NCBI GenBank assembly: GCA_017407835.1
Contig: JAFQVV010000026.1
Coordinates: 62,001-126,000, forward strand
Length of the DNA stretch: 64,000 bases
Source of the DNA: Clostridia bacterium
Lineage (GTDB): Bacteria; Bacillota; Clostridia; Oscillospirales; CAG-272
Direction: 5' to 3'
In this document: positions 1 to 64,000 of the stretch, piece after piece
Position numbering within the stretch: position 1 is the stretch's first letter
How the letters are laid out: every line of letters starts with the position of its first letter
Notes under the pieces: model-generated
The model's input: the letters and a program-made list of their open reading frames with translations, nothing else
Told to the model about the DNA's origin: nothing
Databases searched by the model: none
Position numbers and translations under genes: made by a program

Positions 1-1761
1 AGAAAGCATTGATGTGGGGGCGCCGCAATAATGCTTTTTGGCAATGAGTGCCGCACCAAACGCGCCCATAAGTCCGGAGATGTCGGGACAAACAGCCTCA
101 ACACCGGCAACCGTCTCGAATGCACGCAGGACAGCCTTGTTATGGAACGTGCCGCCTTGCACGACAATATGCTTGCCCAAATCCCCGGCGTTTGAGAGCT
201 TGATTACCTTAAAGAGCGCGTTTTTGATCACCGAATAAGCCAGCCCCGCGGAAATATCGGATACTGTAGCCCCCTCTTTCTGCGCCTGCTTGACGTTTGA
301 ATTCATAAACACGGTGCATCGCGTTCCCAGATCAACGGGATTTTGTGCAAACAGTGCTTCGTTGGCAAAGGCCTCTGCTGTGTATCCCAGTGAATTGGCG
401 AAATTTTCAATGAACGAGCCGCATCCCGAGGAGCAGGCTTCATTGAGCAGAATGGTGTCCACCGTGCCGTTTTTGAGCTTGATGCACTTCATGTCCTGAC
501 CGCCGATATCCAGTACGCAATCCACACGGGGATCAAAAAATGCGGCAGCGGTACAGTGGGCAATGGTTTCCACTTCACCCTCGTCCAGGCTGAATGCAGA
601 TTTGAACAGCGCCTCACCGTAACCCGTCGAGCAGGAGCGGACGATATGTGCATCGGCAGGCATCACTTCGCTCAGCGCGCTGATTGCCGTTTTTGCCGCG
701 GCCAGCGGATTGCCTTGATTGTTGGCATAGTAAGCGTACAGCAGCTCGCCGTTGGTGCCGATGAGTGTCAGCTTTGTTGTTGTAGAGCCGGCATCGATGC
801 CGAGAAAACAGTCCCCGCTGTAGGTCTTGATATCGGCCTTTGGTAGAATTGCTCGATTATGCCTGTCCATAAACTGTCGATATGCATCTTCATCGGCAAA
901 GAGGGCAGGGAGACGCGGCATTTCAAATGACACCTCTACACCGCGATCAAGCTTGGCAATGAGTTCATCGATTGCAATGGGATCGGATTTGTTTGCCTTC
1001 AGCGCAGCGCCGAGTGCGGCAAACAGATGCGCGTTTTCTGGATCGACCGTCGTCTCGGGGGTGAGCTTGAGTGTACGGATGAAGGCTTTTTTCAGTTCCG
1101 GCAGGAAATGCAGAGGACCGCCTAAAAAAGCCACACAGCCGCGGATAGGCTTTCCGCACGCCAAGCCGGAGATGGTCTGGTTGACCACCGCTTGAAAGAT
1201 GGAGGCGGCGAGATCGGCCTTGGTTGCGCCTTCATTGATGAGCGGTTGGATATCGGTTTTGGCAAATACGCCGCAGCGTGCGGCAATGGGGTAAATTTGT
1301 TTGTAATTTTCCGCCTCTTTGTTCAGCCCCGCCGCATCGGTTTGCAAAAGCGCTGCCATTTGATCGATAAAGGATCCCGTTCCGCCCGCACAAACGCCGT
1401 TCATGCGCTCTTCCAGTCCGCCGCTGAAATAGATAATTTTTGCGTCTTCACCGCCAAGCTCAATGGCGACATCGGTCTGCGGTGCAATGTGCTGCAATGC
1501 CGCCGCCACGGCGACGACCTCTTGCTCAAAATCAATATTAAGCGCTTTCCCGAGATTGATGGAGCCAGACCCTGTGATTTGCGCGCAAAGCGTACAGCCG
1601 CCAACGGTTTGCTTTGCATCCCGCAGCAGATCTGCTAAGGTTTGCTGCGTATGTGCTCCGTGACGGCGGTAATTGTCGTAGATAATGTGATCGGTATCAT
1701 CGATCAAAACCAGTTTGACTGTTGTGGAGCCGATATCAATACCGGCGCGGTAACTTGGCAT
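1..1761 (-). CDS. Acyl-CoA dehydratase activase (BadF/BcrA/HgdC family), C-terminal part outside the window
   Basis: Members of this ATPase family use ATP to inject an electron into radical 2-hydroxyacyl-CoA dehydratases or aryl-CoA reductases. The 587 residues in the window hold two actin-like (ASKHA) modules. The first opens with [11 protein letters not shown] (about residues 6-16) and has the Fe-S cysteine motifs CAGGTGSF (about 123) and RCGVFAKTD. The second opens with [11 protein letters not shown] and has CSSGCGSF and RCTVFMN. Tandem activase modules are typical of the very long (around 1,400 aa) fused proteins of Clostridia, so the missing 3' part may carry dehydratase-like domains; this is inference. 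The ATG at 1761 is set by a GGAGG box just upstream. The gene is divergent from the TetR operon. Family assignment is firm, the substrate is unknown. Confidence 0.9.
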
Positions 1762-1883
1762 AGGGGATGTCCTCCGTAAGGGCTGCCCACTTGATCTTAC
1801 CTATATATGATGAAGGTATAATCTAATTATGGTTGTGGCAGCGACCTGCTGTGTTGTCCTGTATTGGCGTAGAACTATGTACC

Positions 1884-1912
1884 ATTATACGCAGAAAATG
1901 TGTCTAAATCAA
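1884..1912 (-). promoter_or_regulatory. Sigma-A-type promoter of the activase gene
   Basis: On the minus strand TTGATT (1907-1912) and TATAAT (1884-1889) are separated by 17 bp and point at the activase gene about 120 nt downstream. Confidence 0.6.
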
Positions 1913-1992
1913 CCAAACAGTTGAAATTTGTGCCGTTTTTTCTGCCGATTGGCAAAAAAACACCAATATACACACCGTTTTGGCCATTTCTA

Positions 1993-2043
1993 TTGACTTG
2001 TCCGATCCAAAACAGTATAATAAACTTAAATGAACATGTTCAT
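1993..2043 (+). promoter_or_regulatory. TetR operon promoter with overlapping palindromic operator
   Basis: TTGACT (1993-1998) and TATAAT (2016-2021) lie 17 bp apart. A perfect 14-bp palindrome, ATGAACATGTTCAT (2030-2043), covers the expected transcription start. This is the usual place and form of a TetR-family operator, so autorepression by the next gene is likely. Binding is inferred, not shown. Confidence 0.75.
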
Positions 2044-2061
2044 AATCCGCAGGAGATATCT

Positions 2062-2586
2062 ATGCCCAAAATTCTTGAAAATGTGCGCGAACAATTGTTG
2101 GCCGAAGCCGCAAGACAAGTGATTGAATATGGTTACGCCCAAACCACCATGCGCTCGGTCGCCGCAGCATGCAGCTTGGGTGTTGGAACGGTGTATAATT
2201 ACTTTCCATCGAAAGATATGCTGATTGCATCCTGTATGCTGGAGGATTGGCAGTGTTGTTTGCAGTTGATGGGACAGGCACCATGCGGCGATACAAAAGC
2301 CTTTTTGTACGGGATATATTCTGCCATTCGTCATTTCTCTCAAAAATACGCAAAGCTTTTTTCTGATGCGGATGCGGCAAAAGTCTTTTCCTCCGTCGCG
2401 GGTGAGCGGCATATACAGCTTCGTGATCAGTTGGCGCAAATTATCCTTCCCATTTGCGATAACTCCCCCATACCCAACAAAGCGTTTTTGGCTTCTTTCA
2501 TCGCCGAAGAAATGCTCCGTTGGATAATGGAAGGCACTGACTTTGAAGAAATTTCCCCTGTTTTTCTGCAGTTGTTAAAAAAATAA
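2062..2586 (+). CDS. TetR/AcrR family transcriptional regulator
   Basis: A 174-residue regulator and the first gene of the operon. The N-terminal helix-turn-helix is typical: VIEYGYAQTTMRSVAAACSL followed by GVGTVYNYFPSKDMLI at about residues 17-52. The C-terminal part is the variable ligand-binding and dimerisation domain. An upstream in-frame ATG exists at 1900, but the ATG at 2062 has an AGGAG box 7 nt away and follows the promoter and operator at 1993-2043, so that start is used. It probably represses the four downstream genes until their substrate or a related ligand binds. The ligand is unknown; a hydrophobic molecule would suit the operon content. Confidence 0.88.
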   Translation: MPKILENVREQLLAEAARQVIEYGYAQTTMRSVAAACSLGVGTVYNYFPSKDMLIASCMLEDWQCCLQLMGQAPCGDTKAFLYGIYSAIRHFSQKYAKLFSDADAAKVFSSVAGERHIQLRDQLAQIILPICDNSPIPNKAFLASFIAEEMLRWIMEGTDFEEISPVFLQLLKK

Positions 2587-2604
2587 TATAAAGGAGACAA
2601 AATC

Positions 2605-3534
2605 ATGAGCAGTTTCGAAAACCTTCGCATCGTGGACAATTTCTATCAGACCTCCCTGTTTTTTCCGATGCCTACCGTGATCATTAGTACCCTCTGTGAG
2701 GACGGTAGAACCAATCTCGGCCCATACTCGTTGGTGCAGCCTTATTATGTTGCAGGCAAGGATTACTACGCCATGCTTCTGTGCTGCCGCAATTCCTCCA
2801 ACACCGCGCAGAATATTCTGCGCAACGGCAAGTGTGCGCTCAATTTTATCCATGATGATCCCAAAATGTTCAAGGAAGCAGTTAAGCTTTCCTGGCCCGG
2901 CGACAAGCCTTCGGAGAAAATGCCCAAGTGCAACTTCAAGCTTGAGACGAGCATGATCGAAGAGGAAAACGCTGAGGATAAGCGCCCCATGGTGATGACC
3001 GATGCCATTCAGGTCATCGAATGCACATGGATGCGCGAGCTTGACGGTGCGGACAAGGACTTGGCGGGTGAGCTGAACGGTTACGAGCCGCCTTATCACG
3101 ACTTCAACGGTATTACCAGTAAATTCGGAGCGCACTTTATTCTTCGTGTGGATAAAATCCTGATGAAGAAAAAGTACAGCGATGCCATCATCAACGGTGT
3201 CAGGGCGAAAGATTTTCCCGCGCTGCCGGTTGATTATGGCTACCGTGACAGCAAAAACTTCTGGTTCCACCGCAAAACGCGGATGCGTGCCGAGCTGCTG
3301 CAGATGCGCCAGGCTTCGCTTGAGTCGGTGCGCTATGCCGCCGACCGCGCCGATGATAAAATCAAATTCACCGATGATGCACTGATGACCATCCTCGGGG
3401 TGCCGCGTGTCTTTTTATCGGTTGTGCTCAAGGGGTGCATCGAATGGGCAAGAGAAAACAATGTTGAGCTGATCACGGCAGAGCACATGAAGATCATCAA
3501 CGATAAACGCGCAAAAGAAAAAAATAAGAAGTAA
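2605..3534 (+). CDS. Flavin-reductase-like FMN-binding protein with C-terminal PCP_red-like domain
   Basis: Of the 309 residues, about 1-190 resemble the FMN-binding split barrel of the flavin reductase/DIM6-NTAB family (VIISTLCEDGRTNLGPYSLV near residue 25, then RNSSNTAQNI). A basic linker follows. The last 45 residues (DDALMTILGVPRVFLSVVLK, then a helix with IEWARE and ITAEHM) resemble the small domain of protochlorophyllide-reductase-type proteins (PCP_red). The split barrel suggests flavin-dependent reduction or electron transfer to a partner. The RBS is AAAGGAG and the gene starts 18 nt after the TetR gene. Its position ahead of two NAD(P)-type reductases suggests one of several steps in reducing a small molecule. 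The substrate cannot be told from sequence. Confidence 0.75.
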   Translation: MSSFENLRIVDNFYQTSLFFPMPTVIISTLCEDGRTNLGPYSLVQPYYVAGKDYYAMLLCCRNSSNTAQNILRNGKCALNFIHDDPKMFKEAVKLSWPGDKPSEKMPKCNFKLETSMIEEENAEDKRPMVMTDAIQVIECTWMRELDGADKDLAGELNGYEPPYHDFNGITSKFGAHFILRVDKILMKKKYSDAIINGVRAKDFPALPVDYGYRDSKNFWFHRKTRMRAELLQMRQASLESVRYAADRADDKIKFTDDALMTILGVPRVFLSVVLKGCIEWARENNVELITAEHMKIINDKRAKEKNKK

Positions 3535-3554
3535 AAAACAAAGGAGGAATTATC

Positions 3555-4406
3555 ATGAAAGTTGTACTTGCGGGCGCATACGGCAATCTCGGTGCCGATA
3601 TTTTCAAAACCTTGCTGGCGCACGGGCATGAGGTTGTCGCAGCAGATATGGCAGAACGTGACCTCGGTGTGGAGGGGAACTTCTCCTTCCGTCAGATTGA
3701 TGTCACAAACCCCGAGAGCCTGCGCGGTCTGTGCGACGGTGCCGATGTTGTCATCACCACCGTTGGGCTGACCAAAACCTCTGCAACTGTAACCAATTAT
3801 GAGATTGACTATCAGGGTAATCTCAACCTGCTCAATGAGGCCAAGGCTGCAGGGGTGAAGAATTTTGCCTATATCTCGGTCATCAAGGCAGACAAAGCCC
3901 CCAAGGTCCCCATGCTGCACGCAAAATATCTCTTTGAGGAAGAGCTCAAGAAGAGCGGTATCACCTATTGTATCACCCGCCCCACGGGATATTTCTATGA
4001 TATTGTCAAAGTATTCAAGCCGATGATTGAGAAGGGCGAGGTTACGCTGCTCGGCAAGAAACCCGTTCACGCCAATGTCATCTCAACCGAGGATTTCGCC
4101 GATTTTATTGTTGCGCATATGTGCGATGAGAATAAGATGTACGACATCGGCGGCAGGGAAATCTATTCCTACGAGGAGATTGCCAACCTGTGCTTTGCCG
4201 CGGCAGGCAAGGAGCCCGTGATCAAACGTGCCCCCGCTTTCCTTTTCGATGTGCTTGCTTTTGTCAATAAACTCAAGAAGAACGGAAAAGACGCAATTCT
4301 TCGTTTCTCCAAATGGACGCTGACCGAAGAGATGGTCGGCTCTACCATCCATGGTGATATGAGCTTCGCCGAATACATCAAAGACAGCTTTAAGGAGGAA
4401 AAATAA
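3555..4406 (+). CDS. NAD(P)-binding atypical short-chain dehydrogenase (NmrA/epimerase-like)
   Basis: A 283-residue Rossmann protein. The dinucleotide-binding turn is at residues 7-14 (GAYGNLGA), and an acidic residue at the end of beta-2 (VAADM) may favour NAD. It has the ITTVGLT strand, YISVIKADKAP, and a late YDIGGREIYSYEEIANL segment as in complex-I-subunit-like/NmrA atypical SDRs. A classical YxxxK pair is not obvious. It may oxidise or reduce a hydroxyl/keto group, or bind cofactor only. It has a strong AAGGAGG RBS and is followed after 2 nt by the DUF1295 gene. In this context a 3-hydroxysteroid dehydrogenase-like or related role is possible but unproven. Confidence 0.8.
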   Translation: MKVVLAGAYGNLGADIFKTLLAHGHEVVAADMAERDLGVEGNFSFRQIDVTNPESLRGLCDGADVVITTVGLTKTSATVTNYEIDYQGNLNLLNEAKAAGVKNFAYISVIKADKAPKVPMLHAKYLFEEELKKSGITYCITRPTGYFYDIVKVFKPMIEKGEVTLLGKKPVHANVISTEDFADFIVAHMCDENKMYDIGGREIYSYEEIANLCFAAAGKEPVIKRAPAFLFDVLAFVNKLKKNGKDAILRFSKWTLTEEMVGSTIHGDMSFAEYIKDSFKEEK

Positions 4407-4408
4407 GT

Positions 4409-5218
4409 ATGCCTTGGTCACTTTTGGGGATTCTTTTTGCCGTTTGCGCTGTGATGTGCTGCGTCGGCTTTTATAAGTTTGTCTATTTTCTTTCCATCGG
4501 TTACGGCTTCGCCGTTGCCGGTGGAGGAATTGCCGTTTTCGTGATGTATCTGCTCAATCCCACTGCCACACCGATCTGGATTGTGCTTGTACAGATGTTC
4601 CTCTTTATCGCGTACGGTGCTCGCCTCTCGGGCTTTCTGCTTGTCCGTGAGCTGAAAAATGTTTCGTTCAAGAAAACCGATGTTGCAAAGGACACCCTCG
4701 CCAAAAACAACGAAAAGAAGATGCCCATCTTCGTCCTGGTGACGATCTGGCTTGTGGTTGCCGTGCTCTATGTGGCACAGGTCAGCCCCATGCTCTTCCG
4801 CTTTGATAATGGTTCTGCCGATATTATTGTGCCGATCGTTGGTTTTGTCATCTCGATTTTCGGTCTGATTTTGGAGTCTATTGCGGACAATCAAAAATCT
4901 GCGCAGAAAAAGGCGCGCCCTGATATGGTGGCAACCGAGGGACTCTATCGCATTGTCCGTTGTCCCAATTACCTGGGCGAGATCATTTTCTGGACCGGCG
5001 TTTTCATCAGCGGCATTACCGCATATGCTACCGCAGGGCAGTGGATTACCGCTGTTGTCGCTTACATCTGCATTGTATACATTATGTTCAACGGTGCCCA
5101 GCGCCTGGAAAAGAGGCAGATGGCGCGTTACGGTGACAACGAAGCGTACAACACCTACGCCAATAAAACCCCGATTATTATCCCGCTCCTGCCCATCTAT
5201 CATCTCAACAAAAAATAA
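4409..5218 (+). CDS. DUF1295 integral membrane protein, steroid 5-alpha-reductase-like
   Basis: A 269-residue protein with about six or seven hydrophobic segments. The C-terminal half carries the DUF1295/steroid 5-alpha-reductase signature: GLYRIVRCPNYLGEIIFWTG (about residues 178-197), ending with EAYNTYANKTPIIIPLLP. Relatives include eukaryotic steroid 5-alpha reductases, which reduce a C=C bond next to a ketone with NADPH, and bacterial homologues implicated in bile-acid and steroid conversion. The RBS lies in the end of the upstream reductase gene, so translation is probably coupled. The family also resembles isoprenylcysteine methyltransferases, so methyl transfer is an alternative. Reductase activity is inferred from family and neighbours. 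Confidence 0.82.
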   Translation: MPWSLLGILFAVCAVMCCVGFYKFVYFLSIGYGFAVAGGGIAVFVMYLLNPTATPIWIVLVQMFLFIAYGARLSGFLLVRELKNVSFKKTDVAKDTLAKNNEKKMPIFVLVTIWLVVAVLYVAQVSPMLFRFDNGSADIIVPIVGFVISIFGLILESIADNQKSAQKKARPDMVATEGLYRIVRCPNYLGEIIFWTGVFISGITAYATAGQWITAVVAYICIVYIMFNGAQRLEKRQMARYGDNEAYNTYANKTPIIIPLLPIYHLNKK

Positions 5219-5235
5219 GACCGAGGAGAGGAAAA

Positions 5236-5871
5236 ATGAAAGACTTTTCCGTTTCGATGGCGCTTGTCGACTATATCCCCGTCATATTCTTTGCTGCCGC
5301 AGCGGTTATTCTGATGCGCGATCTGTACAACAAAATGAGCAAAGGTGCGTTTGCACTCTTTGCTGCAGGTACGATTGATATCACCTGTGCGGGCGCGTTC
5401 AAGGCAACCTATAAGCTGCTTTATGCGGCGGGTGTGTGCGATTTTGAAGCACTTAACGCCATGTTCTTTCCCGTGCAGTCGATTGGGTTTCTGCTCGCGG
5501 GGATCGGTATTCTTGCCATGCTTGTACATCGTCAATCGAATGCCGCAATGCTTGCCGTGGCACCGCCCGTATTTGGCGGAACATTCGTCTTTGTGGGCTT
5601 GATGGTCGCAGGCCTTGGGTTGATGGATGCTGTCCTCTGCATTCTTTCCGTGAAACTGAAAAAGCCCATTCTTGTTCTGCTCTTTACCCTTTCCTTTGTT
5701 TGCTCACTTTGCATGGGGTATCTTTCCTCCCGGGATTTTGCCGAAGCGTCGATGAACTGGATTGCCGAGGGTGTGAATATCATCGGTCAGGGTGCACTGC
5801 TTGCCGGTGTACTGCTTCTGCATAAGCAAGGCTTGGCGGAACTGCATCTTCGCCCACAAGAAACAGCGTGA
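5236..5871 (+). CDS. Unrecognised integral membrane protein, last gene of the TetR operon
   Basis: A 211-residue protein, hydrophobic almost throughout, with an estimated six transmembrane helices (about residues 10-28, 38-58, 75-95, 100-130, 135-155 and 170-190). There is no signal peptide, cofactor motif or conserved charged cluster that would allow a family call. It follows the DUF1295 gene after 17 nt with a GAGGAG box and is followed by the operon terminator. It may carry or hold the substrate of the reductases in the membrane, but nothing in its sequence shows this. Confidence 0.65.
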   Translation: MKDFSVSMALVDYIPVIFFAAAAVILMRDLYNKMSKGAFALFAAGTIDITCAGAFKATYKLLYAAGVCDFEALNAMFFPVQSIGFLLAGIGILAMLVHRQSNAAMLAVAPPVFGGTFVFVGLMVAGLGLMDAVLCILSVKLKKPILVLLFTLSFVCSLCMGYLSSRDFAEASMNWIAEGVNIIGQGALLAGVLLLHKQGLAELHLRPQETA

Positions 5872-5890
5872 TTTTACCAAATAACTGTCG

Positions 5891-5922
5891 GGGTGCTGCG
5901 CGATTCACGCAGCATCCTTTTT
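5891..5922 (+). terminator. Intrinsic terminator of the TetR operon
   Basis: GGGTGCTGCG (5891-5900), a 7-nt loop and CGCAGCATCC (5908-5917) form a stem with one G-U pair, followed by TTTTT. Confidence 0.75.
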
Positions 5923-5967
5923 CTTTTGCGCCCCAGCAAAAGAAATTGCGTTTTTGGCTCACTCCTC

Positions 5968-5996
5968 TTGACAACTTCGCCCGGACGAAGTATAAT
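5968..5996 (+). promoter_or_regulatory. Consensus promoter of the two-HTH regulator gene
   Basis: TTGACA (5968-5973) and TATAAT (5991-5996) are both perfect and 17 bp apart. The spacer holds a degenerate copy of the palindrome that repeats downstream. A promoter this strong needs repression, which fits the operator array. Confidence 0.85.
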
Positions 5997-6091
5997 ATAA
6001 ATACTTAGATTCGTTCGAACGAAGTGCGGTCTGTGAGACGCCGTTCGTTCGAACGAACTGAAATTTGAGACAAGCGCTTCGTTCGAACGAA
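5975..6091 (+). promoter_or_regulatory. Array of four palindromic operators at exact 34-bp spacing
   Basis: Three identical perfect palindromes TTCGTTCGAACGAA lie at 6010-6023, 6044-6057 and 6078-6091. A degenerate copy, TTCGCCCGGACGAA, lies at 5976-5989, inside the promoter spacer. Their centres (5982.5, 6016.5, 6050.5, 6084.5) are each exactly 34 bp apart, while the 20-bp intervals between them are unlike one another. The three perfect copies sit at or downstream of the expected transcription start, in the 5' untranslated region of the regulator gene. This looks like a cooperative repressor array. The likely binder is the product of the next gene (inference). Confidence 0.8.
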
Positions 6092-6126
6092 TCTGCCCGG
6101 AGCGCATGGCGTTTTAGCGAAGCAAA

Positions 6127-7356
6127 ATGGATGAGGCGAAAATGGAAAAAATAACCGTACAGCAAGCGGCGGAAAAATGGGGCGTTACCCCACGCCGTGT
6201 ACAAGACCTCTGCCGTCGCGGCGAGATAAAGGGAGCAATTTTATGGCATCGTTCGTGGATGATTCCCGAAGATGCGGTATATCCCCGGTGTACAACCCAA
6301 GATATCGATCAGCCGTTGCCCCGTAAAACCCCGTTTTTGCATATGACCGATCTTTACCGAACGCCCGGCAGTGCCGAAGCGAGTATTGATCAGCTGTCGT
6401 ATAATCACGAGGCTCAAGTGCTTTTGTCGGCAGAAATTGCCTATTCCCGAGGGGATATTGAAAAGGTTTACCAAAATGCAAAATATCTGTTGGCAAAGCA
6501 CTCCGGATTTTATGCTGTTCTTTCAGGAGGAATGCTGCTGGCACTGTGCGCGATATGGCGAGGAGATCTTGATCTGTGGAGACAGGCAAAGATACACATA
6601 TTTGAGGCACCTGCCCAAAATGATACCGACAGAGATATTGTTTCGTTTACGATTGCTGCCGTGGACTGTATGCTGTATGATGTGAACTCTTTCCCCGAAT
6701 GGTTCAAAATCGGGAATTTTGAGCTTTTGCCTCCTGATGCTCTGCCTGCAGCAAAGATATATTATGCCAAATATTTGTATACGGCAGCGTACGCGTTGGC
6801 TACAAAACAGATTGAAGTGCCGGGTGTTGAGGGGCTTGCGCTGATGGCTATGCTTCCGTATACCATTGAGCCGATGATTTCTCAGGCATGTGCCGATAAC
6901 TCGATTATCTGCGAGATTTATCTGCGTATGATTTGTGCCGTTGTTTATCACACCATCGGCGATGATACGCAGGCGGTTCGCCATATTGACCGTGCCATTG
7001 ATTTAGCACTCCCCGATAGGCTCTACGGTATTCTTGCCGAATATTGCCGCCTGCTGGGCTCTATGTTGGAGAAGCGTGTCTGCCGAGTAGATCCACAGGC
7101 ATGGGAAACGATAAAATCACTCTATAAAACGTACAGTACGGGATGGTCATTTTTGAGCGGAAGTGTTCGCGGCCGCCGCATTGTTACAACACTCTCACTC
7201 AAGGAGCGCGAAGTTGCCAAGCTTGCCGCTTTCGGCATGAGCAATCCCGAAATTGCCGAAAAATTGCACATGTCGCTTCCGGCCGTAAAACAGGCTATTC
7301 GTATTACTGCCGAAAAGTCGGGCGTCAGCAGAGGTGAATTTGCCACCATTCTCTGA
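6127..7356 (+). CDS. Regulator with N-terminal excisionase/MerR-like HTH and C-terminal LuxR-type HTH
   Basis: A 409-residue protein. Residues 6-50 (TVQQAAEKWGVTPRRVQDLC, then IKGAILWHRSWMIPEDA) form a HTH_17/excisionase-like DNA-binding fold. The middle (about 60-345) is helical, tetratricopeptide-like in feel, and probably senses a signal or mediates oligomerisation. The end (about 355-409: SLKEREVAKLAAFGMSNPEI, then AEKLHMSLPAVKQAI) is a GerE/LuxR-type HTH. There is no receiver domain, so it is not a classical response regulator. Two start codons are possible, 6127 and 6142 (ATGGAAAAAATAACC); neither has a strong Shine-Dalgarno box. It sits behind the four-operator array and ahead of the Cys-rich and giant surface-protein genes, which it may control. 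Its target is not proven. Confidence 0.75.
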   Translation: MDEAKMEKITVQQAAEKWGVTPRRVQDLCRRGEIKGAILWHRSWMIPEDAVYPRCTTQDIDQPLPRKTPFLHMTDLYRTPGSAEASIDQLSYNHEAQVLLSAEIAYSRGDIEKVYQNAKYLLAKHSGFYAVLSGGMLLALCAIWRGDLDLWRQAKIHIFEAPAQNDTDRDIVSFTIAAVDCMLYDVNSFPEWFKIGNFELLPPDALPAAKIYYAKYLYTAAYALATKQIEVPGVEGLALMAMLPYTIEPMISQACADNSIICEIYLRMICAVVYHTIGDDTQAVRHIDRAIDLALPDRLYGILAEYCRLLGSMLEKRVCRVDPQAWETIKSLYKTYSTGWSFLSGSVRGRRIVTTLSLKEREVAKLAAFGMSNPEIAEKLHMSLPAVKQAIRITAEKSGVSRGEFATIL

Positions 7357-7529
7357 GGAATATATCTTTTGATGGGATTAACAGATATATAACCTTGGAA
7401 AAGGCGCTCAAAAATAGAGCCGAAAAAAGTGGTTTTGGGTAATACTCAAAATTTTGGAAATCTGCTATACTATTTACAACATGAAATGGTATGGCAGATT
7501 TTTCTGTCCAATGTCAGAAAGGAGACGGG

Positions 7530-7895
7530 ATGTTTAGTACTTTTGTATCCCAGGCGGCGCATGAAAGCGAACGTGTCCCCCGCGAAGGTGAGCTTTACCG
7601 GCTGGTAAATATTCACGGGAAGAGCTTTGCACTTCATTACGGATATTATGCGGAATGTGATCGGATAAATCCATTGGCTTCACCGATTCCCATTTATCCC
7701 GATTTTATCGAAGAGCCGCAATACACGGATGAAGGTTTTGCATTTGTCACCATGATGCAGGATGCATGTCAACACTTTGACGGCAAAGCCGATCGGGACA
7801 ATGATTGCAGCGGATGTGGGTATTTCAGCCGCTGTGAAGAATTGTTTGGCATCTGTACCTGCCAGGCGAACAAAAAGAAAACCAACGGTGAATGA
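7530..7895 (+). CDS. Small protein with C-terminal cysteine cluster
   Basis: A 121-residue protein whose start is fixed by an AAAGGAG box 7 nt before the ATG at 7530; the longer in-frame reading from 7491 lacks one. There is no signal peptide or membrane segment. The C-terminal 30 residues hold five cysteines in CxxCxxxxxCxxxxxxCxC spacing (DCSGCGYFSRCEELFGICTC), which could bind a metal or an Fe-S cluster. I do not recognise the family. It ends 41 nt before the giant SLH protein start, so the two may be co-transcribed from a promoter whose TATACT -10 box is at 7466-7471; no good -35 is visible, so an activator may be needed. Confidence 0.65.
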   Translation: MFSTFVSQAAHESERVPREGELYRLVNIHGKSFALHYGYYAECDRINPLASPIPIYPDFIEEPQYTDEGFAFVTMMQDACQHFDGKADRDNDCSGCGYFSRCEELFGICTCQANKKKTNGE

Positions 7896-7936
7896 AACGA
7901 AAAAGAAAAAACATATCAATAAATTGGAGGTTATTT

Positions 7937-10900
7937 ATGAGAACCAACTGGATGAGAACGATTAGTTTCATGCTTTCCTTGTGCATGATTATGTCGTTTC
8001 TGCCTATGGGTATATGGGCAGAGGGGGGGACTTCTTCCTCAAGTGCCATTATCCCCGCAGAAGAAACGGCGGTCATTACATTTATATTCAATGTAGACAG
8101 CACTGAATACGGAAGACAAAATATCAAGAGCGGGGAATCACTGATCGAGCCGGAAGCACCCTATAAGGCTTCGATGAAGTTCCTCGGCTGGTATACCGAA
8201 GAGGATACCCAATTCACTTCTTTCAATCAGCCTATGCTGATCAATACCGATGCAGAGATCACCCTGACTGCAAAGTTTGAGGAAGTATACCATGTTTACT
8301 TCCTCAATGCAGAGAACGGCTCGATTCTGGTGACTAAGGAAGCGAAAGACGGCGAAACAGTTTCGGTATCGGACGTCTCGCTTCACCTCTATGCAGACAC
8401 CGCGCTGACCGGATGGAAGGATGAGGCCGGCAAGACTGTTGGGGACAGCGTGACCGTCAACGGTGCCAATATCACACTCACACCGATTATTTCGGATGGC
8501 CATTGGATTACCTATGAGTCGGGCAGCGGCTCCTCGTATATCTGGCCTACTTTTGTTCCGCCCGGGACAGCAACGCATACCCCCGTTGAACCCGTCCGTC
8601 CGGGATATGTTTTCTCGCACTGGTCGCTGAGTGAAAACGGAAGTGCCTATACGTTCGGTTCTGTACTGACCGAAAGCATTACACTCTACGCTGTCTGGAC
8701 ACCCAGTACAAATACCAATTATCTCGTTATCCACTGGTGGGAGAATGCAGATAATACCGAGTATTCTTATCATGAGAGTGAAGTACTCAGCGGTACTACC
8801 GATACCATGAGTGCAGCGAGAGCAAAGAGCTACGGTGGCTTTACCGCACAAACCATTACCCAGCAGACCATTGAAGCCGATGGTTCGACGATTGTAAACG
8901 TTTACTACAACCGCAATATATATACCATCAAATTCCAAGAGTATGTGCGTTCGGGATTCCTCGGCGGCAGATGGCAGGATATTGATGGATTGACCATCAC
9001 CGCTAAGTATGGTGCACATATTGCCGGATTGTGGCCCTCTTCCACTTCATCCATGTGGCAAACGAGCTCCAGCAGCTGGGACACAAAGTATCAAAGCGGA
9101 ATCGATACCATGCCGCTTGGCGGAGCGACCTTCTATAAGCCAAGTGATGACGGCGGCAGCTATACGATGGAGCTCCGTTATTACACCGAGGTTCTCGATG
9201 GTACGGCAGGTGCTCATACATACAACGGCGGAAACTACAGCCTTGATCATAAAGATGTTTTTGGCAGCGATGACAATAGATGGTACACCACCGAAGAAGA
9301 CCACTATCCGATCATTGGTTTCACCTACACCAATAATCTGCCCGACCGTTCTTCCTTTACGCGTGAAGGCGACAGCAATCTCTATTATGTAGAATTCTTC
9401 TATACCAGAAATGATTACAACATCGTCTTCATCAACGGCGGCAGCACCGAGTCTACCGTTACCAAGCAGTACGGTGCAAGTTTGGATGATGTATCGCACA
9501 CGCCTGCACGCCCGGACAATGTACCGGTCGGCTATACCTTTGCCGGTTGGTATGACAATGAAGATCTGATCGGTAATCCCGTTTCTTTTGCAGGTCAGAC
9601 CATGCCCGCGGCAAATATAGTTGTTTATGCAAAATGGGTTGAGCCCGACATTACCGCAACCTTCTATTCCGGACGTATCGGGGCGGAAAACAATACCATT
9701 CTGCAGTCGCTGAATGTTGATTACGGTACCACGATTCCGCGCGATCAGATTCCGGTCTATCCGCTCGGCGGCACCTATAACTGGATCGGCTGGGTGACGG
9801 CTGACGGTGCAAACTTTAACTTTGATACCAAACTGTATGAGAGCGTAGAGCTCTATCCCTATTATGTCAGCCAGAACTACTTCACCGTGGAGTATGATGC
9901 CAACGGCGGTACAGGTACTGTACCGGTGGACGGCAATACCTACCTGGATTACAGTGAAGCTACCGTTCTTCCCGCTGAGGGGCTGAGCAAGAGTGGATAT
10001 GTATTCCTTGGCTGGAATACCGCAGCTGACGGCAGCGGCACGACCTATCAGCCCAATGACCTGATGCAGATCAAGTCGGTCAATGTCAAGCTTTGGGCGA
10101 AGTGGGGCGACGAACCTGCAGCTGGAACATCACTGACCTACGATGCAAACAACGGGTCGGGGGAGACGTATGTGCTCAGCAATCTCCTCAACAATACCAA
10201 GCATACCGTGCTTACGCTTGCCGCAACAGGCTTTAGCAACACCAATTATGAATTCTTGGGTTGGAGTGAGAGCGCATCGGCAAAAACGCCCGACTACCTG
10301 CCCGGTGATGCAGTCGTCCTCGCCAACAGCGGCACCAACATTCTGTATGCTGTCTGGGAGATCAAATTCACCTCCTATACGGTAAACTATTACCTCAACA
10401 ACACCACCGATGTACTTACCGCATCGAAGACCGTTGAAAATGCAGTCATCGGTTCAACGGTGACGACCGAAACACCCGTCGCAATCAATGGTTATACCCC
10501 CGTGGCTGGGCAGAGTGCAAATCTCGTTCTGGATGCTGATGCATCAAAGAATGTGATTAACTTCTATTATCACAAGAATGTCACCCTGACCGCCAACAGC
10601 AGCACCGTAAAATATGACGGCACGCAGAAGAGCGTCAGCGGCTATACCTCCAATGATGCGGGCGCCGTCTTTGCAGGCATTACCGTGGGGGCTGCCGGTA
10701 CCGATGCTGCAACCTATCCTGCGAAGTTTGCCTCCGGTGTTGTCGGGACGGTGGACGCGACAGGGAAGTATATTGTGGCAGAAGCGATTGACGGGGCACT
10801 CACCGTTCAGCCGCGTTCTCTCACCTTGACCTCCGCGTCCGACCAAAAAGGCTATGATGGCACACCACTGAAGAACGACGCTGTCTCTGTTTCGGGCGAC

Positions 10901-13900
10901 GGCTTTGTCGCAGGTGAGGGCGCTGCGTATACGGTAACCGGTTCGCAGACCTATGTTGGTACAAGCGACAATACCTTCACCTATACACTCAACGCAAACA
11001 CCAAAGCGCAGAACTATATGATCACAACTGAGTATGGCACACTCGCTGTTACCAATCTCCATGAGAGTGCCAAGTTTGAGATCACCGTTGAAGCAAACTC
11101 CGGGGAATATCTCTATGACGGCACCGAAAAAACAGTCAGCGGTCTTGTGACAACGACCTTTACCATAAACGGTGTGACCTATACCGTTGAGGGCTTGACT
11201 GCCTCTGCAGCAGGCACCAATGCAGGGAAATATTTCTCTGTGGTAAAGGGTACTCCTGTTGTCCGCGATGCCGCAGGTGTGGATGTAACCGCTCAGTTCG
11301 TCGTTGGGACCGTTGATGGTATCCTGACCGTCAACAAGCGTGCCATTACCTTCACCTCGGCAAGTGATCAGAAGGAATATGACGGCACGCCCCTGACCAA
11401 TGACACCGTAACGATCGGCGGGGACGGTTTTGCACCGAACGAAGAAAATCTTGTTGTCTTCAACGTATCCGGATCCCAGACGCTGGTCGGTTTCAGCCCC
11501 AATACCTTTGATTATCAACTCAAAAACAGAGCACTTTCCGAAAACTACACTATCACCAAGATTGAAGGTGAGCTGCGTGTCCTCACCAGAGACGCAAAAT
11601 ATGAAGTTACCGTTTACGCCAACGATGGGGAATTCCTCTACGATGGCCAAGAGCACGTTGTCAGCGGCTTCAAATCCCTTGAGGTTGAAGCAGGCGGCAA
11701 ACTCTACACTGTCTCCGGTCTGACTGCCGTGGGCAGGGCGACCAATGCAGGTACCTACTTTGTCACAGTTTCGGGTACGCCTGTTGTCACCGATGCGGAT
11801 GGCAACGATGTCAGCGGCGAGTTCGATGTTGATGCATTCCCCGGCAGACTGATCATTACCAAACGAGCCGTCACCCTAACCTCTGCGACTGCCGAGAAGG
11901 TTTATGACGGACAGCCGCTCTACGACCACACCGTGACTGTCAGCGGAAAGGATGGCTTTGTCGCAGGTGAGGGTGTCAACACTCACGTTACCGGTTCGCA
12001 AACCCTCGTTGGAACCGTACCGAACACCTTTACCTATACCGCCAAGGCAGGCACTAATCTCGATAACTATGAGATTGACAAAATTCAGGGTCAGCTGACA
12101 GTACATAACCGCTCCACGCTCTATGCCATCGAAGTTGAGGCAAACTCGGGTGAATTTACCTACGATGGTACCGAAAAGACGATCAGCGGCTTCAAGACTC
12201 TGACCTTCACGGTCGGCGGCAAAACCTATACTGTCTCTGGACTGACCGCATCCGGTAAGGGCACAGATGCAGGGCATTACTCGGTCACCGTATCGGGTAC
12301 ACCTGTTGTCCGTGACGATGCACAGAACGATGTCTCCGCACAGTTTGCTGTATCGGTCAAGCACGGTGAGATTTCGATTGCCAAGAGAACCGTTGTTCTG
12401 ACCTCGGCAACTGCCAGCAAGGAATATGACGGCAAGCCGCTGCAGAACGACAAGATCACGGTAACCGGAGACGGATTTGCCGATGGAGAGGGCGCTGCCT
12501 ACACCGCAACCGGTATCCAGACGCTTCCCGGCTCCAGCGAAAACCGCTTTACCTTCGCGCTCAATGCCAATACGGAGCGTGATAACTACAGCATTACCCT
12601 CAATTACGGTACTCTCACAGTAACCGACCGCGCCGCAAAGTATGAGATTACACTGCACGTCAACTCGGGCGAGTATCTCTACGATGGCAAAGAAAAAACG
12701 GTCAGCGGTTTCCGTAATACCGAGTTTGAAATTGGCGGACTTGATTTTACCGTCAGCGGTGTTACGGCATCCGTATCGGCAACCAACGCAGGTACCTATC
12801 CCGTTAAGATCACCGGTACGCCCGTTGTTCTGGATGCCTCAGGCAACGATGTAACAAGCCAGTTTATCGTGCACATCGACCACGGCATGCTGCAGATCAA
12901 CAAACGCAGCCTGACTCTTGTTTCGGCGAAAGACAGCAAGTTCTACGATGGTACACCGCTGACAAACAGCACGATCTCCATCATCGGTGCAGGCTTCGCT
13001 GACAGTGAAGGTGCATCGTATAATGTGACCGGCTCCCAGCTTCTTCCCGGTGAGAGCGATAACACCTTCACGTATACGCTCAATGTGGGGACTAATCCCG
13101 ACAACTATATTATCACCACCGCGTTTAGTAAGCTGATTGTTTTCTCCGCACAGGCGAAGTATGAGATTCTTGTAATTGCCAACAGCGGTGAATTCAAGTA
13201 TGACGGCACCGAAAAGACGGTGTCCGGCTTCACCACCCTCGATTTTACGATCAATGGTGTCAAGTATACGGTTGAGGGTATTCGTGCCGAAGCGAAGGGG
13301 ACCGACGCAGGTTATTATCCTGTCACCGTGATCGGCGATGCCATTGTCAAGGATGCGCACGGCAACAATGTCACCGATCAGTTTGCAGTGGATTACAGAC
13401 AGGGCACAATGCAGATCACACGTCGTGATGTTACGCTGACCTCGGGCAATGCCGAAAAGGTTTACGATGGTCTGCCCTTGATGGAGGATACCGTAACGGT
13501 TGGCGGTGACGGATTTGCTGTAGGTGAGGGTGCAGTGTATGATGTCACCGGCGAGAGAACGCTCCCCGGTACAAGTACCAACCACTTCAGCTATACCCTC
13601 AACGCAGGGACTAAAGCAGAAAACTACAATATCACACAGCTTTACGGGAACCTGACGGTGAACAACCGCGGTGCTAAGTATGAGATTACCGTAAAGGCAA
13701 AATCGGACGAAGTTGTCTATGACGGTAACGTACACGCTATCACCGCGCTTGAACAGACGGTATTTACCATTGATGGAAATGTTTATACTGTCTCCGGTCT
13801 GAATGTTGAAGGAATTGGTACAGACGCGGGCGAATACACCGTTCGCGTATGGGGTACTCCCGTTGTCTCTGACAGCGCAGGAAACAATGTGACCGCTCAG

Positions 13901-16900
13901 TTTACGGTGCATACCGATAACGGCAAGCTGATCATCAACAAGCGCAGTGTTACCATTGCGTCGGCCAACGCGCAGAAGCAATATGACGGCAAGGCGTTGA
14001 CCAACCATACTGTTTCTGTCACCGAAGGTTCGTTTGTAGGAACCGAGGGACTGATTTATACCGTTACCGGAACCCAGACGCTGATCGGTACCAGCCCCAA
14101 CACCTTCAGCTACGCCGCAAAGGCAAACACTAAACTCGGCAACTATGTCATTACGGTAAAATACGGTGAACTCTCCGTGCTTGATCGCACGCAGAAGTAC
14201 GAGATTACGCTTGAGGCAAATTCCGGTGAATTCGCCTATGACGGCAAGGAAAAGACTGTCTCCGGCTTCAAGACCTTGACCTTCACCATTGATGGGAATA
14301 CCTATACCGCAGAGGGGGCTTCCGCATCGGTTACTGCAGCTGCTGCAGGTACATATCCCGTCGAGATCAAGAACCTCGATCAGCTGGTGATCAAGGATGC
14401 TTCGGGCAATGATGTGACAAGCCAGTTCGTCGTTGTAACGGTGGACGGCTCGCTGAAGATCAATCCTCGCCGTGTCGTGCTTACCTCTGTCAGCCTGGAA
14501 AAGGAATATGACGGCAAGCCGCTGACCAACGGTAGCAATGCCATTGTGGTCTCCGAGGGCGGTTTTGCTGACGGAGAGGGTGTTGACATTACCTTTACCG
14601 GCGCCCAGACCAATGTCGGTACCAGTGCCAATGCCTTCACCTATACCATGAAGCAGGGAACAGACGCCCAGAACTACGAAATTCGCGTTGTCGAAGGCCA
14701 GCTCAAGGTTGTGAGCCGCGCCGATTCGACCAAGTATGAAATTACGCTGGTTGCAAATTCCGCAGACTATCTTTACACCGGCAAGGTAGAGTATGTCAGC
14801 GGCTTCAAGACTCTGGAATTCACCTTTGACGGCGTTACCTATTCAGTCAGCGGTGTCAAGGCATTTGCAGAAGGCACCGACGCAGGTAAATATACCGTTA
14901 ACATTACAGGTGATCCCGTTGTTACCGCGCCCGATGGCTCTGTTGTGACTGATCAGTTCAAGATCGACTATATCCGCGGTACCATGAATATTGCACACCG
15001 TGAGATTTATCTTGTATCTGCCGACCTGACCAAGGAATTTGACGGCACACCGCTGACCAATGGCAGCACACCGTTGGTCAATGTGAACCGCGGGGACGGT
15101 TTTGTCAACGGCGAAGGTGTTAAGGTTACCTTTACCGGTTCTCAGACCCTGCCCGGTACTGTTGCCAACAGCTTCACCTATACCTTCAACGAGGGCACCA
15201 AGGCCATCAACTACCATATCCACATTGAGGAAGGTCAGTTGACTGTTACTAACCGCAACGTGGCATATAAGATTTACCTGACTGCCAACAGCGGCGAATT
15301 CAAGTATGACGGCACCGAAAAAACGGTCACCGGTTTCCATACGCTGGTCGTTGGTTTGGATAAGAATAACAACAATCTGCCCGAAACAGACGAGCCGCAG
15401 GCGAAATTCGAGCTTTCCTCCTCGGATAAGATCAGCTTCACCTGGAACGGCGAGACATATGAGCTCACCGGTTTGACGGCGATGGGCCGCGGAACCAATG
15501 CTGACGAATATGCTGTCAGTGCATCGGGTACTGCGCAGATCAAAAACGCTGCAGGTGACGATGTCTCCGACCAGTTCGCAGTCATTGTCAAAGAAGGTAC
15601 GCTGGTAATCGGCAAGCGTTCGGTGATCATGACTTCTCCCACCGCAGCCAAGCAGTTTGACGGCAATCCCCTTACCGCACACGGCATTACCGTGACAGGT
15701 GACGGATTTGTCGAAGGTGAAGGCGCTTCCTACAACGAAATCGGTTCGCAGACCTATATTGGCGAGAGCCCCAACACCTTCTATTATACCCTCAATCAGG
15801 GCACGATGGCAGAAAACTATGCGATCACGACCGAATTCGGTAAACTCACCGTAACCGATCGTACCGATAAGTATGACATCACGCTCCAAGCAAACTCCGG
15901 TTCCTTCAAATATGATGGTACCGAAAAATCGGTTGAAGGCTTCAAGACTCTGACATTTGTCTTTGACGGTGTTACCTATACCGTAGATGGTGTGACTGCC
16001 TCCGCATCTGCGACCGATGCCGGTGAATATGCCGTCTCGGTTAAGGGAACTCCCGTTGTTCGTGACGAGAACGGAAAAGACCTTACCGCGTTGTTCAACG
16101 TGACAACGAACGATGGCAAGCTGACCATCACGAAGAGAAGCGTTTACCTCACGTCCGCATCTGCCGAAAAGGATTATGACGGCGCCCCCCTGACCAATCC
16201 TGCCGTTTCCGTGACGGGTGACGGTTTTGCCGCAGGCGAAGGTGCAGATTATACCGTAACCGGTTCGCAGACCGAGGTCGGCACATCGCCCAACACTTTC
16301 ACCTATACACTGTACAGCAATACCAAGGCAGACAACTACGAGATCATCTCGCAGTTCGGCCGGCTTCAGGTCTTCCTCTCAACCGGCAGTGCCATGCTGC
16401 ACAAGGTTGATTCCCGGGATTTTGATACCCCGCTGGCAGAGGCTGAATTTGAACTGTATGTTATGGGGTCTGACGGGGATGAGCTGATCGGCAGCTATGT
16501 TACCGATGCCGAAGGAAATATTTCGGTCACAGATTTGACGCCGGGTATGTATTATTGGGTAGAGATTACTGCCCCCGAGGGATATATGCTCGATACACAG
16601 AAGTATTATCTGACTGTCACCGTCGGCTCTGCTTCCGATGTAACTGTGACCAATGTAAGAACCCCCGTTCCCGATGTCTTTGGCTTCGATCACTTCGCAT
16701 ATATCATCGGCTATCCCGACGGTACTGTACGTCCCGAAGCCCCCATTACCCGTGCCGAGGTCGCAACCATCTTCTTCCGTCTGCTGGATGATAATGTTCG
16801 CAATGTGTATATGACCAAGGAGAACTCCTTTAATGATGTAAATAAGGATGCATGGTTCAATACGGCAATTTCGACAATGGCTGCAATGGGTATCTTACGC

Positions 16901-17347
16901 GGCGATCCTGACGGCTCTTTCCGTCCCGATGATTCCATTACCCGTGCAGAGTTTGCGGCAATCGCGGCACGCTTTGAAGAAAACGGCGATTCTACGCCCG
17001 CTAACTTTACTGATCTGTACAATCATTGGAGCGCAGAAGAGGTTAGCATTGCTGCCAATAATGGCTGGATTTTAGGCTATGAAGATAATACCTTCCGTCC
17101 CGATCAAAACATCACACGTGCGGAAGCCATGACGGTGATCAACCGTGTTCTGCAGAGAATCGTGAAAGATCCCGATCATCTTCTCGCAGGGATGGTGACC
17201 TGGAGCGACAATCTTGACACCAACAAGTGGTACTATCTCGCGGTTCAGGAAGCCACTAACAGCCACTATTATTCCCGCCAAGACAATGGGTATGAGATCT
17301 GGATTGATCTTCGTCCCATCAGAGATTGGAAAGAACTTGAAAAATAA
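7937..17347 (+). CDS. Giant cell-surface protein: InlB-type and MBG/YDG-type repeats, Cna-B domain, three SLH domains
   Basis: A secreted protein of about 3,136 residues. The ATG at 7937 has a GGAGG box; the earlier in-frame ATG at 7892 does not. Residues 1-28 form a signal peptide ending GIWA. Residues about 45-875 are some nine Listeria-Bacteroides (InlB B-type) or MucBP-like repeats with the FLGW / YAVW signature. Residues about 880-2815 are 11 tandem pairs of Ig-like modules (see the repeat entry). Residues about 2817-2909 form a Cna-B/SpaA-like domain (FDTPLAEAEFELY, ITAPEGYML). Residues about 2913-3076 are three SLH domains (GYPDGTVRPEAPITRAEVAT, RGDPDGSFRPDDSITRAEF, GYEDNTFRPDQNITRAEAM), which bind secondary cell-wall polymers. 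There is no LPXTG motif. It is likely an adhesin or S-layer-associated stalk; the ligand is unknown. Confidence 0.92.
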   Translation: MRTNWMRTISFMLSLCMIMSFLPMGIWAEGGTSSSSAIIPAEETAVITFIFNVDSTEYGRQNIKSGESLIEPEAPYKASMKFLGWYTEEDTQFTSFNQPMLINTDAEITLTAKFEEVYHVYFLNAENGSILVTKEAKDGETVSVSDVSLHLYADTALTGWKDEAGKTVGDSVTVNGANITLTPIISDGHWITYESGSGSSYIWPTFVPPGTATHTPVEPVRPGYVFSHWSLSENGSAYTFGSVLTESITLYAVWTPSTNTNYLVIHWWENADNTEYSYHESEVLSGTTDTMSAARAKSYGGFTAQTITQQTIEADGSTIVNVYYNRNIYTIKFQEYVRSGFLGGRWQDIDGLTITAKYGAHIAGLWPSSTSSMWQTSSSSWDTKYQSGIDTMPLGGATFYKPSDDGGSYTMELRYYTEVLDGTAGAHTYNGGNYSLDHKDVFGSDDNRWYTTEEDHYPIIGFTYTNNLPDRSSFTREGDSNLYYVEFFYTRNDYNIVFINGGSTESTVTKQYGASLDDVSHTPARPDNVPVGYTFAGWYDNEDLIGNPVSFAGQTMPAANIVVYAKWVEPDITATFYSGRIGAENNTILQSLNVDYGTTIPRDQIPVYPLGGTYNWIGWVTADGANFNFDTKLYESVELYPYYVSQNYFTVEYDANGGTGTVPVDGNTYLDYSEATVLPAEGLSKSGYVFLGWNTAADGSGTTYQPNDLMQIKSVNVKLWAKWGDEPAAGTSLTYDANNGSGETYVLSNLLNNTKHTVLTLAATGFSNTNYEFLGWSESASAKTPDYLPGDAVVLANSGTNILYAVWEIKFTSYTVNYYLNNTTDVLTASKTVENAVIGSTVTTETPVAINGYTPVAGQSANLVLDADASKNVINFYYHKNVTLTANSSTVKYDGTQKSVSGYTSNDAGAVFAGITVGAAGTDAATYPAKFASGVVGTVDATGKYIVAEAIDGALTVQPRSLTLTSASDQKGYDGTPLKNDAVSVSGDGFVAGEGAAYTVTGSQTYVGTSDNTFTYTLNANTKAQNYMITTEYGTLAVTNLHESAKFEITVEANSGEYLYDGTEKTVSGLVTTTFTINGVTYTVEGLTASAAGTNAGKYFSVVKGTPVVRDAAGVDVTAQFVVGTVDGILTVNKRAITFTSASDQKEYDGTPLTNDTVTIGGDGFAPNEENLVVFNVSGSQTLVGFSPNTFDYQLKNRALSENYTITKIEGELRVLTRDAKYEVTVYANDGEFLYDGQEHVVSGFKSLEVEAGGKLYTVSGLTAVGRATNAGTYFVTVSGTPVVTDADGNDVSGEFDVDAFPGRLIITKRAVTLTSATAEKVYDGQPLYDHTVTVSGKDGFVAGEGVNTHVTGSQTLVGTVPNTFTYTAKAGTNLDNYEIDKIQGQLTVHNRSTLYAIEVEANSGEFTYDGTEKTISGFKTLTFTVGGKTYTVSGLTASGKGTDAGHYSVTVSGTPVVRDDAQNDVSAQFAVSVKHGEISIAKRTVVLTSATASKEYDGKPLQNDKITVTGDGFADGEGAAYTATGIQTLPGSSENRFTFALNANTERDNYSITLNYGTLTVTDRAAKYEITLHVNSGEYLYDGKEKTVSGFRNTEFEIGGLDFTVSGVTASVSATNAGTYPVKITGTPVVLDASGNDVTSQFIVHIDHGMLQINKRSLTLVSAKDSKFYDGTPLTNSTISIIGAGFADSEGASYNVTGSQLLPGESDNTFTYTLNVGTNPDNYIITTAFSKLIVFSAQAKYEILVIANSGEFKYDGTEKTVSGFTTLDFTINGVKYTVEGIRAEAKGTDAGYYPVTVIGDAIVKDAHGNNVTDQFAVDYRQGTMQITRRDVTLTSGNAEKVYDGLPLMEDTVTVGGDGFAVGEGAVYDVTGERTLPGTSTNHFSYTLNAGTKAENYNITQLYGNLTVNNRGAKYEITVKAKSDEVVYDGNVHAITALEQTVFTIDGNVYTVSGLNVEGIGTDAGEYTVRVWGTPVVSDSAGNNVTAQFTVHTDNGKLIINKRSVTIASANAQKQYDGKALTNHTVSVTEGSFVGTEGLIYTVTGTQTLIGTSPNTFSYAAKANTKLGNYVITVKYGELSVLDRTQKYEITLEANSGEFAYDGKEKTVSGFKTLTFTIDGNTYTAEGASASVTAAAAGTYPVEIKNLDQLVIKDASGNDVTSQFVVVTVDGSLKINPRRVVLTSVSLEKEYDGKPLTNGSNAIVVSEGGFADGEGVDITFTGAQTNVGTSANAFTYTMKQGTDAQNYEIRVVEGQLKVVSRADSTKYEITLVANSADYLYTGKVEYVSGFKTLEFTFDGVTYSVSGVKAFAEGTDAGKYTVNITGDPVVTAPDGSVVTDQFKIDYIRGTMNIAHREIYLVSADLTKEFDGTPLTNGSTPLVNVNRGDGFVNGEGVKVTFTGSQTLPGTVANSFTYTFNEGTKAINYHIHIEEGQLTVTNRNVAYKIYLTANSGEFKYDGTEKTVTGFHTLVVGLDKNNNNLPETDEPQAKFELSSSDKISFTWNGETYELTGLTAMGRGTNADEYAVSASGTAQIKNAAGDDVSDQFAVIVKEGTLVIGKRSVIMTSPTAAKQFDGNPLTAHGITVTGDGFVEGEGASYNEIGSQTYIGESPNTFYYTLNQGTMAENYAITTEFGKLTVTDRTDKYDITLQANSGSFKYDGTEKSVEGFKTLTFVFDGVTYTVDGVTASASATDAGEYAVSVKGTPVVRDENGKDLTALFNVTTNDGKLTITKRSVYLTSASAEKDYDGAPLTNPAVSVTGDGFAAGEGADYTVTGSQTEVGTSPNTFTYTLYSNTKADNYEIISQFGRLQVFLSTGSAMLHKVDSRDFDTPLAEAEFELYVMGSDGDELIGSYVTDAEGNISVTDLTPGMYYWVEITAPEGYMLDTQKYYLTVTVGSASDVTVTNVRTPVPDVFGFDHFAYIIGYPDGTVRPEAPITRAEVATIFFRLLDDNVRNVYMTKENSFNDVNKDAWFNTAISTMAAMGILRGDPDGSFRPDDSITRAEFAAIAARFEENGDSTPANFTDLYNHWSAEEVSIAANNGWILGYEDNTFRPDQNITRAEAMTVINRVLQRIVKDPDHLLAGMVTWSDNLDTNKWYYLAVQEATNSHYYSRQDNGYEIWIDLRPIRDWKELEK
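10574..16380 (+). repeat. Eleven tandem repeat pairs (about 176 aa each) in the giant surface protein
   Basis: Each unit pairs module A (KYEITVEANSGEYLYDGTEK-like, ending in DGxLTINK) with module B (RxVTLTSAxAEKxYDGTPLT-like, with GDGFAxGEG, TGSQT and NTFTYTL). Units begin near 10574, 11070, 11596, 12119, 12637, 13153, 13673, 14191, 14729, 15262 and 15867. They match the style of bacterial Ig-like YDG/MBG repeats. Unit 10 is longer because of a hydrophilic insertion (LDKNNNNLPETDEPQ). The copies have diverged at the DNA level, so the array is not freshly duplicated. Confidence 0.9.
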
Positions 17348-17358
17348 GTTCTGAATCG

Positions 17359-17405
17359 AATGCCTCTCGAGTACGATTCGCTATCGTACCTCGAGAGGCA
17401 TTTTT
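17359..17405 (+). terminator. Intrinsic terminator of the giant surface protein gene
   Basis: AATGCCTCTCGAGTACGA (17359-17376) pairs with 17384-17402 with one bulged C. TTTTT follows at 17401-17405. Confidence 0.85.
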
Positions 17406-17869
17406 GTCTGTGCAATGAATTGCGTTGAAGAGCATCTGCCAAATCTTTCTCATGCACAGCAGGCTCTGTGCGGGAATACTTGCGTCCTGAGGGGGGAATG
17501 TATGATATAGCATCGATTAAAATCTGTCGATGGACGCTGAGCGAAAAGAGGGAGATGGGAAAAATGCCGGAAGTTGAGATTGTTCCAAATGCTGCTGCAA
17601 TGCAGCTGCCCCGGATGCAAATTGAGCAAGCACGTTTTGCCATACTTTACGAACAGGCGTTTCTTTGTGGTGAAAATATATGTACAACCGAGTACGCATT
17701 GAACACGACAACATGGGATTGAGATAAGGTCTGAGGAAGGTTGCGTGGGAAGAGAGGGGAGTTCACGTCTTTCTTGCCGATCTTCAGGAAAATCTTTGTA
17801 TATGTACTGTTCGCATGAGCAAATCAATTGAAAACCTGTTTGATTTTTTCTGAAATTTTCAAAAATCAC
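17406..17869. other. Stretch without a confident gene
   Basis: Open frames exist on both strands. The best is 17498-17722 on the plus strand, 74 codons with a G-rich box before its ATG, but it shows no recognisable domain and an overlapping minus-strand frame is equally open. I see no RNA structure or repeat here. It separates the surface-protein terminator from the ilvA/leu promoter. Confidence 0.4.
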
Positions 17870-17898
17870 TTGACATTGTCAGTTTAATATGATAAAAT
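17870..17898 (+). promoter_or_regulatory. Promoter of the ilvA-leu operon
   Basis: TTGACA (17870-17875) and TAAAAT (17893-17898) are 17 bp apart, just ahead of the T-box leader. Confidence 0.8.
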
Positions 17899-17923
17899 CT
17901 TAAGTAAATTAAATATTGGAAAA

Positions 17924-18380
17924 GCGATGACGAAGAATGGACGGGATATGCGTACATTTCAGAGAGCCGATGGTTGGTGCAAATCGGTATGTAATAATCT
18001 TGTCCTCTCACTTCCGAGCCGGAAGCCTGAAGCGACGGTGTGTAGGGCGACTCGTGTATGCTACGTAAGTGCATAGAGGTTGATTGACTTCGACAAATAA
18101 AGGCGTTGATGAAGACGGAAACCGCAATGAATTTTACAGAGAGTCGGGGATGGTGTGATCCCGATAAAGGAGTACGGATTTTCTATCCCTTCTGAGCCGG
18201 AAGCCCCAAAGGTTGAACACCCAGTAGGCGTTTCCCGTGTATGCTACGTCAGTGTATAGAAGTTGTTTGACTTCGAAGAGGTGGCGGATTATTTATATCC
18301 GCAATTTGAGTGGTACCGCGAGTGCTGAATTTTGATTTACACCCGTCTCAAAGCAAGTGAAGGCTTTGGGGCGGTTTTTG
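17924..18380 (+). ncRNA. T-box leader with two stem I units (Leu CTC and Ile ATC specifiers) and one antiterminator
   Basis: Two related units of about 178 nt follow each other. Each has an AGAGAG bulge (17961 and 18138), an apical GATGGT(TG)GTG(C/T) segment, and GAGCCGGAAGCC. The triplet six nt before GAGCC is CTC (18007-18009) in unit 1 and ATC (18185-18187) in unit 2, which are Leu and Ile codons. Only one T-box motif is present: TGGTACCGCG at 18311-18320, after unit 2. Its TGGT would pair with an ACCA tRNA end, as in tRNA-Leu and tRNA-Ile. The terminator is CCGTCTCAAAGC (18343-18354) with GCTTTGGGGCGG (18363-18374) and TTTTT. The downstream genes make Ile and Leu precursors, so dual sensing is plausible. 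Confidence 0.85.
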
Positions 18381-18449
18381 TTTTTGCCGTCCGCGGTCTT
18401 CTCGGTGCAGTCACAGGATGATAGATATATAAGAAAGGTGGAATAAATT

Positions 18450-19640
18450 ATGTTATCGCTTGACAAAGTATTCAATGCCCAGACCGTGCTCAAAACCATT
18501 ATCCGAGAAACGAATGTCGTCAGAGCGTATGGGATTGCTCCCCACTGTGAACTATACCTAAAACCCGAAAATCTTCAAATCACAGGCTCATTTAAGGTGC
18601 GCGGCTCGGCATATAAAATTGCCATGCTCTCCGAAGAAGAAAAGAAAAAGGGCGTCATCGCTTGTTCAGCAGGCAATCATGCACAGGGGGTTGCTCTTGC
18701 GGCAACCAAAAACGGCATCAAATCCTTGATTTGTTTGCCCGACAGTGCTCCCATTTCCAAGGTGGAGGCGACTAAAGGCTTTGGTGCTGAGGTTTGCCTG
18801 GTGGAAGGCTGCTACGACGATGCCTACCAAAAAGCACGAGAACTGCAGGAGAGTAAAGGTTACACATTTGTCCATCCGTTTGACGATGAAAACGTCATTG
18901 CGGGGCAGGGGACGATTGCGCTTGAAATTTTAAGCGATCTCGATAACATTGATGCGATTGTTGTTCCTATCGGCGGCGGAGGACTGATTTCCGGTATTGC
19001 TTACACGGCAAAACAGATAAGACCTTCTGTCAAGGTATACGGTGTACAAGTTGCAGGTGCACCGAGTATGTATAATTCAATCAAAGACGGGGAAATTACG
19101 TGCCTTTCTTCGGTTTCCACCATTGCAGACGGAATCGCCGTGAAAAAACCCGGTGAGAATACATACGCGCTGGTCAAAGAATATGTGGACGAAATCGCAC
19201 TTGTCACAGATGATGAGGTCGCAAGTGCAATTCTTGCGCTGATCGAAAAGCAGAAAATGATCGCGGAAGGTGCCGGGGCTGCAGCTGTGGCTGCCGTAAT
19301 GTTTAATAAATTTGATTTGCGCGGGAAACGTGTTGCGGCCGTTGTCTCGGGCGGTAATATTGATGTGACAAGCCTGTCCCGTGTCATTGATCGAGGTCTG
19401 CGAAATTCCGGTCGTTCTTCCGGTCTTTTGATCGAGCTGATTGATAAGCCCGGACAGTTAAAGGATATTTCGCGCATTATTGCCGATTGTGGCGGAAATG
19501 TAACGGGTGTTCACTATGAAAAAGGCAACACGGAAAGCGTAAACGGTTGTTTCCTCCGGATTGAAATGGAGACAAGAGATTTTGAACATGTTAACCTCAT
19601 CACACGCTCTCTGCGTGATGAAGGGTTTAAGCTCGTTTAA
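18450..19640 (+). CDS. ilvA: Threonine ammonia-lyase (threonine dehydratase) with C-terminal ACT domain
   Basis: A PLP enzyme of 396 residues that converts threonine to 2-oxobutanoate and ammonia, the first committed step to isoleucine. The PLP lysine is in the SFKVRGSAYK segment (about residue 48). The phosphate-binding glycine loop is VPIGGGGLISG (about 174-184) and the ASN-type loop is SAGNHAQGVA. Residues about 325-396 form one ACT regulatory domain, as in the shorter TdcB/IlvA forms of Firmicutes (the long E. coli IlvA has two). It is first in the operon behind the Leu/Ile T-box, which supports a biosynthetic role. The RBS is AAAGGTGG. Confidence 0.95.
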   Translation: MLSLDKVFNAQTVLKTIIRETNVVRAYGIAPHCELYLKPENLQITGSFKVRGSAYKIAMLSEEEKKKGVIACSAGNHAQGVALAATKNGIKSLICLPDSAPISKVEATKGFGAEVCLVEGCYDDAYQKARELQESKGYTFVHPFDDENVIAGQGTIALEILSDLDNIDAIVVPIGGGGLISGIAYTAKQIRPSVKVYGVQVAGAPSMYNSIKDGEITCLSSVSTIADGIAVKKPGENTYALVKEYVDEIALVTDDEVASAILALIEKQKMIAEGAGAAAVAAVMFNKFDLRGKRVAAVVSGGNIDVTSLSRVIDRGLRNSGRSSGLLIELIDKPGQLKDISRIIADCGGNVTGVHYEKGNTESVNGCFLRIEMETRDFEHVNLITRSLRDEGFKLV

Positions 19641-19658
19641 GTTAGAAAGGAGATAATA

Positions 19659-20042
19659 ATGATGCGCAGAAAAATTCAGACTGACAAGGCTCCGGCGGCA
19701 ATTGGCCCCTACACACAGGCCATTGTGGTAGGTAATCTTATCTTTACGTCGGGGCAGATCCCTCTAAATCCCGAGACCGGAATGCTGGAGGGCAAAACAA
19801 TTGCCGAACAAACGCATCGTATTTGTCAAAATTTAGAGGCGGTACTCTCTGCAGCCGGCGGCTCGCTGAAAAGTGTTGTCAAAACGGTATGTTTCCTTGA
19901 TGATATGGCAGATTTCGCCGCCTTCAATGAGGTATACGCGCAGTACTTTACCGATAAACCCGCAAGATCCTGCGTGGCGGTGAAGGCGCTTCCCAAAGGT
20001 GCTCTGATCGAAGTAGAAGTCATCGCAGAAATGGAGGAATAA
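19659..20042 (+). CDS. ridA: RidA family enamine/imine deaminase
   Basis: A 127-residue RidA/YjgF protein. The family hydrolyses reactive 2-aminoacrylate and 2-aminocrotonate, the immediate products of PLP dehydratases such as IlvA. It shows APAAIGPYTQAIVVGNLIFT (about residues 11-30) and FTSGQIPLNPETG. The Arg-Ser-Cys-Val-Ala-Val segment (about 104-110) holds the conserved substrate-binding arginine. The gene starts 18 nt after ilvA and 3 nt before leuA. A second ATG at 19662 is an equally possible start. Confidence 0.95.
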   Translation: MMRRKIQTDKAPAAIGPYTQAIVVGNLIFTSGQIPLNPETGMLEGKTIAEQTHRICQNLEAVLSAAGGSLKSVVKTVCFLDDMADFAAFNEVYAQYFTDKPARSCVAVKALPKGALIEVEVIAEMEE

Positions 20043-20045
20043 CCG

Positions 20046-21719
20046 ATGATGGATTCAAGCAAATACCGTGTAGGGTATTTCCCGGTAGATGATCGGTATA
20101 GCGGATGGGTAAAAAAGGACCATATCGAAAAACCGCCTGTGTGGTGCAGTGTGGATATGCGGGACGGCAATCAAAGTCTGGTGATTCCCATGAGCTTGGA
20201 AGAAAAATTGGAATATTATCGGGTGCTTTTGGAGGTCGGTTTTAAGGAAATTGAAGTCGGTTTCCCGGCAGCCAGCGAAACCGAGTATGAATTTTTGCGC
20301 ACACTGATTGATCACGACATGATTCCTGCAGATGTCACCGTTCAGGTGCTGACACAATGCCGTGAGCATATTATTCGCAAGACCTTTGATGCCTGCAAGG
20401 GGGCGCCCAGTGCAATTATTCATTTTTACAATTCAGTGAGTGTGGCCCAGCGTGAGCAGGTGTTCAAAAAGAGCAAGGAAGAGATCAAACAAATCGCCAT
20501 TGACGGTGCAAATCTGGTCAAACGCTTGGCCGGTGAGTACGAAGGCAACTTCCGCTTTGAATATTCCCCCGAGTCGTTTACGGGCACTGAGCCGGAATAT
20601 GCACTCGAGGTTTGCAATGCCGTTCTGGATGTGCTTGAACCGAGTGCCGACAACAATGTGATTATCAATCTTCCGGTCACGGTGGAGATGAGTTTGCCCC
20701 ATGTTTACGCCTCACAGGTCGAATACATGAGCGAAAATCTCAAATACCGCGAATTTGTGACCTTGTCACTTCACCCGCATAACGACAGAGGAACAGGTGT
20801 CGCCGATACCGAGCTGGCATTGCTTGCCGGCGCCGATCGGGTAGAGGGAACACTGTTCGGTAATGGTGAGCGAACCGGCAATGTGGATATCATCACCTTG
20901 GCAATGAATATGTATGCGCACGGTGTTGATCCTAAGCTTGATCTTTCCAATATGAACTATCTTGTGGAAAAATATGAAAAATGTACCCGTATGCACGTCT
21001 ACGAAAGAGCGCCCTATGCAGGTGCGCTTGTCTTTGCAGCATTCTCAGGCTCACATCAGGACGCAATTGCCAAGGGCATGAAGTTCCGAAGCAAGCATAA
21101 ACTTCACGAGTGGAGCGTTCCGTATATTCCGATTGATCCCCGGGATATCGGGCGCACCTACGATGCGGATGTTATTCGGGTGAATTCGCAGTCGGGCAAG
21201 GGCGGTATCGGCTATCTGCTGGAGCAGACCTTTGGCTACAATTTACCGCCGAAAATGCGCGAACATTTCAGTTATCTGTGCAAGGATATTTCCGACCGCC
21301 AGCATAAGGAGCTCAAGCCGGATGAAGTACTCGATATTTTCACTGCGCACTATTTGAATTTGAAGGGCGGAATTGAAGTCTCGGATTTCGATTTCATGCG
21401 TGAAAACGATGCCGTGAAAATCAATATCACATTCAAACGCAATGGTCAAGAAACTGAGATGGAGGCAGAGGGCAACGGTACGCTCAGTGCCATCAATAAT
21501 GCACTTGCGGCGTATACAGGGGAGCAGTATACCCTTCAGGTCTTTACCCAGCACAGTATGCAGGGCGAAGGCTCACGCAGTGTGGCAGCCTCTTATATCG
21601 GCCTTGAACGCGCGGATGGCAGAATGTTTTGGGGCGCGGGCACCAATACAGACGTGATTACAGCGAGCACGAAAGCACTTCTCAGTGCATTTTACAATAT
21701 GACTAAGGAGGGGGAATAA
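20046..21719 (+). CDS. leuA: 2-isopropylmalate synthase, long (type 2) form
   Basis: A DRE-TIM metallolyase of 557 residues that condenses acetyl-CoA with 2-oxoisovalerate in the first leucine-specific step. The catalytic start is [10 protein letters not shown] (about residues 37-46), followed by [13 protein letters not shown]. The metal-binding HPHND lies near 242 and [10 protein letters not shown] near 275. The C-terminal region (about 440-557) resembles the LeuA allosteric dimer domain. Its length and [16 protein letters not shown]-terminus fit the type 2 LeuA found in actinobacteria and some Clostridia. It is followed after 2 nt by leuC. Feedback inhibition by leucine is usual in the family, in addition to the T-box. 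Confidence 0.95.
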
Positions 21720-21721
21720 GT

Positions 21722-22984
21722 ATGGGTATGACGATGACGCAGAAGATCCTTGCAGCGCACGCAGGCTTGGATAAAGTAGAGGCGGGGCAGTTGATCAATG
21801 CGAACTTGGATATCGTTCTGGGCAATGATATTACCACACCGGTGGCCATCAATGAATTCAAAAAAGCGGGATTTACTTCTGTGTTCGACCGAGACAGAGT
21901 TGCCATTGTATTGGACCACTTTGTTCCGAATAAAGACATCAAGGCGGCAGAACAGTCCAAAACTTGCCGTGAATTTTCCTGTTCTCATTGCATCAGTCAC
22001 TTCTACGACGTGGGGAAAATGGGAATTGAACATGCTCTGCTCCCCGAACAGGGCGTTGTCACCGCCGGTGACTGCATCATCGGCGCAGACAGCCATACCT
22101 GTACATACGGCGCCCTCGGCGCATTTTCTACCGGTGTAGGTTCGACCGATATGGCAGCAGGTATGGCAACCGGTATGGCTTGGTTTAAGGTGCCCTCTGC
22201 AATCAAGATTCATCTGACGGGTAAATTGCCGTCAAATTGCAGCGGTAAGGATGTCATTCTGACGATTATTGGCATGATCGGCGTGGACGGTGCGCTGTAT
22301 AAGAGCATGGAATTTACCGGTGAGGGGGCGCATGGATTGTCGATGGATGATCGCCTCTGTATTTGCAATATGGCCATTGAAGCAGGTGCCAAAAACGGGA
22401 TTTTCCCTGTGGATGACGTGACAATGGCCTATTTGAAGGGCAGAAGCGAGAGAGAAGGCGTTGTCTTTGAAGCAGATGCCGATGCCGAATACGAGAGGAC
22501 AATTGAAATTGATCTTTCCCAAATTGTCCCCACCGTTGCTTGCCCCCATCTTCCCGAAAATACCCATCCCGCAAGCGAACTGCACGGAATCAAGGTCGAT
22601 CAGGTTGTGATCGGCTCCTGCACCAACGGGCGCATGGAGGATATGGAAGCTGCATATACCATCCTGAAGGGGAAAAAGATTGCCGACGGGCTTCGCTGCA
22701 TTATCATTCCGGGTACCATGCAAATCCTGCGTGCGTGTGTTGAGCGGGGATGGTATACTGCATTTATCGATGCGGGAGCGGTGGTATCCACGCCTACCTG
22801 CGGACCTTGCCTTGGCGGATACATGGGCATTCTGGCGGCAGGCGAGAAATGTCTTGCCACCACCAATCGCAATTTCGTCGGTCGTATGGGGCATGTCGAG
22901 AGCGAAGTTTACCTTGCTTCCCCCCACACCGCTGCCGCGACCGCACTGACAGGGTATATCACCGAGTATAAGGAGGGCGAGTGA
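21722..22984 (+). CDS. leuC: 3-isopropylmalate dehydratase, large subunit
   Basis: The aconitase-family large subunit, 420 residues, the shorter form common in archaea and Clostridia. With LeuD it isomerises 2- to 3-isopropylmalate. The [4Fe-4S] ligands are in GSCTNG (about residue 300) and PTCGPCLGG (about 360). [12 protein letters not shown] and GSTDMA carry substrate-binding residues. The stop codon overlaps the leuD start (TGATG), so the two subunits are translationally coupled. Confidence 0.95.
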
Positions 22985-23481
22985 TGAACACCAAAGGCAA
23001 AGTTTTCAAATATCCCGATAACGTAGATACCGATGTCATCATTCCGGCGCGTTATCTCAACACCCCCGATGCAAAAGAACTTGCCCTCCACTGTATGGAG
23101 GATATCGATACCGAGTTTGTGGGGAAGGTGCAGGCAGGCGATGTCATGGTTGCCGGCTGGAATTTCGGCTGCGGTTCGTCCCGCGAGCACGCCCCGCTTG
23201 TGATCAAAACCTGCGGTACAGGGTGTGTGATCGCCAAAAGTTTTGCGAGAATCTTCTACCGCAACGCCATCAATATCGGTTTGCCGATTCTCGAGTGCGA
23301 AGCGGCGGCAGAAGAAATCCAAGCAGACGATATCGTTGAAGTGAATTTTGATACCGGGATCATTACCGACATTACAACCGGAAAACGCTATCAGGCACAG
23401 CCGTTTCCCCCGTTTATTCAGACCATCATCCAATGCGGAGGTCTGCTCAACTCCTTGAAAGAAGGCGAAAATCATGGTTAA
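22984..23481 (+). CDS. leuD: 3-isopropylmalate dehydratase, small subunit
   Basis: The 165-residue swivelling domain of isopropylmalate isomerase. [14 protein letters not shown] (about residues 12-25) and [15 protein letters not shown] (about 57-71) are family signatures; GSSREHAP carries substrate-binding residues. The start is the ATG inside the leuC stop (TGATG), with GGAGGGCGAG just upstream. The gene overlaps leuB by 8 nt at its 3' end. Confidence 0.95.
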
Positions 23482-24541
23482 ACAGATAGCAGTTATCCGT
23501 GGAGACGGCATCGGTCCCGAGATCGTTGATCAAGCGCTGAGGGTGCTCGATCGGATTGCTGTACTCTACGGCCACACATTTCACTATACCGACGTGGATA
23601 TGGGCGGATGTGCCATCGATAAATATGGCGATCCGCTGCCCGAGTCCGAGCTGAAAAAGTGTGTGGAGTCGGATAGTGTTTTGCTTGGTGCCGTGGGCGG
23701 CGACAAATGGAATAATGTCCCCGGTCATCTTCGCCCCGAGCGAGGATTGCTTCGTCTGCGTGCGGGGATGGGGGTGTACTCCAATAACCGTCCGGCGAAA
23801 ATCTGGCCTCAGCTTGCCGATGCATCACCCCTCAAAGCGTCAATTGTTGCGCAAGGAATTGATTTTATTATTGTCCGCGAGCTGATCGGCGGAATCTACT
23901 TCGGCGAGCATAAGACAGAGGGGAATACCGCGATCGATGTACTCAAATACAGTGAAACCGAAATTGAGCGCATCGGCAGAATCGGCTTTGAGACGGCGCA
24001 GAAACGAAACAAAAAGCTCTGCTCGGTGGAAAAAAGCAATGTGCTGGATTCCAGCCGCTTATGGAAGAAGGTCATGCATCGTTTGGCTGCGGAATATCCG
24101 GATGTTGAGCTTTCCGATATGCTGGTTGACAACTGTGCGATGCAAATCGTGAAGAATCCGGCTCAGTTTGATGTCATCGTGACAGAAAATATGTTCGGTG
24201 ATATTTTATCCGATGAAGCATCGATGATCACCGGCTCAATCGGGATGATTCCATCCTCCAGTTTGGGGGCGACTGCTTGCGGTTTGTATGAGCCGATTCA
24301 CGGCTCCGCCCCCGATATTGCCGGGCAGGACAAAGCCAACCCAATCGGGACAATTCTGTCGGCGGCGATGATGCTGCGCTACAGCTTCGATATGCCGGGG
24401 GAAGCCGATGCCATTGAGCACGCGGTTTCTTCTTTCCTTGATGCTGGGTTCCGTACCGCTGATATTATGTCTGACGGCATGACGCTTGTCGGATGTCAGC
24501 GGTGCGGTGAACTGATTGTTCGCAGCCTGCAAAAGATATAA
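23474..24541 (+). CDS. leuB: 3-isopropylmalate dehydrogenase
   Basis: A beta-decarboxylating dehydrogenase of 355 residues that makes 2-oxoisocaproate with NAD. It has the N-terminal [19 protein letters not shown], the substrate arginines in [15 protein letters not shown], the lysine/aspartate active-site strand [19 protein letters not shown], the metal aspartates in [17 protein letters not shown], and the NAD-site [10 protein letters not shown]. It overlaps the end of leuD by 8 nt. No ilvBNCD genes are in the window. Confidence 0.95.
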
Positions 24542-24577
24542 TTTTTATACGATGAGAAAAAACAAAAAGGTGAAGAT

Positions 24578-25759
24578 ATGGATGCATTAAAAAATAGGCT
24601 GGATACGCTGTGTGTGTTCAGGGGCATACGGAAAGATCCGGTCATTGCTGCACTGCGTACTTATCTTGAAGCTCCAACAAATTCGGCATATGCCGAATTT
24701 GTTGCCCTGCTGTATGCTGCGAACGGCGGAAATCTCGGGGAATATGTGAGAGAGCTTTGTGAGAACAGTGAAAATATATATGTAAAGACAGTCGGAAGAG
24801 AAAAAGAAGTTCCCGATTATTTGCATTTTGCACTTTTGTCCGAACTGGATACCTTGCAGCAGATCGCGGAACTTGACCAAAAAAGCCTTTGTTCTCTGCT
24901 TGACTACACGGGATTTTTGCCCGATTTCACAACCGTAAAATTGCAATTGAGGGATACATATCTCCACCGCACGGAGAATATCGGCCAATACGGCTACGGC
25001 ATTTATGCGAAGAATAAGATGTTTTGCGTGGATGAAGCGGGGAACATTGTTCCGGTACGCAATCCCGATCGGATCGACCTCTCACAGCTTGTGGACTATG
25101 CGCGTGAGAGACAGATTATCCTGGACAACACCCGGGCACTGCTCGAAGGTAAGCCTGCCGCGAATATTCTTTTGACAGGCGATGCCGGAACAGGGAAGTC
25201 CTCTACGGTCAAAGCAGTTGCCAACGCCCTGTGGGGACAGGGGCTGCGCATCATTGAAATACGCAAAGATCAGCTCCGTGCAATTCCGAAAATTCTGGAT
25301 GAACTCTCGGAGAACCCCCTGAAATTTGTGCTGTTTATCGACGATCTTTCTTTCTTGAAGGATGACGATAACTTCAACGCCCTCAAAGCGGTATTGGAAG
25401 GCTCGGTGACGGCGAAATCCAATAATGTCGTCATTTATGCAACAAGCAATCGCAGACATATTATCAAAGAGAAGCTATCTGACCGTGAAGGGGACGAAGT
25501 TCACCGCAACGATACGATGCAGGAACTGATTTCTCTTTCCGAACGATTCGGTATTCATGTCTCCTTCTCCAAGCCCAATAAAGAAACCTTTCTGCATATT
25601 GTGCATCATTTGGCAGAGGAGAGCGGCATTGATATGGACATGGATGAATTAGATTTGCTTGCCGAACGCTTTGCCCTGGCACGCGGAGGTCGATCTGCAC
25701 GCTTGGCACGCCAGTTTGTGGACGGTCTGTTGTCACAGCAGGACAAATGCGGCGGTTGA
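24578..25759 (+). CDS. DUF815-type AAA ATPase
   Basis: A 393-residue P-loop protein. Residues about 1-165 form an uncharacterised N-terminal region. Walker A is GDAGTGKSS (about 202-210) and Walker B VLFIDDLSF (about 250-258), followed by a sensor-like YATSNRRH. This is the pattern of the DUF815 family of AAA ATPases, whose role is unknown. It starts 36 nt after leuB with an AAAAGGTG box, so read-through from the leu operon is likely, but no functional link to leucine synthesis is known. A perfect 30-bp palindrome lies inside its 5' region. Confidence 0.88.
   Translation: MDALKNRLDTLCVFRGIRKDPVIAALRTYLEAPTNSAYAEFVALLYAANGGNLGEYVRELCENSENIYVKTVGREKEVPDYLHFALLSELDTLQQIAELDQKSLCSLLDYTGFLPDFTTVKLQLRDTYLHRTENIGQYGYGIYAKNKMFCVDEAGNIVPVRNPDRIDLSQLVDYARERQIILDNTRALLEGKPAANILLTGDAGTGKSSTVKAVANALWGQGLRIIEIRKDQLRAIPKILDELSENPLKFVLFIDDLSFLKDDDNFNALKAVLEGSVTAKSNNVVIYATSNRRHIIKEKLSDREGDEVHRNDTMQELISLSERFGIHVSFSKPNKETFLHIVHHLAEESGIDMDMDELDLLAERFALARGGRSARLARQFVDGLLSQQDKCGG
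24675..24704. repeat. Perfect 30-bp palindrome inside the DUF815 gene
   Basis: CAACAAATTCGGCAT (24675-24689) is followed without a spacer by its exact reverse complement (24690-24704). It encodes part of the segment TNSAYAEFV (about residues 35-43). A chance perfect 30-bp palindrome in coding DNA is unlikely. Its function is unknown. Confidence 0.9.
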
Positions 25760-25826
25760 ATCATATACAAACAGGAGAGCCGAGGCTGTTGCTATCCGAC
25801 TGCTTGTTGGAATTTTTCGAAATCTA

Positions 25827-25855
25827 TTGACAAAACGTGCAAACAGGTGTATAAT
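25827..25855 (+). promoter_or_regulatory. Promoter of the Trp T-box and trpB
   Basis: TTGACA (25827-25832) and TATAAT (25850-25855), both perfect, are 17 bp apart. Confidence 0.85.
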
Positions 25856-25860
25856 ATACA

Positions 25861-26151
25861 AACATAAACCGTTGAAGCGGAGATAACGTCATTCAAGACT
25901 ACACAGAGAGCCCGTGCAGCTGAGAGTCGGGTTAGAACCTGTTTGGCAAATGGACCGCGGAGGGCGCAGTCAACGGCGAAATGCGTTTCGCTCAGTATTC
26001 TGCGACGTTGCAGACAGACGTTATTTGTCGGAGATATGTTGGTATCTCGCTAAGTGCATTGCCATGGGCAATGAATCAAGGTGGCACCGCGGATAGTGTT
26101 TGAGCTGTTCGTCCTTGACAGAGAGTGTATATTTCTGTCAAGGACGTTTTT
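25861..26151 (+). ncRNA. Tryptophan T-box leader
   Basis: This tRNA-sensing leader has ACAGAGAG at 25902-25909. The specifier triplet TGG (25951-25953) stands six nt before GAG, the same offset as in the ilvA leader. The T-box is AAGGTGGCACCGCGG (26078-26092). Its TGGC bulge would pair with a tRNA end GCCA, and tRNA-Trp carries the G discriminator. The terminator is CGTCCTTGACAG (26110-26121) pairing perfectly with 26135-26146, then TTTTT. Uncharged tRNA-Trp should allow read-through into trpB. Confidence 0.92.
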
Positions 26152-26261
26152 CTTTTGGGAGGGCTTATGTTTATATTGGCCGGGCGATGGCAAAGCAATG
26201 CGTAATATATTAAATGTAATCAAACAAAACAAAAATATTTTCGGATAAGGAGAGCAATTCC

Positions 26262-27482
26262 ATGCAATACAATTCGGTTGAATTCGACACTTACTTCAAA
26301 AACTATCCCGATGAAAAGGGCTTTTTCGGAAAATACGGCGGCTCTTACATTCAGCCCGAGCTGCAGACGGCGATGAATGAGATTGCTGCAGCCTATCAAA
26401 CAATTTGCAAATCCTCCAAGTTTATTGCCGAGCTTCGCAAAATTCGTCGTGAATTCCAAGGCAGACCAACGCCGGTTTCTTATCTGGAACGGCTTTCCAA
26501 CAGCATTGGAACGGGAGTCCAACTTTACGTCAAACGCGAGGATCTCAATCATACCGGTGCACATAAGCTCAATCACTGCATGGGCGAGGCCCTGCTTGCC
26601 AAATATATGGGCAAAAAGAAGGTAATTGCCGAAACGGGCGCGGGACAGCACGGTGTTGCCCTTGCCACGGCCGCTGCCTATTTTGGGCTTGAATGTGATA
26701 TTTATATGGGTTCCGTTGATATCCAAAAACAGGCACCCAATGTGGCGAGAATGAAGATTCTTGGCGCGAGAGTTGTCGAAGTCACAGAGGGGCTTGCTAC
26801 CCTCAAGGAAGCGGTTGATGCTGCATTTGCGGCTTACTGCAGAGAATACAAAGATGCCATTTACTGTATCGGTTCGGTGGTCGGTCCCCATCCGTTCCCG
26901 ATGATGGTTCGTGATTTTCAGAGTGTAATCGGTATAGAAGCGAGAGCACAATTCCTTGAGATGACGGGCGAGCTTCCCGATGCGGTTGTTGCCTGTGTTG
27001 GCGGCGGTTCCAATGCAATGGGAATTTTCTCGGGATTCCTCAATGATCCGGTTGACATTTACGGTGTTGAGCCGCTCGGCAGAGGAAGCCGGATGGGAGA
27101 CCATGCTGCGAGCCTGCAGTACGGCGAAGAAGGAATTATGCATGGATTCAACAGTATTATGCTCAAGGATGAAAACGGAGAGCCCGCTCCCGTTTATTCG
27201 GTGGCAAGCGGTCTTGACTATCCCTCCAGCGGACCTGAGCATGCATTCCTCCATGACCTTGGCCGAGTCAAGTATGATGTGGTCAACGATGATGAAACCA
27301 TTGACGCATTTTATACCCTCTCTCGTCTTGAGGGAATCATTCCCGCAATCGAGAGCGCACATGCCGTTGCCTATGGAATAAAGCTGGCGAAAACGATCGG
27401 TAAGGGATCTGTGCTGATCAATCTTTCGGGCAGAGGTGACAAGGATATGGATTATATCATCCGGAAATACGGGATTAGATAA
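26262..27482 (+). CDS. trpB: Tryptophan synthase beta chain
   Basis: A PLP enzyme of 406 residues that joins indole and serine to make tryptophan. The PLP lysine is in [14 protein letters not shown] (about residues 90-103), the catalytic-glutamate region is [11 protein letters not shown] (about 125), the phosphate loop is [10 protein letters not shown], and [12 protein letters not shown] is also present. It is a canonical TrpB1. It stands alone: no trpA or other trp gene is beside it, and it has its own T-box and terminator. That suggests use of scavenged indole, although trpA could be elsewhere in the genome. Confidence 0.95.
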
Positions 27483-27512
27483 ATTTTGGGGATGCTGCAT
27501 GTGCATCTCCGA

Positions 27513-27561
27513 AAAAAGAACAGCCCTGCTTAAAGCGCAAAGCAGAGCTGTTCTTTTTTTG
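27513..27561. terminator. Bidirectional terminator between trpB and the DUF6512-like gene
   Basis: AAAAAAGAACAGC (27513-27525) with CCTGCTT pairs with AAGCAGAG and CTGTTCTTTTTT (27541-27560). It has an A-run before and a T-run after, so it can serve both converging genes. Confidence 0.8.
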
Positions 27562-27589
27562 ATCTGTGTCGAGCCGATTCTCAAAAATT

Positions 27590-28120
27590 TCAGCCCGCCA
27601 ATCCATACGTTCCCGTCAACGGATCCTTAAATATGCCGAGTTGGGGTGTGATGAAGGTGAAGAGGACAAACAAAACGGCCACCGCACAAAGTGCCCCAAA
27701 GGCAAGTCGGGGAAAACGGCAGGGTTTTGTTTGGCTGCGCAAGGCTTTGGTTTCATAGACATAAGCAATTGCCGCTGAAACGAAAAAAATTGCAATGTTA
27801 ATCCAATCCGGCGACTTTCCAATTACACCGTTGTAGGTATAGAAAATGATAGGGATCAACGCAATGCCCAACAGTGTGCCGCGCAGTTTGGTGCACCAAA
27901 ATTTTCCATCATCCTTGAAGAAAAAGCTTTGTACAATAGCATAAATAAACATTGGCCAAAAGAGAAGTTTCATGTGTTCCCATGTTGATTCGTTTACACC
28001 GGAAAACGGCGCGATCCATACCGCCTCGCCTGTCCAATCGTATAAAAAATGCAGCAGTGTGCCGGCAAACGATGTGACCGCAAAACCCATCAACTGCCAT
28101 AAACCAATCGATTTTTTCAT
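27590..28120 (-). CDS. Integral membrane protein, DUF6512-like
   Basis: A 176-residue protein with about six transmembrane segments. It has the pattern GTLLHFLYDWTGEAV, then FSGVNESTWEHMKLLFWPMF (about residues 38-57), which I associate with the uncharacterised DUF6512 family of Firmicutes. The ATG at 28120 is chosen because a longer reading from 28294 adds a non-membrane segment overlapping the end of the kinase gene. It lies downstream of the kdgK-like gene on the same strand, 97 nt away, and may be separately transcribed. The role is unknown. Confidence 0.72.
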   Translation of the reverse strand: MKKSIGLWQLMGFAVTSFAGTLLHFLYDWTGEAVWIAPFSGVNESTWEHMKLLFWPMFIYAIVQSFFFKDDGKFWCTKLRGTLLGIALIPIIFYTYNGVIGKSPDWINIAIFFVSAAIAYVYETKALRSQTKPCRFPRLAFGALCAVAVLFVLFTFITPQLGIFKDPLTGTYGLAG

Positions 28121-28217
28121 CGCATCACCCCGAAACATATCCTTGGATAAAGTATACGCAAGGGGAAGGGGATATATGTGCGAAATAAGCTTCGCTCGGC
28201 GCTGATTGCAGGGTGCA

Positions 28218-29225
28218 TTATCTGCGTACATCTGTCCGAGATTGATTTCGCATAATGTGCTGAATTTCCTCCACGGTGGAAAAATTGATGTCATTGATAA
28301 TCGTATGTTTCATCGCGTTGGAGGCGGCGGCATAATTTACACTTGTTTGTGTGTCGAAATTTTGATGCAGTGCATAAATCAGTCCTGCAGAGAAAGCATC
28401 CTCGCTGCTGCCGCAATCGACCACATGAACGCGGAAGAATGGGCTGACGGCAAATGCCTGACCGTCGAAAAAGGATGCGCAGACGCCTGCATCGCTCGCC
28501 GAATAGGTGTGCCGGACTGTGATGGCGATTTGTGGAATGCGCAGCAGCGAGACGACTTGATTTGAAATATCCCAGAGTCGCTCTTGCTGGTGATTCTGCC
28601 CAAATTCACTGTCGATGCCGAGCAGCATTTTCAGATGTTCTTCGTTTCCGATCAGTGTTGTGATATGAGGCGAAAGTGCCTGCAGGATATAGGCGGCCGA
28701 TTCGGTTGAACAGAGTGAGGGATGATAATTGATGTCATAGACAATCGTGATGCCGCGGTGTGTCGCTTCGGCAAAAAGTGCTTTGGCGCAGGTGAAGAGA
28801 TTTTCCGAGAGGGCAGGGGTGATTCCGGAGAGATAAAGCATATCAATATCTGCCAGGATCGCATCCCAGTCAAAATCTTTGTATTGAGCTTCGGTAAAGG
28901 CCGAGTTTGCGCTGTCACAGATAATCGAAGAAGTACGCAGGGAAGCACCGTTTTCCAGATAATATATCCCCATTCGGCTGCCGCCAATTGCACAATGAGA
29001 GATATCCACATTGCAAGCTCGAAGTGACGCGAGTGCACGCTTTGCCAACGCATGATCGGGAAGCCGAGTGACAAATGCGGTATCAATTCCCCAAAAGGAA
29101 AGTGCCGCACAAACATTGGCTTCGGCGCCCGTAAAGCTCATGCGCATGGTTTCGGCCTGCATAAAACGCGCATGGCCGCAAGGGCTGAAGTGGATCAAAA
29201 AATCTCCGAAACATAATATTTTCAT
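28218..29225 (-). CDS. kdgK: PfkB-family 2-keto-3-deoxygluconate kinase-like protein with altered catalytic loop
   Basis: A ribokinase-fold protein of 335 residues. The N-terminal MKILCFGDFLIHFSP, the substrate loop TGAEANVCAAL and the YDINYHPSL strand (about 169) match KDG kinases, which phosphorylate 2-keto-3-deoxygluconate. The family's C-terminal anion-hole motif, normally GAGD or GGGD before AF, reads GSSEDAF here (about residues 288-294): the aspartate remains but the glycines are replaced by Ser-Ser-Glu. Activity is therefore doubtful. It lies 12 nt after the eda pseudogene, in the same transcription unit and behind the same regulatory box. The frame is intact, so loss of function is inferred from the motif only. 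Confidence 0.78.
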   Translation of the reverse strand: MKILCFGDFLIHFSPCGHARFMQAETMRMSFTGAEANVCAALSFWGIDTAFVTRLPDHALAKRALASLRACNVDISHCAIGGSRMGIYYLENGASLRTSSIICDSANSAFTEAQYKDFDWDAILADIDMLYLSGITPALSENLFTCAKALFAEATHRGITIVYDINYHPSLCSTESAAYILQALSPHITTLIGNEEHLKMLLGIDSEFGQNHQQERLWDISNQVVSLLRIPQIAITVRHTYSASDAGVCASFFDGQAFAVSPFFRVHVVDCGSSEDAFSAGLIYALHQNFDTQTSVNYAAASNAMKHTIINDINFSTVEEIQHIMRNQSRTDVRR

Positions 29226-29237
29226 GATGATATCCTT

Positions 29238-29724
29238 TCATACATTTGCTTGCTGACCGTCGCAGATTTTGCAGCAATGTGCAATCCGTGCAATGACTTC
29301 ATCTGTGTTGCCGGTTTCCGGTATATCTTTGGGAGCCATGCCCCCTTGCTTTGCCGCATAAAGCATTTCCGTGGGGGGCTCACGGGCGGGCAGGAAAAAG
29401 ATATCCCGAGCATGGGCTTTGTTGATCAATTTATCGTCATAAGCCGGAGAAACGCAGAAGTCTGCCCCTGCATCAATGGTGGCAGCCATCAATTCTTTCT
29501 TGATCACCGTTTCCGCACCGACAAGCAGAGTGGGATAATTTTTCTTGATATAGGCGATGCACTCGATCGCGCATGGATTGCGCACCGTGATTTCCATGCA
29601 GTTGAGTGAAGAGACGCGCACCGCATGGGAAAAGGTATCAAGTGCGTTTTGTTTTTGGGACAAGCAACCGGAGAATGCCGTTTCGTTTGAGAATTTTCAG
29701 CTGTATGGCAGAAAATTTTTTCAT
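29238..29724 (-). pseudogene. eda: Broken KDPG/KHG aldolase gene (frameshift plus internal deletion)
   Basis: From the ATG at 29724 (AAGGA box) the reading MKKFSAIQLKILKRNGILRL matches an Eda N-terminus but stops after about 28 codons. The match resumes in another frame (SLNCMEITVRNPCAIE, LLVGAETVIKKELMAATIDA, GADFCVSP) to 29238. After YAAKQGG it jumps to MAPKDIPETGNTDEVIARI, the normal C-terminus. About 80 residues are missing, including the Schiff-base lysine segment (KFFPAE in intact enzymes). Eda normally splits KDPG to pyruvate and glyceraldehyde 3-phosphate; this copy cannot. The stretch 29238-29663 still reads as an open frame of 141 codons. Confidence 0.82.
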
Positions 29725-29757
29725 GAAAAGACATTCCTTTGAAATCTCGATAAAATC

Positions 29758-29786
29758 AGTATATCACACAAAAAGAAGAAAACAAA
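29758..29786 (-). promoter_or_regulatory. Weak promoter of the eda-kdgK unit, next to the shared box
   Basis: On the minus strand TTTGTT (29781-29786) and TATACT (29758-29763) are 17 bp apart. The shared 20-bp box lies exactly 3 bp upstream of the -35, as expected for an activator site. Confidence 0.55.
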
Positions 29787-29789
29787 TAG

Positions 29790-29809
29790 CAAAAATTGCT
29801 TGATTTTTG
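29790..29809. promoter_or_regulatory. Shared regulatory box, copy 1
   Basis: caaaaattgcttgatttttg, with 7-bp inverted arms CAAAAAT/ATTTTTG around TGCTTG. It differs by one base from copy 2 at 31901-31920. It overlaps the -35 of the AraC-gene promoter and lies 3 bp from the -35 of the divergent eda promoter. Confidence 0.7.
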
Positions 29810-29828
29810 TCTTAAATTGTTTTACAAT
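29800..29828 (+). promoter_or_regulatory. Promoter of the AraC-family regulator gene
   Basis: TTGATT (29800-29805) and TACAAT (29823-29828) are 17 bp apart. The -35 lies inside the shared box, so the regulator may repress its own gene. Confidence 0.6.
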
Positions 29829-29859
29829 AAAGACAGAAAGTCTTTATGTGAGGAAAACA

Positions 29860-30669
29860 ATGAAAATCAATGAGTATTATTATCATTTGCAGGGAAAAGA
29901 TAACTTTGTGACAAAAAATCATACGCACAATGAAATAGAGTTCATTGAGGTACTGTCGGGCAGCGGAACTGTGCTCAAAGACGATAGAGCGTATATTTTG
30001 CAGAGCCGTTTCCTCTATATCATTGATGCAAGAAAACCGCATATTATCAATCCCATCAATTGCGACGAATATGTCAGAAATAAAATTGTCATAAATGCCG
30101 ATGCATTCTTTTCCATTCTCTCTTCGTGCGAATTGAGCGCAGTGGCGGAGCAGATTTTAACTTCTCCCCCTATTCCTACCCAGGGAGATATGGAATTTGA
30201 TCGGCTCTTTGCGACGGTTGCGGAACTTTGCGGCAGTGGGGACAGCACGGCTGCGGGATTAGCTTGGGGATATGTTCTGCAGATGATTGAGCGCGTTCTC
30301 TTTTCCACACAAAAGAAAACAGTGGCGGCAGGGGAAGTAACTATGATTAAAGAAGCGCTTAATGTGATTGCGCAGAAGGAAGGCATGACAACGCTCAGCG
30401 AAATCAGTGCAATTCTCCATGTGAATAAATATTATCTCTGCCATCTTTTTAAGCAGGAAACGGGAATCACGCTCTCGGAATATCTCGCGGAGAAACGGTA
30501 TGAAAAATGTGTTTTCTATCTCACCCGAACCTTTTATTCGATTGAGCAAATCGCATTTTTGTGCGGCTTTGCTTCTACCTCATCGCTGACTCGCTTTTTT
30601 AAGCATAAAAGCGGAATTTGCCCAAAGGATTTTCGCAAGCTGCATACCAATAAAATCACGACAGAGTGA
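29860..30669 (+). CDS. AraC-family transcriptional regulator
   Basis: A 269-residue protein. Residues about 1-90 form a cupin-type sensory domain (HTHNEIEFIEVLSGSGTVL, with histidines near residues 21-23). Residues about 165-269 form the double helix-turn-helix (TLSEISAILHVNKYYLCHLF, then TGITLSEYL, then IEQIAFLCGFASTSSLTRFF). The ATG at 29860 follows a GAGG box. It is divergent from eda-kdgK. The two boxes at 29790-29809 and 31901-31920 make it the likely activator of eda-kdgK and of the dehydrogenase gene, probably responding to a sugar-acid derivative. The ligand is unknown. Confidence 0.9.
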   Translation: MKINEYYYHLQGKDNFVTKNHTHNEIEFIEVLSGSGTVLKDDRAYILQSRFLYIIDARKPHIINPINCDEYVRNKIVINADAFFSILSSCELSAVAEQILTSPPIPTQGDMEFDRLFATVAELCGSGDSTAAGLAWGYVLQMIERVLFSTQKKTVAAGEVTMIKEALNVIAQKEGMTTLSEISAILHVNKYYLCHLFKQETGITLSEYLAEKRYEKCVFYLTRTFYSIEQIAFLCGFASTSSLTRFFKHKSGICPKDFRKLHTNKITTE

Positions 30670-30674
30670 TCGCT

Positions 30675-30720
30675 GCAAACAGGGTGTGTCGTGCAAATCA
30701 GCACGACACACCCTGTTTGC
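30675..30720. terminator. Long bidirectional terminator hairpin
   Basis: A perfect 20-bp inverted repeat (30675-30694 and 30701-30720) with a 6-nt loop AAATCA lies between the converging AraC and dehydrogenase genes, followed by TTTG. Confidence 0.85.
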
Positions 30721-30735
30721 TTTGCAAAACATTGC

Positions 30736-31821
30736 TTACTGTGCAAAATAGTCGTCGTAATCAAGCCCCAGCTGTGCGCCGATTGCGCGCAGCTCGGCGA
30801 TGGTTTTGTCGTTGACGGGAATACCGTTTTCTAACTTATCCCGCATCGATTCCATCTCTTTTTCACCGTGTGTGTAAATTCTGTCATGCCCGTCTGCTTT
30901 GGGACTTTCTCTAAGTTCACGCAGTAGTGTGGACATATTTGCTTTGATTTCTGCCTTGTCTCCGCAAATGCCGTAGTCCAATGCCATAAAACAGAAAGAG
31001 CAATCGGCGTTTCCGCCGTTTTTGACGTGAGGCGAAGTGGTGCCGCCTGCCAGAATTGCGGTGAAGAGCTCAACGATGATGCCCAGTCCATAGCCCTTGT
31101 GCGAACCGCTCTCTTCACTGCAGCCGCCGAGAGGGAAAATTCCGCCGCCCAGCTTGCCAATAATGTTCTGCAGTACTCTGCTCGCATCGGCACAATCGGC
31201 ACCTGTCTCATCTGCAGCCCATCCCTGCGGCAGGGGGGCCTCCTTCTTGCCGTAAACTTCAAGCTTTCCGCGTGTCACAACCGTTGTGGCGGCGTCAAAC
31301 CAGAAATCGATCGGATCAGCAGGCATACAGAGCGCGATGGGACTGGTGCCCAGCATGGCCTTCTTACCGTAAGTGGGAATGGCAATGGCTTCTGTGTTGG
31401 TCATGCAAATGCCGATCATATCCTGCTCAGCCGCCATTTTTGCGTAATAGCCCGCAATGCCGTAGTGACTGGCTCCCCGCATTACAACAATACCAAAACC
31501 GCATTTCTTTGCCTTTTCGATCGCAAGGTTCATCCCCATTTTGGAGACGATCTGCCCCATGGTTTTGTGCGCATCAAACACTGCCGAAATCGGCGTCTCA
31601 CACACGAGTTTCGGGTGGGCATTGAGATCAATTGAGCCTTCTTCAATTGCGGCATGATAGCGAATCATGCGGTGAATACCGTGGGATTCAATGCCGTATA
31701 GATCTGCCATCAAAAGCACATCGGTGATATCTTTGCTTTCGGTTTCGGTAAATCCCCGCTTTTGGAATATATCTTCAATATATCTGCGAACCTTTTTTAC
31801 GTCGAGTCTGGAGTATACCAT
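30736..31821 (-). CDS. Ldh2/malate-lactate dehydrogenase family NAD(P)-dependent oxidoreductase
   Basis: A 361-residue protein of the Ldh2 family (malate, ureidoglycolate and 2,3-diketogulonate dehydrogenases), which interconverts 2-hydroxy and 2-keto acids. Signatures are DLYGIESHGIHRM (about residues 40-52, catalytic histidine), GIVVMRGASHYGIAGYYA (about 109-126), PTYGKKAMLGTSPIA and a late SGSHKGYGLGIIVEL. The ATG at 31821 follows AAAGGGTG. The shared regulatory box lies 80 nt upstream with the same geometry as at eda-kdgK, so a sugar-acid substrate is likely. The true substrate cannot be told by sequence. Confidence 0.88.
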   Translation of the reverse strand: MVYSRLDVKKVRRYIEDIFQKRGFTETESKDITDVLLMADLYGIESHGIHRMIRYHAAIEEGSIDLNAHPKLVCETPISAVFDAHKTMGQIVSKMGMNLAIEKAKKCGFGIVVMRGASHYGIAGYYAKMAAEQDMIGICMTNTEAIAIPTYGKKAMLGTSPIALCMPADPIDFWFDAATTVVTRGKLEVYGKKEAPLPQGWAADETGADCADASRVLQNIIGKLGGGIFPLGGCSEESGSHKGYGLGIIVELFTAILAGGTTSPHVKNGGNADCSFCFMALDYGICGDKAEIKANMSTLLRELRESPKADGHDRIYTHGEKEMESMRDKLENGIPVNDKTIAELRAIGAQLGLDYDDYFAQ

Positions 31822-31868
31822 GGTGTATTCACCCTTTCTTCTTTTTGTACGGATTATTCTATATTCAC

Positions 31869-31897
31869 ATTATAACACATGAAGATGGGAAAAGAAA
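31869..31897 (-). promoter_or_regulatory. Promoter of the Ldh2-family gene
   Basis: On the minus strand TTTCTT (31892-31897, weak) and TATAAT (31869-31874) are 17 bp apart. The shared box starts 3 bp upstream of the -35. Confidence 0.6.
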
Positions 31898-31900
31898 TAA

Positions 31901-31920
31901 CAAAAATTGCTTGTTTTTTG
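31901..31920. promoter_or_regulatory. Shared regulatory box, copy 2
   Basis: caaaaattgcttgttttttg, 19 of 20 bases identical to copy 1 (29790-29809). The flanking AAATA is also shared. Confidence 0.7.
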
Positions 31921-31944
31921 CCTAATGTTGCGCTTGAATGAAAA

Positions 31945-31985
31945 AGCCGCCAAATTTACTGCTTACAGCGATAAATTCGGCGGCT
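31945..31985 (-). terminator. Terminator of the glycosyltransferase gene
   Basis: AGCCGCCAAATTTA (31945-31958) pairs with TAAATTCGGCGGCT (31972-31985). Read on the minus strand the hairpin is followed by TTTTT. Confidence 0.75.
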
Positions 31986-32044
31986 GCTGTTGGTGGGCGT
32001 ATTCTGTGATCCTTGCTGAACGTTGGGATATACGAAAATGGGGG

Positions 32045-33301
32045 CTAATCTCGGTTTAGTTTCATTTCTTCCAGTGAGCGTGCGGCGGTGTGTTCGATGG
32101 GTTTCCATTCGACGCGCCGAAAAATAGCGGTGACGGCGATAGGGAGGTAGGTCATCATGAAGAGCGGGAAGGTAAAAAGATATCCGATTTTTTTGGCAGT
32201 TGTCGTTTCGATTCGCTTCCATTCGGCAGCGGTGGTGACCGCCCCAAGCAAAAGCAAGCCGAAATATCCCTCGGCAAAGGCGATTGCCGATTGCATCAGG
32301 ATAGCTGAGGGCTCAATGCCTTTCATCAGCGCAGCGGCAGCGGTTGCAATGTGCAGAAGAATGCCCAGCGCGCCGAGTACGATGGGGGGCATGGTGCACA
32401 TACACATATCAAAGCAGGCAAAGCCGCCGCGAGCGAAAATACCGCGAAGCAGACGGGTGGCGTATTTGCCGAACACCTGCAGATAGCCTTTTGCCCAACG
32501 CATTCGCTGATGCCAGGATTGCTTGAATTTTGTCGGCTGTTCGTCATACAGCATCGCCTCACGGCAATAAGCAATCTGCTCCCCGCGCAGGATTGCATCG
32601 ATGGTAAACTCGGTGTCTTCGCTGAGTAAAAAGAATTTCCACCCATTGGTTGCTTCCAGCACTTCTCGTGCAACACAGAAGCCCGTTCCTGCCACGGCAC
32701 AGCTGGTACCAAGCAGCATGCGCGGATGATTGAGGAAACAAGACTCCCGCATAAACCAGAGCGCATATCCTGCCGATATCCAGTTGTCGCCATAATTTTT
32801 GCTGTTGCGGTAGCTTGTAATAATGCGATAACCGTCCGAGAAGGTGCGATTCATCGCACTGAGAAAATCAGGCGCTAAGAGGTTGTCGGCATCAAAGACC
32901 ATGTAAGCGTCAAATGCATCTTTTCCGTAAAGTGTGTGAATCTGTGTCAGGAGTGCATCCAGGGCATAGCCTTTGCCGACGTGTACCGTGTCATACCGCT
33001 CAAATACAACTGCACCGCCGGCGCGTGCCGCCTCGGCGGTACGGTCGGTGCAATTGTCGGCGATGACGAATACCGTGAAGCGTTCGGCCGGATAATCCTG
33101 CTCTCGGAGGGTTTGCAGCAAATAGGGAATCACACGCTCTTCGTTCCGTGCTGCGATGAGAATGGCATAGCGGTGGGGGAATGTCGGTTTGTGCGGATGA
33201 TCACGCAGCAAAAACGGAAGGAATATGTACAAGATTTGATAGGCAAAGCAAAGGAAAAAGAGCAGACCGAGCAATGTGTTGAGTATATGTAAAATTTCCA
33301 T
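32045..33301 (-). CDS. Membrane-bound processive family 2 glycosyltransferase
   Basis: A 418-residue protein. One N-terminal transmembrane helix (about residues 5-28) precedes a GT-A catalytic domain with LIAARNEERVIPYLLQTL, ADNCTDRTAEAA (about 80-91), the DXD site VFDADN (about 135-140), the acceptor motif LLSEDTEF (about 226-233) and QRMRW (about 264-268). Three or four C-terminal transmembrane segments follow. The D,D,D,QxxRW set marks processive enzymes such as cellulose- and hyaluronan-synthase-like proteins, which polymerise from UDP-sugars and export through the membrane. No partner genes lie beside it. The polymer is unknown. Confidence 0.9.
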   Translation of the reverse strand: MEILHILNTLLGLLFFLCFAYQILYIFLPFLLRDHPHKPTFPHRYAILIAARNEERVIPYLLQTLREQDYPAERFTVFVIADNCTDRTAEAARAGGAVVFERYDTVHVGKGYALDALLTQIHTLYGKDAFDAYMVFDADNLLAPDFLSAMNRTFSDGYRIITSYRNSKNYGDNWISAGYALWFMRESCFLNHPRMLLGTSCAVAGTGFCVAREVLEATNGWKFFLLSEDTEFTIDAILRGEQIAYCREAMLYDEQPTKFKQSWHQRMRWAKGYLQVFGKYATRLLRGIFARGGFACFDMCMCTMPPIVLGALGILLHIATAAAALMKGIEPSAILMQSAIAFAEGYFGLLLLGAVTTAAEWKRIETTTAKKIGYLFTFPLFMMTYLPIAVTAIFRRVEWKPIEHTAARSLEEMKLNRD

Positions 33302-33377
33302 GATGTTTCTCCTTGTTTCAGTTAGATATATAATGAAAAATTATTGCTGTAAGCTGAAGATTTTTTTGAAAAAAGAC

Positions 33378-33406
33378 TTTACATGCAATGTACGATATGT
33401 TATAAT
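33378..33406 (+). promoter_or_regulatory. Promoter of the ornithine cyclodeaminase-like gene
   Basis: TTTACA (33378-33383) and TATAAT (33401-33406) are 17 bp apart. The leader of about 120 nt before the start codon shows no known riboswitch pattern. Confidence 0.6.
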
Positions 33407-33532
33407 GTTATTACGTTAAGACAGATTTGGAAAATGTATATCATGCTCCCTGACATATCGTTCATGAGAAATTCGAGGCGAAAAACGATGTTTTTTAGGG
33501 AAAAAACAACAAAATTAAGAGAGGATACGACG

Positions 33533-34519
33533 ATGGAACAGAAAGCTTTAATCATTGGCGAGGAAACTGTCAGACGGTATTTGTCCGTAGAAGATGTAAT
33601 TGACATTTGTGAAAAAACGTGGCGTTGGTACGGTGAGGGCAACGTGGTTATGCCCAATAAAATCACCACGGATATGTCAACATTGGGTGTTGGGGGCTGG
33701 TTTAATTCCATGCCGGCTTATGTAAAGCCCCTGCATACCGCAGGCATTAAGTTGGTTGGCGGATATGATGCAAACAAGGCACTTGGCCTTCCTTACATCA
33801 AAGCAAATGTGATTTTGACCGATCCCGAGACCGGCATTTTGAAAGCTGTTGTGAGCGGAGATTACATCAATGATATGCGCACAGGTGCACAGCCTGCCAT
33901 TATGGTAAAAATGCTTGCATCCTCTACCGATACGGTTTGCTTTATCGGTACCGGCCTGATGGCATATTGCAGCCTGCTCTGCATGTCCAAAACCGTGGAT
34001 ATCAAAGAAGTACGCCTTTGCGACATCTCCGACGAAGCGAAGGATCGCTTTATCGCACGGTTCCCCGATGCACCTTGGCGTTTTGTGAAGTGTGCTTCCA
34101 ACGAAGAGGGCTGCCGCGGCGCAGATGTAATTATTACCGTAACCAATGCCAATGCAGATCTGGTTGAGGAACCTTGGGTAAAAGAAGGCGGTCTTGTCAT
34201 GACCATGGGATCTTTCCGTGAAACTTCCTTTGATGTTGTCCGTAAAGCGGATAAAATCGCAGTCGACCAGGTCGGTCAGTCGCTCCATCGCGGAAATGTC
34301 AAAGAATTGGCAGAAATGGGTGAGATCACCGCAGATTCCTTTGATATCATTATTCCGGATGTGCTGGCAGGAAAAGCCGAAGCGCGTACAAATCCCAAGG
34401 ATAGAATTTACGCACAGATTATTGGTACGGGCATGATTGATGTTGCCTGTGCAGGTGTAGTTTTGCAAAAGGTTCTGGCCTCGGGCGAAGAGCTTTGCAA
34501 GGTAGATATGACAAAGTAA
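33533..34519 (+). CDS. Ornithine cyclodeaminase/mu-crystallin family protein
   Basis: A 328-residue NAD(P)-binding protein. The N-terminal substrate part holds MPNKITTDM, GIKLVGGYDANKALGLPYIK and SGDYINDMRTGAQPA. The Rossmann part begins FIGTGLMAYCSL (about residues 140-151) and continues with VIITVTNA. The family includes ornithine cyclodeaminase, alanine dehydrogenase (archaeal), ketimine reductases and 2,3-diaminopropionate synthesis enzymes, so the reaction is open. The ATG at 33533 follows GAGAGGA; a longer frame from 33383 would begin inside the promoter. It is monocistronic, with its own promoter and terminator. Confidence 0.88.
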   Translation: MEQKALIIGEETVRRYLSVEDVIDICEKTWRWYGEGNVVMPNKITTDMSTLGVGGWFNSMPAYVKPLHTAGIKLVGGYDANKALGLPYIKANVILTDPETGILKAVVSGDYINDMRTGAQPAIMVKMLASSTDTVCFIGTGLMAYCSLLCMSKTVDIKEVRLCDISDEAKDRFIARFPDAPWRFVKCASNEEGCRGADVIITVTNANADLVEEPWVKEGGLVMTMGSFRETSFDVVRKADKIAVDQVGQSLHRGNVKELAEMGEITADSFDIIIPDVLAGKAEARTNPKDRIYAQIIGTGMIDVACAGVVLQKVLASGEELCKVDMTK

Positions 34520-34587
34520 AATCAATACGCTAAGACCACAGAAAAATTAAACATATGGAAAACCGAGCAAATCCATGCTTGGTTGAG

Positions 34588-34627
34588 CAAAGAAAGCTGC
34601 CGCCGGATCGGCAGCTTTCTTTGTTTT
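34588..34627 (+). terminator. Intrinsic terminator of the ornithine cyclodeaminase-like gene
   Basis: CAAAGAAAGCTGCCG (34588-34602) pairs perfectly with 34609-34623. A T-rich run follows. Confidence 0.85.
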
Positions 34628-34736
34628 TGCCGATTTTCTTTTTATGGCAGATTTATTATAGCATAAAGAAAATGAAAAATTGGAATGATTTTACTTACAA
34701 TTTTCTTAAAATTTTATCTTTAACTTTTCTTAGCAC

Positions 34737-34765
34737 TTGACAACAAAGAAATTTAATGATAAAAT
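34737..34765 (+). promoter_or_regulatory. Promoter of the AbrB-ABC operon
   Basis: TTGACA (34737-34742) and TAAAAT (34760-34765) are 17 bp apart. Confidence 0.75.
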
Positions 34766-34814
34766 AAATCATATAAATATGAATTATCATACTTATTTTA
34801 CAAGGAGGAAAGAG

Positions 34815-35039
34815 ATGAAAGGCCCGAAAGGAAAACATATTTTCGGTACAGTCAAAGTGGGTGAACGGGGGCAGGTCGTGATTCCCAAGGAAGCACGTGA
34901 CCTGTTTGATATTAAGCCCGGGGATACGCTTCTCCTGCTCGGTGATGAGGAGCAGGGAATTGCCATTGTAAAGAAAGAGATTTTTCAACACTTTGCCGAA
35001 TGTGTACTGCGTTCGCCCTTAATTGAGGAGGAAAAATAA
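34815..35039 (+). CDS. AbrB/SpoVT-type DNA-binding protein
   Basis: A 74-residue swapped-hairpin protein: GTVKVGERGQVVIPKEARDL, then FDIKPGDTLLLLGD, covers residues 11-44. The family binds DNA as a dimer and often represses its own operon. The ATG at 34815 follows AAGGAGG, and an upstream in-frame start is not supported. Its stop overlaps the ABC ATPase start (TAATG), so it probably senses or regulates the exporter it is coupled to. Confidence 0.9.
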   Translation: MKGPKGKHIFGTVKVGERGQVVIPKEARDLFDIKPGDTLLLLGDEEQGIAIVKKEIFQHFAECVLRSPLIEEEK

Positions 35040-35773
35040 TGAACGCAATTTCCATTGACAATCTGTGCAGACGCTTCGGCGGGCGAACCGTGGTTGATCA
35101 CCTGACATTGGATATTGCACAAGGAGAGATTTTTGCGCTGCTCGGGCAAAACGGCGCAGGAAAAACGACCACGATTCGAATGTTGTCCTGTCTGCTTCCG
35201 CCCGATGACGGAGATGCGCGGGTTTTGGGGGACAGCATTCGCTCTGCCCCCGATGCGGTCAAAGCGAAGATTAACCTCTCTCCCCAGCAGAATGCGGTTG
35301 CCCGCAATCTGACTGTTCGGGAAAACCTTGAGCTTTTCGCAAAGCTTTGGGGAGCAGATCGGTCGAATGCACGTGAGGCGGCAGGCCGTGCAATGGCAGA
35401 TTTTGGCTTGACCGATCGTGCCGATGAGCGGGCAAAAACGCTGTCGGGCGGGCTTGAGCGTCGATTGAGTATTGCCATGGCGCTGATCAGTCGACCGCAG
35501 GTGCTTTTTCTGGACGAGCCAACGCTGGGCCTTGATGTTCGCGCACGCCGTGACCTTTGGCGTATGATTGAATCGCTTCGCGGGAAAATGACCATTGTTC
35601 TGACGACACATTATCTGGAGGAGGCAGAGTATCTTGCCGATCGCATCGGTGTGATGCAGGACGGACGCTTGTGTGCTCTGGGCAGTGTAGAGACACTTTG
35701 TACAGAGACGGGAACATCCCGGCTTGAAGATGCATTTCTTGCCCTGACCGAATCGGGGGAGGTGGAAAAATGA
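35039..35773 (+). CDS. ABC-2-type exporter, ATP-binding protein
   Basis: A 244-residue ATPase with Walker A GQNGAGKTT (about residues 36-44), Q-loop LSPQQNAVARNLTVRENL, signature LSGGLERRL (about 137-145), Walker B VLFLDEPTLGLD (about 157-168) and the switch histidine in TTHYLEEAE. Together these are the features of drug- or antibiotic-export ATPases (CcmA-like). It is coupled to AbrB upstream and overlaps the permease by 4 nt (ATGA). The substrate is unknown. Confidence 0.93.
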   Translation: MNAISIDNLCRRFGGRTVVDHLTLDIAQGEIFALLGQNGAGKTTTIRMLSCLLPPDDGDARVLGDSIRSAPDAVKAKINLSPQQNAVARNLTVRENLELFAKLWGADRSNAREAAGRAMADFGLTDRADERAKTLSGGLERRLSIAMALISRPQVLFLDEPTLGLDVRARRDLWRMIESLRGKMTIVLTTHYLEEAEYLADRIGVMQDGRLCALGSVETLCTETGTSRLEDAFLALTESGEVEK

Positions 35774-36507
35774 AAAGAACTGCTGCGATGATCGGCCGCA
35801 ACTGCCGTGAGATTTTGCGTGATCCGCTGTCCTTGATTTTCGGCTTCCTGCTGCCGCTTGCACTGCTTGTGCTGATGTCAGCCATCAGTCGAAATTTGCC
35901 GGAAGCCATTTTCCCGATTGACCGTTTCGCACCGGGAATGGCGGTTTTCAGCCAAACCTTTCTGATGCTGTTCGGGGGACTTTTGCTTGCCGGCGACCGA
36001 AGCTCGGCCTTCCTTGCTCGCTGTTTTGCTTCACCGCTGTCTGTGCGCGGCTATTTGATGGCGTATACCATTCCGCTGATTCCGATCGGACTGGCGCAGG
36101 GGGCGGTTTGTTTTCTTGCCGCACTTTTCTTTGATTTGCCGATTTCTTTACATCTGCTATGGGCTGAGCTAGCACTGATTCCCGCCATTTTGCTTTTTGT
36201 TGCTTTTGGCCTTTTGTTTGGTGTTCTTTGCTCGGATAAGCAGGTGGGGGGGATGGCAAGCATCATCATTCAGGTGGCATCCCTGCTTGGCGGAATTTGG
36301 TTTGATCTTGATTTGGTCGGCGGTGTGTTCGGGAAAATTGCCCGCTGCCTGCCCTTTTATCATGCTGTTCGGACGGTCGAATGTGGACTTGCCGGGGATT
36401 TCGCGGCCGCATTGCCTTGCGCCGTGATTGTACTGGGCTATGCTGTGGGCTTGTTTGCCCTTGCAATGGTTGTTTTTTCGCGCAAGCGAAGCCGAGGGCA
36501 TCTTTGA
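35770..36507 (+). CDS. ABC-2-type exporter, permease protein
   Basis: A 245-residue membrane protein with six transmembrane segments (near residues 20-38, 55-75, 98-125, 135-155, 165-185 and 217-237), as in ABC-2 permeases. The conserved short segment FYHAVRTVE before the last helix is typical of this family. It overlaps the ATPase gene by 4 nt and completes the exporter. It is followed by a terminator. Confidence 0.88.
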   Translation: MKRTAAMIGRNCREILRDPLSLIFGFLLPLALLVLMSAISRNLPEAIFPIDRFAPGMAVFSQTFLMLFGGLLLAGDRSSAFLARCFASPLSVRGYLMAYTIPLIPIGLAQGAVCFLAALFFDLPISLHLLWAELALIPAILLFVAFGLLFGVLCSDKQVGGMASIIIQVASLLGGIWFDLDLVGGVFGKIARCLPFYHAVRTVECGLAGDFAAALPCAVIVLGYAVGLFALAMVVFSRKRSRGHL

Positions 36508-36512
36508 TGCCG

Positions 36513-36550
36513 AACGGGGTGTCGTGTTGATTTACACGACACCCCGTTTT
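36513..36550 (+). terminator. Intrinsic terminator of the ABC operon
   Basis: AACGGGGTGTCGTGT (36513-36527) pairs with ACACGACACCCCGTT (36534-36548), followed by TTTT. Confidence 0.85.
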
Positions 36551-36579
36551 CATAAGTTTGCAGATTTGGCAATTGAGAC

Positions 36580-36608
36580 TTGTAATTGCCGCAATTTTGT
36601 GATACAAT
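36580..36608 (+). promoter_or_regulatory. Promoter of tldD-pmbA
   Basis: TTGTAA (36580-36585) and TACAAT (36603-36608) are 17 bp apart, about 50 nt before tldD. Confidence 0.55.
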
Positions 36609-36659
36609 ATATTTATCGGCGGATTTTTCTGCCAGTTTTGCAGGGAAAGGAAAAATATT

Positions 36660-38051
36660 ATGCTCAATCAATCTCTGGTTGCCGAGGTGCTGGGGCGCGT
36701 GATGCGCGGGGGCGCAGACTTTGCCGAGCTTTACCTTGAGCGAACCAAAAATCACGTAATCGAATGCGTCGGCGGAAAGATCGAACGCATCGATTCAAAC
36801 CTGCTCTCGGGTGTGGGTATCCGCGCTTTCTGCGGTCTTCGTTCGGTGTCGGCTTCCACCACCGATATCTCCCGCACAGGGCTTATGGCCTGCGCCGCAC
36901 AGGTAGGGGACGCTGTGGCACAGTTTGCCGGCAGCTCCGCCGCACCCTCCGATATTCACCTGACCGAGCGGCGTTTCGGGGATATTCATCCCGTTGTCAT
37001 CGTCCCCGGTGACGGCCAGACCGGGCGCAAGATTGATCTGCTCCGCACCGGCTGTGTCGCTGCCCGTGATTACGACGGACGCATCGCCCAGGTAAAGGGC
37101 ACTCTGCTTGACGTGGATCACCAGATCCTGATCGCCAACTCGGACGGTCTGTTCTGCGAGGACAGACAGATTCGCACCCGTATGGCGGTGGCTGCCGTGG
37201 CTGCAAAGGACGGGGAGAACCAGTCGGGTTCCTGCTCTCCCGGCCGCAGAATGGGGCTGGAGGTATTCGATCTCTTTGATCCTGTGGAGATTGGTCGTCA
37301 TGCCGCTGCGCAGGCCATCACCAACCTCAGCGCGGGCTACTGTCCTGCAGGACAGATGCCTGTGGCTATCGAAAACGGCTTCGGCGGTGTCATCTTCCAC
37401 GAGGCCTGCGGTCACTCCCTTGAGGCCACCTCGGTGGCGGTGGGGGCATCTCAGTTTGCAGGCAAGCTTGGACAGAAGATCGCCGGGGATAAGGTTACTG
37501 CCATCGACGACGGCACCATTCCCAACGGTTGGGGATCCATCAACATCGACGACGAGGGAACCCCCGCACAGCGCAACGTGCTTATCGAGAACGGTGTGCT
37601 GAAGTCCTATATGATCGATAAGCTGAACGGCCGCCGTATGGGCATGGCTTCCACCGGCAACGCCCGCCGCCAGGGCTACCTTTACGAGCCAACCTCCCGT
37701 ATGACCAATACCTATATCGACAATGGTCCCGACCGCAACGAGGACATCATTGCTTCCATCGAATACGGCTTGTACGCCAAGGAAATGGGGGGCGGATCGG
37801 TCAATCCCGCCACCGGTGCCTTCAACTTTGCCGTGCGGGAGGGCTATATCATTCGAAACGGCAAGATCTGTGAGCCCGTCCGTGGGGCGTCCCTCATCGG
37901 TACCGGATCGGAGATCCTGCAGAACATCGACATGGTGGGACAGAACCTTGACCGGGGACAGGGCATGTGCGGCTCGTCCAGCGGTTCGATTCCCACCGAC
38001 GTGGGCCAGCCTCTGATCCGTGTTTCCCGGATTACAGTGGGTGGACGGTAA
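36660..38051 (+). CDS. tldD: TldD-type metalloprotease subunit
   Basis: A 463-residue protein. The zinc motif is HEACGHSLEAT (about residues 247-257, HExxxH). The late GTGSEILQNIDMVGQ and CGSSSGSIPTDVGQP segments are characteristic. TldD pairs with TldE/PmbA as a heterodimeric protease that trims unfolded peptides, ribosomally made peptide precursors such as microcin B17, and the CcdA antitoxin in E. coli. The partner follows after 12 nt. From about 36900 nearly all codons end in G or C, unlike the neighbouring genes; this may reflect high expression or a different origin. Confidence 0.93.
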   Translation: MLNQSLVAEVLGRVMRGGADFAELYLERTKNHVIECVGGKIERIDSNLLSGVGIRAFCGLRSVSASTTDISRTGLMACAAQVGDAVAQFAGSSAAPSDIHLTERRFGDIHPVVIVPGDGQTGRKIDLLRTGCVAARDYDGRIAQVKGTLLDVDHQILIANSDGLFCEDRQIRTRMAVAAVAAKDGENQSGSCSPGRRMGLEVFDLFDPVEIGRHAAAQAITNLSAGYCPAGQMPVAIENGFGGVIFHEACGHSLEATSVAVGASQFAGKLGQKIAGDKVTAIDDGTIPNGWGSINIDDEGTPAQRNVLIENGVLKSYMIDKLNGRRMGMASTGNARRQGYLYEPTSRMTNTYIDNGPDRNEDIIASIEYGLYAKEMGGGSVNPATGAFNFAVREGYIIRNGKICEPVRGASLIGTGSEILQNIDMVGQNLDRGQGMCGSSSGSIPTDVGQPLIRVSRITVGGR

Positions 38052-38063
38052 GGAGGGATTAGC

Positions 38064-39404
38064 ATGGAATTCAACGTACTGAAAAAAGCCCTGATCGATG
38101 CGGCAGAAGCGGCATCGGTTAAGGAATATGAGATCTACTATATGGAGACGGCAGAGTCCTCCGCCACCGGCTTCCGCGGTGAGCTGAAGGGGATGTCGAG
38201 CAGTCGAAGCGGCGGCATCTGCTTCCGCTGTATCGTGGACGGCCGCATGGGCTACGCTTCCACCGAGCTGCTGGAGGAGGGGGAGATGGCCGAGCTGGTC
38301 AGCCGTGCTGTCACTGCCGCTTCCATGATCGAGAACGACGACCGCGCCTTTATCTGGGGTGGTTCTCCCGCTTATCGTACTCCCGAAACTGCCCCCGAGA
38401 TGGTCGATGTCAACACCCTCAGCACGGCGGCCCTGTCCCTGTTGGACTGCGCCATGCAGGCGGATACCCGTGTCACAGACAGCAGCGAGAGTACTGCCAT
38501 CACCGAGGAAACCACCATTCACCTGGTCAACTCCACCGGTCTGTCCCTGTCTAACCACATCTCTGTCACCGGCGCTGTGGTGGAAGTGATCGTGGGGGAT
38601 GACGAGGAGAAGCAGGTTGCCTACGACATTGCCAAGTCGCTGGATGAAGAGAGCCTGCGTACCCTTGCCGCAAAGACAGTGGAAGAGGCCTGCGCTATGC
38701 TGGGTGCCGGCGAGGTCGAAACCGGCAAATACAACATCGTCTTCTCCCCCAAGCAGGCACGGAATATCCTCTCCACCTTCTCTCCCGTTTTCTCGTCGAA
38801 GAATGCCCAGCAGGGACTGTCTCTTCTGGCAGGGAAGGAGGGCGAGGTGATCGCCGCACCCTGCGTAACGGTCAGCGACGATCCCGCATCTCCCTTGGCT
38901 ATCGCGCACACCCATTTTGATGCCGAAGGCGTGGCTGCAGTACGCAAGAACGTCATCGAGGGCGGTGTGCTCAAGACATTGCTCTACAATCTCAGCACGG
39001 CTGAGAAGGCAGGGGTGGAGACCACCGCCAACGCCAGCAAGGGCAGTTATGCCTCCCCCGTGGGGATCAGCCCCTATTGCTTCTGCATTGAGGCGGGAGA
39101 GCTTTCCTTTGAACAGCTCCTGGCTCGTGCCGGCGAGGGAATCTACGTTACCGAAATGAAGGGTTTCCATGCAGGTGCTGACCCTGTGACCGGTGACTTT
39201 TCCATCGAATGTGCGGGCTTCCGCATCGAGAACGGCAAGATCGGCGCTCCCCTCAAGTCCTTTACCGTAGCCGGCAATTTCTTTGGCTGGCTCAAGGAGA
39301 TCGAAGCACTCTCCGATGAGGTCGAGGTCGGCTTCTCGGGCGGTTTCACCTGCTTCGGTGCCCCCGCAGTTTTCGTGCCGGGCATGAGTGTGGCAGGAAA
39401 GTAA
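38064..39404 (+). CDS. pmbA: TldE/PmbA-type metalloprotease partner subunit
   Basis: A 446-residue PmbA/TldE subunit, which lacks the HExxxH zinc site but shares the fold. Segments such as TDSSESTAITEETTIHLVNS, GFHAGADPVTGDFSIECAGF and the ending FGAPAVFVPGMSVAG match the family. It lies 12 nt after tldD with an AAGGAGG box and has the same G/C-ending codon preference. The pair presumably forms one protease. No ribosomal peptide precursor gene is visible nearby, so the substrate is unknown. Confidence 0.92.
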   Translation: MEFNVLKKALIDAAEAASVKEYEIYYMETAESSATGFRGELKGMSSSRSGGICFRCIVDGRMGYASTELLEEGEMAELVSRAVTAASMIENDDRAFIWGGSPAYRTPETAPEMVDVNTLSTAALSLLDCAMQADTRVTDSSESTAITEETTIHLVNSTGLSLSNHISVTGAVVEVIVGDDEEKQVAYDIAKSLDEESLRTLAAKTVEEACAMLGAGEVETGKYNIVFSPKQARNILSTFSPVFSSKNAQQGLSLLAGKEGEVIAAPCVTVSDDPASPLAIAHTHFDAEGVAAVRKNVIEGGVLKTLLYNLSTAEKAGVETTANASKGSYASPVGISPYCFCIEAGELSFEQLLARAGEGIYVTEMKGFHAGADPVTGDFSIECAGFRIENGKIGAPLKSFTVAGNFFGWLKEIEALSDEVEVGFSGGFTCFGAPAVFVPGMSVAGK

Positions 39405-39420
39405 AGATTTGTAAAAACAA

Positions 39421-39452
39421 AAAAGTTCCGCGCGTGGCGCGGAACTTTTTTG
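39421..39452. terminator. Terminator between pmbA and the HD nucleotidase gene
   Basis: AAAAGTTCCGCGC (39421-39433), loop GTG, GCGCGGAACTTTT (39437-39449), then TTT. The symmetric A/T runs make it usable from both sides. Confidence 0.85.
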
Positions 39453-39473
39453 TTGGTAAAATTCAGTATAACC

Positions 39474-40049
39474 TCAATCGAGTTCATCCAACGTAAGATC
39501 AAAAGCAGGGGCGAACTCTCGCAGGAAATAATCCACCTCGGGACGGCGGAGATTGCGCAGATCCTCTTCAATGGAGAGCATGGCCTTTTTGAACTCATTG
39601 TTTCCGGCACGCATTTCTTCTACGCATTTCAGGTATGCCGCCAAACGGTCGGCCGCCTTGACCAGGCGGTATTCCTCGGTTGCATCGTCGGGCAGGACGT
39701 ATTCGGTATAATCTGCTCGAATATTCTCGGGCAGCATATCCAGAAGTCGCTGCGCGGCATTGCGCTCCAAAGCTTTGTAGGCAGTTTTCATTTCGCGGTT
39801 GAAATATTTGATGGGGGTGGGCAGATCGCCCGTGATGACCTCGCTGACCTCGTGATACTGTGCCAGAAGCACGACGCGCGCGATGTCAAATTCAGTCCCG
39901 AAATTTTTGTTTGCGATAACAGCAAGTGCGTGCGCCAGCACCGCTACCTGCTGGGAGTGCTCCATGATGTTTTCCTCGCGGATCGAGTGCATCAGGGACC
40001 AGCGGCGTATATATTTCATTCGGTTCAAAAAAGCGTAAAATTTGTACAT
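39474..40049 (-). CDS. HD-domain 5'-deoxynucleotidase, YfbR-like
   Basis: A 191-residue HD-superfamily protein. The start at 40049 has a GGAGG box and gives MYKFYAFLNRMKYIRRW, a normal YfbR beginning. It has ENIMEHSQQVAVLAHAL (first metal histidine about residue 32) and EVSEVITGDLPTPIKYFN (about 69-86). The expected HD pair reads His-Glu (YHEVSE) here, a conservative change. YfbR removes phosphate from deoxynucleoside 5'-monophosphates and tunes dNTP pools. It is divergent from the P-loop ATPase gene. Confidence 0.87.
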   Translation of the reverse strand: MYKFYAFLNRMKYIRRWSLMHSIREENIMEHSQQVAVLAHALAVIANKNFGTEFDIARVVLLAQYHEVSEVITGDLPTPIKYFNREMKTAYKALERNAAQRLLDMLPENIRADYTEYVLPDDATEEYRLVKAADRLAAYLKCVEEMRAGNNEFKKAMLSIEEDLRNLRRPEVDYFLREFAPAFDLTLDELD

Positions 40050-40102
40050 TTTCTCGTTCCTCCGTCGGGCGGTCACCATATCGGACACAGCCGCTGTTCA
40101 AC

Positions 40103-40131
40103 AGTATAACATATTTCCAAACTTCTGTCAA
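40103..40131 (-). promoter_or_regulatory. Promoter of the YfbR-like gene
   Basis: On the minus strand TTGACA (40126-40131) and TATACT (40103-40108) are 17 bp apart. Confidence 0.75.
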
Positions 40132-40186
40132 GCCGATGCCCTTCCGCATAGAATGGTAAAGAATTCACCGTTTGGAGGGGAGTTTT

Positions 40187-41245
40187 ATGCAAGAAATTTA
40201 TTTTGCCGCCGCAAACAGCGGGGAGGGGTTCCGCAGTTTTTACCACGAGATATTCAATCCCCTGCGTTTTACAAGGATGTATCTGATCAAAGGCGGTCCC
40301 GGGACAGGGAAGAGTACATTGATGCGGCGGGTTGCAGAGCGCGCCGAGCGGGATGGCATGACAGTGCGCCGATACGCCTGCTCATCCGATCCCGAATCGC
40401 TTGACGGAATTGCTGTCGGCGATGGGGACTTTGCCATGTTGGATGCCACCGCGCCCCACACGCAGGATCCTCGTTTCCCGGGAGCTGCCGAAGCGCTGAT
40501 TGATTTGGGCCAGTTTTGGGACAGCCGAACATTGGCGGCTGCACGCGATGAGATTGTTTACCGCAATACAACCAAACAAGCAGCATATGTACGCGCATAC
40601 CGTTTTCTTGCCGCAATTTGTGCGGTGGAGCAAAATACACTTGCCATGCTTGAAGAGTGTCTCGACCTTCCCAAGCTTCGCGGTGCAGTCTCTCGCGCTC
40701 TGCAGTCTCTTCCGCGCGCAGAGGGCAGAATTGTACCCGCATTGGTTTCGTCGATCGGTATGCATGGCGAGGTGAATTTGCCCACTCTGCACCATGCCGC
40801 CCGGCGATCGTTTGTGCTGACCGAAACCAGGGGCGGTGCCGATCTTTTTCTGCGTGAGGTGCTTGCATTGGCGCGGCAGAAACATCTCGATGCCGAAGCG
40901 GCATACAGATATATTGATCCGACGCGGCTTGACGGTTTGTATTTGCCGGGCGGAAAGGTCGCTTTTTTGGATGAGGTGTTGATCGATGAACGGCGGCCGC
41001 AGGATAAGCAAATCAATATGTCCCGCTTTTACCGCCCCGCTGATCTGCGCAGATATCGCACCGAACTGCGCAAGGCCGCGCATTGTCGTGCTGATTTGTT
41101 CGATGGGGCCGCAGAAGCCTTCGCCGCCGTGCGTGAAGCGCATTTCGCCCTGGAGGCAATCTACTCCGCCGCTATGGATTACGCGGCGCTGGATGCCTTC
41201 TGCGCGCCGCTGATCGATCATATCTTTGCCGAGCTTTCCCATTGA
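40187..41245 (+). CDS. PRK06851-like duplicated P-loop ATPase
   Basis: A 352-residue protein made of two related halves. The first has a clean Walker A, LIKGGPGTGKSTLMRRV (about residues 32-48), followed by YACSSDPESLDGIAV and MLDATAPHTQDP. In the second half FVLTETRGGADLFLREVL stands where a second Walker A is expected, then YIDPTRLDGLYLPGGKVAFL. The second nucleotide site therefore seems lost. The ATG at 40187 follows TGGAGGGG. The family is widespread in Firmicutes and uncharacterised; a nucleotide-dependent role is all that can be said. Confidence 0.78.
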   Translation: MQEIYFAAANSGEGFRSFYHEIFNPLRFTRMYLIKGGPGTGKSTLMRRVAERAERDGMTVRRYACSSDPESLDGIAVGDGDFAMLDATAPHTQDPRFPGAAEALIDLGQFWDSRTLAAARDEIVYRNTTKQAAYVRAYRFLAAICAVEQNTLAMLEECLDLPKLRGAVSRALQSLPRAEGRIVPALVSSIGMHGEVNLPTLHHAARRSFVLTETRGGADLFLREVLALARQKHLDAEAAYRYIDPTRLDGLYLPGGKVAFLDEVLIDERRPQDKQINMSRFYRPADLRRYRTELRKAAHCRADLFDGAAEAFAAVREAHFALEAIYSAAMDYAALDAFCAPLIDHIFAELSH

Positions 41246-41250
41246 TCCCC

Positions 41251-41279
41251 TTGCGCTCACCGGGATTTTGTGATATACT
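41251..41279 (+). promoter_or_regulatory. Promoter of the radical SAM gene
   Basis: TTGCGC (41251-41256) and TATACT (41274-41279) are 17 bp apart. An alternative TATAAT overlaps at 41279-41284. Confidence 0.5.
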
Positions 41280-41309
41280 ATAATCATCACAATCTTTTGA
41301 GGTGTGCCT

Positions 41310-42746
41310 GTGAAAATCGCGCTGTTTGCCGTCAATGGCGGCTATACCCATACCAATCTTGCCATCCGTTGTCTGCGGCAAACGCTTGCCTCCGAGGGCT
41401 TCTCGGTCAGCCTGATCGAACACAATCTGCGTGATCGCACCGATAGTATGCTCGACGCGCTGATTGCAGCACAGGCGGATGTGTACGGTTTTTCCTGCTA
41501 TATCTGGAATCTGCCTGTGATGCTGACCTTGGCGGCTGATCTCAGGGCACTCCGTCCCGATGCGATTATCTGGCTGGGCGGACCTGAGGTTTCTTATTCT
41601 ACCGAACGCTTTGACGAAATACTTGGCGGAGATGTGGACTATATCATCAGCGGTGAAGGAGAGGCTGCGGTATCGGCGCTCATTCGCGCACTGCGTGACG
41701 GTGTGCCCCCGACCGAGCGTATCCTCTTCGGTGCGCCGCAGCAACTGGCAGATGGCATTGTGTATACCGATAATGAAGATCTGCGCGGAAAGCTGGTGTA
41801 TTATGAATCGGCACGCGGATGCCCCTTTGCCTGCAGCTATTGTCTTTCCTCGCGCACCGATGGAATTCGCGCCAAATCTGCCGAGACGGTAATTGCTGAT
41901 CTGCGCCGATTTGAGGGGCGTGGCGTGCGTACTGTTAAGCTGGTGGATCGTACCTTCAATTTTTCGCCTTCCCGTGCAAATGCCATTTGGCGCGCACTGC
42001 TTGAGGAGGGCTGGCAGGGAGAGTATCATTTTGAGATCTGCGCCTCTCTGCTCAATGAGGAAAGTATGGCTATCCTCTCCCGGATGCCGCGCGGTCGTGT
42101 CCGTCTTGAGGTGGGGCTGCAGAGTACCAATCCCCCGACACTTGCCGCTGTTAACCGCCGTATCGATCCCCGGAAGGTGGTGGAATGCCTGACATTGCTC
42201 CGCCGTGCGCAGACTGTGCATATCCATCTCGATTTGATTGCGGGGCTTCCGTTTGAGTGCTACTCACGTTTTGCGCAATCCTTTGATGAAGCCTATTTTT
42301 GCTGTGATGTGCTGCAGCTTGGGCATCTTAAACTTCTGCACGGAACGCAGCTGCGCAGTCAGGCGGAGGAATATGGATATACCTGCACGAAACGTCCTCC
42401 GTATGCCGTGCTCTCAAATAACTGGATCTCCTATGATGAGCTTCGCCGTCTGGATGGAATTGCCGATCTGCTTGAACGCTATCGGGACAGTGGTCGCTTC
42501 TCTCGCGCCCTTGATGTGCTGATCTCCCCCGACTGCTCTCCATTTTCTCGCTGGGAAGGACTGCTTGACCATATCGAGCATGAAGATGGACGGCCCATCT
42601 CCCGCATCTCTCAGCCCGATGCTTACCGCCTGCTTTTCGGCTATGCCGGGACGGTGCTTAATTCGGAGATGCTTGCCGAGTTTAATGCCGCTCTGCGGGC
42701 AGACTATGCCGCCGCCGAGGTGCGGGGAAGCCGTATCCCCTGGTAA
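41310..42746 (+). CDS. B12-binding-domain radical SAM protein (DUF4080-like)
   Basis: A 478-residue protein. The N-terminal 130 residues resemble a cobalamin-binding Rossmann domain (NGGYTHTNLAIRCLRQTL, then YGFSCYIWN, then WLGGPEVSYS). The radical SAM cluster motif ARGCPFACSYCLSS (CxxxCxxC) lies at about residues 168-181, followed by VKLVDRTFN and a TIM-barrel with RVRLEVGLQSTNPP. The C-terminal 150 residues match DUF4080. The start is taken as GTG 41310, 7 nt after TTTTGAGG; GTG 41304 is also possible. Such proteins often do methylations or difficult C-C chemistry, but the substrate of this group is unknown. Confidence 0.88.
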   Translation: MKIALFAVNGGYTHTNLAIRCLRQTLASEGFSVSLIEHNLRDRTDSMLDALIAAQADVYGFSCYIWNLPVMLTLAADLRALRPDAIIWLGGPEVSYSTERFDEILGGDVDYIISGEGEAAVSALIRALRDGVPPTERILFGAPQQLADGIVYTDNEDLRGKLVYYESARGCPFACSYCLSSRTDGIRAKSAETVIADLRRFEGRGVRTVKLVDRTFNFSPSRANAIWRALLEEGWQGEYHFEICASLLNEESMAILSRMPRGRVRLEVGLQSTNPPTLAAVNRRIDPRKVVECLTLLRRAQTVHIHLDLIAGLPFECYSRFAQSFDEAYFCCDVLQLGHLKLLHGTQLRSQAEEYGYTCTKRPPYAVLSNNWISYDELRRLDGIADLLERYRDSGRFSRALDVLISPDCSPFSRWEGLLDHIEHEDGRPISRISQPDAYRLLFGYAGTVLNSEMLAEFNAALRADYAAAEVRGSRIPW

Positions 42747-42789
42747 AGAAAAGCGGCTGCTGAAAATCAGCTGCCGCGAAGGGGGAGAC

Positions 42790-43998
42790 TTATTTGCCCA
42801 GTGCCTTGACGATAGCCTCGGTATCGGAGGCGATGACCAGCTCCTCGTTGGTGGGGATCAGCCAAACCTGAACCTTGGAGTTATCGGTGGACAGCTTGGT
42901 CAGCTTGCCGCGAACCGAGTTGTTGAGCTCACGGTCGATCTCGATGCCGAGGAAGTCCAGACCTTCCAGCGCACCTGCGCGAACCAGGGAAGTGTTCTCG
43001 CCGATGCCTGCGGTGAAGACAATAGCATCCAGACCGCCCATAGCCGCGGTGTAGGAGCCGATGAACTTCTTAATCTGGTAGTTGAGAATGTTGAGTGCAA
43101 GAGCGGCACGCTCGTTGCCCTCTGCAATTGCATTTTCAATGTCGCGGCAGTCGGAGGAGATGCCCGAAACCCCCAGGAAGCCGCACTTCTTGTTCATGAA
43201 GTCGCTCATCTGTGCGGGGGTGAAGCCTTCCTTCTCCATGATGAAGGTAACGATAGCGGGGTCAATGGCACCGCAGCGGGTACCCATGATCACGCCGTCC
43301 AGGGGAGTCAGACCCATACTGGTATCGATGACCTTGCCGCCCTTAACGGCAGAGATGGAAGAGCCGTTGCCCAGATGGCAGGTGATGATCTTGGTCTCCT
43401 CGGCAGGCTTGCCCAGCAGCTTGATCATCTCACCGGCAACATAGCGGTGGGAGGTGCCGTGTGCACCGTAGCGGCGGATCTTGTACTTCTCATACATCTC
43501 GTAGGGGATGGGGTAGTAGTAAGCCTCAGCAGGCATGGTCTGGTGGAACGCGGTGTCGAAGACCAGAACCTGAGGCACATTGGGCATAACCTCGGTGCAG
43601 CCGGCGATACCCATGAGGTGAGGACCGGTGTGCAGGGGCGCCAGATCGCGGCAGAGCTCAAGCTTCTCGATGACCTCGGGGGTAACGAGAACAGACTCGA
43701 AGAAGTAGGGACCGCCGTGGACGACGCGGTGACCGACAGCCTCGATTTCATCCATGCTCTTGACACAGCCGTACTCGGGGTTGGTCAGGGCATCGACGAC
43801 GATGCGGGTTGCAACCGCATGGTTGGGCATGGGAATCTCAGCGGTGTAGGTTTTGCCGCTCTGGAGCTGTTTGTGGGTGATCTTACCATCGAGACCGATG
43901 CGCTCGCAGTTACCCTTTGCAACAACAGAACCGGTGGTGGTATCAAAAAATTGATACTTGAGCGAGCTGGAGCCCGCATTGACAACAAGTACGTTCAT
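42790..43998 (-). CDS. ackA: Acetate kinase
   Basis: A 402-residue ASKHA kinase that makes ATP from acetyl phosphate. It starts MNVLVVNAGSSSLKYQF and has RVVHGGPYF (about 92), VFDTAFHQTMP (about 150), HLGNGSSI (about 210), RCGAIDPAIVTFIMEKEG and TAGIGENTSLVR. No phosphotransacetylase gene is beside it. Codons end mostly in G/C, as expected of a highly expressed gene. It is divergent from tmcAL, whose product also uses acetate. Confidence 0.96.
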   Translation of the reverse strand: MNVLVVNAGSSSLKYQFFDTTTGSVVAKGNCERIGLDGKITHKQLQSGKTYTAEIPMPNHAVATRIVVDALTNPEYGCVKSMDEIEAVGHRVVHGGPYFFESVLVTPEVIEKLELCRDLAPLHTGPHLMGIAGCTEVMPNVPQVLVFDTAFHQTMPAEAYYYPIPYEMYEKYKIRRYGAHGTSHRYVAGEMIKLLGKPAEETKIITCHLGNGSSISAVKGGKVIDTSMGLTPLDGVIMGTRCGAIDPAIVTFIMEKEGFTPAQMSDFMNKKCGFLGVSGISSDCRDIENAIAEGNERAALALNILNYQIKKFIGSYTAAMGGLDAIVFTAGIGENTSLVRAGALEGLDFLGIEIDRELNNSVRGKLTKLSTDNSKVQVWLIPTNEELVIASDTEAIVKALGK

Positions 43999-44037
43999 AT
44001 GTAGCTAATCCTCCGTTAAAATAAAACATACATTGGT

Positions 44038-44066
44038 ATTATACACCAAATCGGCGTTGAATACAA
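44038..44066 (-). promoter_or_regulatory. Promoter of ackA
   Basis: On the minus strand TTGTAT (44061-44066) and TATAAT (44038-44043) are 17 bp apart. Confidence 0.65.
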
Positions 44067-44114
44067 TATCTTTTTACAAAAAAAGCGGAAATTTTGAAAA
44101 ACAGAGGCGAAAAA

Positions 44115-45320
44115 ATGAAGACGATCGCAATTATCTGCGAATATAATCCATTTCATAACGGTCATGCCGAGCAGCTTGCCCGGCTGCGTGCCGCCTATCC
44201 CGATGCAGCCCTGCTTTGCATTATGAGCGGGTGCTTCACCCAGCGTGGGGAGCCCGCCATTCTTCCCCCCTATGATCGCGCCGAAGCGGCGATTGGCGGG
44301 GGGGCTGACCTGGTGCTGGAGCTGCCCCAGCCATGGGCATCGGGCAGTGCGGAGTTTTTTGCATGGGGCGGTGTATCGATTGCCGACCGCCTTGGATGCG
44401 TAGATGCACTTGCGTTTGGCTGTGAGACGGCAGATATTTCCGCTCCCATGCGTGTGGCAGAGCGTCTTGACGCACCGCAATTGAGGAATAAACTGTTATC
44501 TCGTCCGGAAGATCCCGCCGAAGGTGCGGCAGCACGCGCCGAACGCCTTTATCGGGAAATTTACGGCGACGATGAAGGGATGCTCTCCACGCCGAACAAT
44601 TTGCTGGCCGTTCAGTACTGTCTTGCGCTCCGACGCAGAGGATCTGCAATCCTTCCTCTCCCGATGGAACGTCGAGGGAGCGCATATCACGATACCCAGC
44701 TTGATGCCCGAAATCCGTCGGCAACAGCCGTTCGAGCCGCGCTGCAGCATAGTGGGTCGGCCGCACTTGACGCGCTTACCTCCTATCTTCCTCCCGCTTC
44801 CATTGATGTTTTGCACCGTGCAATCGATGCGGGGAGAGCACCTGTTTGGGGCAGTCGTCTTGAATCGGCGATTCTGGCATTCTACCGCTTGGCAGATCCT
44901 GCGCAATTGGAAAATTGCGCATCGCTGGGCGGCGGTTTGGCGTATCGTTTGTGTGCGGCGGCGCAGGCTTCGACCAATCTGGATGAATTGCTCGGCCACG
45001 CGGCGGCAAAGCATTTCACCAATACCCGCCTTCGTCGCGCAATTTTGCAGGGGATGCTTGGTGCCACCGATGCCGATCTTTCGGCAGAACCTGCATGGAC
45101 ACTTTTGCTTGCCGCATCCCGCCGCGGACTTGCTCTGCTGCATGATCTTCGCCGTGCTGATACACTGCCGATTGTAACCAAACCTGCCGATATTCCCACG
45201 TCTCTCTCCCAACGACAGGCAGAATTGTACAAACGAGCCGCGGCTTTGTATACTTTGGCAATGCCAACTCCCGCCGCGGCAGGAGAATTTGTCAAATGCG
45301 CCCCATTTATCGTCCAATAA
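44115..45320 (+). CDS. tmcAL: tRNA(Met) cytidine acetate ligase
   Basis: A 401-residue nucleotidyltransferase-fold protein (YlbM/TmcAL). The ICEYNPFHNGHAEQL motif (residues about 8-22) holds the HxGH ATP site, followed by MSGCFTQRGEPAIL. The family forms acetyladenylate and acetylates the wobble cytidine of elongator tRNA-Met. The ATG at 44115 is preceded by AGAGGCG. It is adjacent to ackA, a common neighbourhood in Firmicutes. Confidence 0.92.
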   Translation: MKTIAIICEYNPFHNGHAEQLARLRAAYPDAALLCIMSGCFTQRGEPAILPPYDRAEAAIGGGADLVLELPQPWASGSAEFFAWGGVSIADRLGCVDALAFGCETADISAPMRVAERLDAPQLRNKLLSRPEDPAEGAAARAERLYREIYGDDEGMLSTPNNLLAVQYCLALRRRGSAILPLPMERRGSAYHDTQLDARNPSATAVRAALQHSGSAALDALTSYLPPASIDVLHRAIDAGRAPVWGSRLESAILAFYRLADPAQLENCASLGGGLAYRLCAAAQASTNLDELLGHAAAKHFTNTRLRRAILQGMLGATDADLSAEPAWTLLLAASRRGLALLHDLRRADTLPIVTKPADIPTSLSQRQAELYKRAAALYTLAMPTPAAAGEFVKCAPFIVQ

Positions 45321-45376
45321 AATGCCGAAAACAAGAAAAATGTCGGGATGTTTTTCGTGCAATTTGGAAAAGGCGA

Positions 45377-45405
45377 TTGACTTTGATGCAAGAATGTGGT
45401 AAAAT
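45377..45405 (+). promoter_or_regulatory. Promoter of the 98-residue conserved protein gene
   Basis: TTGACT (45377-45382) and TAAAAT (45400-45405) are 17 bp apart. Confidence 0.7.
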
Positions 45406-45452
45406 ACATAGGTGGAGATTTTCCATTATGATAATTTAAGGAGGAACAATAC

Positions 45453-45749
45453 ATGACTGAGACAAATCAGAAGACAACTGTCAAAGGTAAGTATTTGGAA
45501 TACAAGGGAAAACCGTTGGTCAGAGAAGGCAATACCATCTGCTACGGTGACATGACCGAAAAATATGTGCTGATGCTTGAGATTATGTCCTACAAAAAGG
45601 CGGGAGATATTGAGGTGCCTGATGTAATCTTTATCCAGGTGCTTTCCACTGACGGGACACATCAGATCTACAAACAAGGTCAGAAGGTCGGGCTTTACGA
45701 TGCATTTGACATTGGTCTGGTTTGGCTGGAACGTGCGCTGAAATCCTGA
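45453..45749 (+). CDS. Conserved small protein of unknown function
   Basis: A 98-residue soluble protein with a strong AAGGAGG box. It contains KGKYLEYKGKPLVREGNTIC, YGDMTEKYVLMLEIM and VFIQ-like strands, ending GLYDAFDIGLVWLERALKS. I believe this short protein recurs in many Clostridia, but I do not know a named function. It has no signal peptide, cysteines suited to metal binding, or DNA-binding motif. It is followed after 67 nt by the DUF3048 lipoprotein, probably in the same transcript. Confidence 0.78.
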   Translation: MTETNQKTTVKGKYLEYKGKPLVREGNTICYGDMTEKYVLMLEIMSYKKAGDIEVPDVIFIQVLSTDGTHQIYKQGQKVGLYDAFDIGLVWLERALKS

Positions 45750-45816
45750 ACCGAGGCATCGAAAAAACCAAATATAAAGGAGAACAGCGTGTGTTTTGGC
45801 ACGCGCGTAAATTACC

Positions 45817-46992
45817 GTGAAACGTCTTATTTCGCTTACCCTTGTACTAATGATGCTGATGACCGGTATGGTCGCCTGCAGTGACGCAACAGGCCCTGCC
45901 GATACCTCGACCGATCCCGGGACAACCGACACACCTGTGACTGCGGTGCCGACAACGACGGCCGCCCCGCAAACCACAGCTGTACCCGAGACAACAGCTG
46001 CACCCGAGACAACTGCTCCGCCCGAAACCGAGCCGGTTGCCGTGGAACTGCCGTATGTCAATCCGCTTACCGGTCTCCCCTCGGCCATCGATTCCTCTGC
46101 GCAGCGTCCCGTTGCCGTGATGCTCAATAATCTGCGCATTGCCAATCCGCAGATCGGCATCGGTCAGGCGGATATCCTCTATGAATGTCTGGTGGAGGGT
46201 GGAATTACCCGACTGATGGGCGTTTTCTCGGATTATTCATCGCTTGAGACGCTCGGTTCGGTTCGCTCTTCCCGCGATTATTATATCGACTTTGCGCAAA
46301 ATCATGATGCGATCTATGTCTGTGCGGGGGGCAGTCCGCAGGCTTACAGTGAACTTTACAGCCGTGAAATCAACTTCCTCTGCGGTGTCAATATGTACAC
46401 GCCCAATACCTTTTATCGCGATCAGAGCCGAATCAACAGTATGGGCTATGAGCATAGCTTGATGACCAGCGGAAGCGGTATTGTTTCGGGAATTTCTTTC
46501 AAAGGCTACCGCACAACGCTTAAGAGCGATTTTACCTCACCTTTCATTTTTGATGCAGAAACCAATTCTGCCGCAGATGGAGTTGAGGCAAAGCATCTCA
46601 TCCTGACTTATTCCGCATCGCAGGTTGTACAGATGATTTACAGTGAGGCGAGCAATACCTACTATCGTTTCCAATTCGGCGACGTTGCTCATGTTGACGG
46701 TGCAACCAATCAGCAGCTCAATTTTACCAATGTGCTGTTGATTTATCACACAGTTAAGGCCATTCCGGGGGATACCAGCGGTCGTCTTGCCGTTACCACA
46801 ACGGGAAGCGGGAAGGGGTATTATATCAGCGGCGGCAAGGCCGTTTCGATCACATGGAAGAAGGACACTCGTGATTCGGTTATCCAGCTGACCACTTCCA
46901 CAGGGGAGCCGCTGAATATGGCACCCGGAAAAACCTTTGTTTCCATCCTGCCGACTACCGCGGAATCAACGACTGTGCTCAATCATAAATAA
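45817..46992 (+). CDS. DUF3048 (YerB-like) lipoprotein
   Basis: A 391-residue secreted lipoprotein starting at GTG. The signal peptide ends with a lipobox LMTGMVAC (cysteine at residue 21). A Thr/Pro/Glu-rich linker (about 25-75) precedes two DUF3048 parts: NPLTGLPSAIDSSAQRPVAV, ADILYECLVEGGITRLMGVF and GSVRSSRDYYIDFA, then the C-terminal VSITWKKDTRDSVIQL and GKTFVSILPT. YerB relatives are uncharacterised envelope proteins. There is no Shine-Dalgarno box directly before the GTG; a nine-codon frame from GTG 45791, behind AAAGGAG, ends with a TGA overlapping this start, which suggests translational coupling. Confidence 0.88.
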   Translation: MKRLISLTLVLMMLMTGMVACSDATGPADTSTDPGTTDTPVTAVPTTTAAPQTTAVPETTAAPETTAPPETEPVAVELPYVNPLTGLPSAIDSSAQRPVAVMLNNLRIANPQIGIGQADILYECLVEGGITRLMGVFSDYSSLETLGSVRSSRDYYIDFAQNHDAIYVCAGGSPQAYSELYSREINFLCGVNMYTPNTFYRDQSRINSMGYEHSLMTSGSGIVSGISFKGYRTTLKSDFTSPFIFDAETNSAADGVEAKHLILTYSASQVVQMIYSEASNTYYRFQFGDVAHVDGATNQQLNFTNVLLIYHTVKAIPGDTSGRLAVTTTGSGKGYYISGGKAVSITWKKDTRDSVIQLTTSTGEPLNMAPGKTFVSILPTTAESTTVLNHK

Positions 46993-46998
46993 GCGAAC

Positions 46999-47035
46999 AA
47001 AAAAGATGCTGTGCATGCTGCACAGCATCTTTTTT
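46999..47035. terminator. Bidirectional terminator between the lipoprotein gene and clpX
   Basis: AAAAAAGATGCTGTGCA (46999-47015), loop TGC and its exact complement (47019-47035). A-run and T-run are on opposite sides. Confidence 0.88.
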
Positions 47036-48335
47036 ATGCGGAGGGAAGCTCACCCGCCGTGTCCGGCTGGGGAAGCGCTTCCGATTTGAGAATAAGCTTG
47101 GGTTTTTCTTCTCCTTTGACCGATGCCTCGGTAATCACAACCGTTTCCACATCGTCGCGGGAGGGGATCTCATACATGATCTCCTGCATGAGGCTCTCCA
47201 TGATGGAACGAAGACCGCGTGCGCCGGTGTTGCGCTCAAGCGCGTGGTCGGCGATGGCATTGAGCGCCTCTTCCTCGAACGTGAGGTTAACGCCGTCCAT
47301 TTCAAAGAGCTTCATATACTGACGGAGCAGGGAATTTTTCGGTTCACTGAGAATACGCACAAGTGCGTCACGGTCAAGCTCGGTCAGCGAAACAATCACG
47401 GGAATACGTCCCACAAGCTCGGGAATCAAGCCGTACTTGACGATATCGTGGGGCACAACATCACGGAAAATGCCCCGTGCCGAGCGTTCGGACTTTTTCA
47501 TGATTTCACTGCCGAAGCCGATCGACTGATTGCCCTGACGCTTTTCGATAATCTTGTCGAGCTGCTCAAATGCACCGCCGCAAATAAAGAGGATATTTTC
47601 AGTGTTGATCTGAATAAACTCCTGATTGGGGTGCTTCCGTCCGCCCTGAGGGGGAACATTGGAGACGGTGCCTTCAAGAATTTTCAGCAAAGCCTGCTGA
47701 ACACCCTCGCCCGAAACATCGCGGGTAATGGAGCGGTTTTCGCTCTTGCGCGCGATTTTGTCCAGTTCATCGATGTAGATGATCCCGCGTTCCGCCAGCT
47801 CGATGTCATAGTCGGCTGCTTGAATGAGACGGAGCAAGATGTTTTCCACATCCTCACCGACATATCCGGCCTCGGTCAGCGTTGTCGCATCGGCGATGGC
47901 AAAGGGAACCTTCAGCGTTTTGGCCAGCGTTTGGGCAAGATAAGTCTTGCCGACACCCGTCGGACCGATCAGCAGAACATTGCTTTTCTGCAGTTCCACA
48001 TCGTCATCGTGGCGTTCTGCCTTGTGCAGAATGCGCTTGTAGTGATTGTAGACCGCAACCGAGAGAGCCATCTTGGCTTCATTCTGCCCGATGACATATT
48101 CGTCAAGTGTTGCTTTGATCTGAGCAGGCTTGGGCAGCGTTGCCAGGGAGAGCGAACTGTCGCATGCAGAATGCTCGGTGTGCTCATAAATCAGCTGCTC
48201 ACAGGCCTCAACACATTGATCGCAGATATACAGCCCGGTGGGGGAGGGAATGAGGAACATCACCTCATGCTCACTGCGGCCGCAGAAGGAGCAATGTGCG
48301 ATAGGTCTGTTGGGCGTGTTTGTGTTAGTGGGCAT
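47034..48335 (-). CDS. clpX: ATP-dependent Clp protease ATP-binding subunit ClpX
   Basis: A 433-residue AAA+ unfoldase that feeds substrates to ClpP. The N-terminal zinc domain is [10 protein letters not shown]...CDQCVEAC (about residues 17-45). Walker A is [13 protein letters not shown] (about 118-130) and Walker [11 protein letters not shown] (about 181-190). The arginine-finger region is RPRG-like [15 protein letters not shown]. The gene lies 22 nt after clpP on the same strand and ends the tig-clpP-clpX operon. Confidence 0.96.
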
Positions 48336-48357
48336 GGTGTTTTACCTTTCGCTGAAT

Positions 48358-48942
48358 TTATGCCCGACGGGCAACCACACGGTCAACCAGACCGTATGCC
48401 TGCGCCTGTTCTGCCGTCATAAAGTTGTCGCGCTCGGTGTCTCGCTCAATCTCTTCCAGCGGACGACCGGTGTTCTCGGCGAGAATGCGGTTGAGGTTGT
48501 CGCGAATGCGCAGAATGTGGTCGGTGTGAATCTTGATGTCGGTTGCCTGACCGCGCGTGCCGCCGAGCGGCTGATGGATCATAATTTCGCTATTGGGCAG
48601 AGCAAAGCGTTTGCCCTTCGCACCTGCCGAGAGCAGAAAGGCTCCCATACTGGCGGCCATGCCGATGCAGGTGGTCGATACATCGCACTTGATGTAATTC
48701 ATCGTGTCGTAGATTGCCATGCCTGCAGTGATGGAACCGCCGGGACTGTTAATGTAGAAATTGATGTCTTTGTCGGGATCTTCTGCTTCAAGGAAAAGCA
48801 TCTGGGCGACAACCAGGGAGGCGGTTGTGTCGTTGACTTCATCGGCGAGGAAGACGATGCGGTCTTTGAGCAGACGGGAATAAATATCAAACGAGCGCTC
48901 ACCTCGGCTGGATTGTTCAACGACCATTGGTACCAATGCCAT
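48358..48942 (-). CDS. clpP: ATP-dependent Clp protease proteolytic subunit
   Basis: A 194-residue serine protease. The catalytic Ser is in [11 protein letters not shown] (about residue 97), the His in [11 protein letters not shown] (about 122) and the Asp in the following helix (ATDIKIHT region). [20 protein letters not shown] is the oxyanion region. It has no long prepeptide. It lies between tig and clpX. Confidence 0.96.
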
Positions 48943-48969
48943 GGAAAAACCTCCTGTTTCGGTTAAAAT

Positions 48970-50283
48970 TTAAGCTTCGGCCTTCTCTTCAGCCTCAGGC
49001 TGCTTGTCGGTGATGACGGCCTTCTCCTTAACCAGATCCATTGCCTTCTTCACCTGCATATCGGCGGCGATCATCTCGCTGTCGATGTTGGATTTCACAT
49101 CATCAATGGGCATATTGTAAGCCGTTGCGATGTTGTTGAACTCTTCTTCGATCTCAGCCTCGGTAGCAACGATGCCCTCGGCTGCGACAATTGCCTCAAG
49201 TGCCAGGCGAGTCTTTACCTGACGCTCAGCCTGCGGACGCATTTGCTCGCGCAGAGAATCGAGCGTCATGCCGGTGTACTGGAAGTAAGTCTTGAGATCC
49301 AGGCCCTGCATACGCAGACGGTTATCATAGTCACGGACAAAGTTTTCGGTCTCAGCCACATACATCGGCTCGGGAATGTCAGCCTCAAGCTTTTCGATCA
49401 GCGCCTCAATCAGCTGCTCCTCAACCTCGGCCTCAGCAGTTTTGTCATGTCTCGTCTGGATTTTTGCCCGAACATCGGCTTTATATTCATCTAAGGTGTC
49501 AAATTCCGAAACGTCCTTTGCAAACTCATCATCAAGCTCGGGCATCTCGGTTGCCGTGATGGCGTGGAGTACACACTTGAATACAGCGGGCTTGCCGGCA
49601 AGTTCTGCTGCATGATATTCCTCGGGGAAGGTTACATTAACATCAAATGCATCACCGATGTTTTTGCCAACGATCTGATCCTCAAAGCCGGGGATGAACT
49701 GACCGGAGCCCAGCTTCAGCTTATGCCCCTCAGCCTTGCCGCCGTCGAATGCGACATCGTCAACATAGCCGTCGAAGTCGATGGTGACGGTGTCACCCAT
49801 CTCTGCTGCGCGATCGGTGATCTCCAGCTCGCGGGCATTGCGCTCACGAACGGTGTTGATTTCACGGTCAACTTCTTCATCGGTGACGGGAACAACAGTA
49901 CGGGAAACCTCAATGCCGCAGTAGCCTTCAATCTTTGCCTCGGGCTTAACATAGCCTTCAGCCTTGAGTACCAGACCGTTCTCGTCGATGGAAACAATGT
50001 CAAATTCGGGCTGGCCAACAACTTCAAGTGCAGCTTCCTTAACAGCAGCAGTATATGCTTCGGGCAGAACTTCATTGACAGCATCTTCGTAGAAAACGCC
50101 GCTGCCGTACATCTTTTCGATGATGGAACGGGGGGCCTTGCCCTTGCGGAAACCGGGCACATTGATGTTTTTGACACTCTTGCGGTAAACCTTGTTTACA
50201 GCTGCCTCAAAAGTATCGTGGTCAACGGAAAACTCCATCTCAAAACGGTTGTTTTCCAGCTTTTCTGCTTTGTTCAAGCTCAT
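48970..50283 (-). CDS. tig: Trigger factor
   Basis: A 437-residue ribosome-associated chaperone. The ribosome-binding loop GFRKGKAPRSIIEKMYG is at about residues 43-59. The FKBP-type prolyl isomerase domain is at about 148-235 (GDTVTIDFDGYVDDVAFDGG, then FIPGFEDQIVG). The C-terminal helical chaperone arms end in an acidic, Glu/Ala-rich tail. The ATG at 50283 with GGAGG gives MSLNKAEKLENN; an earlier in-frame start is unsupported. It is first in the tig-clpP-clpX operon. Confidence 0.96.
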   Translation of the reverse strand: MSLNKAEKLENNRFEMEFSVDHDTFEAAVNKVYRKSVKNINVPGFRKGKAPRSIIEKMYGSGVFYEDAVNEVLPEAYTAAVKEAALEVVGQPEFDIVSIDENGLVLKAEGYVKPEAKIEGYCGIEVSRTVVPVTDEEVDREINTVRERNARELEITDRAAEMGDTVTIDFDGYVDDVAFDGGKAEGHKLKLGSGQFIPGFEDQIVGKNIGDAFDVNVTFPEEYHAAELAGKPAVFKCVLHAITATEMPELDDEFAKDVSEFDTLDEYKADVRAKIQTRHDKTAEAEVEEQLIEALIEKLEADIPEPMYVAETENFVRDYDNRLRMQGLDLKTYFQYTGMTLDSLREQMRPQAERQVKTRLALEAIVAAEGIVATEAEIEEEFNNIATAYNMPIDDVKSNIDSEMIAADMQVKKAMDLVKEKAVITDKQPEAEEKAEA

Positions 50284-50330
50284 GATAACGTCCTCCAAGT
50301 AGATTAGGATATTTTTCACATACAAAGTAT

Positions 50331-50359
50331 ATTGTATAACACAATTAAAATCTTGTCAA
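50331..50359 (-). promoter_or_regulatory. Promoter of tig-clpP-clpX
   Basis: On the minus strand TTGACA (50354-50359) and TACAAT (50331-50336) are 17 bp apart. No CtsR-type heptad repeat is evident near it. Confidence 0.75.
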
Positions 50360-50399
50360 GAGATAATGCGAATTTTTTCGGCATTTGCTTCCATATCGA

Positions 50400-51131
50400 T
50401 CAATCAGAACCGGGAAAAATCGGCATAGGGACAAACTGAAGAAAATCGGCAGAGGTCAAAACCATATCGATTCCTTCAAAGGATTGACATCGCGGCAGAT
50501 TGTATGCGCCGTGGATATGCCCGAAGTAGCATTTTCGGATATTGTGAGTGTGCAGCAAATCAACGATCTCACGGCAGACAAAGTTCCCCCACACGGGCGG
50601 AAAATGCAGAAAGACAAGGACCGGCAAATCGGGTGTTTCCTCTTTCAGCCGCTGCGCGGCATCCAAACTCATGGAAAGCCGCATGACCTCTCGGTTGACG
50701 ATTTTGGCATAATCGGTGGGGAAGGCAGTCGACTGCTGCTTTTCATCGTTGAACCACCCTCGGGTGCCGCAGACGATGCAGTCATCGAGACGGTAGGCAT
50801 TATTATAGAGAATATGAAGGCTTTCCAATCCCCGGTCGGCGAAAAAGGCAGTCATTTTGTTCATCGTTGACCACCAGAAATCGTGATTCCCTTTGCCGAG
50901 CAGCTTTGTCCCCGGCAGGGAATCGATGAAGCGCAGGTCGGTCTCCGCTTCCTCCAGCGTCATTCCCCAGGAAATGTCTCCCGGAATGATGACCACATCC
51001 TCAGGCTCGATGATCGCCGACCAATTTTTGCGGATTTTTTCGGTATATCCGCTCCAGCGCGGCCCGAACACTTCCATCGATTTGTTTACCGTTCCCGACA
51101 GATGCAGGTCGGCAAGTACATAAAGGGACAT
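50400..51131 (-). CDS. Calcineurin-like metallophosphoesterase
   Basis: A 243-residue protein with the full metallophosphoesterase motif series: LADLHLS (D-x-H, about residues 7-13), IIPGDISWG (GD), GKGNHDFWW (GNHD, about 79-87), VFLHFPP (H) and FGHIHG (GHxH, about 204-209). Two metals should bind. It is monocistronic. The substrate is unknown; relatives hydrolyse cyclic nucleotides, nucleotides or nucleic acids. Confidence 0.9.
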   Translation of the reverse strand: MSLYVLADLHLSGTVNKSMEVFGPRWSGYTEKIRKNWSAIIEPEDVVIIPGDISWGMTLEEAETDLRFIDSLPGTKLLGKGNHDFWWSTMNKMTAFFADRGLESLHILYNNAYRLDDCIVCGTRGWFNDEKQQSTAFPTDYAKIVNREVMRLSMSLDAAQRLKEETPDLPVLVFLHFPPVWGNFVCREIVDLLHTHNIRKCYFGHIHGAYNLPRCQSFEGIDMVLTSADFLQFVPMPIFPGSD

Positions 51132-51235
51132 GAAATGCCTCCTTGCATGAATTTTTTGAGCAGGCAGTACGCGGTATAAGTATAGGGCAGACTGCGCAAA
51201 CTAAAGGCACGCCAAAAAGAAAGGAGATGAATTCC

Positions 51236-51430
51236 ATGTCCGATTTTGAGAAGCGTGACTGCGGCTGCGGCGAACCCAAGCACATTCAGGGTATCAGCTG
51301 TGATGTCAGAAATTGCACCTATCATGACGGTCAGCATTTCTGCACCGCCGGTCAGATTTCTGTCGGTCCCACCCATGCGGCAAGCAGTGGTGATACCGCT
51401 TGTGTGACCTTCAAGCCCAAGGCAGAGTAA
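51236..51430 (+). CDS. DUF1540 small cysteine-rich protein
   Basis: A 64-residue protein with ISCDVRNCTYHDGQHFCTAG (about residues 20-39) and a later cysteine: the DUF1540 pattern, a likely small zinc-binding fold common in spore-forming Firmicutes. AAAGGAG lies 9 nt before the ATG at 51236; the ATG at 51227 touches the RBS and is unlikely. The function is unknown. Confidence 0.85.
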   Translation: MSDFEKRDCGCGEPKHIQGISCDVRNCTYHDGQHFCTAGQISVGPTHAASSGDTACVTFKPKAE

Positions 51431-51452
51431 TGACCAACCAAGATTTGTTCCG

Positions 51453-51488
51453 ATCGGGGTGCCGCGCTGTTTTGCGCGGCACCCCGAT
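51453..51488. terminator. GC-rich hairpin between converging DUF1540 and thrC genes
   Basis: ATCGGGGTGCCGCGC (51453-51467), loop TGTTTT and its exact complement (51474-51488). No T-run follows on either side, so its strength as an intrinsic terminator is uncertain. Confidence 0.6.
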
Positions 51489-51492
51489 TCGC

Positions 51493-52974
51493 TTATTTCA
51501 ACTTGTTGTAAGCGACGTTGAGCATATCTGCAGGATTGCAGACCTCGGTAAAGCGGACTTTGCGCTGAGCCAAGCCGCACAGCGGGTAGGGGATATCCAC
51601 ACCGGTCATCGCGGTGAGTGCATCCAGCGCATCCAGCTCATCGGCGGGCACTTCTCCTCCCAGCGCACGGAGTACGTCGGCGGCAAACTTATAGGGGCTT
51701 GCAGTGGAAGCAAGCACCATGGGACGACGGTCGCCGGTTTCGGCGATGTACTGCTCGGCGCAGGCAAGACCGACTGCCGTGTGGGTGTCGCAGAGATAAT
51801 GTCTGTCCTCCCATGTGCGGCGAATGACATCGGCGGTCTTCTCTTCGTCGGCAAAATAGCCGCAGAAGTCAGCATCAATGGCAGCCTTGACTTCGGTGGA
51901 AACGGTGTATGCCCCCGTCTCTCCCAGCGACTTCATGTAGGCGGCGGTTGCATCACTGCCTGCCGTGAAGTAGAGCAGACGCTCGAGGTTGCTGGAAATG
52001 AGAATATCCATCGAGGGAGAGGTGGTCGTATAGAAGGCGCGGTTGCGGTCATAGGTGCCGGTAGCAAGGAAGTCGGTAAGAATATTGTTTTTGTTGGAAG
52101 CGCAGATCAGACGGCCGATCGGCACACCCATGCGCTTGGCCAGATAAGCGGCAAAAATGTTGCCGAAATTACCTGTCGGAACGCAAACATTGAAGGTCTC
52201 CCCGGGCTTGCACTTGCCTGCGTTGAGCAGGTCAAGCCATGCCGATACATAATAGGCGATCTGGGGCGCGAGACGCCCCCAGTTGATCGAGTTTGCACTC
52301 GAGAGGAAGTAGCCTTGTTCATTCAGCTTGGCTGCCGCATCGCTGTCGGCGAAAATGCGCTTGACACCGTTCTGGGCATCGTCAAAGTTGCCGTGAATGG
52401 CGCAGACATCGACATTCTCGCCCAGCTGGGTTGCCATCTGCAGCTTTTGCACGCGGCTGACACCGTCAACGGGGTAGAAGACCAGCATCTGCACGCCCGG
52501 AATATCGCGGTATCCCTCAAGGGCAGCCTTGCCCGTGTCACCGGAGGTGGCAACCAAAATCAGCGCCGTACGCTTTTCATTGGTCTTGACCAGCGCGCGG
52601 GAGAGCAGGCGGGGCATGATCTGCAGTGCCATATCCTTGAAGGCAGCCGTGGGACCGTGCCAGAGTTCAAGCGAATTGACCGTATCATCAATCGCAACGA
52701 GAGGTGCGGCCCCGCCGACGAAGGATGTGTCGGCATAAGCGGCACGACAGTCCTCGAGCAGTTCCTCGTGGGTGTAGTCGGTCAGATACTTGCCGAGGAT
52801 GACGGCTGCGCGTGTGGCGTAATCCGCGCCGCGCAGGGATTCAATTTCTTCGGCAGTGAGTGTAGGAATGGAGTCGGGGACAAACAGACCGCCGTCTGCA
52901 GCCAGCCCCTGCTTGATGACAACGGCGGAGTCGTAGGCGACCTTAGACGCGTCTCGTGTGCTGTGGAATTTCAT
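51493..52974 (-). CDS. thrC: Threonine synthase
   Basis: A PLP enzyme of 493 residues that converts phosphohomoserine to threonine. It starts MKFHSTRDASKVAYDSAVVI at 52974 and has the PLP lysine in LWHGPTAAFKDMALQ (about residue 112), ILVATSGDTGKAALEGY and the phosphate loop VPTGNFGNIFAAYLAKRMG (about 259-277). A longer frame from 53019 adds an unlikely leader. It is last in the long minus-strand run and supplies the threonine that IlvA consumes. Confidence 0.95.
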   Translation of the reverse strand: MKFHSTRDASKVAYDSAVVIKQGLAADGGLFVPDSIPTLTAEEIESLRGADYATRAAVILGKYLTDYTHEELLEDCRAAYADTSFVGGAAPLVAIDDTVNSLELWHGPTAAFKDMALQIMPRLLSRALVKTNEKRTALILVATSGDTGKAALEGYRDIPGVQMLVFYPVDGVSRVQKLQMATQLGENVDVCAIHGNFDDAQNGVKRIFADSDAAAKLNEQGYFLSSANSINWGRLAPQIAYYVSAWLDLLNAGKCKPGETFNVCVPTGNFGNIFAAYLAKRMGVPIGRLICASNKNNILTDFLATGTYDRNRAFYTTTSPSMDILISSNLERLLYFTAGSDATAAYMKSLGETGAYTVSTEVKAAIDADFCGYFADEEKTADVIRRTWEDRHYLCDTHTAVGLACAEQYIAETGDRRPMVLASTASPYKFAADVLRALGGEVPADELDALDALTAMTGVDIPYPLCGLAQRKVRFTEVCNPADMLNVAYNKLK

Positions 52975-53028
52975 GGAGATACCTTCTTTTTTTATAGAAT
53001 TTTTTATTTTGTTGATCAAGTTGATTGT

Positions 53029-53970
53029 TTATGCATGAAGATTGTTTTCAAGAAAACGAATGACATTGCCCGAGAAAATTTGCGCAATGCTGTCATCACT
53101 GTGTCCGCGCTGTGCAAGCGCATCGGCGATCTTTGCGATATCTTCGATACCGCCGAAGCCGTTTGGCAGGGAAGTGCCGTCCAAATCGGCCCCCAGCGCC
53201 ACAGTGTGCGCACCGCCGAGATCAAGATAGTGCTCAATGTGCTGCACAACATCTTCAACAGAAGCCATGTCCCCATTTTCATGCAAATGCGGCGGACAGA
53301 GGCTGATGCCGACGATGCCGCCCAGATCGCGAATCGCGCAGAATTGCGCATCGGTCAAATTGCGGCGATGCGGACAAACCGCACGCGCATTGGAATGGGT
53401 GGCAATGACAGGTTTGTTTTGGTGCTGTGCTATGACGATCACATCGTCAAAGGTTGCATCCGATGCATGGGAGAGATCGGGAATAATTCCGGTGGCAAAG
53501 CATTGCTCGACAACCTCGCGGCCGAACGCGGTCAGCCCGCAATCGGTATCGTGAGCGCCGCCAATGCAGGATGCGCCGCCCCATGTGAGCGTGAGAAAAC
53601 GAACGCCGCGGGCATGAAGCACGGGCAGACGGTCAATCTCGCCGCCGAGCAGACGCGCATCTTCCACTGCGAGAAAGATTGCTGTTTTTTCGTTTTCCCA
53701 TGCCGCGTGCAGATCATTTGCCGTACGGCAGATCATCACGCGGCTTCGTTCGGCGTCAATTTGACGGAGAAGCGCATCGGAAATGCGGTGATACTGCCGG
53801 TAGGCGGTGTCATCGTCGAGGGCTTTGTCGCTCCAGACCGCCATAATCTGGCCGTAGGGCGCGTATATCTGTGCACGGTCGAGGGAGATATGGCAGTTCC
53901 CGTTTACCAGCGATTCCTGCCGCCGATAAAGCTCGAGGGGAGTGTCGCAATGCAGATCAAATAAAGTCAT
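53029..53970 (-). CDS. Membrane dipeptidase family (M19) zinc peptidase
   Basis: A 313-residue protein with metal ligands in FDLHCDTP (HxD, residues 4-11), the bridging Glu in LAVEDARLLGG (about 108), the His in PDLSHASD (about 167) and VIATHSNARAVCPHRRNL (about 190), and GADLDGT near the end. It starts at ATG 53970 behind AAGGAAGG. There is no signal peptide, so it is cytoplasmic, as is common for bacterial M19 enzymes that cleave dipeptides, including D-residue ones. Confidence 0.92.
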   Translation of the reverse strand: MTLFDLHCDTPLELYRRQESLVNGNCHISLDRAQIYAPYGQIMAVWSDKALDDDTAYRQYHRISDALLRQIDAERSRVMICRTANDLHAAWENEKTAIFLAVEDARLLGGEIDRLPVLHARGVRFLTLTWGGASCIGGAHDTDCGLTAFGREVVEQCFATGIIPDLSHASDATFDDVIVIAQHQNKPVIATHSNARAVCPHRRNLTDAQFCAIRDLGGIVGISLCPPHLHENGDMASVEDVVQHIEHYLDLGGAHTVALGADLDGTSLPNGFGGIEDIAKIADALAQRGHSDDSIAQIFSGNVIRFLENNLHA

Positions 53971-54005
53971 GGCGTTTCCTTCCTTGCAGGAAATGGTTTG
54001 ACCAA

Positions 54006-54392
54006 TTAGCGTCGGTAGAATGCGCCGGGCATATGGATGATGCGCTCTGCCCGCTCGGGATGCGGAATCCCATCGGGCAAATAAACCTCGATCACGTCCA
54101 GCCGTGGCTGCCCCTGTGCGGGATGCTTGCGCAGATATTGCTCCGCCGCCGCGATCAGCCGCTTTTGTTTGGCGTAGCTGACCGCCGCCGCGGGACGGCC
54201 ATAGCGTGCCGCCTCGGTGACCCGCCTTGTCTTGACTTCGATGAAGCAAAGATAGGGCTCTTTTCGCGCAATCAGATCGATCTCGTTGTGTGCGGCGTAA
54301 TAATTTTGTTCAATGACGGTGTAACCTTGCTCACGCAGATAGGCTGCGGCAAGGGCTTCTCCCAAGGCGCCGATCTCGCGCGTCGTGCTCAT
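54006..54392 (-). CDS. YraN/UPF0102 family putative endonuclease
   Basis: A 128-residue Holliday-junction-resolvase-like PD-(D/E)xK fold protein: [20 protein letters not shown] (about residues 8-27), [20 protein letters not shown] (about 35-54) and [14 protein letters not shown]. It overlaps rnhB by 4 nt, a frequent arrangement (rnhB-yraN). The cellular role is still unclear. Confidence 0.92.
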
Positions 54393-55000
54393 CGCTTCTC
54401 CTCGCGGTCAAGGAAACGGATGAACTGTTTGCGATGGATGGGCGTCGGCCCGAATGTACGCAGTGCGTCCATATGTGCCTTTGTACCGTAGCCCTTGTGC
54501 TTGGCAATGCCGTACTCGGGATAGGCGGCATCCAACGCAATGCACATCCTGTCCCGTGTTACCTTGGCCAGAATCGATGCCGCCGCGATGGCAGGGATCT
54601 GCGCGTCACCGCCGATCACCGCGCGTGCGGGAATCGGGAAGTCGCGGTCGATATTCCCGTCGATCAGGGCAAAATCGGGCGCGGGATCAAGCATCGCAAT
54701 TGCGCGACGCATGGCAAGCAGCGTTGCTTCAAGAATGTTGAGCGAGTCGATTTCTTCCACACTCGCCTCGGCAATGCCCCAAGCCAGCGCACCGCCGATG
54801 ATTTCATCGTACAGCTTCTCACGCTTGCGTTCGGTCAGCTTTTTTGAATCGTTAAGTCCTTCGGGGATCCATCCGTCGGGCAGAATGACCGCTGCGGCAA
54901 CCACAGGACCGCAGAGTGGTCCTCGTCCCGCCTCATCCACGCCGCAAATGTGTGCAAAGCCCCGATCGTGCAGTTGGGTGCAGAGTGTGGCATCAAGCAT
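54389..55000 (-). CDS. rnhB: Ribonuclease HII
   Basis: A 203-residue enzyme that removes ribonucleotides from DNA. Metal residues lie in [20 protein letters not shown] (Asp-Glu, about residues 18-37) and in [12 protein letters not shown] (Asp, about 110). [12 protein letters not shown] and [10 protein letters not shown] are C-terminal signatures. The gene lies 2 nt after ylqF and overlaps yraN. Confidence 0.95.
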
Positions 55001-55002
55001 GA

Positions 55003-55881
55003 TCAGCCTTCCTTTCGCGTGGGACGGTCGAGGGTGATGCGCCCGATTTTTGCCGCCCGGAATTCATCCAGCAGCATGTTGGCAGTGCGTTCGGTATCAA
55101 TCTCACCGCCCGAGATAAGGAAGCCGCGCTTGCGGCCGATTAGCAGAAAAAGCTCTGCATCGTCGGGGCAGGTTTGGAGATCTGTCTGTGTGAGCTTGTA
55201 ACGTGCGCAGAGCAGGTCAGGATAAAGTGCGCGCAGACGGCGGCAAAGCAGAACGCCCAGCGTCTCAATGTCAAGAATATCATCCTTGATCGCACCGGTC
55301 AGTGCCAGATTCTCACCCGTGAGCTGATCGTCAAATTTCGGCCAGAGCACACCCGGCATATCGAGCAGATCAAGCCCGATGGTTGTCGTCACCCATTGCT
55401 TGTCGCGGGTGACACCGGGGCGGTTTTCAACCTTTGCGCGGCTGCGCCCCGCCAGACGGTTGATCAGCGAGGATTTGCCGACGTTGGGAATACCCACTAC
55501 CATGGCCTTCAGCCGTCTGCCCTGCATCCCCTTTTGCGCGTAGCGTTCCAGCTTTTCGGCGAGCAGCTCGCGCACGGCGGGCATGATCTGTCCCAACCCA
55601 TCCCCCGTGATGCAGTCACAGAGCAGGGCACGGGTGGTTGCATTGCGATAGTACGAAACCCATGCGGAAGATGCCGACGGATCGGCAAGCGAGGCTTTGT
55701 TGAGCAAGGTAATGGTTGGCTTATTCGCACACAACCGCTCAATCTCGGGATTGCGTGAGGAGGCGGGAATACGTGCATCAAGCAGTTCCAGGACCAGATC
55801 AACATCCGCAAGATTTTCGGTAATCAGGCGTCTTGTTTTTGCCATGTGGCCGGGAAACCATTGAATAATTTGAGAGGGCAT
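55003..55881 (-). CDS. ylqF: Ribosome biogenesis GTPase YlqF/RbgA
   Basis: A 292-residue circularly permuted GTPase needed for late 50S assembly. The start at 55881 gives [19 protein letters not shown]4 is [10 protein letters not shown] (about residues 55-64), G1 [17 protein letters not shown] (about 120-136) and G3 [10 protein letters not shown] (about 167-176): the order is permuted as expected. It has an AGGAG box. Confidence 0.94.
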
Positions 55882-55900
55882 TGTTGTACTCCTGTTTGGA

Positions 55901-56476
55901 TCAATCCACCGCACCGAACCGGTCGATGGGGGTAAGGCGGCAGATTACGCGGCCCAGCAGTTGACGGCAGTCGACAAATCCGATCAGGGAAGAGCGGCTG
56001 TCAGCCGACATGTTGCGGTTGTCTCCCATGACAAAGAGACAGTTTTCGGGCACGGTCATCGGATAGGTGTAATCGGAGGTCAGCTGAGTGCCTGCGGTTA
56101 GTTTTCGATAATCTTCTTCAACCACCACCCCGTCAACTGTGACTGTCCATGTGTCAAAATCAATGTCAACCACCTGACCTTCGGTGGCAATGATGCGTTT
56201 AACAATCGGTTCGTTATAATAGCCGAGTTCGTGGAAGACAACAATGTCGCCCTGTTCGGGTTCATAGAAAAGGTTGGAAATGAGCAGCTTTTCATTCTCG
56301 AGCAGTGTGTCCTCCATCGACGGGCCGACAACATTGGTTAACCGAATGAAAAAGGTGAAGATTAACAGGACGATAATTGCAGAATAAATAAAAATTTCCA
56401 AATAGTCGTAGAGCAGAGCCGCGAGGGATTGCTTGGGTGGCTCAATACTGAAGCTTGGGCGTTGTTGTTCGTCCAT
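55901..56476 (-). CDS. lepB: Signal peptidase I
   Basis: A 191-residue membrane protease with one N-terminal transmembrane helix (about residues 25-48). The catalytic Ser is in NVVGPSMEDTL (about 55) and the Lys in IVKRIIATEGQVVD (about 92). The late FVMGDNRNMSADSR box is typical. It cleaves signal peptides of secreted proteins such as the SLH protein in this window. It sits between apgM and ylqF. Confidence 0.95.
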   Translation of the reverse strand: MDEQQRPSFSIEPPKQSLAALLYDYLEIFIYSAIIVLLIFTFFIRLTNVVGPSMEDTLLENEKLLISNLFYEPEQGDIVVFHELGYYNEPIVKRIIATEGQVVDIDFDTWTVTVDGVVVEEDYRKLTAGTQLTSDYTYPMTVPENCLFVMGDNRNMSADSRSSLIGFVDCRQLLGRVICRLTPIDRFGAVD

Positions 56477-56500
56477 GACGATTCCTCTTTTCTTTGGCGT

Positions 56501-57712
56501 TTATTGTACGATGAAATGGCCCATCAGTTCACATCCCGATGCCAGATAATTTTTGCATGCGGCAGCTGAGGCTTCGGTGAAGCAGTCAACACCGCTGACG
56601 GGGGTGGTGCTGTCATAGATCAGATAGGGAACAGGATCAATCGAATGTGTACGGATACGAATCGGTGTGGGATGATCGGGCAGAATCATCACACGGAAGG
56701 GCTCGCCTGTGCGGCGGAGCGCATCGGTAACGGGAGCGACAATTTGGCTGTCGATCAGCTCGATTGAGCGAACCTTGTTTTCGATCTCGGCGCGGTGACC
56801 GCATTCATCGGGCGCTTCAACGTGTACATACACCAGATCCTGTCCGCGTGCAAATGAGTCGATGGCGGCCGCTGCCTTGCCCGCGTAGTTGGTATGTACG
56901 TTGCCCGTTGCACCTTCCACATCAATCGATTCCATCTCGGCGCAAAGACCGATGCCTTTGATCAGATCGACCGCAGAGATGACAGTACCCTTCAAACCCC
57001 ATTTCTTTGCAAAGGAGGGAAGCTGCGGCTTGCGGCCGGGGCTCCAGAACCAAGCTGAGTTTGCGGGCTTGAGTCCGCGTGCACGGCGTGCCTCATTGAT
57101 CGGATGGTGATTGAGCAGGGCAAAGGAGTCACGCATCATGGCAAGAAATTCGCCGCCGCCGTTTTCCACGCGGGGGAGATGATCGCCGATCCGCTGTCCG
57201 ATGATATCGTGCGGGCGCATGAAAGGATAGGTATCGTTGCCGCCCCGCAGGAGCATGCAGTGGCGATAACTGACACCGGTATGGAAACGGCGAATGTCAC
57301 TGCCGAATTCGCGGTCGAGCGCGAGAATCAGTTCATGTGCTTCCTCTGTCGTGATCTCGTCTGCACTGTGATCGAGCATAATTTTATCTTCGTATGCACC
57401 GTCTTCCGAGAGGGTGACAACATTGGTGCGGTATGCCGTGTCATCTTCCGCCATCTCCAAACCCATGCTGACTGCCTCCAGCGGCGAGCGGCCTTTGGAG
57501 TAAATCTTGGGATCGTAAGAGAGAATGGCGAGGTTGGCGGTGTCACTTTCGGGCACCATATCAGAGGGCACATTGGAAACCGTGCCAACCACAGCTTCGC
57601 GGGCAAGCGCATCAATGGCAGGCTTGCGGGCGGCTTCCATGGGGGTGCGTCCCCCAAGTGCGTCGATCTTTTCGTCGGCCATGCCGTCGGGAATCACGAT
57701 CAGGTATTTCAT
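56501..57712 (-). CDS. apgM: Cofactor-independent phosphoglycerate mutase, archaeal (ApgM) type
   Basis: A 403-residue alkaline-phosphatase-superfamily enzyme that interconverts 3- and 2-phosphoglycerate. It starts MKYLIVIPDGMADEKID, has SDTANLAILSYDPKIYSKGR (about residues 57-76), YRTNVVTLSEDG and the late MILPDHPTPIRIRTHS metal site. First gene of the long minus-strand operon down to thrC. The same fold includes phosphonopyruvate-processing enzymes and a proposed homoserine kinase used with thrC in some bacteria, so phosphohomoserine formation is a possible alternative. Confidence 0.9.
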   Translation of the reverse strand: MKYLIVIPDGMADEKIDALGGRTPMEAARKPAIDALAREAVVGTVSNVPSDMVPESDTANLAILSYDPKIYSKGRSPLEAVSMGLEMAEDDTAYRTNVVTLSEDGAYEDKIMLDHSADEITTEEAHELILALDREFGSDIRRFHTGVSYRHCMLLRGGNDTYPFMRPHDIIGQRIGDHLPRVENGGGEFLAMMRDSFALLNHHPINEARRARGLKPANSAWFWSPGRKPQLPSFAKKWGLKGTVISAVDLIKGIGLCAEMESIDVEGATGNVHTNYAGKAAAAIDSFARGQDLVYVHVEAPDECGHRAEIENKVRSIELIDSQIVAPVTDALRRTGEPFRVMILPDHPTPIRIRTHSIDPVPYLIYDSTTPVSGVDCFTEASAAACKNYLASGCELMGHFIVQ

Positions 57713-57785
57713 AACATATTCCTCGGTAAATAAAATAATGATGAAGTCCTGTTTTTTTGCTTGGGCAAAAAAACACCTATATTAT

Positions 57786-57814
57786 ATTATAGCACAAAAA
57801 AGACGCTGTGACAA
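57786..57814 (-). promoter_or_regulatory. Promoter of the apgM-thrC gene run
   Basis: On the minus strand TTGTCA (57809-57814) and TATAAT (57786-57791) are 17 bp apart. A second TATAAT overlaps at 57781-57786. Confidence 0.7.
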
Positions 57815-57903
57815 GAAAAAACGGCATTCTTTTTGAAAAAAGTCAATTTTATTCTGCGCCAAATTGGGATGAAATCGAAAAAACGTAATTTTCGGACTTT
57901 GTC

Positions 57904-57933
57904 TTTACAACACACGCCGAAATATGGTAAAAT
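57904..57933 (+). promoter_or_regulatory. Probable promoter of rlmD
   Basis: TTTACA (57904-57909) and TAAAAT (57928-57933) are 18 bp apart. Confidence 0.5.
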
Positions 57934-57987
57934 GTATTGATTTGAAGATGAAGAATATCGCTCTTGCCCGAATGAAAGGAGCTTAAT

Positions 57988-59643
57988 ATGAAAAAAACAA
58001 ATTCCGTACTGCAAAAAAATGCCTGCTATCCCATGACCGTGCGCGCGGTCAATAATCTCGGCAACGGCGTGGGGGAAATTGACGGCATGGTTACCTTTGT
58101 TCGCGGCGGCGTGACGGGGGACAGTCTGATCGTCCGCGTCATCAAGTGCAACCGCGACTATTGTGTTGCGCGCATTGAGGAGATTGTCTCACCGTCCCCC
58201 CATCGTGTTACCGATGCCTGTACCGCGCCCCTTTCCTGCGGCGGTTGTGCGTACCGTGCCATTGATTACGCACATGAGCTGGAACTCAAGCGAAATGACG
58301 TCGAACATGCCTTCCGCAAGGCGGGGCTGCGCGATGTCGTGGTTGAACCCGTCCGCAGCGTCGACAGAATCAGCGGCTATCGCAACAAGGCGCAGTATCC
58401 CATTGCCCCCGGTCCCGACGGTCCGGAGCTTGGTTTTTATGCTGCCCGTTCCCATCGCCTTGTCCCCGCCGAGCATTGTCCCCTCCAGCCTGCCGTGTTC
58501 GGTGAGATTGCCATCGCCGTCCGCGATTTTGCACGGCAAATGGGCATATCCGCGTATGATGAAACAAGCGGTGACGGCTTGCTTCGCCATCTTTATCTGC
58601 GCATGGGAGAGGGAACGGGGGAGATTTTGGTTACCCTGGTTATCAACGGAAAACAGCTGCCCCACGTTGGGCAGCTGGCCGATCTGCTTACGCAGCGCTT
58701 CCCGAACATTGTCGGCGTTCTGCTCAACCACAATACCGCCAATACGAATTTGATCCTCGGCGAGAAATATACTGTTGTGTGGGGAAGAGATTGGCTTGAA
58801 GACACCCTGTGCGGCCTGCGGTTTGCTATTCGTCCCGCTGCTTTTTATCAGGTCAATCATGATGGCGCCGAGCTGCTTTACCGTATCGCACGTGAGAAAG
58901 CAAACCTCAAGGGAGAGGAAACTCTGCTCGATCTCTACTGCGGCACGGGAACCATCGGCCTGAGCATGGCAGACGCTGTGCACGAGGTTATCGGTATTGA
59001 AATTGTCCCCGATGCCGTTGTATGTGCGCGTGAGAATGCAGCGCGCAATGGGATTGGCAATGCATCCTTCTTCTGCGGTGATGCGTCGAGCACCGAGGGC
59101 TTGCTCGCTCCCGTTTTTGCCGAGCGGGGCAAATTTTCCCCCGATGTTGTCATCCTCGATCCGCCCCGCAAGGGAAGTACCCCCGAGCTGCTTGAGTATC
59201 TTGCTTCTCTTGATGTTCCCCGCATTGTCTATGTTTCCTGCGACCCCGCTACCCTTGCCCGCGATGCGGCGTATCTTGCCCGGCGCGGATATACCGTGGG
59301 ATCGGTAACCCCCGTGGATATGTTCCCCCGGACGGGGCATGTGGAAACGGTAGTTCTTTTAAGTCGGCAAAAGGTCGATGAACATATCCACTTTGAGGTG
59401 AATGTTGCCGACCTGCCCAAGACCACAAGAACAACTGCAACCTATACCGAAATCAAAGAGTATATCTGGCAGAAATACGGGTTTAAGGTATCTGCCCTGT
59501 ATATCGCACAGACAAAAGACAAGTGCGGACTTGCAAAGCGCGACAATTACAACATCGGCGAGGGCAAGAGCAAAGACCTTGTGTGTCCTGCTGAAAAGGA
59601 AAAGGCAATTCTGGATGCTTTCCGGCATTTTTGTATGATTTAA
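57988..59643 (+). CDS. rlmD: 23S rRNA (uracil-C5)-methyltransferase with C-terminal extension
   Basis: A 551-residue RlmD/TrmA-family enzyme. A TRAM RNA-binding domain (about residues 8-60) precedes Fe-S cysteines in CTAPLSCGGC (about 73-82) and CPLQ. The SAM-binding loop is LLDLYCGTGTIGLSM (about 312-326), VILDPPRKGS lies near 390, and the catalytic cysteine is in YVSCDPATLARD (about 414). The last 75 residues (YTEIKEYIWQKYGFKVSALY, CGLAKRDNYN, then KAILDAFRHFCMI) form an added domain not in E. coli RlmD. The uridine target is inferred from the family. Confidence 0.93.
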   Translation: MKKTNSVLQKNACYPMTVRAVNNLGNGVGEIDGMVTFVRGGVTGDSLIVRVIKCNRDYCVARIEEIVSPSPHRVTDACTAPLSCGGCAYRAIDYAHELELKRNDVEHAFRKAGLRDVVVEPVRSVDRISGYRNKAQYPIAPGPDGPELGFYAARSHRLVPAEHCPLQPAVFGEIAIAVRDFARQMGISAYDETSGDGLLRHLYLRMGEGTGEILVTLVINGKQLPHVGQLADLLTQRFPNIVGVLLNHNTANTNLILGEKYTVVWGRDWLEDTLCGLRFAIRPAAFYQVNHDGAELLYRIAREKANLKGEETLLDLYCGTGTIGLSMADAVHEVIGIEIVPDAVVCARENAARNGIGNASFFCGDASSTEGLLAPVFAERGKFSPDVVILDPPRKGSTPELLEYLASLDVPRIVYVSCDPATLARDAAYLARRGYTVGSVTPVDMFPRTGHVETVVLLSRQKVDEHIHFEVNVADLPKTTRTTATYTEIKEYIWQKYGFKVSALYIAQTKDKCGLAKRDNYNIGEGKSKDLVCPAEKEKAILDAFRHFCMI

Positions 59644-59653
59644 GGATGGCGGT

Positions 59654-59893
59654 TTGATTTCTTGTGAGTTTAACATGGATACTGCCTGTTTTGAGCTGAA
59701 ATTCACCCATGGCAGCATGATTGCGATTGACGCGATTGCATTGGAAAACGAGTTGCCCGTAATATGTACGAAAGGTCAGAGTTGACTATCTGATCTACAA
59801 TGCTCCTTTGGCGGATGCAGACCTTATCTTGAACGGCATTCCGAAACCTATTTGAGAACTGTTACAGAGTATAAGCCTTTAGACGAAAAATGA
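59654..59893 (+). pseudogene. Frameshifted DUF6061-like remnant
   Basis: Three collinear pieces in different frames read as one short protein: LISCEFNMDTACFELKFTHG with SMIAIDAIALENELP, then VDYLIYNAPLADADLILNG, then ETYLRTVTEYKPLDEK before a TGA at 59891. The order and style match the short DUF6061 family as I recall it. At least two frameshifts break it. It sits just after rlmD and before a terminator, so it was probably once translated after rlmD. The name is from memory; the frame breaks are seen directly. Confidence 0.65.
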
Positions 59894-59935
59894 GCTGCGA
59901 CCGATGCTTGTTGCCAACAGAGGTCGTGGCTTTTT
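59893..59935 (+). terminator. Terminator after rlmD and the DUF6061-like remnant
   Basis: AGCTGCGACC (59893-59902) pairs with GGTCGTGGCT (59922-59931) with two G-U pairs, followed by TTTT. From here to 60060 only a TATAAT (60026-60031) ahead of the response regulator gene stands out. Confidence 0.6.
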
Positions 59936-60060
59936 CCTATGTATGTCTAAGGTTCAAGTTGTATAATGATAATGTATTTCTGTACCTTTACACCCGGTGT
60001 TGAAGAAATGGTCACATTTGTGTGCTATAATAAACCATAATCAGCTTTCAGGAGGTCACC

Positions 60061-60735
60061 ATGAAGCTCTTATATGCCGAAGATGAACCGGCTTTGTCCG
60101 AAGCCGTTGTTGATTATCTGACTTATCACAAATATATCGTTGATGCCGTATATGATGGCGCAGAAGCATACGATTACGCCATGTCGGGCGAATATGATGG
60201 GATTATACTTGATATTATGATGCCGAAGCGTGACGGTTTGGACGTGCTTGCCGCCCTCCGGAGAAACGGATGTCGAACTCCCGTGCTTCTGCTGACCGCC
60301 AAAACACAGGTTGAGGATCGTATTCGGGGCTTAGACACCGGTGCGGACGATTATCTTCCCAAACCTTTTGATATGGGAGAACTGATCGCCAGAATTCGTG
60401 CCATGCTCAGACGTCGGGAAGAATTTCATCCCGACTTAATTCACTTTGGAGATTTGACATTAAACCTGCAGTCCGGCGAAATCAGTGTGGGCGAGATGTC
60501 CTTTCAGCTGCCCAAACAGGAATACCGTCTGATGGAGCAACTCATGCTCAATCACGCAATGTTCATGTCCACAGAGGATTTACTGGTAAAAGCATGGGGC
60601 TACAATACCGAAACGGACATTAACAGTGTTTGGCTGTATATTTCCTATCTGCGCAAGCGGCTTTCTGCCATGAACGCTAAGGTAGAGATCGTTTCAAAGC
60701 GTAATGTCGGATATAAATTGGAGTTTCAGCCATGA
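60061..60735 (+). CDS. OmpR/PhoB-family response regulator
   Basis: A 224-residue regulator. The receiver domain (about 1-115) has acidic residues in YAEDEPALSEAV, the phospho-Asp in IILDIMMPKRDGLD (about residue 51), and the Thr and Lys in LLTAKTQ (about 79-82). The C-terminal winged helix (about 125-222) includes LPKQEYRLMEQLM and SVWLYISYLRKRL. An AGGAGG box precedes it. Its stop region overlaps the kinase gene by 4 nt. Confidence 0.95.
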   Translation: MKLLYAEDEPALSEAVVDYLTYHKYIVDAVYDGAEAYDYAMSGEYDGIILDIMMPKRDGLDVLAALRRNGCRTPVLLLTAKTQVEDRIRGLDTGADDYLPKPFDMGELIARIRAMLRRREEFHPDLIHFGDLTLNLQSGEISVGEMSFQLPKQEYRLMEQLMLNHAMFMSTEDLLVKAWGYNTETDINSVWLYISYLRKRLSAMNAKVEIVSKRNVGYKLEFQP

Positions 60736-61952
60736 CAAAGATCCTAAAAAGACGATTTATTATTTTTACCATGACGGCAGTTACCTGTCTGTTGTTGTTT
60801 ATCGTCCTTGCGATCAACGGACTTAACTGGGTGATGCTGGAACGTCAATCCGACACGGTGCTGGAAACCCTTGTGGATGCTGACGGTGCTTTTAACAAAA
60901 TGGATTTTGACCGTCCGCCCCCTTTTTCACGTCCGCTGGATATGGACAGGATGCGGGCTTCCCGGTTTTTCATTGTCCGTAGCGATCTGAGCGGCAACAT
61001 CGTGGATGTCAATATCGATCAAATATCTGCCATAGATCAGGAAACTGCAAAAAGCTATGCTTTAAAAGTGATGAAAACAGAAAATACATCCGGTCGAGTG
61101 GATGGATACAAATTTGCAGTAAAGCAGATGGGAACAGGACAGCTCATGTTATTTATGGATATCACAGAACAAAGCGAGAGCTTCCGCATGGTTTTATTTG
61201 CATCCACGGCGATATCGGTGCTGTGTTGGGTTATTCTGCTGATTATCGTGATCCTGCTTTCTGGAAATGTCATCCGTCCTGTTCTCATTGGTATGGAGAA
61301 GCAGAAGCAGTTCATCACCAACGCCGGACATGAGATGAAAACGCCCCTTGCGATCATTCAGTCCAACAACGACACCATGGCGCTGATCCACGGCGAAAAC
61401 AAGTACAATGTGCACATTCGCAATCAGACCAAGCGGCTGAATGTACTGATGTCAAATCTCTTGACCCTTGCCAAACTGGACGAGGAAATCCCTCTGCCGA
61501 CCGAAACCGTAAATATCAGCGGTGTCACAAACGAGCTGCTTCCTATTTATATAGAAGATGCACAGACACGAAATCTTCGCTTTGATGTACAGATTGAACC
61601 GGATGTTGCCATTCAGACCAATAAGGACAGCTTCCGTCAGATGTTGACAATCCTGCTTGATAATGCGATCAAATACACGCCCGATGGCGGCTATATCCGT
61701 TTGTCGCTTGTAAGGGATGGCAGGCACATCCGGATTATCGAAGAAAATACATGCGATCCGTCCCTTGAGCCTGACCCGGAACGGCTGTTTGAACGGTTTT
61801 ACCGTGGGGATGCTGCCCGGACACAGAAGAAGGAATCTTCGGGCTATGGAATCGGGTTGTCTGCCGCTCGTGCCATCTGCGAGAACTTCAGCGGAAAGCT
61901 GACGGCGGAATATTCCTCTGCTGAAAGCATTCGTTTCACCGCCAGATTTTAG
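60732..61952 (+). CDS. Membrane sensor histidine kinase
   Basis: A 406-residue kinase. Transmembrane helices at about residues 9-29 and 155-178 enclose an extracytoplasmic sensor of about 120 residues. The H box is ITNAGHEMKTPLAII (His about 201), the N box MLTILLDNAIKYTP (about 300), and the C-terminal loop SSGYGIGLSAARAICENF. It overlaps the response regulator. The signal is unknown; its position suggests control of the VTC/DUF4956/CotH genes that follow. Confidence 0.93.
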   Translation: MTKILKRRFIIFTMTAVTCLLLFIVLAINGLNWVMLERQSDTVLETLVDADGAFNKMDFDRPPPFSRPLDMDRMRASRFFIVRSDLSGNIVDVNIDQISAIDQETAKSYALKVMKTENTSGRVDGYKFAVKQMGTGQLMLFMDITEQSESFRMVLFASTAISVLCWVILLIIVILLSGNVIRPVLIGMEKQKQFITNAGHEMKTPLAIIQSNNDTMALIHGENKYNVHIRNQTKRLNVLMSNLLTLAKLDEEIPLPTETVNISGVTNELLPIYIEDAQTRNLRFDVQIEPDVAIQTNKDSFRQMLTILLDNAIKYTPDGGYIRLSLVRDGRHIRIIEENTCDPSLEPDPERLFERFYRGDAARTQKKESSGYGIGLSAARAICENFSGKLTAEYSSAESIRFTARF

Positions 61953-61970
61953 ATTTCAACAAATGTTCAC

Positions 61971-62008
61971 AAACCTTCCCGTGTTCGTTCACACATGGGA
62001 AGGTTTTT
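61971..62008 (+). terminator. Terminator of the two-component operon
   Basis: AAACCTTCCC (61971-61980) with GTGT pairs with ACAC and GGGAAGGTTT (61997-62006) around a small loop, with a 2-nt bulge. A T-run follows. A TATAAT at 62035-62040 may start the next transcript. Confidence 0.7.
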
Positions 62009-62067
62009 CTAATGTTGCTCATAGGTAGGCGGCGTATAATGGTATCATAGAAAGGAGGAATGCCGTT

Positions 62068-62739
62068 TTGCAATTCAGACATGAAGTAAAACATGAGATC
62101 AGCAAGTCAGATATGCTGATCCTGAGGCAAAGGCTTCGATCGGTGATGAAGGCGGACAGCCATGCCGTAAACGGACAATATGAAATACGAAGTTTGTATT
62201 TTGACAATCTTAGCGATAAAGCGCTCAGAGAGAAACTGGACGGCGTAAATATCCGTGAAAAGTACCGTATCCGTCTGTACAATAACGATCCATCCATTAT
62301 TCATCTGGAACGGAAGTTCAAACATGGCGGACTCGGCTACAAAACCTCTGCCAATCTCACACCGCAGCAGGCACAGGCGATTGCCAATGGGGATGTGCAA
62401 TGGATGTCCCGTAGCAGCGACGAAGTAATCCTTGGCTTTTATACCCGTATCCGAAACGAAGGGCTGAAAGCCACGGTCATCGTTGACTATACGCGTGAGC
62501 CGTTTGTATTCGCTCCCGGTAATGTCCGTGTCACGTTGGATTATGGAATTCGCACAGGCATGAGCTGTACGGATTTTCTGAATCCCGCCTGTGTGACCGT
62601 CCCCGTCAAGGATTCGCCTTGTATTCTCGAAGTAAAGTGGGACAATTTTCTCCCCGATGTGATCCGCGATGCAGTACAGCTTGATGGCAGACGCAGCGCT
62701 GCTTTTTCCAAATATGCTGCCAGCCGTATGTATGATTAA
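62068..62739 (+). CDS. VTC-domain (polyphosphate polymerase-like) protein
   Basis: A 223-residue VTC-type protein. It starts at TTG, 9 nt after AAGGAGG; no in-frame ATG fits. The basic and acidic tunnel residues are in FRHEVKHEI (about 3-11), EIRSLYFDN, REKYRIRLYN (about 70-79), HLERKFKHGGLGYKTS (about 86-101) and CILEVKWDNF (about 190-199). VTC domains form polyphosphate from ATP in yeast Vtc4 and are related to triphosphate tunnel enzymes. The bacterial form next to DUF4956 and CotH genes is common but not characterised as far as I know. Confidence 0.88.
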   Translation: MQFRHEVKHEISKSDMLILRQRLRSVMKADSHAVNGQYEIRSLYFDNLSDKALREKLDGVNIREKYRIRLYNNDPSIIHLERKFKHGGLGYKTSANLTPQQAQAIANGDVQWMSRSSDEVILGFYTRIRNEGLKATVIVDYTREPFVFAPGNVRVTLDYGIRTGMSCTDFLNPACVTVPVKDSPCILEVKWDNFLPDVIRDAVQLDGRRSAAFSKYAASRMYD

Positions 62740-62774
62740 GAAACAATAAGTAAAGCAAAGGAGTAACCTAAACA

Positions 62775-63446
62775 ATGAATTTCAACGATATCTTTAAGTC
62801 CAGTTTTCTGGAAAACGTATCTTCCATCAGCGTGCTCGATATGCTGCTGACTCTTGTTCTCTCCTTCGGGATTGGTCTGTTCATTTTCCTTATCTACAAG
62901 AAAACCTACCGCGGCGTGATGTATTCTGCTACCTTTGGCACCACGCTGATTGCGCTGACGATGATTACCTCCGCTGTCATTCTTGCTGTGACCTCTAATG
63001 TCGTACTGTCGCTCGGTATGGTAGGTGCGCTCTCCATCGTTCGTTTTCGTACCGCGATTAAAGATCCTCTTGACATTGCGTTCCTGTTCTGGGCGATCGG
63101 CGCAGGCATTATCCTCGCGGCAGGTATGATTCCGCTGGCGGTTATCAGCAGCGTAGTCATCGGTTTGATTCTTCTGTTCTTCGTCAACAAGAAATCCCAT
63201 ACCCATCCCTACATGGTTGTACTGAACTGCGACAATCATGACGTGGAAGTCAAGGCAAGAGAATTTCTCAAAAAGAACGTGATCCGTTGCACGGTAAAGA
63301 GCAAATCTGCAGTAAAAGGTGCAATTGAAATGAACATTGAAGTTCGTCTGAAGGATGACGATACTGACTTTATTAACATTCTTTCCGAAATGCCCGGGGT
63401 AAACAGCGCGGTGATTGTTTCCTACAACGGCGATTACATGGGGTAA
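62775..63446 (+). CDS. DUF4956 membrane protein
   Basis: A 223-residue protein with four N-terminal transmembrane helices (about residues 20-40, 48-66, 72-90, 112-135) and a soluble C-terminal domain. The signature SIVRFRTAIKDPLDIAFLFW (about 87-106) marks DUF4956. It lies 35 nt after the VTC gene and 4 nt before the CotH gene, so the three are one operon. The role is unknown; it could anchor or gate the product of the VTC enzyme. Confidence 0.88.
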   Translation: MNFNDIFKSSFLENVSSISVLDMLLTLVLSFGIGLFIFLIYKKTYRGVMYSATFGTTLIALTMITSAVILAVTSNVVLSLGMVGALSIVRFRTAIKDPLDIAFLFWAIGAGIILAAGMIPLAVISSVVIGLILLFFVNKKSHTHPYMVVLNCDNHDVEVKAREFLKKNVIRCTVKSKSAVKGAIEMNIEVRLKDDDTDFINILSEMPGVNSAVIVSYNGDYMG

Positions 63447-63450
63447 GACG

Positions 63451-64000
63451 ATGTCAGCAAGCAAACATTTTGACAAGATCGCATGGACGGTCACGGCGCT
63501 GATGCTGGTCATTACCATCCTCTTTATGCATGGTGGTGCGCTGGGGCTGGAAGTCATGGCACATACCATGGGATATGAAAACCGATTGTTCGACAATACG
63601 AGGGTTCACACCATTGATATTGTGATGAACGATTGGGATGAATTTATCGCTAACGCAACGAGTGAGGAATATTATGCTGCCAATGTTGTGATTGACGGCG
63701 AAGCATACAAAAACGTGGGTATCCGAGGAAAAGGAAACACCTCGCTCTCTACGGTTTCCTCTCTTGGCAGTGAGCGTTACAGTTTCAAGATCGAGTTCGA
63801 CCAGTACGACAATTCTATTTCTTATCACGGACTTGATAAGCTGAGTCTGAATAATCTCATACAGGATTCCACCATGATGAAGGACTATTTGACCTACACC
63901 ATGATGAATGCGTTCGGCGCAGCGGCTCCACTGTGCAGTTTCGTGTATATCACCGTCAACGGTGAGGACTGGGGACTGTATCTGGCTGTGGAAGGCGTGG
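63451..64000 (+). CDS. CotH-kinase family protein, N-terminal part
   Basis: The first 183 residues of a protein that leaves the window. An N-terminal transmembrane helix (about 11-32) places the rest outside the membrane. HTIDIVMNDWDEFIANATSE, YKNVGIRGKGNTSL and KLSLNNLIQDSTMMKDYL are CotH-family features. CotH of Bacillus is an atypical kinase that phosphorylates spore coat proteins; the catalytic residues lie further on. It is the third gene of the VTC/DUF4956/CotH operon. Confidence 0.85.
   Translation, partial: MSASKHFDKIAWTVTALMLVITILFMHGGALGLEVMAHTMGYENRLFDNTRVHTIDIVMNDWDEFIANATSEEYYAANVVIDGEAYKNVGIRGKGNTSLSTVSSLGSERYSFKIEFDQYDNSISYHGLDKLSLNNLIQDSTMMKDYLTYTMMNAFGAAAPLCSFVYITVNGEDWGLYLAVEGV

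Follow-up and report, generated by a model that had tools for sequence, protein, structure and literature searches.

The described systems closest to the locus analysed here include the MerR/excisionase-type winged helix-turn-helix (wHTH) regulators, among them BldC, which occupies repeated, cooperative-looking sites arranged as direct repeats in the form of a head-to-tail oligomer (PMC5859096). In the MerR family, the operator is located in an over-long promoter spacer of 19-20 bp. The large ATP-binding LuxR proteins (MalT/LAL) consist of an ATPase module, a TPR-like superhelix and a C-terminal LuxR-type HTH. In the SARP-LAL proteins, of which PimR is an example, an N-terminal winged SARP (OmpR-like) domain that binds repeated sites is fused to LAL-like parts; PimR is without the C-terminal LuxR HTH, and its repeats are direct heptamers (PMC5930380). 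Lambda integrase is a heterobivalent protein, with its small N-terminal domain on repeated arm-type sites and the rest on core-type sites (PMC4880445).

The locus described here lies in the window, the whole stretch of 64,000 nucleotides of a Clostridia bacterium contig that was analysed, where an array of palindromes precedes the gene of a regulator with two HTH domains. No description of this regulator family was found in the open-access literature searched. It is shown computationally that the array goes with the regulator, and that the N-terminal HTH with the array and the C-terminal HTH with a second DNA element covary separately.

Probable Operator Array at the Regulator Promoter

The promoter of the regulator gene is located on the + strand and consists of the -35 hexamer TTGACA (5968..5973, consensus at 6/6 positions), a 17-bp spacer and the -10 hexamer TATAAT (5991..5996), with a score of 12/12. 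An earlier note on this DNA had described four palindromes phased at 34 bp across a perfect promoter, and all of these features were found, with centres at 5982.5, 6016.5, 6050.5 and 6084.5 (spacings 34/34/34). The sequence TTCGTTCGAACGAA occurs three times without change, at site 1 (6010..6023), site 2 (6044..6057) and site 3 (6078..6091), each located by exact match. Site 0 (5976..5989) is a degenerate copy, TTCGCCCGGACGAA, which fills the -35/-10 spacer. The 20-bp intervals separating the palindromes are unlike one another in sequence, also as claimed, and the assignment of three sites to the transcribed leader and one to the spacer agrees with a likely start site at ~6003, inferred from the -10 hexamer. 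Roadblocking by the downstream sites is possible.

The source genome (2.07 Mb in 41 contigs, 98 % complete) was searched as a whole, and the exact 14-mer TTCGTTCGAACGAA was found at these three places only. The tandem-pair pattern TTCGN6CGAA-N9..22-TTCGN6CGAA likewise matched at this promoter only in the whole genome, and the reversed control pattern gave 0 matches. As a separate observation, a dispersed repeat with two palindromes (TTCGGCAAGCCGAA..TTCGCGGTCGCGAA) is present at G031:C76, G179:C40 and G135:C49, with five listed copies in one genome; it is apparently unrelated to the regulator. The gene run upstream of the array (1900-5871) encodes a TetR regulator, a flavin reductase-like, an NmrA-like and a DUF1295/steroid-dehydrogenase-like protein, as well as a membrane protein that matches EutH weakly, and is possibly a reductase operon.

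Conservation and Spacing of the Array in Relatives

A protein search returned 15 relatives of the regulator at 50-66 % identity, and the regulator was found in 74 of 395 sampled genomes of the same family (24 of 71 genera). Its distribution is patchy: 4 further genomes from the genus of the source organism were in the sample, and none carries it. At least one CG-N5/6-CG palindrome was present at most 200 bp upstream in 82 of 91 distinct regulator loci, with 1.75 palindromes observed per relative locus compared with 0.09 in shuffled upstream regions. The palindrome arms vary by lineage (TTCG/CGAA, AGCG/CGCT, TGCG/CGCA) and are usually concordant inside one locus. The AGCG-type pair was single and located at the regulator promoter in 5 of 6 genomes; in the sixth genome, the regulator is present as two contig copies, each of them with the pair.

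The palindromes and their spacing are kept in the relatives, but the 34-bp phasing proposed in the note is not universal, as the spacing falls into two classes of ~25 and ~33 bp. Of 77 neighbour spacings, 37 lay at 22.5-26 bp and 33 at 32-36 bp, with 0 at 27-31. Loci with multiple spacings (15 in all) nearly always hold to one class, the exceptions being a weak fifth palindrome match in the window array (spacing 22.5) and a spacing of 41 in L103. Because the relatives show two classes, 34 bp is one conserved solution and no unique constant. The operator spacing itself is most likely under selection. A reading as strict helical phasing was set aside, given that the class modes of 25 and 33 bp are 8-9 bp apart, as against 10.5 bp per turn.

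The array keeps in step with the promoter core: the spacer site holds one register relative to the -10 hexamer, and the first downstream site mostly falls in a narrow range for each class. A promoter was recognised at 81 loci, and at 77 of these the -35/-10 spacer measured 17 bp. The spacer-site centre was at -8.5, counted from the start of the -10 hexamer, in 8/8 loci where the scan finds one, although the promoter call is doubtful for one of them (L020). In the short class, 26 of 30 loci had their first downstream site at +16.5; in the long class, 17 of 19 had it at +22.5 to +25.5, a range that includes the centre of site 1 in the window (+25.5). A distant regulator subfamily (L149-L163, about 27 % identity) was found in other families of the order. 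In many of its members, the -35/-10 spacer holds one palindrome-like stretch, as judged by eye rather than by count (e.g., CTACGGATATTCGTA-TATAAT in L151); the spacer site may therefore be older than the other array sites.

Domain Organization of the Regulator

The regulator gene extends from 6127 to 7356 on the + strand, and the true start is probably the in-frame ATG at 6142, based on a GAGG ribosome-binding site and agreement with the relatives. According to Pfam, AlphaFold2 and Foldseek, the product is two-headed, and the two different HTH domains reported for the gene behind the array were recovered. The protein of 409 amino acids begins with an HTH_17 wHTH of the MerR type (residues 10-51; 35.1 bits in Pfam against a cut-off of 27), continues with a TPR-like helical middle (about 83-343) and ends with a LuxR/sigma-region-4-type HTH (about 355-409). 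For this C-terminal HTH, Sigma70_r4_2 and HTH_23 were above the Pfam cut-off, and GerE was just below it (22.7 bits, cut-off 23.5). The AlphaFold2 model had a mean pLDDT of 78.5, and Foldseek matched it to MalT domain III (1hz4) with a probability of 1.00 and TM scores of 0.41/0.46, at a weak E of 0.19.

The autoinducer-binding domain of the LuxR quorum-sensing regulators had no Pfam match in the protein, and a STAND-type ATPase module had none in Pfam or NCBIfam. The MerR-type C-terminal coiled coil and effector domain are absent, and the wHTH is followed by the TPR-like helical middle and then by the second HTH. The sequence search of solved structures gave weak LuxR-HTH matches only, and the plasmid and phage search gave HTH-domain or partial matches only, which provides no evidence of mobility. 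Several of the relatives (L016, L018, L027, L035) have one in-frame stop codon per regulator gene, which suggests decay or assembly error, and such relatives were excluded from the structure alignment.

Second Element and Downstream Operon

The gene order of regulator, small Cys-containing protein and giant secreted protein is kept in most relatives. The small protein (7491..7895, + strand, start probably 7530), which has a homologue after the regulator in most relatives, has a Cys-rich C-terminus (SGCGYFSRC..CTC) and no match in Pfam or NCBIfam. The giant secreted surface protein of 3151 amino acids (7892..17347, + strand, start probably 7937) contains Listeria-Bacteroides repeats, SpaA and three SLH domains.

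The interval between the regulator and the next gene holds, in the relatives, a conserved RACC-AAAAA-N-TTTT-RGGTARTACC followed by an extended -10. In the window, this second element is GCCGAAAAAAGTGGTTTTGGGTAATAC (7419..7445, + strand), which has a single copy in its own genome, is recognisable in relatives and is a candidate site of the C-terminal HTH. The downstream promoter has an extended -10, (TGC)TATACT, at 7466..7471 (+ strand) and no -35 consensus. This -10 sits inside the rising arm of a 19-bp hairpin with a T-run (7457..7502, + strand, fold -26.3 kcal/mol), which is a candidate for an intrinsic terminator behind the regulator gene. The hairpin with embedded -10 was found in 47 of 69 loci, with arm changes compensated, and it looks like a terminator that carries a promoter in its rising arm. 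Such a hairpin would end the regulator transcript but leave intact those initiated within the loop.

Covariation of the Two HTH Domains With Separate DNA Elements

The sites had been taken for operators of the adjacent regulator, with recognition by a LuxR-type HTH implied. The first part of this claim holds up as the most likely reading; the second part is not supported, as the operator sequence follows the N-terminal HTH_17. Operator distance was correlated with N-terminal HTH distance (Mantel 0.42 raw, and 0.44 partial given the middle and the C-terminal HTH), with a p value at the permutation floor of 0.0005, in permutations that model phylogeny incompletely and with other protein segments as the only covariates. 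The best 20-residue window for operator covariation comprised residues 21-40. Columns 34, 27, 31 and 24 of the N-terminal HTH track outer operator bases; for the inner base, the tracking column is 40, which lies in the predicted wing.

The second element behaved in the reciprocal manner. Its distance was correlated with that of the C-terminal HTH (Mantel r 0.64 raw, 0.55 partial), and the value for the N-terminal HTH given the other segments was -0.04. The top columns for this covariation included two recognition-helix residues, K388 and Q389.

Proposed Mechanism and Alternative Explanations

Based on the sequence evidence, we consider it likely that the protein is a heterobivalent regulator, in which the N-terminal head represses the regulator's own promoter through the array and the C-terminal head activates the surface-protein promoter. 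The four palindromes would form an auto-operator array read by the N-terminal excisionase/MerR-like wHTH, which probably binds as dimers on neighbouring palindromes, and occupation of the spacer and the start region would shut the consensus promoter, giving negative autoregulation. The C-terminal LuxR-type HTH would read the second element just upstream of the extended -10 promoter and thereby activate the operon of the small Cys-containing protein and the giant secreted surface protein. The terminator hairpin holding the downstream -10 would keep the regulator and surface-protein transcripts apart, and the TPR-like middle may sense a ligand and exert control.

A possible, if somewhat doubtful, alternative, which overlaps with this mechanism and differs in the role of the array, is that the N-terminal head activates as well as, or instead of, repressing, with the array as an anchor or enhancer and the bivalent protein bridging array and promoter element. 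Tandem pairs are also found ahead of further genes or operons for secreted proteins, where 140-215 bp separate them from a candidate -10 downstream, a position that fits activation over repression, so that the N-terminal head may do more than repress. Within a genome, arrays at additional surface-protein loci matched the resident N-terminal HTH in 5/5 cases (four on other contigs and one, L144, about 4 kb beyond its regulator), and the promoter elements at distant loci matched the resident C-terminal HTH in 3 of 4, with L142 failing. Because other arrays and the genome's own auto-operators had an exact 14-mer in common in just 2 of 7 cases, HTH covariation was used as the criterion for these matches. 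Against this alternative, the sites at the regulator's own promoter overlap the spacer and the start region of a consensus promoter, which is the classic position of a repressor.

It is unlikely that another factor, such as the TetR-family protein encoded at 1900-2586, binds the array and that the covariation arises from linkage or mosaic recombination. Each element adjoins the codons of its own HTH, and neighbouring stretches of DNA are often inherited together, which by itself could mimic covariation; in the short class, the intervals also covary with the N-terminal HTH (r 0.41), a contribution there of linkage or of a longer recognition sequence. In the long class, however, the covariation was confined to the operators (r 0.61) and did not extend to the inter-operator intervals (r 0.11, n.s.). 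The operator covariation peaked in the recognition helix. Similarly, the 48 nt after the regulator stop, which are nearer to the codons of the C-terminal HTH, gave r 0.15 (n.s.) compared with 0.65 for the second element. Moreover, the array accompanies the regulator across the 24 genera carrying it in the sample, and the covariation extends to arrays elsewhere in the genome. Linkage as the sole cause was rejected on the interval, flank and distant-target controls.

The reading implied by the earlier note, in which the LuxR-type HTH binds the palindromes and the N-terminal HTH does something else, is very improbable. A LuxR-type HTH is present in the regulator, and palindrome binding is common among LuxR-type proteins; but operator distance was uncorrelated with C-terminal HTH distance (-0.03 raw, -0.08 partial), near-identical sites occur with unrelated C-terminal HTHs (L097 vs L042/L046; L033 vs L064), and the same C-terminal HTH is found with different sites and tracks the second element instead. 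Among natural swaps, operator distance was 0.18 where the N-terminal HTH was the same and the C-terminal HTH different (12 pairs, of which 6-7 include L097 and are not independent), and 0.47 in the reverse case (53 pairs). The LuxR-type HTH was rejected as the array reader on the covariation. Finally, an action of the repeats as RNA, through leader hairpins or an attenuator pairing repeats in the transcript, has very little to recommend it: the arms could form short hairpins in many relatives and neighbouring sites are mutually complementary, but 8 loci have a site at one set position within the -35/-10 spacer, which is not transcribed, distant homologues have a single spacer-like site (by eye), arrays at other operons lie far upstream of the candidate promoter, the spacing is quantised and an Rfam search gave nothing above a gathering cut-off, and an RNA leader was rejected on the spacer sites and upstream arrays.

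Returning to the heterobivalent regulator, we tentatively suggest that its two unrelated HTHs, at opposite ends of the protein, read different operators at once, that DNA looping bridges the lattice-like array and the promoter element to switch giant surface proteins, and that the N- and C-terminal heads are exchanged between lineages as modules. If the heterobivalent reading is right, the locus would represent a widespread control system for the giant surface proteins of gut Clostridia, given its occurrence in 74/395 family genomes and 24/71 genera. The DNA-reading heads would already have been swapped by natural recombination, making the specificity code of two HTH folds readable from sequence and open to direct test, and the lattice, with its two spacing classes and its anchoring to the promoter core, would offer a clean test case of how operator spacing constrains a multimeric regulator.

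Comparison With Known Systems

Each part of the system is of a known kind, and the combination with two separately recombining specificities was not found described in the open-access literature searched. With the MerR/excisionase-type regulators including BldC, the locus shares the HTH_17 wHTH, the spacer location of site 0 and the repeated, cooperative-looking sites. However, the sites here are tandem palindromes, unlike those of BldC, and the spacer that holds site 0 is 17 bp, unlike that of the MerR family; in contrast to the whole group, the regulator has a large TPR-like body plus another HTH at its C-terminus. A superhelix of TPR-like form ahead of a C-terminal HTH of LuxR type may be shared with MalT/LAL, as suggested by the weak Foldseek match, but no ATPase module was detected here, and the protein has an N-terminal wHTH with an apparent operator of its own. 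As in the SARP-LAL proteins, an N-terminal winged DNA-binding domain acting on repeated sites would be joined to LAL-like parts, although the domain here is HTH_17 and its sites are palindromes. The resemblance to lambda integrase would lie in the heterobivalent use of repeated sites by a small N-terminal domain and of other sites by the rest of the protein; as the integrase is a recombinase and not a transcription regulator, this is an analogy of binding logic only.

Follow-up and report, generated by a model that had tools for sequence, protein, structure and literature searches.

A leucine and an isoleucine T-box decoding domain in series before a single antiterminator: a candidate two-tRNA switch upstream of ilvA-ridA-leuACDB

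Complete tandem T-boxes are well known, and are expected to need both of their tRNAs (PMC12452182; PMC9413887). A 2025 survey presents T-boxes as complete tandem units and puts the glycine riboswitch first among families with adjacent aptamers (PMC12452182), and a 2020 review names 'partially tandem' T-boxes without detail, giving their mode of action as unknown (PMC7583486). Adjacent aptamers for different ligands on one expression platform are found in guanine-PRPP leaders, which act as a logic gate (PMC9481103). Where does a leader belong that has two T-box decoding domains of different specificity and only one antiterminator? Such a leader lies between a strong promoter and ilvA in a 64,000-nt stretch of a Clostridia bacterium contig (JAFQVV010000026.1, positions 62,001 to 126,000), the whole of which we call the window; the host is described as a gut bacterium. 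The features of the leader and its operon are collected in Table 1.

Table 1. Features of the double-unit leader and the operon behind it, in window positions
Feature	Position	Strand	Basis or conservation
Sigma-70-type promoter TTGACA-17-TAAAAT, TG-extended, just upstream of unit 1	17870-17898	+	consensus scan, 11/12
Transcribed leader with two T-box decoding domains	17924-18384	+
Unit 1, leucine decoding domain (stem I, stem II, IIA/B pseudoknot, hairpin)	17924-18093	+	36 pairs, covarying; 32 leaders
Unit 1 stem I, AGAGAG apical T-loop at 17961-17966	17924-18019	+
Specifier 1, CTC (Leu)	18007-18009	+	CTC 30/32, GTC 1, CTG 1
Unit 1 IIA/B pseudoknot (18053-18075) and extra hairpin (18076-18091)	18053-18091	+
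A-rich junction between units	18094-18102	+	8-12 nt in 32/32 leaders
Unit 2, isoleucine decoding domain (stem I, stem II, IIA/B pseudoknot, hairpin)	18103-18276	+	Rfam match and alignment
Specifier 2, ATC (Ile)	18185-18187	+	ATC 31/32, TTC in L077
Stem III	18284-18302	+	two-sided changes in 4/6 pairs
Single antiterminator, T-box core TGGTACCGCG at 18311-18320	18305-18352	+	core identical 32/32
Single intrinsic terminator (18343-18374) and U-tract, competes with antiterminator	18343-18384	+
ilvA, threonine ammonia-lyase (isoleucine precursor)	18450-19640	+	TIGR01127
ridA, Rid family deaminase	19659-20042	+	TIGR00004
leuA, 2-isopropylmalate synthase	20046-21719	+	NF002991
leuC	21722-22984	+	TIGR02083
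leuD	22981-23481	+	TIGR02084
leuB	23474-24541	+	TIGR00169

The original prediction placed two aligned units here, with CTC and ATC at matching places, each six nt before GAGCC, and drew support from a Trp leader downstream with TGG at the same offset; all of this holds, the TGG lying at 25951-25953. The prediction also spoke of two stem I units, and while the two units are real, unit 1 is more than a stem I, being a whole decoding domain. Read by hand and in the alignment, it has the K-turn GA pairs, GAAG/CUUC, a specifier loop with CUC, upper helices with the AGAGAG and UGxRA T-loops, a stem II, a pseudoknot of CGU/ACG plus UAUGC/GCAUA, and a hairpin ending CUUCGA. Its 3' end falls exactly where stem III would begin, and the A-rich junction and stem I of unit 2 follow. 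Both units have the stem I of a T-box, with specifier loop, K-turn and apical AGAGA/UGxRA T-loops, and they share one antiterminator with a UGGNACCGCG bulge, opposed by a terminator. The anatomy observed also meets the definition of adjacent aptamers in PMC12452182, two aptamers less than 20 nt apart followed by one platform. It does not meet that of a tandem, in which each unit has an antiterminator and a terminator of its own: the core occurs once in the leader, after unit 2 only, as had been predicted, there is one terminator, and a sequence check found neither terminator nor T-box core between the units in this leader, and no core between them in any of the 32 that we aligned. Complete tandem T-boxes were rejected as a description on this ground. 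A variant with stem I alone in unit 1 (gap 60-90) was not found in 394 genomes of the order.

How well do existing models see this leader? The Rfam T-box model, RF00230, aligns along its full length with unit 2 and the antiterminator (18097-18353, 83 bits, E 1.8e-18), short of its gathering cut-off of 93 bits, and does not report unit 1. The cut-off is a curation threshold and not a biological feature, and it is strict for this lineage, since the Trp leader also falls below it (79.5 bits) and only five of the genome's 14 T-boxes pass it. That the lineage's T-boxes score under the cut-off is the reason why a default scan of the 64-kb window, at gathering threshold, missed both T-boxes. The plain ViennaRNA minimum-energy fold is not the T-box fold, and pairs unit 1 with unit 2; pseudoknots and tertiary contacts are not modelled by this method, and the result is uninformative. 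The kind of fold that would have refuted the prediction, with unit 1 lacking a stem I or its CTC paired, was not seen: unit 1 keeps a covarying stem I, with CTC unpaired at the specifier place.

A pattern scan of GTDB (CAGAGAG-N155-185-CAGAGAG-N150-180-TGGNACCGCG) returned 51 contigs, of which 37 carry true doubles with the same specifier pair, if Val and single-base variants are counted. The second stem I is absent from the other 14, which were set aside as chance matches. Further doubles were added by a search of 395 genomes of the family, and the alignment set consists of 32 non-redundant leaders with a mean identity of 81%. The order of the units is constant in the doubles, Leu or Val first and Ile second, and the specifier columns are nearly fixed in the 32 leaders, with variation in the adjacent loop columns. 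Over the whole structure, two-sided changes are observed in 36 of the 88 pairs, against 8-16 in slid controls, and 95.6% of cells are paired, against 31-50% in the controls. The helices of unit 1 contribute their share of these changes (5/5 and 3/5 pairs in the apical helices, 3/3 in stem II), which argues that unit 1 is under structural selection. Unit 1 is the less conserved of the two, at a mean identity of 0.71 against 0.81 for unit 2, and pairing in three of its helices reaches only 75-84% of cells. A decayed copy, the other outcome that would have undone the prediction, is rejected by the conservation and covariation of unit 1, which has kept CTC (or GTC/CTG) across the aligned leaders. 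The layout is kept by dozens of related species, and this suggests a natural two-input switch, probably one that responds when either amino acid is short.

Which genes stand behind such leaders? By family models the operon here serves both an isoleucine precursor and leucine, as originally read, and the Leu and Ile specifiers match that content. Nearly all doubles precede ilvA(-ridA)-leuACDB or ilvA-ilvBNCD. The first gene is ilvA in 33 of the 36 GTDB doubles with a visible gene, usually followed by ridA-leuACDB, and in Gemmiger and Fournierella, on those contigs where the next genes are visible (L078, L086 and L093), by ilvBN-ilvC(-ilvD). Three Fournierella leaders before ilvA (L065, L079 and L086) have Val (GTC) as specifier 1, and ilvBNCD is visible on the L086 contig only. 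We also compared leuA homologs from 117 genomes of the order, together with the earlier relatives. All 11 of the T-box-led leuA operons that lack ilvA have just one T-box, with CTC; where ilvA stands without leu genes, the T-box is mostly single too and reads ATC (four genomes; one more operon is cut by a contig end); and an ilvA-led operon from another family has the CTC+ATC double. An Ile specifier is present before 10 of the 14 T-box-led operons with ilvA, vs none of the 11 leuA operons without it (Fisher ~3e-4, calculated by hand, the genomes not being independent). As far as specifiers can tell, an operon that covers the two pathways has a leader for both tRNAs. Four ilvA-leu operons carry only one T-box, with CTC as its specifier, and in two near-identical exceptions, L050 and L087, both units are retained and the first gene is leuA, not ilvA.

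Several observations concern neighboring genes and other leucine T-boxes. On another contig of the same genome ilvBNCD stands behind its own single Leu (CTC) T-box, so that genes for Ile/Val synthesis answer to leucine there, and in a second genome of the genus the gene behind a single Leu T-box of close similarity is MaoC-like (identified by eye) and not a leu gene. After leuB, the window encodes a 393-aa protein (24578-25759) with no NCBIfam match and an ATP-binding, AAA-type look, homologs of which (63-73%) also follow branched-chain amino acid operons in Gemmiger (L093) and in one further genome (G137). Positions 7892-17347 encode a repeat-rich putative surface protein of 3151 aa, whose C-terminal repeats resemble S-layer homology domains by eye.

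What evolutionary event might account for the double? A tree of 83 decoding domains places unit 1 sequences together with the single Leu T-boxes found before leuACDB, and unit 2 sequences beside the single Ile T-box that precedes an ilvA operon. The starred split of this tree stands at 98/88, many forks are weak, the bootstrap is not settled, and the unit 1 sequences of L046 and L060 lie near the divide. By whole-leader BLAST, single Leu leaders are colinear with the double minus unit 2. On the strength of the grouping and the colinearity, a scenario resting on sequence comparison alone is that the decoding domain of a Leu T-box was fused onto an Ile T-box, and this is probably how the double arose. 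In some leaders parts of one unit resemble those of the other, namely stem II of unit 1 in four leaders (L056, L057, L075 and L092) and the apex of unit 2 in L060, which suggests that exchange, or gene conversion, may have occurred between the two decoding domains.

Can one antiterminator accept different tRNAs? The tRNA-Leu(GAG) of this genome, which pairs with CUC by Watson-Crick rules, carries the discriminator base A73, as its Val tRNAs also do, and this base is complementary to the U of the UGGU bulge; the discriminator bases, as observed, are compatible. The gene for tRNA-Ile(GAU) is absent from this assembly, and we presume its A73 from general knowledge. With A73 in all of them, one UGGU bulge can serve Leu, Val and, on that presumption, Ile tRNAs. 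The Trp T-box before trpB (window 25863-26119) has a TGGC (UGGC) bulge that matches the G73 of the genome's tRNA-Trp, and so the bulge-discriminator rule holds in this genome.

The account to which we incline, with somewhat more confidence than doubt, is that the Leu and Ile decoding domains lie in series before a shared discriminator, made up of stem III, antiterminator and terminator, and work by OR logic. Uncharged tRNA-Leu(GAG) would dock on unit 1, or uncharged tRNA-Ile(GAU) on unit 2, and the free ACCA end of the bound tRNA would engage the single UGGU bulge, stabilizing the antiterminator, so that polymerase would proceed into ilvA-ridA-leuACDB. The operon would then be on whenever either leucine or isoleucine is scarce. 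For unit 1 to signal, the roughly 175 nt of unit 2 would have to be looped out, folded, between the pseudoknot and hairpin of unit 1 and stem III. The fuller claim, of a natural two-tRNA OR gate born by Leu-Ile fusion in which the upstream tRNA acts across a looped-out 175-nt domain, is in our judgment evenly balanced between right and wrong. A two-input leader, the idea originally put forward, remains the best reading; tRNA binding, read-through and action of unit 1 over unit 2 are inferred, in the absence of binding or termination data, and the choice between OR, AND and competitive logic is likewise inference without an assay. OR is the simplest account, because unit 2 and the discriminator need nothing more to make a complete T-box, and because single-input versions exist. 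Counting against it are the greater variability of unit 1, the L050 and L087 exceptions, the four ilvA-leu operons with a single Leu T-box, the lack of tRNA-Ile(GAU) in the assembly, and the minimum-energy fold. We know of no T-box structure in which a tRNA reaches across an inserted domain.

It is possible, though we think it unlikely, that the gate is hierarchical or competitive. The Ile unit, next to the antiterminator, would then be the main switch, with tRNA-Leu as a weak extra activator that tunes it, or the two tRNAs would compete for the bulge, charged tRNA at unit 2 blocking unit 1. The Ile unit is always proximal to the antiterminator, and is the more conserved, as such an arrangement would have it. 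The leader L077 speaks against it: the genes visible there are ridA-leuA, without ilvA, the Ile unit has changed (TTC, on a long branch), and the Leu unit is intact with CTC, a pattern that fits a unit 1 able to act alone. A cooperative AND gate, needing both uncharged tRNAs, is distinctly improbable. In such a gate tRNA-Leu bound to unit 1 might, for example, position unit 2, or prevent a misfold between the units, which are similar enough to cross-pair and do so in the unconstrained fold; that two aptamers on one platform can cooperate is known from the glycine riboswitch (PMC9481103). An obligatory AND is unlikely because unit 2, stem III and the antiterminator already form a complete T-box by themselves; in addition, related operons run on one input, a single Leu or a single Ile T-box, and a leu operon that stayed off under leucine starvation alone would make little sense. 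Least probable of all is a unit 1 silent toward the antiterminator, a tRNA-Leu-binding module with some other role (pausing, leader stability or transcript protection) or a slowly decaying relic, for although unit 1 has no antiterminator of its own, has its specifier some 300 nt upstream of the T-box core, and varies more than unit 2, its specifier and helices are held by selection in 32 divergent leaders, and the identity of the specifier tracks the pathway (Leu, or Val in Fournierella).

Why might two decoding domains on one antiterminator matter? Complete tandem T-boxes would be expected to work as AND gates, a logic suited to a single amino acid sensed twice and not to an operon with two products; a shared antiterminator would be the natural route to OR. 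The occurrence in nature of single-Leu, single-Ile, Leu+Ile and Val+Ile leaders, in front of operons that match them, makes the logic directly testable, and the family would test how far apart the decoding and discriminator parts of a T-box can lie. The leader also offers a ready two-input RNA part.

How does the leader compare with T-boxes of unusual structure? Vitreschak et al. in 2008 reportedly described T-boxes with duplicated terminator-antiterminator elements; there the expression platform is said to be doubled, whereas here it is the decoding domain, with a different specificity. Saad et al. (in PNAS, 2013; cited in PMC4919913) are said to have described a two-codon T-box that binds two tRNAs, so that one T-box answers to two tRNAs, as proposed here, but with the two codons sharing a specifier loop within a single stem I in place of two separate decoding domains. 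The ordinary class I transcriptional T-box of RF00230 shares with the present leader the stem I with K-turn, specifier loop and AGAGA/UGxRA T-loops, the stem II, the IIA/B pseudoknot, stem III, the UGGN antiterminator and the terminator, and differs in lacking an extra upstream decoding domain that has another specifier and no discriminator of its own. The original prediction named complete tandem T-boxes as known to its author, and the present arrangement as not; the literature bears out the first part, and our search, in which key older T-box literature was incompletely covered, found no earlier description of a leader where two T-box decoding domains that differ in specificity share one antiterminator. 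The 'partially tandem' T-boxes share with it a partial duplication of the T-box (PMC7583486). The complete tandems of trp, ilv/leu, thrS, his and other operons (PMC12452182, PMC9413887) likewise put two sensors in one leader, often before branched-chain amino acid or trp genes, but each unit there has its own antiterminator and terminator, so that all must read through, whereas here a short linker separates the units and one platform follows. The guanine-PRPP and tandem glycine riboswitches (PMC9481103) are alike in having two aptamers and one expression platform; the present leader differs from them in that its two ligands would both be tRNAs, and its aptamers are homologous T-box domains of different specificity.
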